A stretch of DNA of 48,523 nucleotides. Origin: Curvivirga aplysinae (GTDB lineage Bacteria > Pseudomonadota > Alphaproteobacteria > UBA8366 > Aestuariispiraceae). Each line of letters begins with the position of its first letter. The stretch's first letter is position 1. The notes under the pieces were generated by a model. The model saw nothing but the letters and a program-made list of their open reading frames with translations. It ran no database searches and was not told where the DNA came from. The translations under genes and the position numbers were made by a program. The DNA lies in assembly GCF_009711445.1 (NCBI RefSeq), contig NZ_SMMC01000203.1, forward strand, positions 1 through 48,523, read 5' to 3'. Shown here in pieces: positions 1 through 48,523 of the stretch.

Positions 1-204
1 TCTAAAGGACTCAAGATTCAAATGATTAAATAATTTTAATATTTTAGGAACACTCCTGCGATGGTGGCAAGTTTTTGTTAATTTAATCTCTGTTATAGAA
101 GGGGTAATTGATTGTTTCAGCACAATTTTCTGGCCTTTTGAGTGAAAAACTTTCATAATAAGAAAAGTAAGAATAATAACCCCATCACAAATGGTTGAAG
201 TCCC
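1..204. other. Left-edge region before clc, no supportable gene
   Basis: The first 204 bases hold no gene I can support. Frame 1 on the plus strand is open for only ten codons before a TAA at 31-33, so this could be the tail of an upstream gene, but that is too short to judge. The rest is AT-rich and probably carries the promoter and leader of the CLC gene; no convincing -35/-10 pair stands out. Confidence 0.4.
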
Positions 205-2073
205 ATGTCTTCGCAGACACCGACACCAAATCAAGAATCTCCTAAAGAGAAGACAGAATCGAAAAAGACAGATAAGGTGGAAAGCACATCTTTTTGGCGA
301 AGGAAAACAATTCTGGATTGGTTGTTTTATCTTCGTGAAGCCTCTCAACATGAAATGATCATTATCGGATTCCTTGCGATTTTTGTCGGTTTTCTTGGTG
401 GAGGCGCAGCTATTGCTTTTCGTGAAGCCATTGATTCTATTCAATACCTTTTCTACGGTATCAAAAGTGAAGTGGTGAATGACTGGATGATGAATCTGCC
501 TTGGTGGCATATTCTTTTAGCACCAACGATTGGTGGTGCAATTGTGGGTCTATTCGTTAAGTATATGATCCCGGAAAGACGTGCCTATGGTGTGGCGGAT
601 GTTATCGAAGTAACTGCATTACATGGCGGTCGTATGTCTATTCGCCGAGGTTTAAGTACGTTTTTTGTCAATGCCGTTACGTTAGGGTGCGGTGGTTCAG
701 CCGGTCGAGAAGGACCTGTTGTCCATTTTGCAGCAATGTTGGCAGATAATTTTTCTCGCCGCTTACATTTGGGACGACCGTTGGGGCGCACATTGCTTGG
801 ATGTGGTGTGGCAAGCGGTGTTGCTGCTTCTTTTAATGCGCCATTTGCGGGTATTTTCTTTGCGATGGAGGTCGTGACGGGTAATTATGCTTTATCAAGT
901 ATTACCCCTGTCGTGATCTCGGCTGTTTCAGGTACTTTAATTCATCGTGCTTATTATGGTGATATGACAGCCTTCGTCATTCCTGAACATGCCATCGCTT
1001 CTATGCTGGAATTTCCTGCTTTTGCCTTATTAGGCTTGGTATCCGCAATAATGGCGATTTCCTTGGTTTGGTCGATTGGTGTAGCTCAATCGATTATGGC
1101 ACGTTTCCCAATTCCCCGATGGACGCGTCCTATGGCAGGGGGCTTTGCTATTGGTATTATTGCTTTAGCTTTTCCGCAAGTATTAGGGGTTGGTTATGAA
1201 ACAACTGACCAAGCACTAAGAGAAGAGTTAACATTATCAATGCTATTGGTTTTGATTGTGGTTAAAACTACAGCCACATCCATCACCCTTGGATCCGGTT
1301 TTGGTGGTGGTATTTTCTCACCGTCATTGTTCCTTGGCGCTATGGTCGGTGGGGCTTTTGGATTGATTGCCACAGAAATTTTTCCAGATCTTTCTTCTGG
1401 TCATGGCGCCTATACAATTGTTGGCATGGGAGCTGTCGCAGGAGCCGTATTAGGAGCGCCAATGTCGACAATTCTTATGATCTTTGAACTAACAGGGGAT
1501 TATGCCTTAACGGTGGCTGTGATGATTTCTACTGTGATTGCCTCACAGATTATGGTGCAAGTCTTCGGTCATAGTTTCTTCTCTTGGCAATTAATGCAAC
1601 GAGGGATCAATGTGTCCGGTGGGCGTGAAAGTACATTGCTGAGGAATAAACGTGTTAAAGAAGTCATGAGGGACGATTTCATTACTATTCAACCTGATGC
1701 AGGAATGCAGGAAATTCGAGAGAAACTTCAAGCATGCCCATATGGTGAATTATTTATGGTTGATGAGAATGGAGTCTTACGTGGGACGATTATGCTTCAG
1801 AATTTGGCAGAAGGTGCCTTTGATAAATGTCACGACATGGAGTGGAATGCACAGGTCGTCGCACGTAAAAAACCACCTGCCATAACCGAAGATCGCGATT
1901 TGGAACAAGCAATTAGCTTTATGGAAGGTTGCGGTGAAGAACATGTCGCCGTGGTCGATAGTAAAGAATCAGGCAAACTGATTGGTGTATTACATGAGCG
2001 TCATGTGATGGCTGAATACCATCATGCGGTGCTGGATGCACGTGATACGCATAGGAAAAATTACCGATCTTAG
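205..2073 (+). CDS. CLC-family chloride channel/transporter with C-terminal CBS pair
   Basis: A 622-residue integral membrane protein of the ClC family, expected in the inner membrane moving chloride, possibly in exchange for protons. A hydrophilic N-terminus (about residues 1-45) leads into hydrophobic helices. The anion-selectivity signatures are visible: GREGP at 167-171 with the gating glutamate E169, and GIFSP at 369-373. Two CBS domains fill about residues 488-615 and usually bind adenine nucleotides to regulate transport. The position matching the internal proton glutamate of E. coli ClC-ec1 (E203, in its IIEE motif) is Val223 here (AMEVV), so strict 2:1 Cl-/H+ exchange cannot be assumed. 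The gene stands alone in front of the helicase gene, 96 bp away. Family assignment is secure; substrate and mechanism are not. Confidence 0.93.
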   Translation: MSSQTPTPNQESPKEKTESKKTDKVESTSFWRRKTILDWLFYLREASQHEMIIIGFLAIFVGFLGGGAAIAFREAIDSIQYLFYGIKSEVVNDWMMNLPWWHILLAPTIGGAIVGLFVKYMIPERRAYGVADVIEVTALHGGRMSIRRGLSTFFVNAVTLGCGGSAGREGPVVHFAAMLADNFSRRLHLGRPLGRTLLGCGVASGVAASFNAPFAGIFFAMEVVTGNYALSSITPVVISAVSGTLIHRAYYGDMTAFVIPEHAIASMLEFPAFALLGLVSAIMAISLVWSIGVAQSIMARFPIPRWTRPMAGGFAIGIIALAFPQVLGVGYETTDQALREELTLSMLLVLIVVKTTATSITLGSGFGGGIFSPSLFLGAMVGGAFGLIATEIFPDLSSGHGAYTIVGMGAVAGAVLGAPMSTILMIFELTGDYALTVAVMISTVIASQIMVQVFGHSFFSWQLMQRGINVSGGRESTLLRNKRVKEVMRDDFITIQPDAGMQEIREKLQACPYGELFMVDENGVLRGTIMLQNLAEGAFDKCHDMEWNAQVVARKKPPAITEDRDLEQAISFMEGCGEEHVAVVDSKESGKLIGVLHERHVMAEYHHAVLDARDTHRKNYRS

Positions 2074-2169
2074 GGATCAATTCCTCATCTACATTAAAAT
2101 ATTTCAAAAAGAGTCAATATAGCTGGATTTCATGCTGGAAGTTTTGGGGCAGGCAAGTATATTCAGCCT

Positions 2170-4569
2170 ATGTCTGATCCACTTGATTTCGATGATGAAG
2201 ACGATCTTGGCTTCCCTTCCGTAGCTGGACGTCCCGCACCACCTCCGCCAACTTCCCGTTTTGCGGTTGAGGCTCCACCTCCTGCTTGGTTGGATGGATT
2301 AAATGATGCACAGCGCACAGCCGTTGATGCGATGGATGGTCCTGTTTTGGTTCTTGCAGGTGCAGGAACTGGTAAAACACGTGTCTTGACCACGCGTTTG
2401 GCAAATATCCTTCATACGCAACGGGCACGTCCTTATCAGATGTTAGTCGTAACCTTTACTAATAAGGCCGCTAAGGAGATGAAGGAACGTGTAACTCAAC
2501 TTGTCGGTCCTTCTGCTGAAGGCATGTGGCTTGGCACATTCCATGCACTAGCAACAAAGATGTTGCGTCGTCATGCGGAAATGGTGGGGCTTGAAAGTAA
2601 TTTCACCATTTTAGATACAGATGATCAAATCCGTTTGTTGAAACAGATTTTAACAGCAGAACATGTGGATGAGAAACGTTGGCCAGCACGCATGCTCATT
2701 CATGTTATCCAACGCTGGAAAGATAAAGGGTGGACACCGGATAAAGTTGGTCGTGGCGAAGCTGGGGATATTGCGAATGGTAAAGCTGTTGAGATTTACC
2801 GACAATATCAAGAGCGTCTAAAGACCTTAAATGCGGCAGATTTCGGCGATTTGCTTTTACATTGTCTGACATTATTTACCGAGAACCCGGAGATTTTGGA
2901 GCGTTTTCAAAATCTGTTTCAATATATTTTGGTGGATGAGTATCAGGACACCAACGTAAGTCAGTATTTGTGGCTTCGCTTATTGGCACAGAAAAACAAG
3001 AATATTTGCTGTGTGGGGGATGATGACCAATCTATTTATGGATGGCGTGGCGCCGAAGTTGGTAATATCCTAAAATTTGAGAAAGATTTTCCCGGGGCAA
3101 CAGTTGTGCGGTTGGAGCGTAATTATCGATCCACCAATCACATTCTTGGGGCTGCGGCAGGTATCATCCAACAAAATGAAGGGCGTCTAGGTAAAACTCT
3201 CTATACCGACGAAGAAGGTGGGGAGAAAGTATCTATTCATGGGGTCTGGGATGGTGAAGAAGAAGCCCGCAATGTATGCGATGAAATAGAGAATCAACAA
3301 CGTAAAGGCTTTTCCTTAAATGAAATGGCTGTGTTGGTCCGTGCCGGCTTCCAAACCCGTGAGTTCGAGGAACGCTTGATTACATTGGGTATTCCTTATC
3401 GTGTGATCGGTGGTGCGCGTTTCTATGAACGCGAAGAAATTCGTGATGCATTGGCTTATTTACGTGTGGTCCACCAACCTAATGATGATTTGGCGTTGGA
3501 ACGCATTATTAACAAACCTGCACGGGGCATTGGTAAAACAACCTTACAAGCCATGCATCAAGTATCACGTTTGGAAAATATTTCCTTATACCGTGCTGGA
3601 TTACGATTACTGGAAACAGACGAGCTAAAGCCTGCGGGTCGCCGTGCCTTGGGCAAGATTCTGGATGATTTTAATCGATGGAGCAGTCTAGCTGCTGGTG
3701 TTGATCATATTGAGTTAACGGAAACGATACTTGATGAGTCTGGGTATACAGATTTTTGGAAGCAATCCAAGAAGCCGGAAGCACCGGGTAAGCTTGAAAA
3801 CTTGAAAGAGATGATAGTTGCGTTAGATGATTTTGAAAACCTAGCGGAATATCTCGAACATGTTGCCCTTGTGATGGAAAATGAAGAAAAATCAGGGGAG
3901 AATGATGAAAAAGTCAGCCTGATGACCTTGCATGCTGCAAAAGGTTTGGAATTTGATGTTGTGTTCTTACCCGGCTGGGAAGAAGGATTGTTTCCAAGTC
4001 AGCGTACTATGGATGAAAATGGTTTAGCGGGTTTGGAGGAAGAACGTCGATTGGCTTATGTGGGAATTACGCGTGCGCGTAAAATCTTACATATCATGTT
4101 TGCAGCCAACCGTCGTATCCATGGACAATGGCAATCTGCCATTCCATCTCGGTTCATAGATGAATTGCCGCAGGAACATTTAAATGTGGATGTAGATCGT
4201 GGTTTATATTCCGGTTCTGGTGGTGGCCGCGCAGAAGACCGATCCCAATTCAGCTTTGATGGATATGGTGGTGGATCCTCCTTTGATAATTATTCAACAC
4301 CGCGTCCCGGTGGACCAGGTTGGCAGCGGATGCAAGCCCAACAGGTTTCTCAAGGCCGACAATTCACGACAGCTGCCTCTAGATATAAGGGGCAAGGAAA
4401 GAAAACTGCTTCGTCGAAGTCTGGACATGGATATAAAGAAGGAGACCGCGTTTTCCATCAAAAATTTGGTATGGGAAATGTCAAAGCTGTAGATGGTGAT
4501 CATTTATCTATTGAGTTTGATCATGCGGGTGTTAAGAAAGTCGTAGCTGCATTTGTAGAGCAACCGTAG
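2170..4569 (+). CDS. uvrD: UvrD/PcrA-type superfamily 1 ATP-dependent DNA helicase
   Basis: A 799-residue 3'-5' SF1A helicase expected to act in nucleotide excision repair, mismatch repair and removal of RecA or stalled replication complexes. Seen in the sequence: Walker A AGAGTGKT with K69; motif II DEYQD at 256-260; motif III GDDDQSIYGWRG just after it; the QTLHAAKGLEFD-like motif V region (here LMTLHAAKGLEFD); and motif VI LAYVGITRARK. After a glycine-rich linker, a C-terminal Tudor-like PcrA/UvrD domain (about 753-799, GDRVFHQKFGMGNV) is the RNA-polymerase or DNA contact module in this family. The proline-rich N-terminal 40 residues are typical of alphaproteobacterial homologues. The Shine-Dalgarno match before the ATG at 2170 is weak. 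prmA follows after 35 bp and may be co-transcribed. Confidence 0.95.
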   Translation: MSDPLDFDDEDDLGFPSVAGRPAPPPPTSRFAVEAPPPAWLDGLNDAQRTAVDAMDGPVLVLAGAGTGKTRVLTTRLANILHTQRARPYQMLVVTFTNKAAKEMKERVTQLVGPSAEGMWLGTFHALATKMLRRHAEMVGLESNFTILDTDDQIRLLKQILTAEHVDEKRWPARMLIHVIQRWKDKGWTPDKVGRGEAGDIANGKAVEIYRQYQERLKTLNAADFGDLLLHCLTLFTENPEILERFQNLFQYILVDEYQDTNVSQYLWLRLLAQKNKNICCVGDDDQSIYGWRGAEVGNILKFEKDFPGATVVRLERNYRSTNHILGAAAGIIQQNEGRLGKTLYTDEEGGEKVSIHGVWDGEEEARNVCDEIENQQRKGFSLNEMAVLVRAGFQTREFEERLITLGIPYRVIGGARFYEREEIRDALAYLRVVHQPNDDLALERIINKPARGIGKTTLQAMHQVSRLENISLYRAGLRLLETDELKPAGRRALGKILDDFNRWSSLAAGVDHIELTETILDESGYTDFWKQSKKPEAPGKLENLKEMIVALDDFENLAEYLEHVALVMENEEKSGENDEKVSLMTLHAAKGLEFDVVFLPGWEEGLFPSQRTMDENGLAGLEEERRLAYVGITRARKILHIMFAANRRIHGQWQSAIPSRFIDELPQEHLNVDVDRGLYSGSGGGRAEDRSQFSFDGYGGGSSFDNYSTPRPGGPGWQRMQAQQVSQGRQFTTAASRYKGQGKKTASSKSGHGYKEGDRVFHQKFGMGNVKAVDGDHLSIEFDHAGVKKVVAAFVEQP

Positions 4570-4604
4570 CAATAAAATAAAAATATAACCTAAGGAGATC
4601 GGGT

Positions 4605-5498
4605 ATGACGGCGATTGCCTCGCAGCCAATTTATAAGTTGGAACTTTTTGTTGATACAGAAGATGCCGCCGAGATTTTTGCAACTGCGTTAGAAAGTTTC
4701 GTATTTGCTGCTGCTGCATTTGAAGTCCTTCCAGATATCGGACCTTGGCGTTATGAGGGGTATATTGATGGATTACCAGATCACGACTCTCTTGTATCAA
4801 CGATCGCTTTGGCAAGTATTCAGGCAGGCGTAAAAGAACCTGATTTCACGTGCTTACCATTGCCGGATAAAGACTGGGTTGCAGAGAATCAGAAAAGTTT
4901 TAACGAAATTGAAGCTGGGCGTTTCTTTATTTATCCTTCTGTTTACGAAGGCATTGTACCATCAGGTAGCTGGCCTCTTAAAATTGATGCTGCGACTGCA
5001 TTTGGTACAGGTGAACATGCAACCACTAAGGGCTGTTTAATGGCTATTAGTGACTTAAGTAAATATTTTAAACCTGAAAATCCATTGGATCTGGGATGCG
5101 GTACTGGCATTTTGGCGATGGGAATGGCCAAAGCTTGGCGTATTCCTGTATTTGCCAGTGATATTGATCCGGAAGCAGTGCGTGTGACCAATTATAATGC
5201 GCGCCTTAACCAGTTACAGGATTATGTAACCGCAGTGACATCAGCAGGTTTCCGCCAGCGTGCGCTTTCAGATAGAGCCCCATATGACCTGATTGTAGCT
5301 AATATCTTGGCAAATCCTCTTCGTAAAATGTCTAAGGACTTAGCGTCCCGTGTTGAGACAGGCGGATATATTATTCTTTCAGGTTTGTTAAATAGTCAGG
5401 AAACAGCCGTATTACGTGCCTATCGCCAACAGAATGTGACACTAGAAAAGCGATATCGCATTGATGGATGGTCAGCTTTATTGTTGCGGAAATGGTGA
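4605..5498 (+). CDS. prmA: Ribosomal protein L11 methyltransferase PrmA
   Basis: A 297-residue SAM-dependent methyltransferase that trimethylates ribosomal protein L11 in the cytoplasm. The family-specific segment AFGTGEHATT lies at 132-141. The SAM-binding motif I is LDLGCGTG at 161-168, and the catalytic-pocket motif ANILANP is at 232-238. The N-terminal 100 residues match the L11-recognition domain in position. A strong Shine-Dalgarno (aaggag) sits about 8 nt before the ATG and fixes the start. The gene lies 35 bp after the helicase gene and is followed by a rho-independent terminator at 5521-5556. Length is ordinary for the family. Confidence 0.95.
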   Translation: MTAIASQPIYKLELFVDTEDAAEIFATALESFVFAAAAFEVLPDIGPWRYEGYIDGLPDHDSLVSTIALASIQAGVKEPDFTCLPLPDKDWVAENQKSFNEIEAGRFFIYPSVYEGIVPSGSWPLKIDAATAFGTGEHATTKGCLMAISDLSKYFKPENPLDLGCGTGILAMGMAKAWRIPVFASDIDPEAVRVTNYNARLNQLQDYVTAVTSAGFRQRALSDRAPYDLIVANILANPLRKMSKDLASRVETGGYIILSGLLNSQETAVLRAYRQQNVTLEKRYRIDGWSALLLRKW

Positions 5499-5520
5499 TA
5501 GCAAAATTTTGGATATGAGG

Positions 5521-5556
5521 CAGGTAGAAAATTAAGATCTCTACCTGTTTTCTTTT
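5521..5556 (+). terminator. Rho-independent terminator after prmA
   Basis: An 8-bp perfect stem (caggtaga at 5521-5528 with tctacctg at 5540-5547) and an 11-nt loop are followed by a T-rich run (tttctttt). It lies 22 bp after the prmA stop. The opposite strand has no T-run, so it is directional. Confidence 0.75.
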
Positions 5557-5559
5557 GTC

Positions 5560-5656
5560 AGAATATAAATGCGACCCGCTACTGGGGGGAGGTGCGTAAC
5601 GGGCCGCTGTCCTATAAGGACAGAGCCGCATGTCTTGGGAGGGCGACTCATGAGGC
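5560..5656 (-). ncRNA. Candidate sRNA with C-rich (anti-Shine-Dalgarno-like) hairpin loops
   Basis: In the 357 bp between prmA and the aminopeptidase gene, three hairpins stand in a row. Read on the minus strand: hairpin 1 pairs 5656-5649 with 5632-5625 (7 of 8 pairs) around a 16-nt loop containing GCCCUCCC. Hairpin 2 pairs 5623-5618 with 5612-5607 (6 of 6). Hairpin 3 pairs 5603-5596 with 5582-5575 (7 of 8) around a loop containing CACCUCCCCCC. CCUCC-type loops are the hallmark of several alphaproteobacterial trans-acting sRNAs (the 'cuckoo' and alpha-r families), where they mask ribosome binding sites. A possible promoter lies just upstream (5659-5687). The 3' end is uncertain because only a weak T-rich stretch follows hairpin 3. 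The plus strand would give G-rich loops and has no terminator after the hairpins, so I prefer minus. Confidence 0.5.
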
Positions 5657-5658
5657 TA

Positions 5659-5687
5659 TATATGTCTCAAATTATGGAGTAGTTCAA
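5659..5687 (-). promoter_or_regulatory. Possible sigma70 promoter of the candidate sRNA
   Basis: On the minus strand, TTGAAC (5687-5682) and CATATA (5664-5659) are separated by 17 nt. Transcription would begin around 5652-5656, at or just inside the first hairpin. The fit is suggestive, not decisive, in this AT-rich stretch. Confidence 0.35.
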
Positions 5688-5697
5688 TACCCCATCG

Positions 5698-5712
5698 TTA
5701 ACGAAAAATTAA
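5698..5712. promoter_or_regulatory. CtrA-type box TTAA-N7-TTAA
   Basis: A perfect TTAA-N7-TTAA lies at 5698-5712, about 10 bp upstream of the -35 of the possible sRNA promoter and about 145 bp upstream of the aminopeptidase start. This spacing is the CtrA recognition pattern of alphaproteobacteria. The region is AT-rich, so chance occurrence is a real alternative. Confidence 0.3.
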
Positions 5713-5855
5713 TTTTTTAAACTGTTCTAAAAACTGAAATGTCGATTAATTTTGATTAACTCTTTTATTACAGCACACTAAATATTAAATTCTAAAACCA
5801 GTGTGAATAATTAGTATATTATACTTTGCTTATTTTGTATCTGTAGGAGATAAAA

Positions 5856-7859
5856 ATGTCCCTGAATGCCATGACTGGATTTGATGAATTAGACTGCAAA
5901 TTGAACGAATCTGAGATTCTACAGATTTTACGCGGTGTCATTGCTGCACCTGACGGATATGATGAAAGCTGGCTGGATATGATCCAAATGGATCGAAGTG
6001 ATGCTTTGTCCAATATGCTAAAAACTGCACGAAAAGAACTGGAAGAAAGTAATGATGCTGGTTTTACTGATGGGCCGGCACCAGCGAGCCGTGTTTCACA
6101 GCTTCGCGAAGCAATGAAACAGGAAGGCATTTCTGCATTTCTTGTCCCACGTACAGATGAATATCTAGGTGAATATGTACCGACAAAGGCAGATCGCCTT
6201 TGGTGGCTAACTGGTTTTGCTGGATCTGCGGGGATGGCAATTGTTGGTCACAAGAAAGCAGCAATTTTTGTGGATGGTCGTTATACCATTCAGGTCACTC
6301 AACAAGTGTCTGCAGAGCTATTTGAGTATCGTCATTTAATTTCTGATCCTTATTCGGATTGGCTTGTTGAAAATTTTGGAGAAGGCGATGTTGTTGCCTT
6401 TGATCCATGGATTCATAGTCATAATAGTGCCGAGGCTTTACGACGTGCGGCTGAAAAAGGTGGATTTGAGCTGCGAAGTGTTGAGATGAACCTCGTAGAT
6501 GAAATTTGGGACCAACAACCCGCAGCACCTTTATCTGCTATTCAGCAACATCCTGTGGAGTTGGCCGGAGAAACAGCAGAAAGTAAAACAGTACGCCTTG
6601 GTGACGATTTAAATAGTAAGGACGTTGATGCAGCAGTAATTGCAGCGCCTGATTGTATCGCTTGGCTTTTGAATATTCGTGGACAGGATGTGGCAAATTG
6701 CCCTTTACCTCTAAGTTTTTCTGTTCTTTTTAAAGATGGCACCGTTGATCTATTTGTGGATGAACGCAAAATGTTGCCTTCAACTCGCCAGCATCTTGGT
6801 AATAAAGTTACGATTAAAGATATTTCTGAATTTTCAAACTCTTTACAGCAGTTAGGTCAGTCAGGACAAACTGTACAAGCCGATCCGGCAACTGTAGCAT
6901 CCGCCATATTCGAGAATTTGAAAAAAGGCGGGGCAACAATAAAGCAAGCTGCTGACCCTGTCTTGATTCCACGTGCCGTTAAAAACGAGGTGGAATTAAC
7001 GGGAACGCGCGCATGTCATATTCGAGATGGTGCAGCAATTGCACGTTTTTTGAGCTGGTTACCTGATGCTTCTAAAGATGGCACAATGACAGAACTAGAC
7101 GCAGTATATAAGCTAGAAGAGTTCCGTCGTATGGACCCAACTTTCCGTGATAGCAGCTTTGATACAATTTCTGGTGCTGGCCCTAACGGTGCAATTTGCC
7201 ATTATCGGGTGACAGAGAAAACTAATCTGGTCGCGGGGAAGGGGACTTTATTGCTTGTAGATTCTGGTGCGCAATATCCAGACGGAACTACCGATATTAC
7301 GCGTACCATGCCTGTTGGTGAACCAACACAGGAAATGAAGGATCGGTTTACTTTGGTCCTAAAAGGTCATATCGCAATTGCCTTAGCTCAATTCCCTGAG
7401 GGTATCACTGGGGCGCGTCTTGATACATTAGCACGTGCACCATTATGGCAATATGGATTAGATTTTGATCACGGGACAGGGCATGGTGTCGGGAGTTATC
7501 TGAATGTTCATGAAGGGCCACAACGTATCGCCACATCTGGCTCTCAACCATTATTACCGGGTATGATTCTGAGTAATGAGCCGGGCTATTACAAAGATGG
7601 CGAATACGGTATTCGAATTGAAAATTTGGTGATTGTGGTCGAAAAGGGTATGAGTGAAGACGGTAAGAAAAAACTTCTAGGCTTTGAAACGATAACCTTT
7701 GCGCCAATTAATCTTGATCTTGTGAATAAAGAACTTCTATCCGGCCCAGAAGTTGAGTGGCTGAATGAATATCATCAGCAAGTATGGGATAAAGTAAGCC
7801 CTCAGCTAGATGAAGAACATGTTAAAGATTGGTTAAAAGAAGCAACACACCCAATTTAA
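5856..7859 (+). CDS. pepP: Aminopeptidase P family (M24B) metallopeptidase with N-terminal extension
   Basis: A 667-residue Xaa-Pro aminopeptidase, which removes N-terminal residues preceding proline. The creatinase-like N-terminal domains begin near residue 78 (SRVSQLREAM) and the catalytic pita-bread domain fills the C-terminal part. The five dinuclear-metal ligands are all present: D469 and D480 (DSGAQY...DITRT), H543 (GTGHGVG), E575 (SNEPGYY) and E589 (RIENL). The closest family type is the eukaryotic-like long form common in alphaproteobacteria, usually near 600 residues. The extra 75 or so residues at the N-terminus are acidic and unlike the family domain. A Shine-Dalgarno (taggag) 7 nt before the ATG at 5856 supports translation from there. 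The gene is monocistronic and converges with the protease gene; no terminator is visible in the 28 bp between them. Confidence 0.92.
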   Translation: MSLNAMTGFDELDCKLNESEILQILRGVIAAPDGYDESWLDMIQMDRSDALSNMLKTARKELEESNDAGFTDGPAPASRVSQLREAMKQEGISAFLVPRTDEYLGEYVPTKADRLWWLTGFAGSAGMAIVGHKKAAIFVDGRYTIQVTQQVSAELFEYRHLISDPYSDWLVENFGEGDVVAFDPWIHSHNSAEALRRAAEKGGFELRSVEMNLVDEIWDQQPAAPLSAIQQHPVELAGETAESKTVRLGDDLNSKDVDAAVIAAPDCIAWLLNIRGQDVANCPLPLSFSVLFKDGTVDLFVDERKMLPSTRQHLGNKVTIKDISEFSNSLQQLGQSGQTVQADPATVASAIFENLKKGGATIKQAADPVLIPRAVKNEVELTGTRACHIRDGAAIARFLSWLPDASKDGTMTELDAVYKLEEFRRMDPTFRDSSFDTISGAGPNGAICHYRVTEKTNLVAGKGTLLLVDSGAQYPDGTTDITRTMPVGEPTQEMKDRFTLVLKGHIAIALAQFPEGITGARLDTLARAPLWQYGLDFDHGTGHGVGSYLNVHEGPQRIATSGSQPLLPGMILSNEPGYYKDGEYGIRIENLVIVVEKGMSEDGKKKLLGFETITFAPINLDLVNKELLSGPEVEWLNEYHQQVWDKVSPQLDEEHVKDWLKEATHPI

Positions 7860-7887
7860 AATCTAACAATGTTGGTTGGGGTTTATA

Positions 7888-9186
7888 TTAGCTACAACTG
7901 GGTTTGATACGAACCAAACCCCAGCCATAGGTTTTATCCTTACCAGATTTCCCTAAATCCTTACTATATCGTTGCATGCTTTTACGAAGTTCTTCGACAT
8001 TACCTTTGAAGCCCATCTGTAAGTGAAGTGCAACGATACCTGTGATATAAGGGGTCGCGAAGGAAGTCCCTGTTTGAGACTTTGGCCCTTGTGGGGTGAG
8101 GGTTTTAATCCCAACGCCAGGGGCAGCAAAATCGATATATTTTCCTTGGTTTGCATATTTATATACGCCAAGACGATGATCTATGGCTGTGATAGCAAGA
8201 ACGCTTGGGTCCGCTGCTGGCCAAACCGGGGCAGCCTTTGATCCATTATTGCCTGCTGCCGCAACAATAATGATCCCTTTCTTTTCAATTTTCCTCAAGG
8301 CAAGTTTCATGATTTTGTTTATGCCCCCGGCGATAGACATATTCACAACTTTGACTTTGTTTTGTGCAAACCAATCGAGGGAGCGAAGCATTGCAGCTAG
8401 ATTACCTTTAACCATGCCTGCACGTTCTTCAAAAATGTTTGCAGCATAGAGCTTGGCCCCAGGCAAGATACCACCAATGTTGTCTTCGACACCGGGTTCG
8501 CCGACCAACATAATCGCAACTGCAGTGCCATGTTCATAAGCTGCTGCTTTCCGGCCTTTCTTAATAAAGCTTTTATATGAAAGTCGCTGATTTTTTAGGG
8601 CTGGATGTTTTACGTCGACCGCGCCATCGACCATGCCAATTTTCAAACCAAATCCGCATTGCGGGTCTACTAGCCCCCAGCCTACGGTCTTACGATCATA
8701 GGGAAGTTCTAGGTCCTCTGCAGATGCCTTCGCAGATAAATCCATGAGATCATTTGTATCAATGATAGAATTTGGGAAGGCCGCGATGAGTTCTTTTAAA
8801 GCATCGGCAAGATTTTTATCTTCTGGTGTTTTCACCACAATGATTTCCATATCAAGGGTGCTTAAACGATGTTTACCAGATATTTCGTATCCCATCTGAC
8901 GTAGTTTGGTTTTTGTGCCAAAAGGGGGATCGGCGATCATAATTTCACCGGATTCAGTTATTTTCTGCTGGCGTCTTTTGGTTTGAGATTCTTGTTTTTC
9001 GGTTTCAGCTTCAACAGGGTCAACACAGTTTCTACCGCTTTGTGGGGTACCATCGCTGTCATATGTAATGATCGTCCAGCAAGAAGTGCTTTGGGCATAT
9101 GTGCTGGAAGGGCCTATATAGGTAATCAGCCCTAACAAAAATGTGGATATAAAACCAAGCCTTAAACCAAATCGCATCTCAACCAT
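7888..9186 (-). CDS. Exported subtilisin-like serine protease (S8 family)
   Basis: A 432-residue protein with a signal peptide (charged start, hydrophobic 11-25, likely cleavage near residue 31 after STYA), so it is expected in the periplasm or outside the cell. A pro-region of about 150 residues precedes the S8 domain. The catalytic triad is complete: D187 (MVDGAVD), H219 (YEHGTAVA) and S375 (GTSFATP), with oxyanion N313 (AAGNN). The usual D-S/T-G context is D-G here. A strong Shine-Dalgarno (gggGAGGat) precedes the first ATG rather than the in-frame ATG at codon 4. It lies 20 bp after ligA on the same strand and may be the last gene of a bamD-recN-ligA transcript, an unexpected partner for DNA repair genes. 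Substrate unknown. Confidence 0.9.
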   Translation of the reverse strand: MVEMRFGLRLGFISTFLLGLITYIGPSSTYAQSTSCWTIITYDSDGTPQSGRNCVDPVEAETEKQESQTKRRQQKITESGEIMIADPPFGTKTKLRQMGYEISGKHRLSTLDMEIIVVKTPEDKNLADALKELIAAFPNSIIDTNDLMDLSAKASAEDLELPYDRKTVGWGLVDPQCGFGLKIGMVDGAVDVKHPALKNQRLSYKSFIKKGRKAAAYEHGTAVAIMLVGEPGVEDNIGGILPGAKLYAANIFEERAGMVKGNLAAMLRSLDWFAQNKVKVVNMSIAGGINKIMKLALRKIEKKGIIIVAAAGNNGSKAAPVWPAADPSVLAITAIDHRLGVYKYANQGKYIDFAAPGVGIKTLTPQGPKSQTGTSFATPYITGIVALHLQMGFKGNVEELRKSMQRYSKDLGKSGKDKTYGWGLVRIKPSCS

Positions 9187-9206
9187 TTATCCTCCCCCCG
9201 TTCAAA

Positions 9207-13068
<3,862 letters not shown>

Positions 13069-13110
13069 GGTTCTATGACTTCTCTATCTCTTTCTTTGAT
13101 TATATCCAGA

Positions 13111-13920
13111 TTAAAATACCCAATTCCAAACTTCTTCATACCAAGATTCGTTAATCTCTGGGCTGATACCTTGTACCAAAGCGTAGCTTTTTTCATACCA
13201 TTTGCTGGCTGGGAAGTTATGTCCCAATACCGAAGCAGCTTGTTCTGCTTCGTAGTTGATACCTAAGGATAGATATGATTCAACGAGACGATGTAATGCT
13301 TCCTGAATATGTGTGGTTGTTTGGTAATCTCTTACCACATTTTTAAAGCGATTGATCGCAGCAGCATATTCGCGACGTTCAAGATAATAACGACCAATCG
13401 CCATTTCTTTACCCGCCAAATGATCCCGTGTAAGGTCAATTTTCAATTTAGTATCACGGGCATATGCTGTGTCAGGATAGCGACGTAATACGTCTTGTAA
13501 GGCTTGCATGGCTAAAAGTGTAATACGCTGATCCCGGTCAATATCTACAATTTGCTCATAATATACAATAGCGCGAAGATAATATGCATAAGGCGTATCT
13601 TTGTTACCTGGATGTAATTCAATGAAGCGATCAATAGCCAAAATGGATTCGTCATAATCATCGCGCAAGTAATAAACATAAGCCGTCATTAATTGAGCTT
13701 TTGTTGCCCAAATAGAATAAGGATGCTGACGATCAACTTCGTTAAAAGCGGAAATCGAAAGTTTATATTCGCCTTCGGCTAACAAGTTCATCGCATCGTT
13801 ATATAGTTCCTCAACTGGCCGCTCTACATAAGGTTCTTCTTCAGAACCTCCACAACCAGCAAGTAAAAGGCTAGTCACCATAGCAACGGTGAGGAATAGT
13901 TTACGAGGCAAATCCCACAT
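13111..13920 (-). CDS. bamD: Outer membrane assembly lipoprotein BamD
   Basis: A 269-residue lipoprotein of the beta-barrel assembly machine, which folds outer membrane proteins. A lipoprotein signal peptide ends in the lipobox LLAGC with the lipidated C23. The remainder consists of TPR-like helical repeats (for example YNDAMNLLAEGEYKLSISAFNEV near 40), as in ComL/BamD. E. coli BamD is about 245 residues. A purine-rich Shine-Dalgarno (ggatgag) sits some 11 nt before the ATG. It heads the apparent bamD-recN-ligA unit; the upstream lpxC transcript ends in a terminator at 14069-14103, so bamD probably has its own promoter in 13921-14068, which I cannot place confidently. Confidence 0.94.
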   Translation of the reverse strand: MWDLPRKLFLTVAMVTSLLLAGCGGSEEEPYVERPVEELYNDAMNLLAEGEYKLSISAFNEVDRQHPYSIWATKAQLMTAYVYYLRDDYDESILAIDRFIELHPGNKDTPYAYYLRAIVYYEQIVDIDRDQRITLLAMQALQDVLRRYPDTAYARDTKLKIDLTRDHLAGKEMAIGRYYLERREYAAAINRFKNVVRDYQTTTHIQEALHRLVESYLSLGINYEAEQAASVLGHNFPASKWYEKSYALVQGISPEINESWYEEVWNWVF

Positions 13921-14068
13921 TGATCTTTTATCTCATCCTTGGATACCAACAGAATTACATTGGTGTATATTTTCGAAGTGAAGTTTCTATATAGGCAAAT
14001 TTAGCAGAGGATACTATCAGATTCTGAAGATTGGGAGTCTCTGGGGCCATATTTTTATAATTTTAGGT

Positions 14069-14103
14069 AAAATAAAACCTGATCAATGAGCTTTGATCAG
14101 GTT
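14069..14103 (-). terminator. Rho-independent terminator after lpxC
   Basis: A perfect 11-bp stem (14103-14093 with 14086-14076, aacctgatcaa type) is followed on the minus strand by ttttatttt-like sequence. It lies 29 bp after the lpxC stop and closes the division cluster. Confidence 0.85.
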
Positions 14104-14132
14104 CATAACTATTAAAAGTTGTATTGGGATGC

Positions 14133-15101
14133 TTAGTCAGCTGCTTGTAACAATGCAGGGGCAGGAGTGAACTCAGCTGCATTTACAAGTTCCCAGTTAC
14201 TTTCATCTGCGAATAGTTCACGCAATAGAGCGTTATTCAATGCATGGCCGCCTTTATAGCCAATGAATTGTCCCATCAATGTTGCGCCAGCCAAAGATAG
14301 GTCGCCAATGCAATCCAAAATTTTGTGACGTACAAATTCATCATCAAAACGAAGGCCTTCTTCATTCATTACACGGTCACCATCAAGGCCGACAGCATTG
14401 TCTAAGCTTGCGCCGCGTGCCAAACCCATTTGGCGTAACATTTCAACATCTTGTACAGAACCAAATGTGCGTGCACGGGAGATGTCATTCTTAAAGCTTG
14501 CGGCAGAAACACTGATATACTTTTCTTGCTTCCCAATCGCTTTGTTTTCAAAATCGATCGCTAAACTGATCGTGTAATCATCAGCTGGTTTCAACGAAGC
14601 AACAGAGTCACCAATTTTTACGGATACTTCTTTCTTAACCACCACCACTTGACGTGCGGTATGTTGATCCAACAAGCCCGCGCATTCAATAAGAAATACG
14701 AAAGGTTCAGAGCTGCCATCCATTACAGGAACTTCAGGGCCATCTAATTCAATATCAACATTATCTAAGCCACATCCTGCTACTGCGGCCATTAAATGCT
14801 CAACAGTGCCAATAGATACATCATATTCATTGGTAATTTTTGTACAAAGACGAGTATCAGATACGAGGTCGTAACGTGCTTTGATTTCGCCTTTACCTTC
14901 TTCAACGTCTGTACGGATGAAGGTAACGCCGGAATTTGCAGCAGCAGGTTTCATAGTTAGTGTGATGTCAGCGCCTGAATGAAGACCAACACCATTACAA
15001 TGAATGGTATTCTTTAGCGTTGTTTGGTTTAAGCGCAATGTAGATTTGCGGTTACCAAAACCAGCTTCAGAATTATTTGTAGTGTTCATTCCGTCGAGCA
15101 T
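14133..15101 (-). CDS. lpxC: UDP-3-O-acyl-N-acetylglucosamine deacetylase LpxC
   Basis: A 322-residue zinc amidase carrying out the committed step of lipid A synthesis. Zinc ligands are visible as H102 (VEHLMAA), H259 and D263 (RHKILDCIGD); the catalytic base region is E101 and H286 (KGGHALNN). About 20 residues precede the family's normal start; a GGAAGG Shine-Dalgarno 8 nt before the first ATG supports it over the ATG at codon 5. It lies immediately downstream of ftsZ, as in E. coli and many alphaproteobacteria, but a strong terminator after ftsZ implies that lpxC is expressed mainly from its own promoter in the 261 bp gap. Confidence 0.96.
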   Translation of the reverse strand: MLDGMNTTNNSEAGFGNRKSTLRLNQTTLKNTIHCNGVGLHSGADITLTMKPAAANSGVTFIRTDVEEGKGEIKARYDLVSDTRLCTKITNEYDVSIGTVEHLMAAVAGCGLDNVDIELDGPEVPVMDGSSEPFVFLIECAGLLDQHTARQVVVVKKEVSVKIGDSVASLKPADDYTISLAIDFENKAIGKQEKYISVSAASFKNDISRARTFGSVQDVEMLRQMGLARGASLDNAVGLDGDRVMNEEGLRFDDEFVRHKILDCIGDLSLAGATLMGQFIGYKGGHALNNALLRELFADESNWELVNAAEFTPAPALLQAAD

Positions 15102-15280
15102 GTCTGCTGCCTTCCAATATTCTTTTTAATAATGAGATTATGAACGGATTAGGTTCTTTTCTCATTTGGGAAAACATCCCCTTTTTTGATGATCCCTTTC
15201 TAACAAGTGTTCTGTCCAGAGACAAATCACTTACTGTTACGAATTGTTGCAGTGCAATCATTTTATTAAGGTGTTGAATA

Positions 15281-15315
15281 TAAATAAAAAAGGAAGATGT
15301 ATCGCTACATCTTCC
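15281..15315 (-). terminator. Rho-independent terminator after ftsZ
   Basis: A 10-bp perfect stem (15315-15306 with 15301-15292, ggaagatgta type) with a 4-nt loop is followed on the minus strand by a run of Ts (ttttttattta). The stem can extend by A-T pairs. It separates ftsZ from lpxC. Confidence 0.85.
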
Positions 15316-15362
15316 TTTTCAAACTGGCTTAACCTCACACAGAGGAGGTGTTGTCGCTAAGC

Positions 15363-17192
15363 TTAATTTGCTTGGCGTCGCAAGAAGGAAGGGATTTCCA
15401 ACAGTTCTTCTTCTGCTTTGGAAAGGCCATTTCCTGCTTCTGTTTCAGACTGTACAGGTTGTGATGTGGCCTGTTGAGGTCTGCCCGCGGTCGTCGGATG
15501 GCTTAAGATGTCAGCCTGCTCTTCTTGTTTGAAGAATAAGCTGCGCAAGCGACCACGTGGTTTTGCTTTCTCGGCTTTCAGAGGTTCCTTACCGGCATTC
15601 TCCATCGCAGCTTCAGCGAAAGGGTCTAGATTGTCATCTTCCGCCTCTTGGACTCGTGCAGAAAAATCATGTGCCTTTGCAGGTTCACCCGGAATGAAGC
15701 TATCACGAGGCGCCGCTGTCATCGGGTTACGACGTAAAGGGCGTGTTTCTTTTGCTTCATCTTGCGGGAGAGGGCGTAAGATAGGCGCCATTTCAGCCTG
15801 TGTTGGCTTTTCTTCCACAATATGTGTTTCTTCTGCAAGTGGTGCAGATACAGATGATTGTGATGGTTCAACTTCTGCATGGAAGTCAATCTCTTCATCT
15901 TCATCCACAATCATGTCTTCACTATCTAGTTGAAAGACATCCTGTGTCGCTAAGTCATCCGCTGTAATCTCATCAGTTACATCTTCAGTAACAGCGCCGA
16001 TAGCTTCGGTGATTGCAGCATCAACTGCAGCTGTTGTTTCTTGTGCCTCTACAGAAGGTGCTGGTTCAGAAGAAATCTGACCCAATACATCTTCTAAAGG
16101 ATTTGTTGTTGCCGCTGCAGATGCTGCAACTTCTTCTTCGTTAACTTCTGGTTCGGAAGGAAGTTCAGTTGTGGAACGTGCAGAATAAGTTGGCATTGTT
16201 GGGCGTAAGGTGATGTCAGACGCTTCTGCATCAATACCTGTTGCAACAACAGATACACGCATTTTACCAGACAAGTTTTCATCGAATGTGGAGCCAAAGA
16301 TGATATTTGCTTCTGGATCAACTTCGTTGCGAATACGGTTTGCAGCTTCATCAACTTCAAACAGGGTCATATCAGAACCACCTGTGATATTGATCAAAAT
16401 GCCACGTGCACCGGCCATAGAAACATCTTCCAATAAAGGGTTGGAAATTGCGGCTTCGGCAGCTGTGATAGCACGGTTTTCACCTTCGGCTTCACCTGTG
16501 CCCATCATGGCTTTGCCCATCTCGCTCATAACGGTGCGGATGTCAGAGAAGTCTAGGTTAATCAAACCAGGCATTACCATCAAATCGGTCACACCGCGTA
16601 CGCCGGAATACAACACGTCATCAGCCATATTGAAGGCATCTGCAAATGTTGTTTTTTCATTCGCAACGCGGAATAAGTTTTGGTTCGGAATGATAATAAG
16701 TGTGTCTACATATTGTTGAAGATCATCAATGCCATCTTCTGCAAGACGCATGCGACGGGAACCTTCAAACTGGAATGGTTTTGTTACTACACCGACAGTC
16801 AGAATGCCGGAACGGCGTGCGGCCTCAGCAATAACAGGTGCGGCACCTGTGCCTGTGCCACCGCCCATGCCTGCGGTAATGAAAACCATGTTAGCGCCTT
16901 CAAGGTCGCTCATAAGTTCTTCAATTGCTTCTTCAGCGGCTGCACGTCCAACATGTGGTTGTGCGCCTGCGCCAAGACCTTGGGTTAATTCTGTTCCCAA
17001 TTGAACTTTGCGTTCAGCCAAAGAAAATTCCAATGCCTGAGCATCAGTATTTGCAACGATAAATTCAACACCTTCCAGATTTGACTGGATCATGTTGTTA
17101 ACGGCGTTTCCGCCTGCGCCCCCAACGCCGACTACCACGATGCGTGGTTTAAGTTCTGTAATCGGCGGCGGTGTGGTCAATTTCAAAGCCAT
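15363..17192 (-). CDS. ftsZ: Cell division protein FtsZ
   Basis: A 609-residue tubulin-like GTPase that forms the Z ring. The GTP-binding glycine loop GGGTGTG is at 110-116, preceded by GVGGAGGN at 22-29; the T7 synergy region ([11 protein letters not shown]) is near residue 212. The polymerising core ends near residue 320. A very long, acidic, low-complexity linker of about 270 residues follows, then the conserved C-terminal peptide [11 protein letters not shown] that binds FtsA and other partners. E. coli FtsZ has 383 residues; long linkers are normal in alphaproteobacteria (Caulobacter is about 508), but this is on the long side. Shine-Dalgarno GGAGG 6 nt before the ATG fixes the start. 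The 150 bp upstream gap and the end of ftsA carry six GANTC sites. Confidence 0.98.
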
Positions 17193-17273
17193 TTGAGCCT
17201 CCTAGATGCGTGTGTGTTACTCTTGCCAGTTTTATTTGGATTTATTTCATGAATATTTACGAATACTTCGTTC

Positions 17274-17399
17274 GATTCACGATTCATCCAGTTCTATGGA
17301 TAAGGTGCTTCGCGCGAATCGCAAAGGACTTTATTCCATTTTTTACAAAAAAGTTTCTTTAACCCAATGTCCGATTCGGTCAAGGACTCCTCCGGAGTC
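17274..17399. promoter_or_regulatory. Cluster of six GANTC (CcrM-type) sites upstream of ftsZ
   Basis: GANTC occurs at 17274, 17281, 17316, 17373, 17385 and 17395 (five bases each): three in the ftsA-ftsZ gap and three in the last codons of ftsA. About 0.5 are expected by chance in 126 bp. In Caulobacter, CcrM methylation of GANTC sites in the ftsZ promoter is needed for its proper transcription. A weak sigma70-like pair (TTGCGA, 16 nt, TATCCA on the minus strand) overlaps the third site. Confidence 0.55.
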
Positions 17400-18593
17400 G
17401 CGGGTTTTGCTTTTTTCAATGTGGCGGGCATCCCCGCGGTTGTCGACAGCATAAGATAATAATCCCGCTGCGCAGGAAAAAGCAGGGCCGGATGTGGCTT
17501 CTGCTAATCCTGTAATTCCAATGGGTTTTGCAACACGTACCTGACGGTTTAAAATGCGTGCGGCAAGTTCTGCGAGGCCCGGCAATTGGCAGGCACCGCC
17601 AGTTATCGCAACTTGTGGGCCTGCATAACCTGCTACGCCTGATGCTTCCAGTCGGTCACGAACTAATTCAAGTGTTTCTTCAATACGTGGAGCAATAATT
17701 GATACTAAATAGCTTCTTGGGATCGTATTAGGTACATCATGGCTTTCTCCAAGATGGGGAACTTCCAAAATCTCACGATCATCATCTGTGGTTGGCATAG
17801 CAGATCCATGACGGCATTTTAATTTTTCTGCTTCATCTAATGGTGTGGATAGGCCACGGGCAATATCATTTGTTACATGAATACCGCCTACAGGTACTGA
17901 GTCTGTATGGAGCAGGGCGCCTTCATAAAACACGGCAAAGGAAGTTGTTCCACCACCGAAATCAATCAAAAGCGTGCCAAGGTCGCGTTCTTCTTCTGTT
18001 AAGCAAGACAAGCCAGCTGCATAGGCACCGGCCACTAAATCTTTTACACCAAGATGACATCTATTCACACTATGAGCAATATTACGAACAATGGTATTTC
18101 GCACATTTACATGATGCATCTTAACGGCAAGTTTCTCACCATGCATGCCGCGTGGATCTTTGATGCTGGCTGTATCATCTACCATAAAGCCAACCGGGAT
18201 GGCGTGGATCATCTCGTGATCGCGGGATTGACCTTGTGTTCTTGCTTCGTGAAGCAGGCGTTTGACATCCTGATCACGAACGGCGCCGCCACCGATTGAC
18301 ATATCTTTCATAGAAAGATGGCTTTCAGGGCGGGCACCTGCCAAACTAACCACAACATCAGTAATTGTCATACCAGCAATTTGTTCTGCTGAATGGACTG
18401 CAGACATAATGGAGTTATAGGCAGCTTCCATATCAACAATTGCGCCATTTTTGACACCGACACTTGCTTGGTGGCTCATCCCTGTGACACGTAAACGTCC
18501 ATTATTTTCAGTCACAGCGATAAAGCAGCACATTTTTGAACTGCCGATATCTAAAGCTGCGATTGTCTTTTCTGCCGCCAAGGTTCTCTCCAC
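17343..18593 (-). CDS. ftsA: Cell division protein FtsA
   Basis: A 416-residue actin-like ATPase that tethers FtsZ to the inner membrane and recruits later divisome proteins. The phosphate-1 loop is ALDIGSSK at 13-20; phosphate-2 is LIDFGGGTTS near 210-219; the adenosine motif is AITGGACQLPGL near the end. The SHS2/1C domain lies between. The C-terminus (GHWVKETFL) looks like the amphipathic membrane-targeting helix. It lies 41 bp after ftsQ and 150 bp before ftsZ, in the usual ftsQ-ftsA-ftsZ order. Confidence 0.97.
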   Translation of the reverse strand: MERTLAAEKTIAALDIGSSKMCCFIAVTENNGRLRVTGMSHQASVGVKNGAIVDMEAAYNSIMSAVHSAEQIAGMTITDVVVSLAGARPESHLSMKDMSIGGGAVRDQDVKRLLHEARTQGQSRDHEMIHAIPVGFMVDDTASIKDPRGMHGEKLAVKMHHVNVRNTIVRNIAHSVNRCHLGVKDLVAGAYAAGLSCLTEEERDLGTLLIDFGGGTTSFAVFYEGALLHTDSVPVGGIHVTNDIARGLSTPLDEAEKLKCRHGSAMPTTDDDREILEVPHLGESHDVPNTIPRSYLVSIIAPRIEETLELVRDRLEASGVAGYAGPQVAITGGACQLPGLAELAARILNRQVRVAKPIGITGLAEATSGPAFSCAAGLLSYAVDNRGDARHIEKSKTRDSGGVLDRIGHWVKETFL

Positions 18594-18634
18594 TCTTTTT
18601 TAAACGATTGCGACGTTTATAATAATGATATCAA

Positions 18635-19507
18635 TCAGGCGTTCTCTTCACTGCCCAATAACCTTTTCGCACCTGATCCAGTCATTCGGATTATCGTGCG
18701 ATCCGGTTGTCTTAGATCAATCAACTCAATATCACGGCTTAATAAATCATGATCTTGGATCATAACAGCTAATTTACGCCATGCTTGATGCGGGTTTTCT
18801 GCAGGTAAACGCACTGATACTTTATTATCAAGATGCAATGTCCACCGACGATCTCCAACCCAGGCTGCGCCAATAACACGTTTTTGAAGTTCTGGCGTCT
18901 GATCAATGATTCTAAGAAGATCTAATGTATGCTGTGGCGCATCTTCGCCTGTTAGAACTTTGAGGTGGGTATATCGTCCAACATCACCTGTGCTAATTTC
19001 GGCACCAGATTTATCAACCAATACATATCGATCACCAGATTGCCAAATTGCAACGGGAATACGTTCTGTAAGACGTATCACAATATTATTGGGTAGTTTG
19101 CGTTCAACGGATGCTTTTTCAATCCATCCAAGAGCTTCTATGCGTTTACGCGCATCTTCTGGATCAAAGTTGATTAAAGCTTGTCCGCGCTCCACGGCAA
19201 GAGCTGCAAGGATGTCAGCGCCAGATGTTTCTTTACGCCCATGAACGAAAACTTCATCCAGAACAAAGCCTGCTTGCATGGAGGCGTGTAAACTTGCTTT
19301 TTCAACGCGTTCAATGTGATCCTGAATAATGCCTTGAGACCAGAGATAAGCTGTTCCCCCAGCAGGTAAACCTAATAATGTAGCGACGGTCAGACCAATA
19401 AAGACAGGCTTCTTCCAGCTTGCCTGTTTTTTACGACGAGGTGCAGCTTTCTTACGAGATGTTGTTTTTTTAGCAGTTGTTTTTTTTGTGGATTTTATGG
19501 ATCGCAT
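18635..19507 (-). CDS. ftsQ: Cell division protein FtsQ
   Basis: A 290-residue bitopic membrane protein linking the early and late divisome through FtsB/FtsL. A basic cytoplasmic tail (about 1-32, many K/R and T) precedes a single transmembrane helix (about 33-52). The POTRA domain begins near residue 80 (FVHGRKETSGADILAAL), with the typical WIEKASVERKLPN segment. The start overlaps the end of ddl by 13 bp; a GGAGG seven bases before the ATG lies inside ddl and supports this start and translational coupling. Confidence 0.95.
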   Translation of the reverse strand: MRSIKSTKKTTAKKTTSRKKAAPRRKKQASWKKPVFIGLTVATLLGLPAGGTAYLWSQGIIQDHIERVEKASLHASMQAGFVLDEVFVHGRKETSGADILAALAVERGQALINFDPEDARKRIEALGWIEKASVERKLPNNIVIRLTERIPVAIWQSGDRYVLVDKSGAEISTGDVGRYTHLKVLTGEDAPQHTLDLLRIIDQTPELQKRVIGAAWVGDRRWTLHLDNKVSVRLPAENPHQAWRKLAVMIQDHDLLSRDIELIDLRQPDRTIIRMTGSGAKRLLGSEENA

Positions 19508-20424
19508 GCTGCTGCCTCCACCATCCAGCTAACCAGTGCAGGGAAGTCGGTCCCCATTTCATTGGCTTGTTCCGGAACAAGGGAAAGGGCGGTCATACCC
19601 GGTTGGGTATTTATTTCCATAACGATCAATTGATCTGTTGCTGGATTATAACGGAAATCAGTACGTGTTACACCACGACAACCTAATACGTTATGCGCTT
19701 GAACCGCGTGTTCTTTCATTCTGTCAGCAAGTGAACTATCAACTTCGGCTGGGCAAATATGTGTGGTTTTGCCGTCAGTATACTTTGCTTCATAAGAATA
19801 GAATCCTTCATGTGGGCATAATTCTGTAACAGTCAGCGCTTTGCCATCCATAACGGCAACGGTTAATTCTTTGCCATCCACAAATTCTTCAATGAGTGCA
19901 TCACCAAATGTCCATTCGCTTAGATCTGGTGCAGCTTCATTCTCGCCAACGATATAGACGCCGACACTGGATCCTTCACAAGCTGGTTTAACGACAAAAG
20001 GGCGTGGGATTTCGTTTTTACTCTGCCAGTCTCCACTCACAATATGAGCCTCGGGAATTACATTGCCTTTGGCAACAGGAATACCAACAGACTTAAACAA
20101 TTCTAATGAAGCGGGTTTGTCCATGGCAGTCGAAGATGCTTTTACACCGGAATGGGTATATGGCACGTTTAGGATGTTCAGAACGCCTTGGATGTTACCA
20201 TCCTCACCATAACGCCCATGTAAAGCATTAAAGACCACATCCGGTTTTACGGCTTCGATTAAGTTAATCAATGCAGATAGATTGGGTTGTAGGTCATGAT
20301 AGGTGACTTGATAACCTGCTTGTTCTAATGCCTCACCGCAAGCTTCACCTGACGTTAGGGACACTTCACGTTCTGCGGACCATCCTCCCATAAGGACAAG
20401 GACATGTTTTTTATTTTCAGTCAT
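19495..20424 (-). CDS. ddl: D-alanine--D-alanine ligase
   Basis: A 309-residue ATP-grasp enzyme making D-Ala-D-Ala, the substrate of MurF. The N-terminal signature GGWSAEREVSL is at 13-23. The lid region (HGRYGEDGNIQG), the ATP-binding VKPACEGSSVGV loop and the C-terminal metal-binding MEINTQPGMT segment are all present. Length is typical. It begins directly after murB with no gap and overlaps ftsQ at its end, as in the murC-murB-ddl-ftsQ order of many proteobacteria. Confidence 0.97.
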   Translation of the reverse strand: MTENKKHVLVLMGGWSAEREVSLTSGEACGEALEQAGYQVTYHDLQPNLSALINLIEAVKPDVVFNALHGRYGEDGNIQGVLNILNVPYTHSGVKASSTAMDKPASLELFKSVGIPVAKGNVIPEAHIVSGDWQSKNEIPRPFVVKPACEGSSVGVYIVGENEAAPDLSEWTFGDALIEEFVDGKELTVAVMDGKALTVTELCPHEGFYSYEAKYTDGKTTHICPAEVDSSLADRMKEHAVQAHNVLGCRGVTRTDFRYNPATDQLIVMEINTQPGMTALSLVPEQANEMGTDFPALVSWMVEAAACDP

Positions 20425-21375
20425 TTACTCATCCTTTCCTGAGGTGAAAGAAGTTACTTCTTTATCGCCAATTCGTTTGATTTCCCACTGGAGCTCGACA
20501 TTAGAATGATTCTTCACCAATTGGCGAACTTCTTCTCCAAGATTTTCTAAATCTTTTGCTGTGGCTGTGCCTGTGTTGATCATAAAGTTACAATGTTGAT
20601 TGGACATTTGTGCGCCACCAATGGTTAGACCGCGTCCACCAGCTTCATCAATAAGCTTCCAACTGCTATGGCCTTCTGGGTTTTTGAAGGTGGAACCGCC
20701 TGTGCGACTTTTGATTGGCTGGGTTTCAGCACGTTTTGTCTGGATATCTTCCATGCGATCACGAATTTCTTGTTCTTGACCAGAGCAACCTTCAAATTCC
20801 GCTTTTACAAAAATCCAATCAGACGGAATTGCAGATTTTCTATAACTGAAACCCATATCAGAAAGGTTTAATTCTTTTAATTCGCCCTCTGGTGTAACTG
20901 CCCAAGCGCGTTTCAGAATATCTTTGGTTTCGCCACCATAAGCACCTGCATTCATGCGTAAAGCCCCACCAATTGTGCCGGGAATGCCACTTAAGAATTC
21001 AAGGCCTTCCACATGGGCACGAGCTGCTGTTCTCGCCACATTTAAATCAAGTGCAGCTGCACCTGCAGTAATTCTTGTTCCTTCTACGGAAATATCAGCA
21101 AAAGCCCCGCCAAGGCGTATAACGACACCACGTACGCCCCCGTCACGAACTAAGAGATTTGAGCCAACACCAAGAACGATTACAGGTATATCTTTAGGTT
21201 TATTCCTAAGGAAGTCTTGCAGGTCTTCAAGGTCCGCAGGTTTGTATAATACATCCGCTGGCCCACCGACTTGAAACCATGTAACACGAGATAGAAGCGC
21301 ATTCTCACTGTAGCGACCCCGAACTTTCGGTAATCGATCTAACAGTGAGTTTTGAGTTTCTAGCGCTTCGCTCAT
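20425..21375 (-). CDS. murB: UDP-N-acetylenolpyruvoylglucosamine reductase MurB
   Basis: A 316-residue FAD enzyme reducing enolpyruvyl-UDP-GlcNAc to UDP-MurNAc with NADPH. Signatures: VGGPADVL near 37-43, GVGSNLLVRDGG at 69-80, SGIPGTIGG at 129-137 with MNAGAYGGE following, and GGSTFKNPEG with the catalytic serine at about S228. The short form without the extra Tyr loop fits the type II (Gram-positive-like) MurB common in alphaproteobacteria. It sits 8 bp after murC and abuts ddl. Confidence 0.96.
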   Translation of the reverse strand: MSEALETQNSLLDRLPKVRGRYSENALLSRVTWFQVGGPADVLYKPADLEDLQDFLRNKPKDIPVIVLGVGSNLLVRDGGVRGVVIRLGGAFADISVEGTRITAGAAALDLNVARTAARAHVEGLEFLSGIPGTIGGALRMNAGAYGGETKDILKRAWAVTPEGELKELNLSDMGFSYRKSAIPSDWIFVKAEFEGCSGQEQEIRDRMEDIQTKRAETQPIKSRTGGSTFKNPEGHSSWKLIDEAGGRGLTIGGAQMSNQHCNFMINTGTATAKDLENLGEEVRQLVKNHSNVELQWEIKRIGDKEVTSFTSGKDE

Positions 21376-21383
21376 TTTTTATC

Positions 21384-22796
21384 TTACTTTCCGTTTAGTC
21401 GTTCATTTAACTGATCGGGCAGGGCGTGCGCCCATTGCGTAATGGAACCGGCTCCAAGGCAGACAACTAAATCGCCTTCTTCTGCTTTATCAGCGATAAT
21501 ACCCGCTAAAGAATCTGGGCCTTCCATTGGTACTACGTCACGATGTCCGCGAGTTTTAAGACCTTGAACCATATGGGATTTATCAGCACCTTCAATCGGT
21601 TGTTCTCCCGCTTCAAAAACATCAGCTACGATCACGCTATCTGCATCATTGAAGCAAGCACAGAAATCTTCGAACAAATCTTTAAGACGAGAATAACGAT
21701 GAGGTTGAACCACTGCGATAACACTGCGTTTGGTAGCTGAACGCGCTGCTTTTAATACCGCAGAAATTTCAACCGGATGATGTGCATAATCATCAATAAC
21801 TGTTATACCGTTTGTTTCGCCCGTTTTCGTGAAACGACGTTTTACGCCACTGAAAGCAGCAAGGCCTTCTTTGACTTTCTCATCAGAAATTTCCATTTCT
21901 AAGCCAACAGCGATCGCAGCAAGTGAGTTTTGAACGTTATGTTCACCATGCATTGGAAGGAAAACGTCTTCGATAATGCGTTCTTCTTGGCCACGTAGTT
22001 TGACTTTTACATCAAAATGAACACCGTCAGTGCCAGCTTTCATATTAGTTGCTTGAATATCTGCTTGTGGATTAAAGCCATATGTAATCATACGACGATC
22101 AGAAACTTTACCGACCAAAGCTTGCACTTCAGGATGGTCAATGCAGACAGTTGCAAATCCATAGAATGGGATATTTTCTACATAGGTTTTAAATGCGGCG
22201 CGTAATGTGTCAAAATCCCCGTAGAAATCCATATGTTCAGGATCAATATTGGTTACGACGGCGATTGTGGCAGGTAATTTGATAAAAGTTCCATCACTTT
22301 CATCGGCCTCAACAACCATCCAGTCACCATTGCCTAAACGTGCATTTGTACCATAAGCATTAATAATACCGCCATTGATGACTGTAGGGTCACGATCAGC
22401 GCTATCCAAAACTTGTGAGATTAGTGAGGTGGTGGTCGTTTTTCCATGTGTACCGCCAACGGCAACTGACCATTTTAGACGCATGAGTTCAGCCAGCATT
22501 TCAGCGCGGCGAACTACGGGAATCAAACTCTCACGTGCGGCATTCATTTCTGGATTATCAGGTTTGATCGCAGTGGAAACAACAACAACAGCTGCACCTT
22601 CGACATTTTCCGCCTTATGCCCAACAAATACTTCGATACCGAGGTTGCGAAGACGCGCAACATTTGCATTATCGCTCATATCAGAACCGGAGATTTTGTA
22701 TCCTAAAGTATGTAATACTTCGGCAATGCCGGACATACCGATACCGCCGATACCTACAAAATGAATACGTCCGATATTGAGAGGGATCTGCATCAT
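21384..22796 (-). CDS. murC: UDP-N-acetylmuramate--L-alanine ligase MurC
   Basis: A 470-residue Mur ligase adding L-Ala to UDP-MurNAc in the cytoplasm. The N-terminal Rossmann motif is [12 protein letters not shown] at 12-23, and the ATP loop GTHGKTTTT begins at 115 with K119. The central [13 protein letters not shown] and the C-terminal YAHHP segments are typical of MurC. The start ATG overlaps the murG stop in an ATGA junction; a second ATG follows immediately, so the exact first residue is ambiguous by one. Confidence 0.97.
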
Positions 22797-23968
22797 TCTT
22801 GCAATTCCTTTACCTTCTTGGCAGGTCGTTGTTCACCGCCATTTTTGAGTTGTTCTGAATCAGATTTACCTTCAACCAGATTCATGACCACATCGGCAAG
22901 CCTGCTATCAGCTTCTGGCTGTCCAACCTTTTTTGCTGCTTTTGCTGCATGGGTTAACATAACTGGATTTGCAATCAGACTTTGGAGACGATCAGCTAGC
23001 ATATTCGCATTAAAATCTTGTTGAGGAATCATCCATGCGCCACCCGCATCACAAATTCTTGCGCCATTAGCTGTTTGGTGATCATCTATGGCATGCATAT
23101 AAGGTACAAGAATGGATGGACGACCAGCTGCTGCTAATTCGGAGATCGTGGATGCGCCTGCGCGACAAATAACCAAATGAGCTTTTTCAAGCTGGTTAGG
23201 CATATCACTGATGAATGATTTTAAGGTAGGTGACATATCAATGCTGGCATATTTGTTATGCACATCGTTTAATTGTTCTTCGCGTACTTGCTGAATGATG
23301 TTGATTTTATGGCGCAATTCTTCTGGTAAGGCTGCAATAGCTGCTGGAATTACGTCACCAAATATTGCAGCACCCTGGCTTCCACCCACAATCAGGATGT
23401 TAATTTTTTCATCGTTGATAGCTTGATAGGGTTTTTCACTCAAAGCAGCCATTTCTGGTCGAACAGGATTACCTGTCCAGCTGGCTTTGGGGATATCTGC
23501 GTCTTTCATCATCGCTGTTGCTTCAAAGGAAGCTGCGATTTTATCAACAGATGAAGCTAAAAGACGATTGGCGCGCCCTAAAACAGCATTTTGTTCATGT
23601 ATAACGGTTTTAAAGCCAAGGCGTGTTGCTGCAATCATAGTTGGTATAGAAGGGTAACCGCCAAAACCAACAACTGCATCGGGTCTCAATTGTTTTAAAA
23701 TACGGCGCGCTTGGAAGTAGCCTTTTATCAATTTGATAACCGCTTTTACTTTTCCTAGTTTACCTCTACCGGATACTGCGCTGGCACTTACCGTATGAGT
23801 TTCTAAATTACCAAGAGTACCGCTATAGGCATCCCCACGACGATCTGTAATCAAAACAAGTTTATAGCCATTCGCTTGTAAACGCTCGGACAAAGCTTGA
23901 GCAGGAAAAACATGTCCACCTGTACCACCTGTCGCCAAAACGACGAGCTTTTGTGGGGCTTGGATCAT
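22793..23968 (-). CDS. murG: Lipid II synthase MurG
   Basis: A 391-residue GT28 glycosyltransferase that transfers GlcNAc to lipid I at the inner face of the cytoplasmic membrane. The G-loop [12 protein letters not shown] at 12-23 and the second glycine-rich segment ([12 protein letters not shown]) are intact; the C-terminal donor site [16 protein letters not shown] is present. It overlaps ftsW upstream and murC downstream by 4 bp each (ATGA junctions). The C-terminal 20 residues are a charged tail beyond the usual end. Confidence 0.97.
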
Positions 23969-25104
23969 TTAATGAAGCTCCCATTACTGGATTGATAATT
24001 TCCCGGACGATTGCGAGTAAGGGCAAGAACCATTCCCATACCAATTGCCATCGCAATTAAGGAAGATCCACCATAAGAAACGAAAGGCAAGGTCATGCCT
24101 TTTGTCGGGATTAAGGTCAAGGTCGAACTCATGTTGATCATTGCCTGCAAGCCAAACTGCAATAAAAGACCTGTTACAGCTAGAATAACGAACATATTGT
24201 TGCGAGAGAAAATCAAACTAAAGCCACGTAAGACGACAAAGCCATACATGAATAAAATCACCAAGCAGGCGATCAAACCATATTCTTCACCGGCAACGGC
24301 TAAAATAAAATCGGCATGTCCATCAGGTAATACATTTTTTGCAGTTCCATTGCCCGGGCCCATGCCTAAAACACCACCGTTGCTAAAGGCTTCCATAGCA
24401 CGATCCACTTGATAGGTGTCACCTGATGCAGGGTCTAAAAAACGATCAATCCGGCTTTGTACATGTGGGAAAAAGAAATAAGCAGATGCAATGCCTACAA
24501 CCATCATGATTAAAAGGCTCAAGACGATAACTAATGGCAAGCCGGCCAAAAAGAATTGAACTCCCCAAATCGCAGATACAATGACGGTTTGGCCAAAATC
24601 AGGTTGCGCCATTAAGAGCGCGACCATAAATAAATATAAGCCTGACGCCATCCAGAAACCTGGTACTTTTTCGCCCATGCGCTGGGCGCTAAACATAGTC
24701 GCAGCAACGACGGCAAAGGCAGGCTTTAAAAATTCACTTGGTTGTAAATTGATACCTGCGACACGGATCCAACGGGTTGCCCCTTTAATTTCTGAGCCAA
24801 AAGCAAGTGTGGCAAACATCATAACAATGGAAAAGAGCAGTAGAATACCAGCCAAACGCTTGATGTTTTTAAGATCGAGTAGGGATATAGTCAGCATTAG
24901 CATCACCGCAGGAACAACCATAACGGCTTGTTTGCGGATAAAAAACATGCTGTCTGCGCCAATACGCTCTGCAACACTAGGACTAGCAGAAGCGGTTAAT
25001 ACCAAGCCAAAGCCTGCTAAAACGATAAAGCAGAACAAAGTCCAACGATCGACTTCCCACCACCAGCGGCCTAAAATCGAGGTGTCATTGCGTGCGATAT
25101 TCAT
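23965..25104 (-). CDS. ftsW: Peptidoglycan glycosyltransferase FtsW
   Basis: A 379-residue SEDS-family polytopic protein that polymerises lipid II at the septum together with FtsI. About ten hydrophobic segments are visible. Family motifs include GATRWIRVAGINLQPSE (near 128-145), EEYGLIACLV with the conserved glutamates (near 280) and the terminal KGMTLPFVSYGGSS. The start overlaps the murD stop by one base (TAATG) and the end overlaps murG by four. Confidence 0.97.
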   Translation of the reverse strand: MNIARNDTSILGRWWWEVDRWTLFCFIVLAGFGLVLTASASPSVAERIGADSMFFIRKQAVMVVPAVMLMLTISLLDLKNIKRLAGILLLFSIVMMFATLAFGSEIKGATRWIRVAGINLQPSEFLKPAFAVVAATMFSAQRMGEKVPGFWMASGLYLFMVALLMAQPDFGQTVIVSAIWGVQFFLAGLPLVIVLSLLIMMVVGIASAYFFFPHVQSRIDRFLDPASGDTYQVDRAMEAFSNGGVLGMGPGNGTAKNVLPDGHADFILAVAGEEYGLIACLVILFMYGFVVLRGFSLIFSRNNMFVILAVTGLLLQFGLQAMINMSSTLTLIPTKGMTLPFVSYGGSSLIAMAIGMGMVLALTRNRPGNYQSSNGSFIK

Positions 25105-26516
25105 TAGGCTGTCTCCTCAATCAGGATCTGGCGTGATGAAGCAGGCAGAGCTTTAACAATGTCGCAGAAAGCTTTGCCTCTGGTTTCAAAATTTGTGAAT
25201 TGATCAAAGGAGGCGCATGCTGGGCTTAGCAACACCACGGCACCTTTTTCTTGATCCGCTTTTGCTTGTTCAAAAGCTGCTTTGACAGCATTTTCCATAT
25301 CACCGGAATTTTCACAATTGAATTTATCCGCAAAAGTACTGTTTAAATTTTTAGCAGCTTCACCAATGAAATAACCTGTTTGGATTTGTCCAATATAGGG
25401 TTCAAGTAAGTCATATCCGCCATCTTTTTCAACACCACCAGCAATCCAGTAAATCTTCGGATAGCAAGCGAGTGCTTTGGCTGTTGCCTCGGCATTGGTG
25501 GCTTTGCTGTCATTCACAAAGGCAACATTATCCAGAATTGCAGCCATTTGTTGACGATGCGGTAGGCCGGGATAATTGCAGATAGCATCGCAAATGCTTT
25601 TTGCATCTAAACCTAAACGGCGGCAGATTGCATAGGATATAGCCGCATTTTGTTGATTATGATTACCCGGTAATGTCGTTGCGACAGAGAGGTCTAATAC
25701 TTTCTGTGGTTCTTCGCCAATGGCATCAAAAAGATGATTGTCTTTGACGTAAATTGCGGTGTTTTCATCTGCATGACTGCTAACAGGCAATAATGTTGTA
25801 TCTCGGTTAAACAGAGATGCAGCTAAACCTTGCATTCGATCGTCATCAACGGCAATGATCGCTGTGTGGTCTTTATTTTGCCCGTCAAATAAGCCAAGCT
25901 TTGCCTGAACATATCCATCCATACCGCCGTGACGGTCCAGATGATCTGGTGAGATGTTAAGTAAAACAGAAATGTTAAATGGAAGCGATGGCGTAAGTTC
26001 GATTTGGTAGGAAGACATTTCCAATACATAAACACCATCATTGCCCAAAGGTTCCAAATCAAGGACGGGGATGCCCAAATTACCACCGATTTGTACCTTT
26101 GCACCACATGTTTTCAGGATATGACCAACCAAAGCGGTGGTCGTAGATTTTCCATTTGTACCTGTAATACCAATGAAGGTAGCTAAAGGGCAGGCATCTT
26201 TCAAAAGGCTAATGTCGCTCATTAAAGGAATATTATTAGCCTTTGCCAATTCTGCCACAGGATGCGGTTGCGGCAGAGTATGTGGGATACCGGGGCTCCA
26301 GACGCAGGCCACGATTTCTTGCCAGAGTGGCGCGTCGGTTAATTGTTTACATGTAGCACCACAATCTTCAGCTTTTTGGCGCAACTCTTGCTTCTCATCC
26401 CAACAGATCACATTGGCACCGCCGCGGCACAAAGCTGCGACGGCACTTAGACCTGAGCGACCTAAGCCCATAACGGCAACAGTTTGACCTGTATATTTGG
26501 TAACGGTTATTGCCAT
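25104..26516 (-). CDS. murD: UDP-N-acetylmuramoylalanine--D-glutamate ligase MurD
   Basis: A 470-residue Mur ligase adding D-Glu to UDP-MurNAc-L-Ala. The N-terminal Rossmann motif is VMGLGRSGLSA at 15-25, and the ATP loop GITGTNGKSTTT begins at 116 with K123. NISPDHLDRHGG and VNDSKATNAEAT are MurD hallmarks. It begins 33 bp after mraY and ends overlapping the ftsW start. Confidence 0.97.
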   Translation of the reverse strand: MAITVTKYTGQTVAVMGLGRSGLSAVAALCRGGANVICWDEKQELRQKAEDCGATCKQLTDAPLWQEIVACVWSPGIPHTLPQPHPVAELAKANNIPLMSDISLLKDACPLATFIGITGTNGKSTTTALVGHILKTCGAKVQIGGNLGIPVLDLEPLGNDGVYVLEMSSYQIELTPSLPFNISVLLNISPDHLDRHGGMDGYVQAKLGLFDGQNKDHTAIIAVDDDRMQGLAASLFNRDTTLLPVSSHADENTAIYVKDNHLFDAIGEEPQKVLDLSVATTLPGNHNQQNAAISYAICRRLGLDAKSICDAICNYPGLPHRQQMAAILDNVAFVNDSKATNAEATAKALACYPKIYWIAGGVEKDGGYDLLEPYIGQIQTGYFIGEAAKNLNSTFADKFNCENSGDMENAVKAAFEQAKADQEKGAVVLLSPACASFDQFTNFETRGKAFCDIVKALPASSRQILIEETA

Positions 26517-26549
26517 GATGAAAAGCTTTCTTTCCTTAAGTTCTTTTTC

Positions 26550-27635
26550 TTAACGTAATTTCAAGGTTGCCAAACCGATCAAGGCCAAGATGGCTGCAAT
26601 GATCCAGAAACGAATAACAATTGTTGATTCTTCCCATCCTTTTTTCTCAAAGTGATGATGAAGTGGCGCCATGGCAAATACGCGTTTGCCTGTCGTTTTG
26701 AAGGAAATAACTTGAACGATCACAGAGACTGTTTCTAAAACAAATAAGCCACCGATAATTGCCAATACAATTTCATGTTTTGTGACAACACTTAAGGCAC
26801 CTAAAGCACCACCAAGGCTAAGGGAGCCAGTGTCACCCATAAACACCATTGCAGGCGGTGCGTTAAACCATAAGAAACCAAGGCCGGCTCCAAAGATTGC
26901 CCCACAGAATACCGCTAATTCACCACTTCCGGGCACTGAATGCAGCTGTAGATATTCTGAATAACCCGCGTGACCCACAAAATAAGCAATGAGACCAAAG
27001 CAAATTGCTGCGATCATAACGGGTACAATTGCCAAGCCGTCGAGGCCATCCGTCAGGTTTACGGAATTTGAGGCACCTACCATGACAAACATTGCAAATG
27101 GAATAAAGAACCAGCCAAGATCTAATAGGAAATCTTTGACGAATGGGAAGGCCAAACTTGTGCTAACGCTATCTGCGGTAATGGATTGATACCAATAAGC
27201 TGCTGTGCCGGAAATTAGGATTTGGAATAAAAGCTTTAATTTTCCCGGTAATCCTTTGGAATTTTTCTTAGAAACTTTTAAATAGTCATCAGCAAAACCG
27301 ATGCCACCAAAACCCATTGTTACAAGTAACACAATCCAGACATAGCCATTACGTAAATCTGCCCAAAGGATGGTGCTGAAAGACAAGGCGAATAAAATCA
27401 AGAAGCCACCCATGGAAGGTGTGCCTGCTTTTTTCAAATGCCCTTCCGGTGTGTCTTCGCGCACGTTACTTGCACCATGTTGTTTTACGCGAAGCCAATT
27501 GATGATCTTTGGCCCAAAGATAAAACTGAGGATCAAGGCCGTCATAATGGCGCCCCCGGTCCGGAATGTTAGATACCGGAACAAGTTGAAGATCTGATAA
27601 TCTTCAGCAAGTGGGAAGAGCAGGTTATACAACAT
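26550..27635 (-). CDS. mraY: Phospho-N-acetylmuramoyl-pentapeptide transferase MraY
   Basis: A 361-residue polytopic inner membrane enzyme that makes lipid I from UDP-MurNAc-pentapeptide and undecaprenyl phosphate. The three catalytic aspartate motifs are visible: FADDYLK with D116/D117, [10 protein letters not shown] with D196 and D199, and FMGDTGSL with D268. The TPSMGG segment at 72-77 and the C-terminal HHHFEKKGW motif complete the family signature. It overlaps the end of murF by 11 bp. Confidence 0.98.
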
Positions 27636-29118
27636 GGCTATGAACCTCTTTTGGTTTCAAATTCATCGCGCCTGTCGGCGTTTTTATGGGTGTTTTATCC
27701 TGAGATGCAGCGTCAGATAAGGCGATAAAGGCGTCGGCCACTGGCACCATTTTGCTACCGAGTGAACCTTTGATAAGTAGGATGTCGCCATCTTCCAAAT
27801 CTGAGAGAACTGCGTCGAATAATGTTGAACTGTCTTTTGCATGAAGGCGTTGCATCGATGTAGGCAAAGCCTTGTACATTTCCCCCATCAACGGACCACA
27901 ACAATAGACTGCATCAATCTGACGTGATTCCAACTCTTTTGCCAGTGCAATATGTAGGGAGGAGCCTGTTTCGCCTAATTCCAGCATATCGCCTAAAATT
28001 GCAATGCGTTTTCCGTGTGTTAGCGGCATATCTGCCAATACTTTGAAGGCAGCTTTCATTGCTGGTGGGCTGGCATTGTAACTTTCATCAACCAAGATAG
28101 CTGTACCGTTGTCTTCAAGCGGGATGATATGCCGTTGGCCGCGACCTTTACTTGGTTTCCAATTTTTAAGGCCGTTTAAGGCTTTTGTGACATCTTCACC
28201 CAGAATATCAACAGCACCTAAAATGCACAGACTGTTAGTTGCCCAGTGATCACCCGGCATTTGGATGGAAAAACTCTCACAGTGTTTTTTATAAAGACAT
28301 GTTACATCGGTGGAGGTTGTTTTGAATTCTGTATCAACTTGTCGATAAGTGGCATCTTCATGTTTTCCAAAACTTAAAACATTTTCAAATGCCACACCTG
28401 TATCACGTGCACGTGCACGTAGGTGATGGAATAGCGCGTGTTCACGTGGTAACAGGCAAACACCATCGTCACCTAATCCGTCAAAAATTTCCGCCTTTGC
28501 ATCTGCAATACCTTGAATTCCATGGAAGAATTCAAGATGCACTGGTGCTACCGTTGTAATGATTGCTAGGTCTGGTTTTGCGAGCTTCGATAAAGGGCGA
28601 ATTTCTTCAGCATGGTTCATGCCGATTTCTAGAATGGCAAAATCTGTGTCTGCTGGCATACGGCTCATAGTTAAAGGTAAGCCATATTCGTTGTTTAGAT
28701 TACCCTCTGTCGCATGGGTTTTTCCGAGTGCTGTGAAAGCACAACGTAAGCCTTCTTTAGTCCCTGTTTTTCCAACTGAACCTGTAATTGCGATAACTTT
28801 TGCTTTTGTACGGAAACGTGCGCCCGCAGCTAAATCATATAAAGCTTGCGTTGTATCTGTTACGACTAACAGGGGAAGGGGGCAGTCTTTGAAATCACCG
28901 ATTTTACTTTCGGCGATTACAGCGGCTGCCGCACCTTTTTCTTGCGCCATTGCGATATAGTCATGCCCATCATTATTTGGACCTTGGATCGCAATGAATA
29001 ATCCGTCTTTTTCAATCTTGCGACTGTCAATTGAGACACTGTGTGCTTCCCACTGGGCGGTACTTTTCCCAGAAGTAAACGTTTCGGCTTCGCTGGATGT
29101 CCATAGTGGGATATTCAT
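27625..29118 (-). CDS. murF: UDP-MurNAc-tripeptide--D-Ala-D-Ala ligase MurF
   Basis: A 497-residue Mur ligase joining D-Ala-D-Ala (from Ddl) to the tripeptide. The ATP loop is [12 protein letters not shown] with GSVGKT at 113-118; [15 protein letters not shown] and [13 protein letters not shown] are MurF-specific. The C-terminus carries about 30 extra polar residues beyond the family end, encoded where the gene overlaps mraY. The start overlaps murE in an ATGA junction. Confidence 0.97.
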
Positions 29119-30554
29119 AGACTTTCCTCCGCCAGTTTAATCGCTTTTCGCACTTCTTCTGCGTCGTCGAATGGCAATGTTTTATCGCCAACAATTTGTC
29201 CTTGTTCATGACCTTTTCCTGCGACAATTAAGATGTCGCCTTGTTTGAGTGATTTGACTGCCATTTGAATTGCGGTTGCACGTCCGCCGATTTCCACTAC
29301 GTTTGGGCATTCAGCTGTAACATCAGCACGGATATCTGTTGGATCTTCGCTACGTGGATTATCGTCGGTAAGAATAGCTATATCTGCATTTTCCAAGCAT
29401 GCTTTACCCATCAAAGGGCGTTTTTTACGATCACGATCCCCACCACATCCAAAAACAACATGGAGATTATTTTCTGTATGGGGGCGGATTGTGTTAAGTA
29501 CCGTTTTAAGCGCATCTGGTGTATGGGCAAAATCAACAAAGATATCGGCTCCATTAAAAGATCCAATCTTTTCCAGACGTCCACGAACGCCTTGTAAGTT
29601 CGCCAGTAAAGGGGCAACTTTTCTAGCTTCAACACCTGTGGCCATGATCATACCGAGGGCGCAAAGCGCATTTTCAATCTGAAACTTACCCGGTAATGGG
29701 AAAGCAATTTCAAATCGTTCTCCCATAATATCCAAAATGAGATCGTAACCGGTTCCTGTGGCTTTTACGTCTTGGCAACGGATTTGTCCGTGATTGATGC
29801 CATAAGCTAAAATTTTAAATCCGCGTTCCTGCCCAATATTCTGGATGGCGTCATATTCGGCAGCTGCCGTGTTAACAACCGCGGTACCGCCTTTTTCCAA
29901 CAATTCATCGAATAGACGCAATTTGCTAGAGCGATAAATTTCCATGGAACCATGATAATCAAGATGATCTTGGGTCAGGTTGGTGAAGGCTGCGACTTTG
30001 AAGCTCAACCCATCAAGGCGATACATGTCTAATCCATGGCTGGAAGCTTCCATCGCTACATGATTGACGCCTTCTTGTTGCAATTCATGCAATGCTTTAT
30101 GCAAATCAACTGGATCGGGAGTTGTTAATCCATATCCACCTTCATGTCCCGGAGCAACGACTCCTAGGGTCCCAATGCTTGCGGCCGGCTTATCTAACAT
30201 CATCCATAATTGACGTGTGAAATCCGCGACGGAGCTTTTACCATTAGTTCCGGTAACGGCGACAGCAGTTGAAGGTTGTGGTTGATAAAATTCCGCTGCG
30301 AGTTTTGCAAGTCGGCGGCGAGGATTGGAATCTGTGATGATGGCAATTTCTTCGGGAAGTTGACTGTCATCTAGATCATGGGGGGCTAAGATGGCTGTAG
30401 CACCTTTATCCAGAGCGCTAGGAATGAAATCACGACCATCCAATTGTGTACCTGGGATGGCAGCAAATAAATAACCTGGTTTGATCGCACGACTATCGGC
30501 GGTCATGCCTGCCAGATTTAACTTTGAGATGTCGTCCATTCGAACCATTTTCAT
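29115..30554 (-). CDS. murE: UDP-MurNAc-L-alanyl-D-glutamate--meso-diaminopimelate ligase MurE
   Basis: A 479-residue Mur ligase adding the third stem-peptide residue. The ATP loop GTNGKSS is at 102-108, and the carbamylated-lysine region YRSSKLRLF at 207-215. The DNPR motif at 398-401 (followed by SEDP) marks specificity for meso-diaminopimelate rather than lysine, which fits a Gram-negative wall. Three ATGs fall in the first six codons and no Shine-Dalgarno is strong, so the start could shift by a few residues. It lies 47 bp after ftsI. Confidence 0.97.
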   Translation of the reverse strand: MKMVRMDDISKLNLAGMTADSRAIKPGYLFAAIPGTQLDGRDFIPSALDKGATAILAPHDLDDSQLPEEIAIITDSNPRRRLAKLAAEFYQPQPSTAVAVTGTNGKSSVADFTRQLWMMLDKPAASIGTLGVVAPGHEGGYGLTTPDPVDLHKALHELQQEGVNHVAMEASSHGLDMYRLDGLSFKVAAFTNLTQDHLDYHGSMEIYRSSKLRLFDELLEKGGTAVVNTAAAEYDAIQNIGQERGFKILAYGINHGQIRCQDVKATGTGYDLILDIMGERFEIAFPLPGKFQIENALCALGMIMATGVEARKVAPLLANLQGVRGRLEKIGSFNGADIFVDFAHTPDALKTVLNTIRPHTENNLHVVFGCGGDRDRKKRPLMGKACLENADIAILTDDNPRSEDPTDIRADVTAECPNVVEIGGRATAIQMAVKSLKQGDILIVAGKGHEQGQIVGDKTLPFDDAEEVRKAIKLAEESL

Positions 30555-30601
30555 ACTTTCTGTATCTATAATGTCGCGTTTCTTGCTCTTAAATTAATTT
30601 C

Positions 30602-32344
30602 CTAAGTGTGACTATCCTGTGGCAGCTTCAGGGCAAGTTCACGATTTACTTCTTCTGAAGTCGGATCAATCGGTGTAACGCCAAGAATAGGGGCTGCACG
30701 GGTCACAATTTGCTTAATGATAGGGGCTGCAACCCAACCACCTGTGGCATAACCAAAAGTCTTCTTATTTCCCTTGGGCTCATCCAGCATTACATAAACC
30801 ACATATTTCGGCTTATGCATTGGGAAAGCGGCTACATATGAGGAAATACGTGCACGATCTGCATACCCACCCGTTGCTTTTACCTTATCTGCAGTACCTG
30901 TCTTGCCACCTACAAAATAGCCAATTGCATTTGATTTTTTGCCGGAACCAGCAATGTTATTTGCACGCATCAATTTGCGGATGGCTTTGGAGCTGCGTGC
31001 AGAAATCACGCGTGTGCCTTTTGGCTTTGTATCTTGCATGATCAAAGATGGTTGATAATGTGTGCCGCCATTAACCATGGAAGCAACACCTGCCGCTACA
31101 TGCATTGGACTAACAGCGATACCATGACCATAGGAAATGGTTACCATATTAATCGGGCGCCATGTTTTTGGATATTGTGGACGGCCAACTTCTGGCAATT
31201 CAACAGGTGAAGGGGACAGCATACCGATCTTTTGAAGGAAATCTTTTTGATAGCCAGCCCCAAAAGCTTCTGCCATTTTTGCAGACCCGATATTGGAGCT
31301 GTAAATAAATACCTCTGGTAAAGACAGGACGCGGTTTTTACCGTGATAATCATTAATGGTAAAGCGTGCGATACGAATTGGTTTGGATGCATCGTAACTG
31401 CTGCTCATATTTGCAGTTCCAGATTCCAATGCCATGGCCGAATTGAAAATTTTAAATGTAGAACCTAACTCATAAACACCTAATGTGGTGCGATTGAAGT
31501 GTGATTCCACAGATGCTTTACCCGGTTGGTTTGGGTCGAAATCAGGCAAAGATACCATAGATACAACCTGACCATTATTGGCATCAAGGACGATAGCGCT
31601 GCCACCAATAGCCTGAAACTCAGTCATTGCCTTTTGGACTTCATCGCGCACGATATGTTGTACACGGCCATCAATGCTTAAACGTAAAGCTTCGCCTTGA
31701 GATGTTAGTGTTTCTTCAAAACTTTTCTCAAGACCAGAAATTCCTTTGTTATCCACATTTGTATAGCCCAAAACATGGGCCATTAAATTACCTTGCGGAT
31801 AGACACGGCTTTCCTGTGTTCGGAACTCTAGTCCCGGAATGCCCAACGCGTTAATTTTCTGTTGTTGTGTCGGTGTAATGCGACGATCAACCCAAACGAA
31901 TTTGGCTTTGCGGCTCAACATCTTATACAGCTTTGCCACCGGAATATCCGTCAAAATCTGACCAAGCTTCTCGGCAGAATCTTGAGGATCCATAATTTTA
32001 CGTGGATCAGCCGCCAAAGAGACTGTTTTAACAGTGGTTGCGACTAACATACCCGTACGATCAACAATTGGGGCACGATCAAAGGTAAGGTTTTGTGATT
32101 GAGAAATGTTACGTGTTTTAGGCTCACTCACATTGCTTAAGGCCATCACGTCAATCATGCGAAAGCCAATACCTGTAAAGGCAAGCGCCATGAGAGCGCC
32201 TGTGATCATTAGGCGGGTACGGCCGGTCTCTAATGCTTCTGTCTGTTGTCCTTGCAGGGTCGCCTGACGTTTCAGATCACTCAAAGTCATCCGTTTGACA
32301 GGCTTTGTGGTGTATCCCAGCTTTTTCCAATGAGACAGAATCAT
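30602..32344 (-). CDS. ftsI: Septal peptidoglycan transpeptidase FtsI (PBP3)
   Basis: A 580-residue class B penicillin-binding protein that cross-links septal peptidoglycan with FtsW. A cytoplasmic tail of about 43 residues precedes one transmembrane helix (about 44-66). The pedestal domain follows, then the transpeptidase with STFK at 295-298 (nucleophile S295), SSN at 349-351 and KTG at 481-483. Its start overlaps the ftsL stop by 4 bp. Confidence 0.97.
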   Translation of the reverse strand: MILSHWKKLGYTTKPVKRMTLSDLKRQATLQGQQTEALETGRTRLMITGALMALAFTGIGFRMIDVMALSNVSEPKTRNISQSQNLTFDRAPIVDRTGMLVATTVKTVSLAADPRKIMDPQDSAEKLGQILTDIPVAKLYKMLSRKAKFVWVDRRITPTQQQKINALGIPGLEFRTQESRVYPQGNLMAHVLGYTNVDNKGISGLEKSFEETLTSQGEALRLSIDGRVQHIVRDEVQKAMTEFQAIGGSAIVLDANNGQVVSMVSLPDFDPNQPGKASVESHFNRTTLGVYELGSTFKIFNSAMALESGTANMSSSYDASKPIRIARFTINDYHGKNRVLSLPEVFIYSSNIGSAKMAEAFGAGYQKDFLQKIGMLSPSPVELPEVGRPQYPKTWRPINMVTISYGHGIAVSPMHVAAGVASMVNGGTHYQPSLIMQDTKPKGTRVISARSSKAIRKLMRANNIAGSGKKSNAIGYFVGGKTGTADKVKATGGYADRARISSYVAAFPMHKPKYVVYVMLDEPKGNKKTFGYATGGWVAAPIIKQIVTRAAPILGVTPIDPTSEEVNRELALKLPQDSHT

Positions 32345-32706
32345 TCAGTGCCTCCATTATGAGAAATAGAGGTTGCTTGAGTGGTATTTGTAACTGTGGC
32401 GCTGGACGGTGTTACTTTTTCGTCCTCAATGCGAAATGGCAAAGTTTGGAAAGATACAAACTGACGTGCCTCAACAGGTTGCATTTGTGGCAATAGGTTT
32501 TCCGTCAATTTTTGAATACGATCCGGACGATTGAAATAACTCCATTCCGCCTGCAACATATGAATGTTTTCTTGTTCTTTGATAATCTGACGGTTCAGGT
32601 TCACTAATTTATCTTCTAATGCTTCCACTTGAAGTGTGACATAGAAGAGGCCAGATGCAGCAATGATGAATCCAATAACCCAGCAAACGATAATGGTCAT
32701 TCTCAT
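32341..32706 (-). CDS. ftsL: FtsL-like division protein
   Basis: A small bitopic protein with one N-terminal transmembrane helix (about residues 4-24) and a short coiled-coil stretch (about 25-60, [19 protein letters not shown]). A polar Ser/Thr-rich tail ends the protein. Sequence is poorly conserved, so the call rests on topology, size (121 residues) and its place between rsmH and ftsI. I chose the ATG at 32706 because it overlaps the rsmH stop in an ATGA junction like its neighbours, with GGGGAG 9 nt upstream; an in-frame ATG at 32721 would add five residues. Confidence 0.85.
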
Positions 32707-33665
32707 TTGATTTCTCCCCATGCATCAGCTTCGGTACGGATCGCCGCACGTAGCTTGGAAGAACGTGAGCGCGGATTTTCTTTGATTTCATCGTCCTGCG
32801 GAGGTAAGGCGCGCTTGGTCAAAACATTAAAACTCGGTTGTTTTAATTTGCTTTCATCAATTGGTAGGTATCGATTAGTACCGCTACCGCTTACCTTATT
32901 GCGATCGCGTAGGAATTGTTTAACACGGCGGTCTTCAAGGCTGTGGAAAGATACAACAACCAAACGACCATTCGGCGCCAATAATTCTTCTGCAGCTGAT
33001 AGGGCGCGATCTAATTCGCCTAACTCGTCATTTACTTCGATGCGAAGGCCTTGGAAAGTACGTGTGGCAGGGTCGATACCATCATTTGCTTTTCGCACAA
33101 CGGATCGTACGATATCAGCTAGCTGTAAGGTCGTTTCAATAGGGCTGTCTTGACGTGCTTTTTCAATAGCACGCGCCACACGACCTGCATGACGTTCTTC
33201 GCCATAATCACTGAAAATGCGCGCCATTTCACGCCATTCCCATGTGTTTACAATATCTGCTGCTGTTGGCCCCGTGTCACCCATTCGCATATCAAGTGGG
33301 CCATCTTCACGGAAAGAAAAACCGCGCTCAGCTACATCTAATTGTGGTGAGGACACACCTAGATCCAGCACGATACCGTCTAGCTGCCCAATACCTTTGT
33401 CTGCAAGCAAGTCTTTCATATCGCCAAAACAGCCAAGTAACATTTTCAGGCGACCATCAAATTCTTCAACGATTGGTTTTGCACGTTCATGGGCAGTCGG
33501 ATCACGATCTACCGCATAAAGGGTACAATCTGCTGCTTCTAAAATGGCGCGACTATAACCACCTGCACCAAAAGTACCATCCAGATATACTTCACCTGCC
33601 TTAGGCTCCATATACTGAACCACTTCGCGCAACATTACAGGGTAGTGAACTTGCTGGGCAGACAT
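32703..33665 (-). CDS. rsmH: 16S rRNA m4C1402 methyltransferase RsmH (MraW)
   Basis: A 320-residue SAM methyltransferase acting on N4 of 16S rRNA C1402. The N-terminal HYPVMLREV and the SAM motif [16 protein letters not shown] at 27-42 are diagnostic. [15 protein letters not shown] and [13 protein letters not shown] follow, and the C-terminal [13 protein letters not shown] completes the family pattern. The start overlaps the mraZ stop (TAATG). It is part of the universally conserved mraZ-rsmH-ftsL start of dcw clusters. Confidence 0.97.
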
Positions 33666-34120
33666 TAGCGTTCCCCTCTCGGTTTTAGTTTGAGGGTCAT
33701 GCCTTTTGCACGTTGCTTCTTAATTGGTGCGCGTTCGGCGTAATTATCTGGGTGCCAGATTTGAAAGCGTTGGAACATACCAACAAATGTTGCGCGCCCT
33801 TCAATTTCCGCATAATCGCGAAATTCAGCAGGCAGAACAAAACGACCAGTGCTATCGAAAGAAACACGACGGGCTTCTGAGGCGATATATGTCAAACCGT
33901 CTTCTTCTTCGGAAAACATATCTGCTTGCTCTTCGATGCTTTCTTCCACGCGTTGCATGAAACGATCGTCACAAGCTTCTAAACAGTCAAGATTAGGGGA
34001 GGGGAAGACATAAAAGCTGACTTCGTCTTGGCGTTTCAGAACGTCGCGGAAATCCGCCGGTAAGGAGGCGCGCCCCTTATCGTCTACTTTCCCTTCAAAT
34101 GTCCCTGTAAAACGGGCCAT
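33665..34120 (-). CDS. mraZ: Transcriptional regulator MraZ
   Basis: A 151-residue AbrB-fold DNA-binding protein with the two MraZ repeats: [15 protein letters not shown] near 11-25 and [15 protein letters not shown] near 87-101. MraZ forms a ring-shaped oligomer and represses its own dcw promoter by binding repeated TGGG boxes. The frame stays open upstream to 34207, but family alignment begins at [11 protein letters not shown], so I start at 34120, which has GGGAAG about 8 nt upstream. That Shine-Dalgarno lies inside a TGGGAA box. First gene of the division cluster. Confidence 0.95.
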
Positions 34121-34127
34121 TACACTC

Positions 34128-34233
34128 TTCCCAGTTCTGTTTAGCCAATTCCTTGTTGAAGTCATAAGACTTCTACCCATATGTAATGGGAATATAATCA
34201 ATATCATGGGAATCTATGGGTTGTCAATGGGAA
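34128..34233. promoter_or_regulatory. Promoter-proximal MraZ-type box array
   Basis: TGGG cores on the plus strand start at 34187, 34207, 34217 and 34228 (steps of 20, 10 and 11 bp; three are followed by AA). Opposite-strand copies (CCCA) lie at 34130-34133, overlapping the mraZ Shine-Dalgarno, and at 34176-34179. E. coli MraZ binds TGGGN boxes repeated every 10 bp. Here they occupy the -35 edge, the spacer and the start-site region of the mraZ promoter. Confidence 0.6.
34198..34227 (-). promoter_or_regulatory. Probable dcw (mraZ) promoter
   Basis: On the minus strand, TTGACA (34227-34222) is followed after 18 nt by TATTGA (34203-34198), about 70-80 bp before the mraZ start codon. It is embedded in the TGGG/CCCA boxes listed separately. 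Confidence 0.55.
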
Positions 34234-34352
34234 AGCTAGGATTTCTGCGGGTTTCAGATATATATGTTTTGAGGAAAGATGTGTCTATATATTGTGTTTT
34301 GATTAGTGTTTTTATCTGTATGTAGTGTTGTTGGGGTCGTTGTGTAAGTTTG

Positions 34353-34392
34353 CCCATAACTTCCCACGAATTTTTCCATGGGAAGGCATGGG
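34353..34392. promoter_or_regulatory. Distal palindromic double MraZ-type box
   Basis: CCCA cores at 34353 and 34363 (10-bp step) face TGGG cores at 34379 and 34389 (10-bp step). A perfect 12-bp inverted repeat (34355-34366 with 34389-34400) is part of the element. It lies about 130 bp upstream of the promoter-proximal array. Confidence 0.5.
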
Positions 34393-34440
34393 AAGTTATG
34401 AATGGAGGGTGATAGGAATTTAATCAGATGGAGATTGAGC

Positions 34441-34476
34441 ATAAAAAAACACCCTCAACTTGTGAGTTGAGGGTGT
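34441..34476 (-). terminator. Rho-independent terminator after the metZ-rhodanese pair
   Basis: A perfect 12-bp stem (34476-34465 with 34460-34449, acaccctcaact type) with a 4-nt loop is followed on the minus strand by seven Ts. It insulates the division cluster promoter from the upstream genes. Confidence 0.88.
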
Positions 34477-34500
34477 TTTAAAAAACGAATATTTTAAGAT

Positions 34501-34831
34501 TTAGCCGGTTTCAACATCATATCCACGTTGCGCCCAACCAAGAATGCCTTCTTCCATATGGACGACATTCTCGTATCCTACTTCAAGAAAAAGGCCGAAG
34601 TAATCCGTGGTGCGGTTTTCCGCTGCGACAATGGAATATTGCTGTTTTTCCGTCTGCTGGCGGGAATGTGCTATCAGAGAAACGAGTAAGGGGGGCATGT
34701 ACTGCACCAGGAATTTTTCCTGCTGCCCATTCTTCATCTTCACGTACGTCAATTAAGAAACCTCGGCCTTCATCAATAAGAATTTTGGCTTCTTCTGGAT
34801 TAATTCCAACCACTTCAAATTCAATACTCAT
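34501..34831 (-). pseudogene. Rhodanese-domain protein, interrupted by a +1 frameshift
   Basis: Two overlapping frames together spell one complete single-domain rhodanese (about 109 residues). The first runs from the ATG at 34831 (MSIEFEVVGINPEEAK, LIDVREDEEW, GAVHAPL) to the active-site loop HCRSGK, then goes out of frame. The second resumes at RTTDYFGLFLEVGY and ends at 34501 (GILGWAQRGYDVETG). Removing one C of the CC at about 34613-34614 on the complementary strand gives the canonical loop CRSGKRT and a 110-codon gene. As read, the product stops after about 82 residues and lacks the C-terminal half. It lies 33 bp after metZ and is probably co-transcribed; a role in sulfur transfer is plausible. 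A sequencing error is the main alternative to real decay. Confidence 0.8.
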
Positions 34832-34864
34832 AATCTTAAATCCTGTTCAATTTCTTGGGCCAAT

Positions 34865-36049
34865 TTATAGTTTGGATAGGGCGTTGCTTATATCTTGGAT
34901 GAGATCGTCTGCATTTTCCAGTCCAATTGAAATGCGTACCATACCATCTGTAATGCCCATGCCAGCACGTTCTTCATCGCTTAGACGTTGATGTGTTGTC
35001 GTTGTTGGATGTGTTGCTAAGCTTTTTGAATCCCCAAGGTTGTTGGAAATTGAAATGATTTGAAGGGCGTTTAAGAATTTAAAGGCTTCTTCTTTTCCGC
35101 CTTTCAAATCCAAAGTCACAACACTACCACCATGTCCCATTTGGGATTGAGCAAGTGCTTTTTGTGGGTGGCTGTCTAATAAAGGGTAGAGAACGCGATT
35201 TAGTTTCTCATGTCCTTCAAGGGTTTCTGATACCTTGAGGGCGGAACTACTCATCCGTTCAACGCGCAATGGTAATGTTTCCAGTCCTTTAAGCAGTAAC
35301 CAAGCGTTAAAAGGGCTGATGCATGGGCCTGTATGGCGAATAAATGGCGTTACTTTTTCTTTCAAGAACTCTTCGGTGCCTAAAATTGCGCCACCTAAGC
35401 AGCGACCTTGTCCATCAATGTGTTTGGTCGCGGAATAAACAACTACATCTGCACCTAACTCTAACGGCTTTTGGTTGCCGGGTGTGGCGAAGACATTATC
35501 AACAATTACAATTGCGCCCGCCTTATGAGCAAGTTCTGAAACTTTAGGAAGGTCAATTACTTCCAGTGTTGGATTAGATGGTGTTTCAAGGAATACAACT
35601 TTGGCTGGCTTGCTTAAGGCTTCTTCCCATTGGTCGATATCAGTACCGTCAACAAAATCTGTATGAACACCACCACGTGGTAGGAGTTCAGATAGAATGA
35701 ATTGGCAAGACCCAAACAAGGCTTTGGAGGCTACAATGCGGTCACCTTTTTGTACGGAGGCAATCAAGGCGTTGTATACGGCAGACATGCCGCTTGCTGT
35801 GGCGAAGCAACCTTCGGCGCCTTCAAGCTTTGCAAGGCGGTTTTGGAAGGTGGCAACTGTTGGATTTGCATATCGGCTGTAGACAAAACGGGTGCCATCG
35901 GATTTGAAGGCATGTTCCGCTTCTTCGGCAGATTCATAGACATATCCGGATGTCATAACGATGGATTCAGCTGTCTCCATGAATTGAGAGCGATTAATGC
36001 CTTCGTGAATAAGGGCTGTTTCCGGGTGCCATTCGTATGAATCTGCCAT
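34865..36049 (-). CDS. metZ: O-succinylhomoserine sulfhydrylase MetZ
   Basis: A 394-residue PLP enzyme of the Cys/Met metabolism family, expected to make homocysteine from O-succinylhomoserine and sulfide. The PLP-binding lysine is K209 in YSATKHIDGQGR; SRYANPT at 58-64 and ETPSNPTLEV at 155-164 are family motifs. The spacing and the KHIDGQGRCLGG segment favour MetZ over MetB or MetC, although close relatives cannot be excluded by eye. A rhodanese gene follows. I see no SAM riboswitch in the 166 bp upstream; instead there is a palindrome at 36099-36112. Confidence 0.9.
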   Translation of the reverse strand: MADSYEWHPETALIHEGINRSQFMETAESIVMTSGYVYESAEEAEHAFKSDGTRFVYSRYANPTVATFQNRLAKLEGAEGCFATASGMSAVYNALIASVQKGDRIVASKALFGSCQFILSELLPRGGVHTDFVDGTDIDQWEEALSKPAKVVFLETPSNPTLEVIDLPKVSELAHKAGAIVIVDNVFATPGNQKPLELGADVVVYSATKHIDGQGRCLGGAILGTEEFLKEKVTPFIRHTGPCISPFNAWLLLKGLETLPLRVERMSSSALKVSETLEGHEKLNRVLYPLLDSHPQKALAQSQMGHGGSVVTLDLKGGKEEAFKFLNALQIISISNNLGDSKSLATHPTTTTHQRLSDEERAGMGITDGMVRISIGLENADDLIQDISNALSKL

Positions 36050-36098
36050 TGGTTTAATCCTGAATTATTTGGTATTTAATATGGATCGTACAATATAA

Positions 36099-36112
36099 AG
36101 AACGCTCGTTCT
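36099..36112. promoter_or_regulatory. Palindromic operator candidate between metZ and the XRE regulator
   Basis: AGAACG-CT-CGTTCT is a perfect 6+6 inverted repeat. It abuts TTGACA on the minus strand (36117-36112), which would be the -35 of metZ, so a protein bound there would block metZ transcription. It also lies 104 bp before the divergent regulator gene. Confidence 0.45.
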
Positions 36113-36215
36113 GTCAATCGAATTTTATGTTGCGATATGTTTTTTTTTGTGCTTTATATCGAACGTCAAAAAGATAAAGATATCATATCAGATGCAAAAA
36201 ATCAGGAAAGTCCCT

Positions 36216-36788
36216 ATGTCAGAAGAAAATGAAATTCCGAAAATTGGCCGTAAAGTCCTACGTTTACGTCAAGCTTATAAAATGAGTTTGGATGATCTTG
36301 CTAATAAATCCGGTGTTTCTAAATCTGTTCTCTCACAAATTGAACGAGATCAAAATAACCCAACACTTTCTACGATCCATCGTATATGTGTTGCATTAAA
36401 TGTGACGGTTGAAGAATTGCTTCGTAAAGAGGCAAGCCCGCGCGTTTTTGATGTAGTTGCAGATAATGCAACCCCTGTTATTCACAGTGAAGATGGTAAA
36501 TGTTCTTTACGCATCTTGGGGCCTATTCATACAGTGAACTGGTTGCAATGGTATCATGTAACTGTTGAACCCGGTGGGCGCTTATTTTCTGAAGCACATG
36601 ATCTTGGAACATTGGAAAATGTAACTGTGCTGGATGGATGCCTAAAGATTGAGACGGGCGAAGATTCCCATTTGGTGTATGCTGGTGAAACCATTCGATA
36701 TCCTGCTGATAAAGATCATATTGTAGTTAATGACAGTGATATCGTTGCTACTGGCTTGATGGTTGTGGTATTAGGGCGCCCGATGTAG
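36216..36788 (+). CDS. XRE-family regulator with C-terminal cupin domain
   Basis: A 190-residue regulator with a helix-turn-helix at about 10-66 (VLRLRQAYKMSLDDLANKSGVSKSVLSQIE) and a cupin-fold sensor domain (about 110-185, EPGGRLFSEAH, LDGCLKIETGED, AGETIRYPADKDH). This architecture usually controls small-molecule or amino-acid catabolism and polyamine genes. I start at the ATG at 36216, with aggaaag 7 nt upstream; an in-frame ATG at 36147 would add 23 lysine-rich residues unlike the family. It is divergent from metZ, so metZ is a possible target, and precedes a GntR regulator by 130 bp. Confidence 0.85.
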   Translation: MSEENEIPKIGRKVLRLRQAYKMSLDDLANKSGVSKSVLSQIERDQNNPTLSTIHRICVALNVTVEELLRKEASPRVFDVVADNATPVIHSEDGKCSLRILGPIHTVNWLQWYHVTVEPGGRLFSEAHDLGTLENVTVLDGCLKIETGEDSHLVYAGETIRYPADKDHIVVNDSDIVATGLMVVVLGRPM

Positions 36789-36864
36789 CGCAATAGTTTG
36801 TCTTTAGAAAAGCTTCGAGAAATGGTTATTCGTCTCTTTCTTGCAAATCTTGTCCCAATCACTG

Positions 36865-36885
36865 TAATATATCCATAATATATAT
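36865..36885 (+). promoter_or_regulatory. Direct repeat TAATATATC-N2-TAATATAT before the GntR gene
   Basis: TAATATATC at 36865-36873 is repeated 11 bp later at 36876. The first copy also supplies a -10-like TAATAT 18 nt after TTGCAA (36841-36846). The same repeat with the same 11-bp step occurs before the hydroxyproline epimerase gene (40917-40936). Confidence 0.45.
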
Positions 36886-36918
36886 TCAGACGTTATTCCA
36901 AATGAGCAGGGGTTTCTC

Positions 36919-37554
36919 ATGGAAATAAAAGAAAAGCTGGCCGATCAAGCTTATCGGAAGCTTGAAGAAATGATTGTGACGCTCAAATTACGTCCCGGTA
37001 GTATTTTGAGCGAGCCAGATTTATGTGAGCGTTTAGAGATTGGTCGCACGCCTGTTCGCGAAGCATTGCAAAGATTATCAACTGATCGTTTGATTTCAAT
37101 CCAGCCGCGCCGTGCTATGATCGTAAGTGAGGTCAGCGCGTCAGAGATGTTACGTGTTTTGGAAGTGCGTAGGCCGCTTGAATTGTTGATAGGTGAGTTG
37201 GCTGCAAATAGGGCCGATGAACAAGAACGAGCGTCTTTGGAAAGAGTTGCTGCTGAAATTGCAAAGGCAGCTGAAGATCATGATGTAGATGAATTTATGC
37301 GTGCGGATAAGCGTTTTGATATAATTCTGGGTGAGGCCTCTAGAAATCATTATGCATTTAAATCATGTATGCCACTTCAAAGTATGAGCCGCCGTTTCTG
37401 GTATTATTATCAGGGCCAGTCAGAATTAAATACGTCGGCGCAAATGCATCGTGCGATGATGCTGGCGATTGCATCTGGGGAGGTCGAGAAAGTGAAAAGT
37501 ACCATAACGGAGTTTATGGATTATCTTGAAACTGCAGTTCGCAAGGTTCTTTAA
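36919..37554 (+). CDS. GntR-family transcriptional regulator (FCD subfamily)
   Basis: A 211-residue regulator with an N-terminal winged helix (about 8-73, GSILSEPDLCERLEIGRTPVREALQRL) and an all-helical FCD ligand domain (about 78-205). FCD members often respond to sugar acids, amino acids or hydroxyproline and bind a metal through Asp and His residues. Here the D130-KRF-D134 segment has Asp where most members have His (D-x-x-F-H), while H177 (MHRAM) is kept. It is closed by a bidirectional terminator shared with the convergent chemoreceptor gene. The promoter repeat suggests autoregulation and control of the epimerase 4 kb away. Confidence 0.88.
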   Translation: MEIKEKLADQAYRKLEEMIVTLKLRPGSILSEPDLCERLEIGRTPVREALQRLSTDRLISIQPRRAMIVSEVSASEMLRVLEVRRPLELLIGELAANRADEQERASLERVAAEIAKAAEDHDVDEFMRADKRFDIILGEASRNHYAFKSCMPLQSMSRRFWYYYQGQSELNTSAQMHRAMMLAIASGEVEKVKSTITEFMDYLETAVRKVL

Positions 37555-37585
37555 AAAAAGCCGCTCAATTGAGCGGCTTTTTTTC
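37553..37585. terminator. Bidirectional rho-independent terminator
   Basis: A 24-bp perfect palindrome (37557-37580, centre AATT, GC-rich arms) has a T-run on both strands: seven As on the left for the minus strand and eight Ts on the right for the plus strand. It serves the GntR gene (+) and the chemoreceptor gene (-). Confidence 0.9.
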
Positions 37586-39796
37586 TTAGTTTGATTGTCG
37601 AATATTTCCAAGGAAGTTTTCAACATTATCATTGAGTGCTTGGCTTTCCTCATCAACCTGACCTACGCCATCCAATACTTGTCGCATTGAATCACTAACG
37701 TTGCCGAGATCTTGGGTGATTTCTTGAACACGATTGGCAATCTCGGAACAATGTTCTGCACTTTGTGTTACTGTACTGTTAATTTCATGTGTAGCAGAGC
37801 CTTGCTCCTCAACCGCGGTGGTGATTTCCGCTGAAATCGCATCAATCTGTTTAATCACATGATCGAAGCCTTCTGCTGTTGCGGCGGCTCCTTTTACTTC
37901 AACCTGGATATTGGCAATCAATGTGTTGATTTCTTCTGTGGCACTTGTTGTTTGGTTCGCAAGAGATTTCACCTCATTCGCCACCACAGCAAAACCTTTG
38001 CCCGCTTCACCCGCACGAGCAGCTTCAATAGTTGCGTTTAATGCCAATAAGTTAGTTTGTTCAGCAATAGAACTGATGAGTTCTGTCACTTCTTCAATCT
38101 TCTTGGAGGCTTCTTCCAATCGACCCACATTACCATTCATTTCCTCGGCACGTTTAACCGCTTCATGAGAAACGGTAGCATTGCGTTCCACTTGGTGGCC
38201 GATTGCAGATACAGATGCGGATAGTTCTTCTACGGCACTGGCTACAGAAGAAATATCATTTGCCATGACATTGGTTGCTTGATTGACTTCATTCGCTTCA
38301 TCTTGAGTGCGCGCAGAAAGTTTTTGCATCTCTACCGCACGTCCACGCATGTCACCAACATTGCTGGAAAGAACAGAAATGCTTTGTCCAACAGAAGAAT
38401 CGAAATCATCAGCCATTCTTATAGCTGCTTGACGTTTTTCTTCTTCATTACGTTGTTTTTCTGTTTCTTGTGCAGATTTTAGAGCCTCAGCTTCACGAGA
38501 CACATTGCGTAATACAGCCAGAGCATGTCCCATTTTTGCCAGCTCATCATTGCCTTCACGATAAATGCTGGCATTTAGATCACCTTCGGCCAATTTTTGC
38601 ATTGAATCCAGTAACATATGAATGCGACTAATAATACTTCTACCGACATATAGCCAGCCAATCGCAATTGCTATGAGGAGAGAGATCACGGCAATTACGA
38701 TCAAAGTGGTCAGGGTTGTCGTCGCAAGTGCATATGCATTTTGGGCGGCGGCGGCAGTATCGTTTTCTACATCTTCAACGAAAGACTGAACTTTTGCAGA
38801 TAAGTTTTCTGCGATCAGATTGTTTGCTGATAGAATTTCCTGTGCTTCAGTAAGGGTTGCAAATTGAGCTTTTCTAATTGTGTAAACTTGGGTTGTTTCA
38901 TCGCCTCTGACGCCCATCGTCAAAAGCTCTTTGAAAGTGGCTTTTAACTTTGGTGCTTCCTTTATTTCCTCAATCACAGAAAGTGGGGTCGCCATAACAG
39001 ACAAATTTTGTGCAAACAGATTTTCCAGTTCCGCAAGTAATTCAGGATTTGTTGTCTGTGCACTTTCAGCAATGACACCGATAAGGAACTGCCCCGTAGA
39101 ACGAAACTCAAAGATTGATCTTTGTGTGTTTAGAATTTTTAAACCTGTTGCTTCCTGATCGGAAACGGAAATATCTAATTCTTGACCAGCTTTAACTTGT
39201 TCTTCAACATCACCTAAAGCCTCTTTCCAGTCATCAACCAAATCAAAATATTGAATGCGTAAAGGAAGTAGGAAAGGATTGGTATCTGTATCGATACTTG
39301 TACGTAATTTTGCCAGCTTCTCTGTAATAGTATTCACATGCCCTTGAAGAGTGTGCCTCGTGCCAACAAGTTCAGCTAGCTTTTGTATGTTTGGTTCAAA
39401 TATCGCCAGATCTTCCGCAATGCTTTGAAGTGTTGAGTTATCTGGATTGTTTTCCAATAATTGATCCAAAAGATTTTGGGCTTCACTAACTGTCGCTTGA
39501 ATTTGTGAGAGGCTTGCTTCTTTTTCTTCCAGATTTGTAGCTGCATTTAGTTGCGGTGTCGCTGCCGCTAAAGATGTGGTTACATTGGATAGATTTAGCG
39601 CCTGTGTAATAGCAGGCACATTTGTCTTGATTAAATCATTTTGCGCGTCGGTTAGATTGTTGATGCTCACCCAGCTTACTGCGCTGATAATGACAGTTAA
39701 ACCTGACACTAAAGAGAAGGCCGAGATTAGGCGTTTTCCAATGCCAAACTTAGAAGGCTTTAATATTTCCCCATCACCCATATTATTGTTTTTCAT
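37586..39796 (-). CDS. Methyl-accepting chemotaxis protein
   Basis: A 736-residue chemoreceptor. Transmembrane helix 1 (about 24-46) and helix 2 (about 360-390) bracket a large periplasmic helical domain (about 47-355), of the helical-bimodular type by size. A HAMP domain (about 390-445) and a methyl-accepting signalling domain follow, with the hairpin tip [19 protein letters not shown] near 577-595. The C-terminus (GNIRQSN) has no NWETF-type CheR-docking pentapeptide. It is flanked by a terminator at its end and a TTGACA promoter in front, so it is monocistronic. Ligand unknown; its position beside the hydroxyproline genes invites, but does not prove, an amino-acid ligand. Confidence 0.93.
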
Positions 39797-39858
39797 TATC
39801 CGTTTCCTGTTGATGCATTATTGTCGTTTTAAATTATATAAATTAGCGAATTGAGTCT

Positions 39859-39886
39859 GGTATAAATTTTTGGCGCTACATGTCAA
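39859..39886 (-). promoter_or_regulatory. Probable sigma70 promoter of the chemoreceptor gene
   Basis: On the minus strand, TTGACA (39886-39881) and TATACC (39864-39859) are separated by 16 nt, about 65 bp before the start codon. The -35 is a consensus match. Confidence 0.5.
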
Positions 39887-39920
39887 GTTTATGGCGTTTA
39901 TAGCGTAAAAAAGCAGGGTG

Positions 39921-40828
39921 CTATAATTTTTCATTTTTTCGGGCGGAGCGAATATTTATCATATTTCCACATAAAGTTATAAACGCCCCGATAAAAAGCC
40001 ATACGTCAACAGTTTCATTATAAACGAGGTAACCAATAGCAGTCACAAGCGGGAGGCGCATAAAGTCCATTGGGACGACGACAGTGGCATCTGCATGTCT
40101 AAAAGCATGTGCCAGACAATAATGGGCAGAAAGAGCTGTGCTCCCAAGAATGATCAGCCAGAACCAAGTGTATAATGAAGGCCAAACCCAATCATCCAAT
40201 GCAGGGAAAAAGCTAATTGGAAGCTGAATAGCAATCATGTAAAAAATAATACAAAGTGGACTATCAAATGAAGTTAAATGTTTGGTCATCGAGTGGGAGA
40301 TAGCATATCCAATAGCACTGATTAAAACGGCAAGAGATGCATAATTTATAATTTCCGCACCTGGTTTGATGATGATTAAAATGCCTGCGAAACCAAGTGT
40401 GATAGCAATGATTTTAGAGGGGGTTAGCGCTTCTCACCAAGAAACATAACTGCCATGACAGCAATCCAGATTGGCGTCGTAAATTCAATAGCAAACACTT
40501 CTGCCAAAGGAATAACTGCTATCCCAAAGAACCAACCATATTGCCCAACGTAATGGGCAAGATTGCGAAAAATATGTAGTTTTAATTTGGTAGTGCGCAC
40601 TTGCCCCCAGCCAAAATAGCTCAAAAGAGTAGAGACTATTACAAAACCTACGATGCTTCGAAAAAATAGAATTTGAAATGTATTTAATTCTGCGGCTGCT
40701 TCACGCCCACCAACAGCCATAATCATGAAAGAGATCAGCGCTCCTGCGGTCCATAAAGCTGCAAGATAGACATTTTGATTCTGAGGCATAAGAACTTCTT
40801 TCATTTGGAAATTTTGTAAAGTTATCAA
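39921..40828 (-). pseudogene. EamA/DMT-family transporter, split by a frameshift
   Basis: The N-terminal part (from ATG 40828, or more likely ATG 40789 starting MPQNQNV) covers five hydrophobic helices of an EamA repeat and ends FLGEKR-stop at 40424. Shifting frame at that stop, the sequence continues without interruption as LTPSKIIAITLGFAG and on through the second repeat to 39921. Restoring one base (for example a T in cgctaacc) gives GEKRLTPSK, typical of the family, and a protein of about 290-302 residues with ten helices. As read, the product would be half a transporter. These transporters export or import amino acids and metabolites; divergent placement from the epimerase suggests a related substrate. 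A sequencing error cannot be excluded. Confidence 0.8.
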
Positions 40829-40905
40829 TTATTCGCATATTACAGTATTGAACAGTAACTCTTTTGTTTGGCAAGGAATTGTGACAATTACGCACAAGAA
40901 TTTAC

Positions 40906-40936
40906 TTTACCCTTACTAATATATCAGTAATATATC
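40906..40936 (+). promoter_or_regulatory. Epimerase promoter with the repeat TAATATATC-N2-TAATATATC
   Basis: TAATATATC occurs at 40917-40925 and again at 40928-40936. A promoter TTTACC (40906-40911), 16 nt, TAATAT (40928-40933) overlaps the second copy. The arrangement matches the repeat in front of the GntR gene. Confidence 0.5.
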
Positions 40937-40977
40937 AAATGTATTAAGATGAAATCGTTACTGGCGAAGGAAAATAA

Positions 40978-41982
40978 ATGGCGAGACATGTTTTTGAATG
41001 TATTGACGGCCACACATGTGGGAATCCTGTCCGAGTAGTCAAAACGGGCGGCCCTGATCTTAACGGGGATACAATGTCAGAGCGCCGTCAGCATTTTTTG
41101 GCTGCATATGACTGGATCAGAACCGGTCTCATGTTTGAGCCACGCGGTCACGATATGATGTCTGGTTCAATCTTGTATCCACCTTGTCGTGAAGATTGCG
41201 ATGTCGGCATTCTTTTTATTGAGACAAGTGGCTGTTTACCTATGTGCGGCCATGGCACGATTGGCACGGTAACAATAGCGTTAGAGCATGGATTGGTAAC
41301 GCCAAGGGAACCTGGTGTATTGCGTTTGGATACGCCAGCGGGTTTGGTTGTTGCTGATTATGAAATGAATGATGATGGTTTGGTTGAATGGGTGCGTATT
41401 CGAAATGTTGCAAGCTTCCTACATTCTGAAGGTTTGGATATTGAGTGCCCTGAACTAGGGCATTTAAAGGTTGATGTTGCTTATGGTGGGAATTTTTACG
41501 CTATCGTTGGGCCACAAGATAACTTCAGAGATATGGCGGATTATTCCGGCGGAGACTTGATCCGTATGAGTTTGAAATTGCGGAATTTACTTAATGAAAA
41601 ATATGAGTTCGTTCATCCAGAAAATTCAACAATTAGGGGGCTATCCCATATGCAATGGACAGGCGAGCCAACTCAACCAGAATCGCATGCACGAAATGCT
41701 GTTTTTTATGGGGATAAAGCAATTGATCGATCCCCCTGTGGAACCGGTACCTCCGCGCGGATGGCGCAAAGATATGCTCAAGGTATGTTAAAAGTAGGTG
41801 ATGAATTTGTGCATGAAAGCATTATTGGCAGTATGTTTGTTGGGCGTGTGGAAGATACTGCACAGATCGGCGATTTTAGCGGCATAATCCCATCTATTCG
41901 AGGCTGGGCGCGTGTACATGGTTTAAATACGATTTATATTGATGATCGTGATCCTTATGCGCATGGTTTTCAGGTTGTGTAA
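40978..41982 (+). CDS. 4-hydroxyproline 2-epimerase (proline racemase family)
   Basis: A 334-residue cofactor-independent epimerase. Both catalytic cysteines are present: C90 in LPMCGHGTIG and C254 in DRSPCGTGTSA. The dehydratase branch has Thr or Ser in the second or first place, so this is a true two-base epimerase; the MCGHGT and overall length favour trans-4-hydroxy-L-proline 2-epimerase over proline racemase. It would convert L-hydroxyproline into cis-4-hydroxy-D-proline, the first step of its breakdown. The later enzymes (D-hydroxyproline dehydrogenase, deaminase) are not in the window. Start ATG at 40978 has a gaagga Shine-Dalgarno. It faces the EamA gene divergently. Confidence 0.9.
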   Translation: MARHVFECIDGHTCGNPVRVVKTGGPDLNGDTMSERRQHFLAAYDWIRTGLMFEPRGHDMMSGSILYPPCREDCDVGILFIETSGCLPMCGHGTIGTVTIALEHGLVTPREPGVLRLDTPAGLVVADYEMNDDGLVEWVRIRNVASFLHSEGLDIECPELGHLKVDVAYGGNFYAIVGPQDNFRDMADYSGGDLIRMSLKLRNLLNEKYEFVHPENSTIRGLSHMQWTGEPTQPESHARNAVFYGDKAIDRSPCGTGTSARMAQRYAQGMLKVGDEFVHESIIGSMFVGRVEDTAQIGDFSGIIPSIRGWARVHGLNTIYIDDRDPYAHGFQVV

Positions 41983-42114
41983 TCTACATTAAGCCTTCTA
42001 TTAATAATTTAAACAAATTTGATGTTATATCCATCTTATAAGTATTGATTACTAAGGTACCGTGATATAGTTTCCGAACGTCTGAAGATACTAGAGAATT
42101 AAGGATATTTTGGA

Positions 42115-42573
42115 ATGCGCTGCCTTGTAGGCTCCCTTCAAGATTTAGAGAATGAAGGGCATAAAAAATTATATGCCTATTGGGATGATAAGCGCGGGGG
42201 ACGTAAAGCTCCCTCACGGAAAGATATTGATCCGATAGAGTTGCGCGACTTGTTACCTCATATGTTTATGTTTGATGTAATACGTAATCCAATTGACTTT
42301 AAAATGCGCCTTCATGGTACCCATCTTGTTGATGTGATGGGCCGTGACAATACGGGTGATTATTTTAGCAAGATGTATCGCGGAACAGAGGCGGATGAGC
42401 TTTGGGATATCTATTGCGAAGTCGCCAATAGTTTTTCTGTAATTTATTCCAAGCAATCCGCGTCTTGGATGTCAAAAGACTTTGTTCATTATGAACGCCT
42501 TCTATTACCCTTATCAGAAGATGGTGACGAAGTTAATATTCTCTTAGGGCTTTCCTATTTTATTGCTATCTAA
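42115..42573 (+). CDS. PAS domain protein (PAS_5 type)
   Basis: A 152-residue protein made almost entirely of one PAS-like fold (ELRDLLPHMFMFDVIRNP, FKMRLHGTHLVDVMGRDNTGDYF), matching the PAS_5 family that is expanded in alphaproteobacteria. There is no output domain, so it is either a sensor partner or works through protein contacts; the ligand is unknown. aagga lies about 10 nt before the ATG. It ends 3 bp from the convergent hrpB stop, with no terminator visible between them. Confidence 0.8.
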   Translation: MRCLVGSLQDLENEGHKKLYAYWDDKRGGRKAPSRKDIDPIELRDLLPHMFMFDVIRNPIDFKMRLHGTHLVDVMGRDNTGDYFSKMYRGTEADELWDIYCEVANSFSVIYSKQSASWMSKDFVHYERLLLPLSEDGDEVNILLGLSYFIAI

Positions 42574-42576
42574 CAT

Positions 42577-45093
42577 TTATAAGCGTTTTTTGATTTTTGC
42601 TGTCGCTTGATGTGACATAGGATCATCAGGCCAAGGATGTTTAGGATATCGACCTTTCATTTCAGCCTTCACTGCATGATAGCTATCTGACCAAAAGCTG
42701 ACTAAATTTTGCGTTACCTGAAGAGGTCGCTGAGCCGGGCTTAATAGATGTAGTGTTAATGGTAGTTTTCCATTCCCAACGACAGGTGTTTCCGTAGCAC
42801 CAAACATTTCTTGTAGCTTTACCGCGAGAACAGGTGCTTCCATATTTTCATAATCAATACGAATGCGTGAGCCACTTGGGACTTGCCAATGACTTGGAAT
42901 GAATTTGTCCAATTCCTGTTGTTGTGACCAATCCAGTAAACTCAGTAGAATTGATGTTAAATCCAAAGAAGCTAAATCTTCTAGTTTTCTTACAGAATTT
43001 AATAAAGGAGATAAATAAGGAGATAACCATTCCTCTAGAGAGGAAAGAAGTGTTTCGTCACTTACATCAGGCCAGTTCTGTTTATCGAGGAAATGCGCGC
43101 AGCGCATTCGCGCAAGTAAGCTTTTACTTTCTTTGTGCCATGGTAAAGCTCGTAAGCCTAAATCTCGGATGCCAATATAAATAGCTGCCTCTATTTGATC
43201 ATTTGGAAGGTCGTTACTCGTTTCATCCGAAAGTATCAATTTACCAAGACGTGTTTGTTTTCTTGCTAGAATTGATCGGGTTCTTTTATCCCAAGTGGCG
43301 AAAGAACCTTCTTCTAAACTATCCTTATAGAACTCTTTTAAACTTATGACGCTAATTGGGGCAGCCATACGAATTTTACTGTCGCGCCCTTCACCGGATA
43401 AATCCGCAATACATAGGCAGGCATTCCCGTGTAATTTATCGGTCTCTTCGAGGCTTGCCCCGCGTCCATTGGACATTTGATAGCGACTCTCTTTTGGTTT
43501 GCGCAGCAAGGCAATGCGGTCAGGGTAAGCAAGAGATAGAAGTAAACCAAACTGGCTTTCCAAGTCTTCATTTATAACCGATGATTTAATTTTTGAATTT
43601 TTTGATACCCGACTAAACCAATGTCTAGATAAAGCTTTGATGCGTTTGGACTTTGGGTTATTCGGTAAAGCCTTAATCCGATCTATCAAACTTGAATTTT
43701 GACGATCATTTAAGAAATCTCTTTCACTTAATATTGCGGCAAGATCACATGCTTCTTTCGCCAACCCATATTGGTTTGCAACGAGGATCATATGACCAAG
43801 ACGAGGATGCATTGGCATGCGGGCAGTTTGTTTACCGTGTTTCGTAATTCGTAAATCTTGATCTAAAATCTCAAGATTGATCAACAGGTCTCTAGCTTGT
43901 TGAAGCAAAGCTTTATTGGGAACGTCCAGCCATTTTAGTTCCGTTGGCTCTTTTATTCCCCAATTCGCTAGATCAAGCGCTAAGCTAGAAAGATCTGCTT
44001 CGAGTATTTCTGGTACATCAAAACTTTCCATACCGCCTTCGGCGTGTTTATCCCATAGGCGATAACAAATACCCGTTTCTACACGACCTGCGCGACCTTG
44101 GCGCTGTGTAGCAGATGCCATTGAAATTTGTTTAGTTTCAAGTCGTGTAAGGCCATTATTGGGATTGTATTTGGCAATACGTCTATAACCACTATCAATA
44201 ACGATCCGGATACCGTTAATCGTCAAGCTCGTCTCAGCAATATTGGTGGATAACACAATTTTTCGTTGATCTGCTGATGTAGGGCGAATTGCTTTATCTT
44301 GTTCGGCAAGTGGCATGGCGCCGAATAGAGGGGCGATAAAGCAATTTTGAGGTAATTTTAAATGTTTTAATTCTGCTTCAACTTTTCGAATTTCACCTTC
44401 TCCTGGAAGAAAGGTAAGAATACTGCCTGTTTCTTCTTTTAAAGCTTGCTTGATTGCACTGACAGTTGCTGAAACGATATCAGTTTGGCCCCAACGATTG
44501 GTTTTTGGCTTGCCTAGATATTTTGTTTCAACATGAAAAGCGCGGCCTTCACTTGTTATAATCGGAGCATTGTCCAACAAAGTCGATATGCCTTGGCCAT
44601 CCAAAGTCGCAGACATAACAATGATTTTTAAATCATCGCGCAAGCCTTCTTGGCAGTCGATAGAAAGAGCTAAACCCAAATCAGCCTGCAAACTTCTTTC
44701 ATGAAATTCATCAAAGATAATTGCAGAAATACCGGTCAATTCAGGATCACTTTGAAGGCGTCGTGTAAGAATACCCTCTGTCAGAATTTCCAAACGCGTT
44801 CCGTCTCCGACGCAATTGTCCATCTGAACACGATAGCCAATAGTTTCACCAACTTCTTCACCTAATATATTTGCCATATGTCGAGCGGCGTTTTTTGCCG
44901 CTAATCGCCGAGGTTCCAACATCAGGATTTTTCCATCTGCGGTCCATTCTTCTTTCAGTAGAGCAAGTGGAATCGCAGTGGTTTTACCTGCGCCCGGAGG
45001 AGCTTGCACTACAAGGCGGTTAGTGTCTTTCAGAGATGAAAGGAGTTCTGGTAAAACATCTTTGATTGGAAGGTTTGAGGCAAGATCATTCAT
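42577..45093 (-). CDS. hrpB: ATP-dependent helicase HrpB
   Basis: An 838-residue DExH-box helicase of the HrpB family. Walker A is APPGAGKTT with K37; motif II is DEFH at 128-131 followed by ERS; SATLDG and the motif VI QRQGRAGR are intact. The helicase-associated domain and the HrpB-specific C-terminal domain ending WPDDPMSHQATAKIKKR are present. HrpB proteins are widespread in proteobacteria, with a poorly defined role in RNA metabolism. Monocistronic, convergent with the PAS gene and divergent from tex. Confidence 0.95.
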   Translation of the reverse strand: MNDLASNLPIKDVLPELLSSLKDTNRLVVQAPPGAGKTTAIPLALLKEEWTADGKILMLEPRRLAAKNAARHMANILGEEVGETIGYRVQMDNCVGDGTRLEILTEGILTRRLQSDPELTGISAIIFDEFHERSLQADLGLALSIDCQEGLRDDLKIIVMSATLDGQGISTLLDNAPIITSEGRAFHVETKYLGKPKTNRWGQTDIVSATVSAIKQALKEETGSILTFLPGEGEIRKVEAELKHLKLPQNCFIAPLFGAMPLAEQDKAIRPTSADQRKIVLSTNIAETSLTINGIRIVIDSGYRRIAKYNPNNGLTRLETKQISMASATQRQGRAGRVETGICYRLWDKHAEGGMESFDVPEILEADLSSLALDLANWGIKEPTELKWLDVPNKALLQQARDLLINLEILDQDLRITKHGKQTARMPMHPRLGHMILVANQYGLAKEACDLAAILSERDFLNDRQNSSLIDRIKALPNNPKSKRIKALSRHWFSRVSKNSKIKSSVINEDLESQFGLLLSLAYPDRIALLRKPKESRYQMSNGRGASLEETDKLHGNACLCIADLSGEGRDSKIRMAAPISVISLKEFYKDSLEEGSFATWDKRTRSILARKQTRLGKLILSDETSNDLPNDQIEAAIYIGIRDLGLRALPWHKESKSLLARMRCAHFLDKQNWPDVSDETLLSSLEEWLSPYLSPLLNSVRKLEDLASLDLTSILLSLLDWSQQQELDKFIPSHWQVPSGSRIRIDYENMEAPVLAVKLQEMFGATETPVVGNGKLPLTLHLLSPAQRPLQVTQNLVSFWSDSYHAVKAEMKGRYPKHPWPDDPMSHQATAKIKKRL

Positions 45094-45223
45094 GATGTGC
45101 AGTTTATAAGCCTCTGTTTAGAAATAAAACCCAAAATATTGTTATTTGAGCGACTTGTCGGGATGCCGAATCTTACGCAAAAAGATTGCTGTTAATTTAT
45201 TGATTTCTTATGGAGACTATTTC

Positions 45224-47581
45224 ATGGCAGTACAGCCTCTTACCACACGTTTGGCAAAAGAGTTAGAAGTGCGAGAAGCTCAAATTGCTTCTGTGATGGA
45301 ACTTTTAGACGGTGGGGCGACAGTGCCGTTTATTGCACGTTATCGTAAAGAGGTAACTGGTGGTTTAGACGATGCCCAGCTTCGTAAGCTGGAAGAACGT
45401 CTAGGATATATGCGTGAGTTAGATAGCCGTCGTGAAACCATTCTTAAATCAATTGATGAACAAGGCAAACTCACAGATGAGCTGCGTAAGTCTATAGAAT
45501 TTGCTGACAGTAAGTCTGTGATAGAGGATTTATATTTACCTTATAAACCGAAACGTCGTACCAAAGCTCAAATCGCCCGGGAAGCAGGCCTAGAACCATT
45601 GGCAAATGACTTGTTTGATACGCCAACTTTGGACCCTGAAATAGAAGCTGCAAAATATTTGGATGATGAAAAAGGTGTTGCCGATGTGAAGGCGGCCCTT
45701 GATGGTGCGCGCCAAATCTTGGTGGAACGTTTTGCAGAAGATGCCGCGCTTGTCGGTAAATTACGTGATTATATATGGACGGAAGGTAAACTGACCTCCA
45801 AACTTGTGGAAGGCAAAGCCAAGGAAGGCGAGAAGTTTGCTGATTACTTTGATTATGAAGAACCTGTAAATAAAGTACCTTCGCATCGTGCATTGGCGAT
45901 TTTCCGAGGTCGTAAAGAAGAAATTTTGCAAGCTTCTATCGTTGTCGGAGATCCTGAAGACCGCTCAACACCACACCCTTGTGAGATGAAAGTTGCTACG
46001 CATTTTGGGTTAAGCAATGAAGGACGTGCGGCTGATAAATGGTTACAAGATACTGCACGCTGGGCATGGCGCATTAAGTTATCGCTTTATATTGAGATGG
46101 AGTTGATGCGTCGCCTATGGGAAGATGCGGAAGAAGAAGCTATTCTTGTCTTCGCAAAGAATTTGCGTGACTTATTATTGGCGGCACCTGCGGGCAGTCG
46201 ACCAACATTGGCGCTTGATCCGGGGTTCAGAACAGGGGTGAAAGTTGCTGTGGTGGATGCTACAGGCAAGTTGATGGAAACAACTACTATTTATCCGCAT
46301 CAACCACAACAACAATGGGATCAATCCCTAGCAGTATTAGCAGCACTTTGTTTGCGCTTTAATATTGATTTAGTTGCTATTGGTAATGGCACTGCGTCGC
46401 GTGAAACTGAGCAATTAGCAAATGAGTTAAAGAAAAAACATCCAGAATTGAAAATCACACCCGTGATGGTTTCAGAGGCAGGTGCATCTGTGTATTCCGC
46501 GTCTGAATTCGCCAGTCGTGAATTACCGGACGTAGATGTATCTTTACGTGGAGCAGCATCAATTGGCCGCCGTCTACAAGATCCGTTGGCGGAATTGGTG
46601 AAAATTGATCCTAAATCTATTGGTGTTGGACAATATCAACATGATGTGAGTGAGTTTAAGTTAAACCGCATGCTGGATACAGTTGTTGAAGATTGTGTGA
46701 ACGCAGTGGGTGTTGATTTAAACACGGCTTCGGCGCCGCTCTTGGCCCGTGTTGCCGGTGTTGGTCCTGCTCTGGCGGAAAGTATTGTTGCCTATCGCGA
46801 AGCGAATGGTGCCTTTGCTAACCGTGAAGATTTAAAGGCGGTTCCGCGTCTTGGTGACAAGGCATTTGAACAATGTGCTGGCTTCCTAAAAGTGATGGAA
46901 GGCGATAATCCTTTGGATCGCTCTTCCGTACATCCAGAAGCTTACCCAGTCGTTGAGAAGATTCTAACAGCGACAAACAGTAATATTAAAAACCTTATGG
47001 GGGATGCATCTATTATCCGCACATTAGCGGCAAATGATTTCACTACAGATAAATTTGGTGAGCCAACAGTTAAGGATATTTTGCAAGAACTGGAAAAGCC
47101 GGGACGCGACCCACGCCCGGAATTCAAGACAGCGACTTTCCAAGAAGGTGTGGAAGAAGTTAAAGATTTGAAGCCGGGTATGCGCTTGGAAGGCGTTGTG
47201 ACCAATGTGGCGAATTTCGGCGCTTTTGTTGATGTAGGTGTGCATCAAGATGGTTTGGTGCATGTTTCCGCATTGGCTGATCGTTTTGTAAGTGATCCGC
47301 GAGAGGTGGTGAAGCCGGGCGATATTGTCCAAGTGAAAGTCATGGAAGTGGATATCGCACGTAAACGCATTTCCTTATCTATGCGGATGGGAGATAGTCC
47401 GGAAGCAGGACAGGGTAAGCAAGATATTAAATCCAATACTCATAAACGTCCTGCAGCCAAGCAAAATAAGAATAAGAATGCTATGGGTAAGGGGAAAGGT
47501 CAGTCTTCTTCAAGTCAGCCATCAATGCAAAATAATGCATTTGCAGCGGCTTTTGCAAAGGCACAATCTAAGAAAAAATAA
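45224..47581 (+). CDS. tex: Tex-family S1 RNA-binding transcription accessory protein
   Basis: A 785-residue protein homologous to bacterial Tex and eukaryotic Spt6. In order: the N-terminal helical Tex domain ([21 protein letters not shown] near 35-55), the YqgF/RNase H-like domain ([17 protein letters not shown], about 325-450), tandem helix-hairpin-helix motifs ([23 protein letters not shown], about 500-570), and an S1 domain (about 647-720, [17 protein letters not shown]). A lysine-, serine- and glutamine-rich tail ends the protein. The start at 45224 has TGGAG 8 nt upstream and matches the family; an in-frame ATG at 45146 would add 26 atypical residues. A terminator follows. Confidence 0.94.
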
Positions 47582-47590
47582 TGCTTTGTT

Positions 47591-47634
47591 GATAAAGAGA
47601 GAGGGAATCTAAACTCTCTCTTTATCATTTTTTA
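47591..47634 (+). terminator. Rho-independent terminator after tex
   Basis: A perfect 13-bp stem (gataaagagagag at 47591-47603 with 47614-47626) and a 10-nt loop are followed by atttttt. It lies 9 bp after the tex stop. Confidence 0.85.
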
Positions 47635-47694
47635 CTTTGCCTTTCGTAATAGCTTGTTTAATCTTCAATGAATTAAACCATTTTAAGGTGTTAT

Positions 47695-48523
47695 GTGGCA
47701 GATCATAAAGCTCATGTCATTCTGTTTGGGAATGAAAAAGGTGGGTCTGGTAAGACGACCGCTGCTTTTCATTCGGCTATTGGGTTGTTGCGACTTGGCT
47801 TTACCGTCGCCACCATCGACTTAGATATAAATCAGAAAAGCTTAACCAGATATCTGGAAAATCGGAAAAAGCATTGTGAGAATAAGGGCGTTTGGCTTCC
47901 GATGCCTACTCATACTTGTTTAGTGAATAGTGCTTTTGATAGCATGGAAGAAGCTAAACGAGATATGTCACAACAATTGGAAAGTCAAATTGAGGCTTTT
48001 CGAGATTCATATGATTTTATCATTATGGATACACCTGGGGCGGATGTTCATGTATCACGTATCGGACATACATTTGCTGATAGTTTGGTGACACCTATGA
48101 ATGACAGTTTTATTGATCTTGATCTTTTGGTTGAGGTGGATGACGGACCAATCGAAGAGTGTAAACCAAATCATTACGCACGTATTGTCATGACTCAACG
48201 ACAAAAAAGATTTGAACGTGATCGCGCTGGCATGGATTGGATTGTTTTGCGTAATAGGTTGGGTAATTCGCGTTCAAGAAATACAGCTAGAATATTAGAT
48301 GCTTTAGCTATTCTTTCCAATAAAATGGGGTTTCGTATAGCGCCGGGTATCTCTGAACGTGCAATTTATCGGGAACTATTTCCAACCGGACGAACAGTTC
48401 TAGATATGATTGAGTCGAAAATGCCAGGCGAAAGAGTTTCGCTTTCACATATTGCAGCTCGTCAAGAGATTAGAGAAATATTGCGCACTTTATGGTTGCC
48501 GAGAGTAACAAAAAGGTTAGACG
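47695..48523 (+). CDS. mipZ: Division-plane positioning ATPase MipZ (cut by window end)
   Basis: The frame is open from a GTG at 47695 to the window end, 276 codons, which is nearly the full family length. It encodes a ParA/MinD-like ATPase with the deviant Walker A KGGSGKTT at 15-22 (K15 and K20), switch I region IDLDINQKSLTRYLENR near 43-59 and Walker B IIMDTPGAD. The segment LVTPMNDSFIDLD is specific to MipZ, which forms a gradient from ParB at the poles and inhibits FtsZ polymerisation away from midcell in alphaproteobacteria lacking MinCDE. The start is GTG with AAGG 6 nt upstream; the nearby ATG at 47693 is in another frame that closes quickly. The stop codon lies beyond the window. Confidence 0.93.
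   Translation, partial: MADHKAHVILFGNEKGGSGKTTAAFHSAIGLLRLGFTVATIDLDINQKSLTRYLENRKKHCENKGVWLPMPTHTCLVNSAFDSMEEAKRDMSQQLESQIEAFRDSYDFIIMDTPGADVHVSRIGHTFADSLVTPMNDSFIDLDLLVEVDDGPIEECKPNHYARIVMTQRQKRFERDRAGMDWIVLRNRLGNSRSRNTARILDALAILSNKMGFRIAPGISERAIYRELFPTGRTVLDMIESKMPGERVSLSHIAARQEIREILRTLWLPRVTKRLD

Follow-up and report, generated by a model that had tools for sequence, protein, structure and literature searches.

Few bacterial regulators are as conserved as MraZ, whose gene heads the division and cell-wall (dcw) cluster; most descriptions of MraZ sites come from E. coli, Burkholderia, Corynebacterium, and mycoplasmas. The mraZ locus of Curvivirga aplysinae raises the question of whether the short repeated boxes lying around its promoter form a site through which MraZ controls its own operon, and what their orientation, opposite to that expected relative to the gene, means for such control. 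This was addressed in the window (the whole 48,523-nucleotide stretch of DNA analysed) and in the mraZ upstream regions of other bacteria.

Gene context and box array at the mraZ promoter

The mraZ gene is located on the minus strand (33665..34120) and codes for a protein of 151 amino acids, with an ATG at 34120 assigned by alignment with homologues; a longer open reading frame (ORF) from 34207, which would start within the box array, was not supported by that alignment. The product matched Pfam PF02381 in two stretches (E 1.1e-16; 61 bits as compared to a curated cut-off of 23) and was intact, with D-x3-R in both repeats and D13/R17 and D89/R93 invariant among the aligned homologues. The gene was the first of the dcw cluster and was followed on the same strand by rsmH (mraW; 32703..33665; Pfam PF01795, E 2.7e-101), ftsI, a Mur ligase, a glycosyltransferase-4 family protein (mraY-like by its place), a further Mur ligase, ftsW, a glycosyltransferase-28 protein (murG-like), ftsQ, ftsA, and ftsZ.

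Exact listing placed TGGG starts at 34187, 34207, 34217, and 34228 of the plus strand and CCCA starts at 34130 and 34176, in agreement with all six coordinates of the original prediction. Read on the mraZ (minus) strand (CCCATTGACAACCCATAGATTCCCATGATATTGATTATATTCCCAT), the array consisted of CCCAT boxes with 5' ends at 34231, 34220, 34210, and 34190, separated by steps of 11, 10, and 20 bp and thus occupying offsets 0, 11, 21, and 41, with offset 31 empty; the helical spacing claimed for the first three was confirmed. The boxes surround a TTGACA-18-TATTGA promoter, likewise predicted, whose -35 hexamer (34227-34222, minus strand) and -10 hexamer (34203-34198) are 18 bp apart. A promoter scan found the same -35 hexamer but preferred GATATT with a 16-bp spacer, at nearly the same place, so the -10 hexamer may be either TATTGA or GATATT.

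When placed in the register of the class-wide array, the boxes of the window filled slots -2, -1, 0, and +2. Slot -2 (CCCA, 34228..34231, minus strand) abuts the -35 hexamer, the next T being the first T of TTGACA, and slot -1 (34217..34220, minus strand) lies within the spacer, which bears out the earlier statement that the boxes cover the -35 edge and the spacer. Slot 0 (CCCATG, 34207..34210, minus strand) shares its TG with the extended -10 (TGATATTGA, 34198..34206, minus strand; class consensus TGnTATCCC), and slot +2 occupies 34187..34190 on the same strand. Slot +1 (34197..34200, minus strand), which overlaps the -10 and in most relatives carries a CCCA forming its 3' half, reads TGAT here and has lost its box. 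As judged from the sequence, the boxes occur once per helical turn on the same face of the DNA, interlaced with a sigma-70 promoter.

The extended core had been proposed to be TGGGAA. This did not hold, as the copy at 34217 reads TGGGTT and the core common to the window and the class is ATGGG(A/T), the class consensus being TCCCAT/ATGGGA; moreover, TGGGAA occurred in the window 40 times vs. 30 expected, mildly above background. The copy at the mraZ Shine-Dalgarno (34130, TGGGAAGAG), counted earlier as a further box, and the one at 34176 were treated as non-boxes because of their wrong orientation and their location off the conserved positions of the class array; according to this comparison, the Shine-Dalgarno copy is probably not a MraZ box.

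In 20,000 rounds of dinucleotide shuffling, the 319-bp intergenic region upstream of mraZ rarely reproduced such an arrangement (P = 0.001 for a chain of at least three boxes at 10/11 bp; P = 1e-4 for at least four boxes with one empty slot; P = 1e-4 for at least 11 boxes in all). In the 3.56-Mb genome, CCCAT-N5/6-CCCAT-N5/6-CCCAT occurred a single time, as the array of the mraZ promoter. Looser CCCA triples occurred four times, and the three besides that of mraZ all lay within ORFs, on which ground a wider regulon in the own genome was rejected.

The earlier list of boxes, correct in all its coordinates, had overlooked a second cluster at 34353..34400, where two CCCA (34353/34363) and two TGGG (34379/34389), 10 bp apart within each pair, accompany a perfect inverted repeat of 12 bp. 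It is situated between the mraZ promoter and a predicted intrinsic terminator of the upstream gene (34446..34479, minus strand) that would isolate this promoter. Additional upstream pairs at 10/11 bp were found in 25 of 213 alphaproteobacterial loci vs. 2.6 expected from a mononucleotide shuffle, a few of the loci being duplicates. The cluster is a possible, if weak, candidate for an auxiliary MraZ operator. Farther upstream, a rhodanese-like gene (34501-34831, minus strand) appeared to be split over two frames (34583-34831 and 34501-34752), as would result from a frameshift or a sequencing error. In 13 of 17 alphaproteobacterial relatives tested, an RNase P RNA gene was located just upstream of mraZ, either on the same strand (L046, L049, L056, L057, L060, L065, L072, L083, L101, and L111) or divergent from it (L069, L098, and L112); no match to this gene was found in the window.

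Conservation of the array in Alphaproteobacteria and its co-occurrence with mraZ

MraZ genes were gathered from 59 relatives, 80 named contigs, 241 genomes of the class, and 150 genomes of the phylum, and their upstream DNA was extracted. Absence of the boxes from relatives had been named as grounds for refuting the original prediction, and the comparison showed the opposite. At least two CCCA boxes at 10/11-bp steps were present in 208 of 230 alphaproteobacterial mraZ upstream regions and at least three in 159 (shuffle rates of about 1.4% and at most 0.02%, respectively). Removal of near-duplicates left 189 and 144 of 208 loci, respectively, and in this reduced set 431 of 668 distances between neighboring boxes were exactly 10 bp. 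Most of the exceptional loci displayed CCAT-type boxes instead, at equal spacing. Among 29 relatives, 12 of 14 strict matches were located upstream of mraZ.

The loci were then aligned on an anchor consisting of CCCATGnTATCCCAT plus TTGAC with a score of at least 15, a value reached in 1 of 690 shuffles. Anchoring worked in 218 of the 230 regions, in which the register of the array relative to -35 and extended -10 is preserved; an anchor search is biased toward its own letters, and the free positions are the better evidence. The resulting class consensus was TCCCATTGAC.CCCATaaaATCCCATGaTATCCCAT, a layout in which boxes, -35, and extended -10 are interlaced. TTGAC, present in 169 of the 218 anchored loci, preceded CCCATG by 11 or 12 nt, which corresponds to a promoter spacer of 17 or 18 bp. 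TGnTAT was near-invariant with n free (A 133, C 32, T 31, and G 22), a pattern that we take from the alignment as the signature of an extended -10. Slots -2 to +2 were filled in 38, 69, 86, 76, and 50% of the anchored loci, respectively. The class -10, TATCCC, has no T at position -7, as is usual among Alphaproteobacteria (PMC8407463). Around 13-15 nt upstream of TTGAC, many loci of the class (among them L121, L143, L149, and L217) shared a sequence resembling TTTTACT, its T and C occurring at about 60%; it could be an UP element or the site of another factor.

In genomes without mraZ the array was missing upstream of rsmH, with one exception. Twenty-nine alphaproteobacterial genomes had no MraZ match and were confirmed as negative with Pfam, and rsmH upstream regions were obtained from 26 of them. 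A CCCA chain was found upstream of rsmH in one of these 26 genomes in contrast with 208 of 230 regions upstream of mraZ. Of 29 comparison genomes with mraZ, 23 had a strict triple array, in every case at this gene (one of the positive genomes, G079, had one further stray strict match); of the 29 mraZ-negative genomes, 2 had one. The latter two arrays (G349 and G369) were discarded as MraZ arrays at the dcw cluster, being away from rsmH; the one in G349 (L376, 1501-1563) is a tandem repeat of about six CCCATTATAT units inside an ORF, whose resemblance to a MraZ array is probably coincidental. Loss of the array together with mraZ fits MraZ as the ligand, as far as genome comparison can indicate, and could instead reflect deletion of the whole promoter.

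Orientation of the probable operator and weighing of the explanations

The reversed orientation noticed in C. aplysinae was the rule in its class. Antisense boxes, that is, CCCA on the sense strand, were found in 220 of 230 alphaproteobacterial regions (8 ties and 2 sense), whereas among 44 regions of other Pseudomonadota, E. coli included, 30 had sense GTGG chains, 14 were ties, and none was antisense. This indicated that the opposite orientation is a property of the class and not an oddity of the species. In the same 44 regions the arrays mostly began downstream of the -10, the first GTGG usually lying 36-38 nt past the start of TTGAC where a TTGAC was found nearby. In several non-alphaproteobacterial loci (L251, L258, L272, L286, L288, and L289), the sense GTGGG array was accompanied by a CCCAC pair of opposite orientation, spaced at 10-11 bp and lying some 200-285 bp ahead of mraZ.

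The window shows what is general to MraZ operators, namely helically spaced direct TGGG-type repeats ahead of mraZ (boxes at 0, 11, 21, and 41), and this pattern is conserved in the class. The E. coli promoter Pmra (sequence NC_000913.3) is alike in having three TGGG boxes at 10-bp steps, the periodicity invoked by the original prediction, in its TTGACA-18-TAAACT promoter with the same 18-bp spacing, and in the position of mraZ as the first gene of the dcw cluster; the core of the window boxes equals the E. coli MraZ core on the opposite strand. In contrast, E. coli carries TGGG on the sense strand and downstream of the -10, whereas the window array has CCCA on the sense strand and spans from the -35, through the spacer and the extended -10, to just past the -10, with four boxes in five slots. 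The MraZ site of Burkholderia cenocepacia comprises four 7-nt repeats with 3-nt spacers, on a fragment that MraZ binds in gel shift (PMC7761207); it shares the 10-bp period but, like the E. coli site, lies past the -10, where it covers the start site (PMC7761207). In Mollicutes, as far as the work of Fisunov et al. (2016) is cited in PMC7761207 and PMC5138195, recognition by an octameric ring of MraZ has likewise been proposed for repeated short boxes, but these have a GTG-type core, activation is reported, and the lineage is phylogenetically remote. The layout found here is a variant of a known operator; an earlier description in Alphaproteobacteria is possible, the literature search having covered open papers.

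All these comparisons point to the boxes being the MraZ operator of the dcw operon in an alphaproteobacterial form, with autorepression by exclusion of polymerase, a reading to which we assign a probability of around 85%. The empty slot +1 of the window weighs against it. Chance clustering of a common tetranucleotide would agree with TGGGAA being no more than mildly in excess in the window; it is practically negligible as an explanation in view of the shuffle probabilities of 1e-3 to 1e-4, and it is refuted by a spacing, orientation, and register that are conserved almost throughout the class. That the repeats are promoter sequence only, reflecting what the alphaproteobacterial polymerase prefers in spacer and extended -10, would agree with the conservation of TTGAC and TGnTAT within the array, but the boxes reach past the promoter elements (slots -2 and +2) in strict 10-bp steps, and strict arrays, apart from the two set aside above, are near-unique to mraZ in relatives and absent from genomes lacking mraZ, so that we consider this very improbable.

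The boxes might also belong to another regulator of the dcw promoter, such as NtrX, CenR, or CtrA, with MraZ acting elsewhere. In Rhodobacter sphaeroides, NtrX and CenR do bind DNA upstream of mraZ (PMC7240162, PMC9275681), and in S. meliloti a CtrA motif has been reported there (PMC3616915). However, the published NtrX (GCA-N9-TGC) and CenR (TGA-N8-TGA) motifs differ from the boxes, the CCCAT array is gone from the dcw region where mraZ is absent, and the core is that of E. coli MraZ on the other strand; this ownership is quite improbable. It is unlikely, too, that MraZ binds the array but activates or fine-tunes transcription instead of occluding the promoter. MraZ has been described as an activator in mycoplasmas, as cited in PMC7761207, but it is reported to repress in E. 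coli (PMC7761207), and the present array covers the region from -35 to -10, where a bound protein would normally block polymerase. Since activation in other lineages such as Mollicutes is mentioned in that source (PMC7761207), we infer the sign of the regulation here.

The operator reading with autorepression would work as follows. Several protomers of one MraZ ring would each grip one box, the first box touching the -35, the second lying in the spacer, and the third providing the TG of the extended -10; the bound ring would then cover the promoter from -35 to -10 and exclude RNA polymerase. MraZ would in this manner repress its own operon (mraZ, rsmH, ftsI, and the mur and fts genes onward) by direct competition, and it probably shuts off the whole dcw cluster by sitting on this promoter. 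In C. aplysinae the box over the -10 would have been lost and the further box at slot +2 kept. E. coli and the other non-alphaproteobacterial Pseudomonadota have the opposite array orientation, mostly with a start just past the -10, so that in them MraZ would be expected to act at initiation or later. The original prediction of a reversed, promoter-occluding MraZ operator was supported, and we infer from DNA comparisons both the binding and the occlusion.

A LexA-type box and possible implications for dcw control

A second element accompanied the array in about half of the class. Of 230 alphaproteobacterial loci, 114 had GAAC-N7-GAAC in the 400 bp preceding mraZ vs. 2.6 expected, each other spacer length giving at most 9, and none of 44 loci of other Pseudomonadota had it; with near-duplicates removed, the figure was 102 of 208 (examples are L042, L049, L057, L101, and L142). 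Its consensus was AGAACATAA.a.GAACA. Where checked, the box lay between rnpB and mraZ. Its distance upstream of the array was 57 bp in one group and had a median of 172 bp among boxes at 150-205 bp, and its helical phasing with the array showed weak coherence. GTTC-N7-GTTC is the Caulobacter LexA motif (PMC12700426), and in ten test genomes the motif was present upstream of the top lexA match in 8 of 9 cases and of recA in 6 of 10. In C. aplysinae it was found upstream of lexA, and neither GTTC-N7-GTTC nor its complement had a match upstream of mraZ in the window.

Other readings of this element were considered and discarded. CenR and NtrX have different published motifs; rnpB was rejected on the basis of the group with divergent rnpB, where the box is closer to the mraZ array (57 bp) than to rnpB; and inspection of 27 loci by eye revealed no conserved ORF for a small SOS peptide between box and array. 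A report tying a LexA-type box to mraZ in Alphaproteobacteria was not found in the open literature, the nearest precedent being a gut-microbiome homologue of mraZ that has a LexA site (PMC3998124). The motif and its position suggest a putative SOS input to the division cluster.

Taken together, we tentatively propose, at something short of even odds, that the alphaproteobacterial dcw master promoter is built from the boxes of its own repressor, with a flipped operator on the -35 and extended -10 that would set MraZ against sigma-70 polymerase (in E. coli and its kin the operator is downstream), and that a LexA-type SOS box, found in roughly half of the class at an almost constant distance upstream and lost in C. 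aplysinae, would add a DNA-damage input. A class-wide inverted operator interlaced with the promoter provides a ready consensus for alphaproteobacterial models and predicts a different mode of repression, by occlusion of the core promoter. The alphaproteobacterial and non-alphaproteobacterial layouts constitute a natural experiment on operator polarity and a ring-shaped repressor, and if the LexA-type box is functional, it would couple dcw expression to DNA damage.
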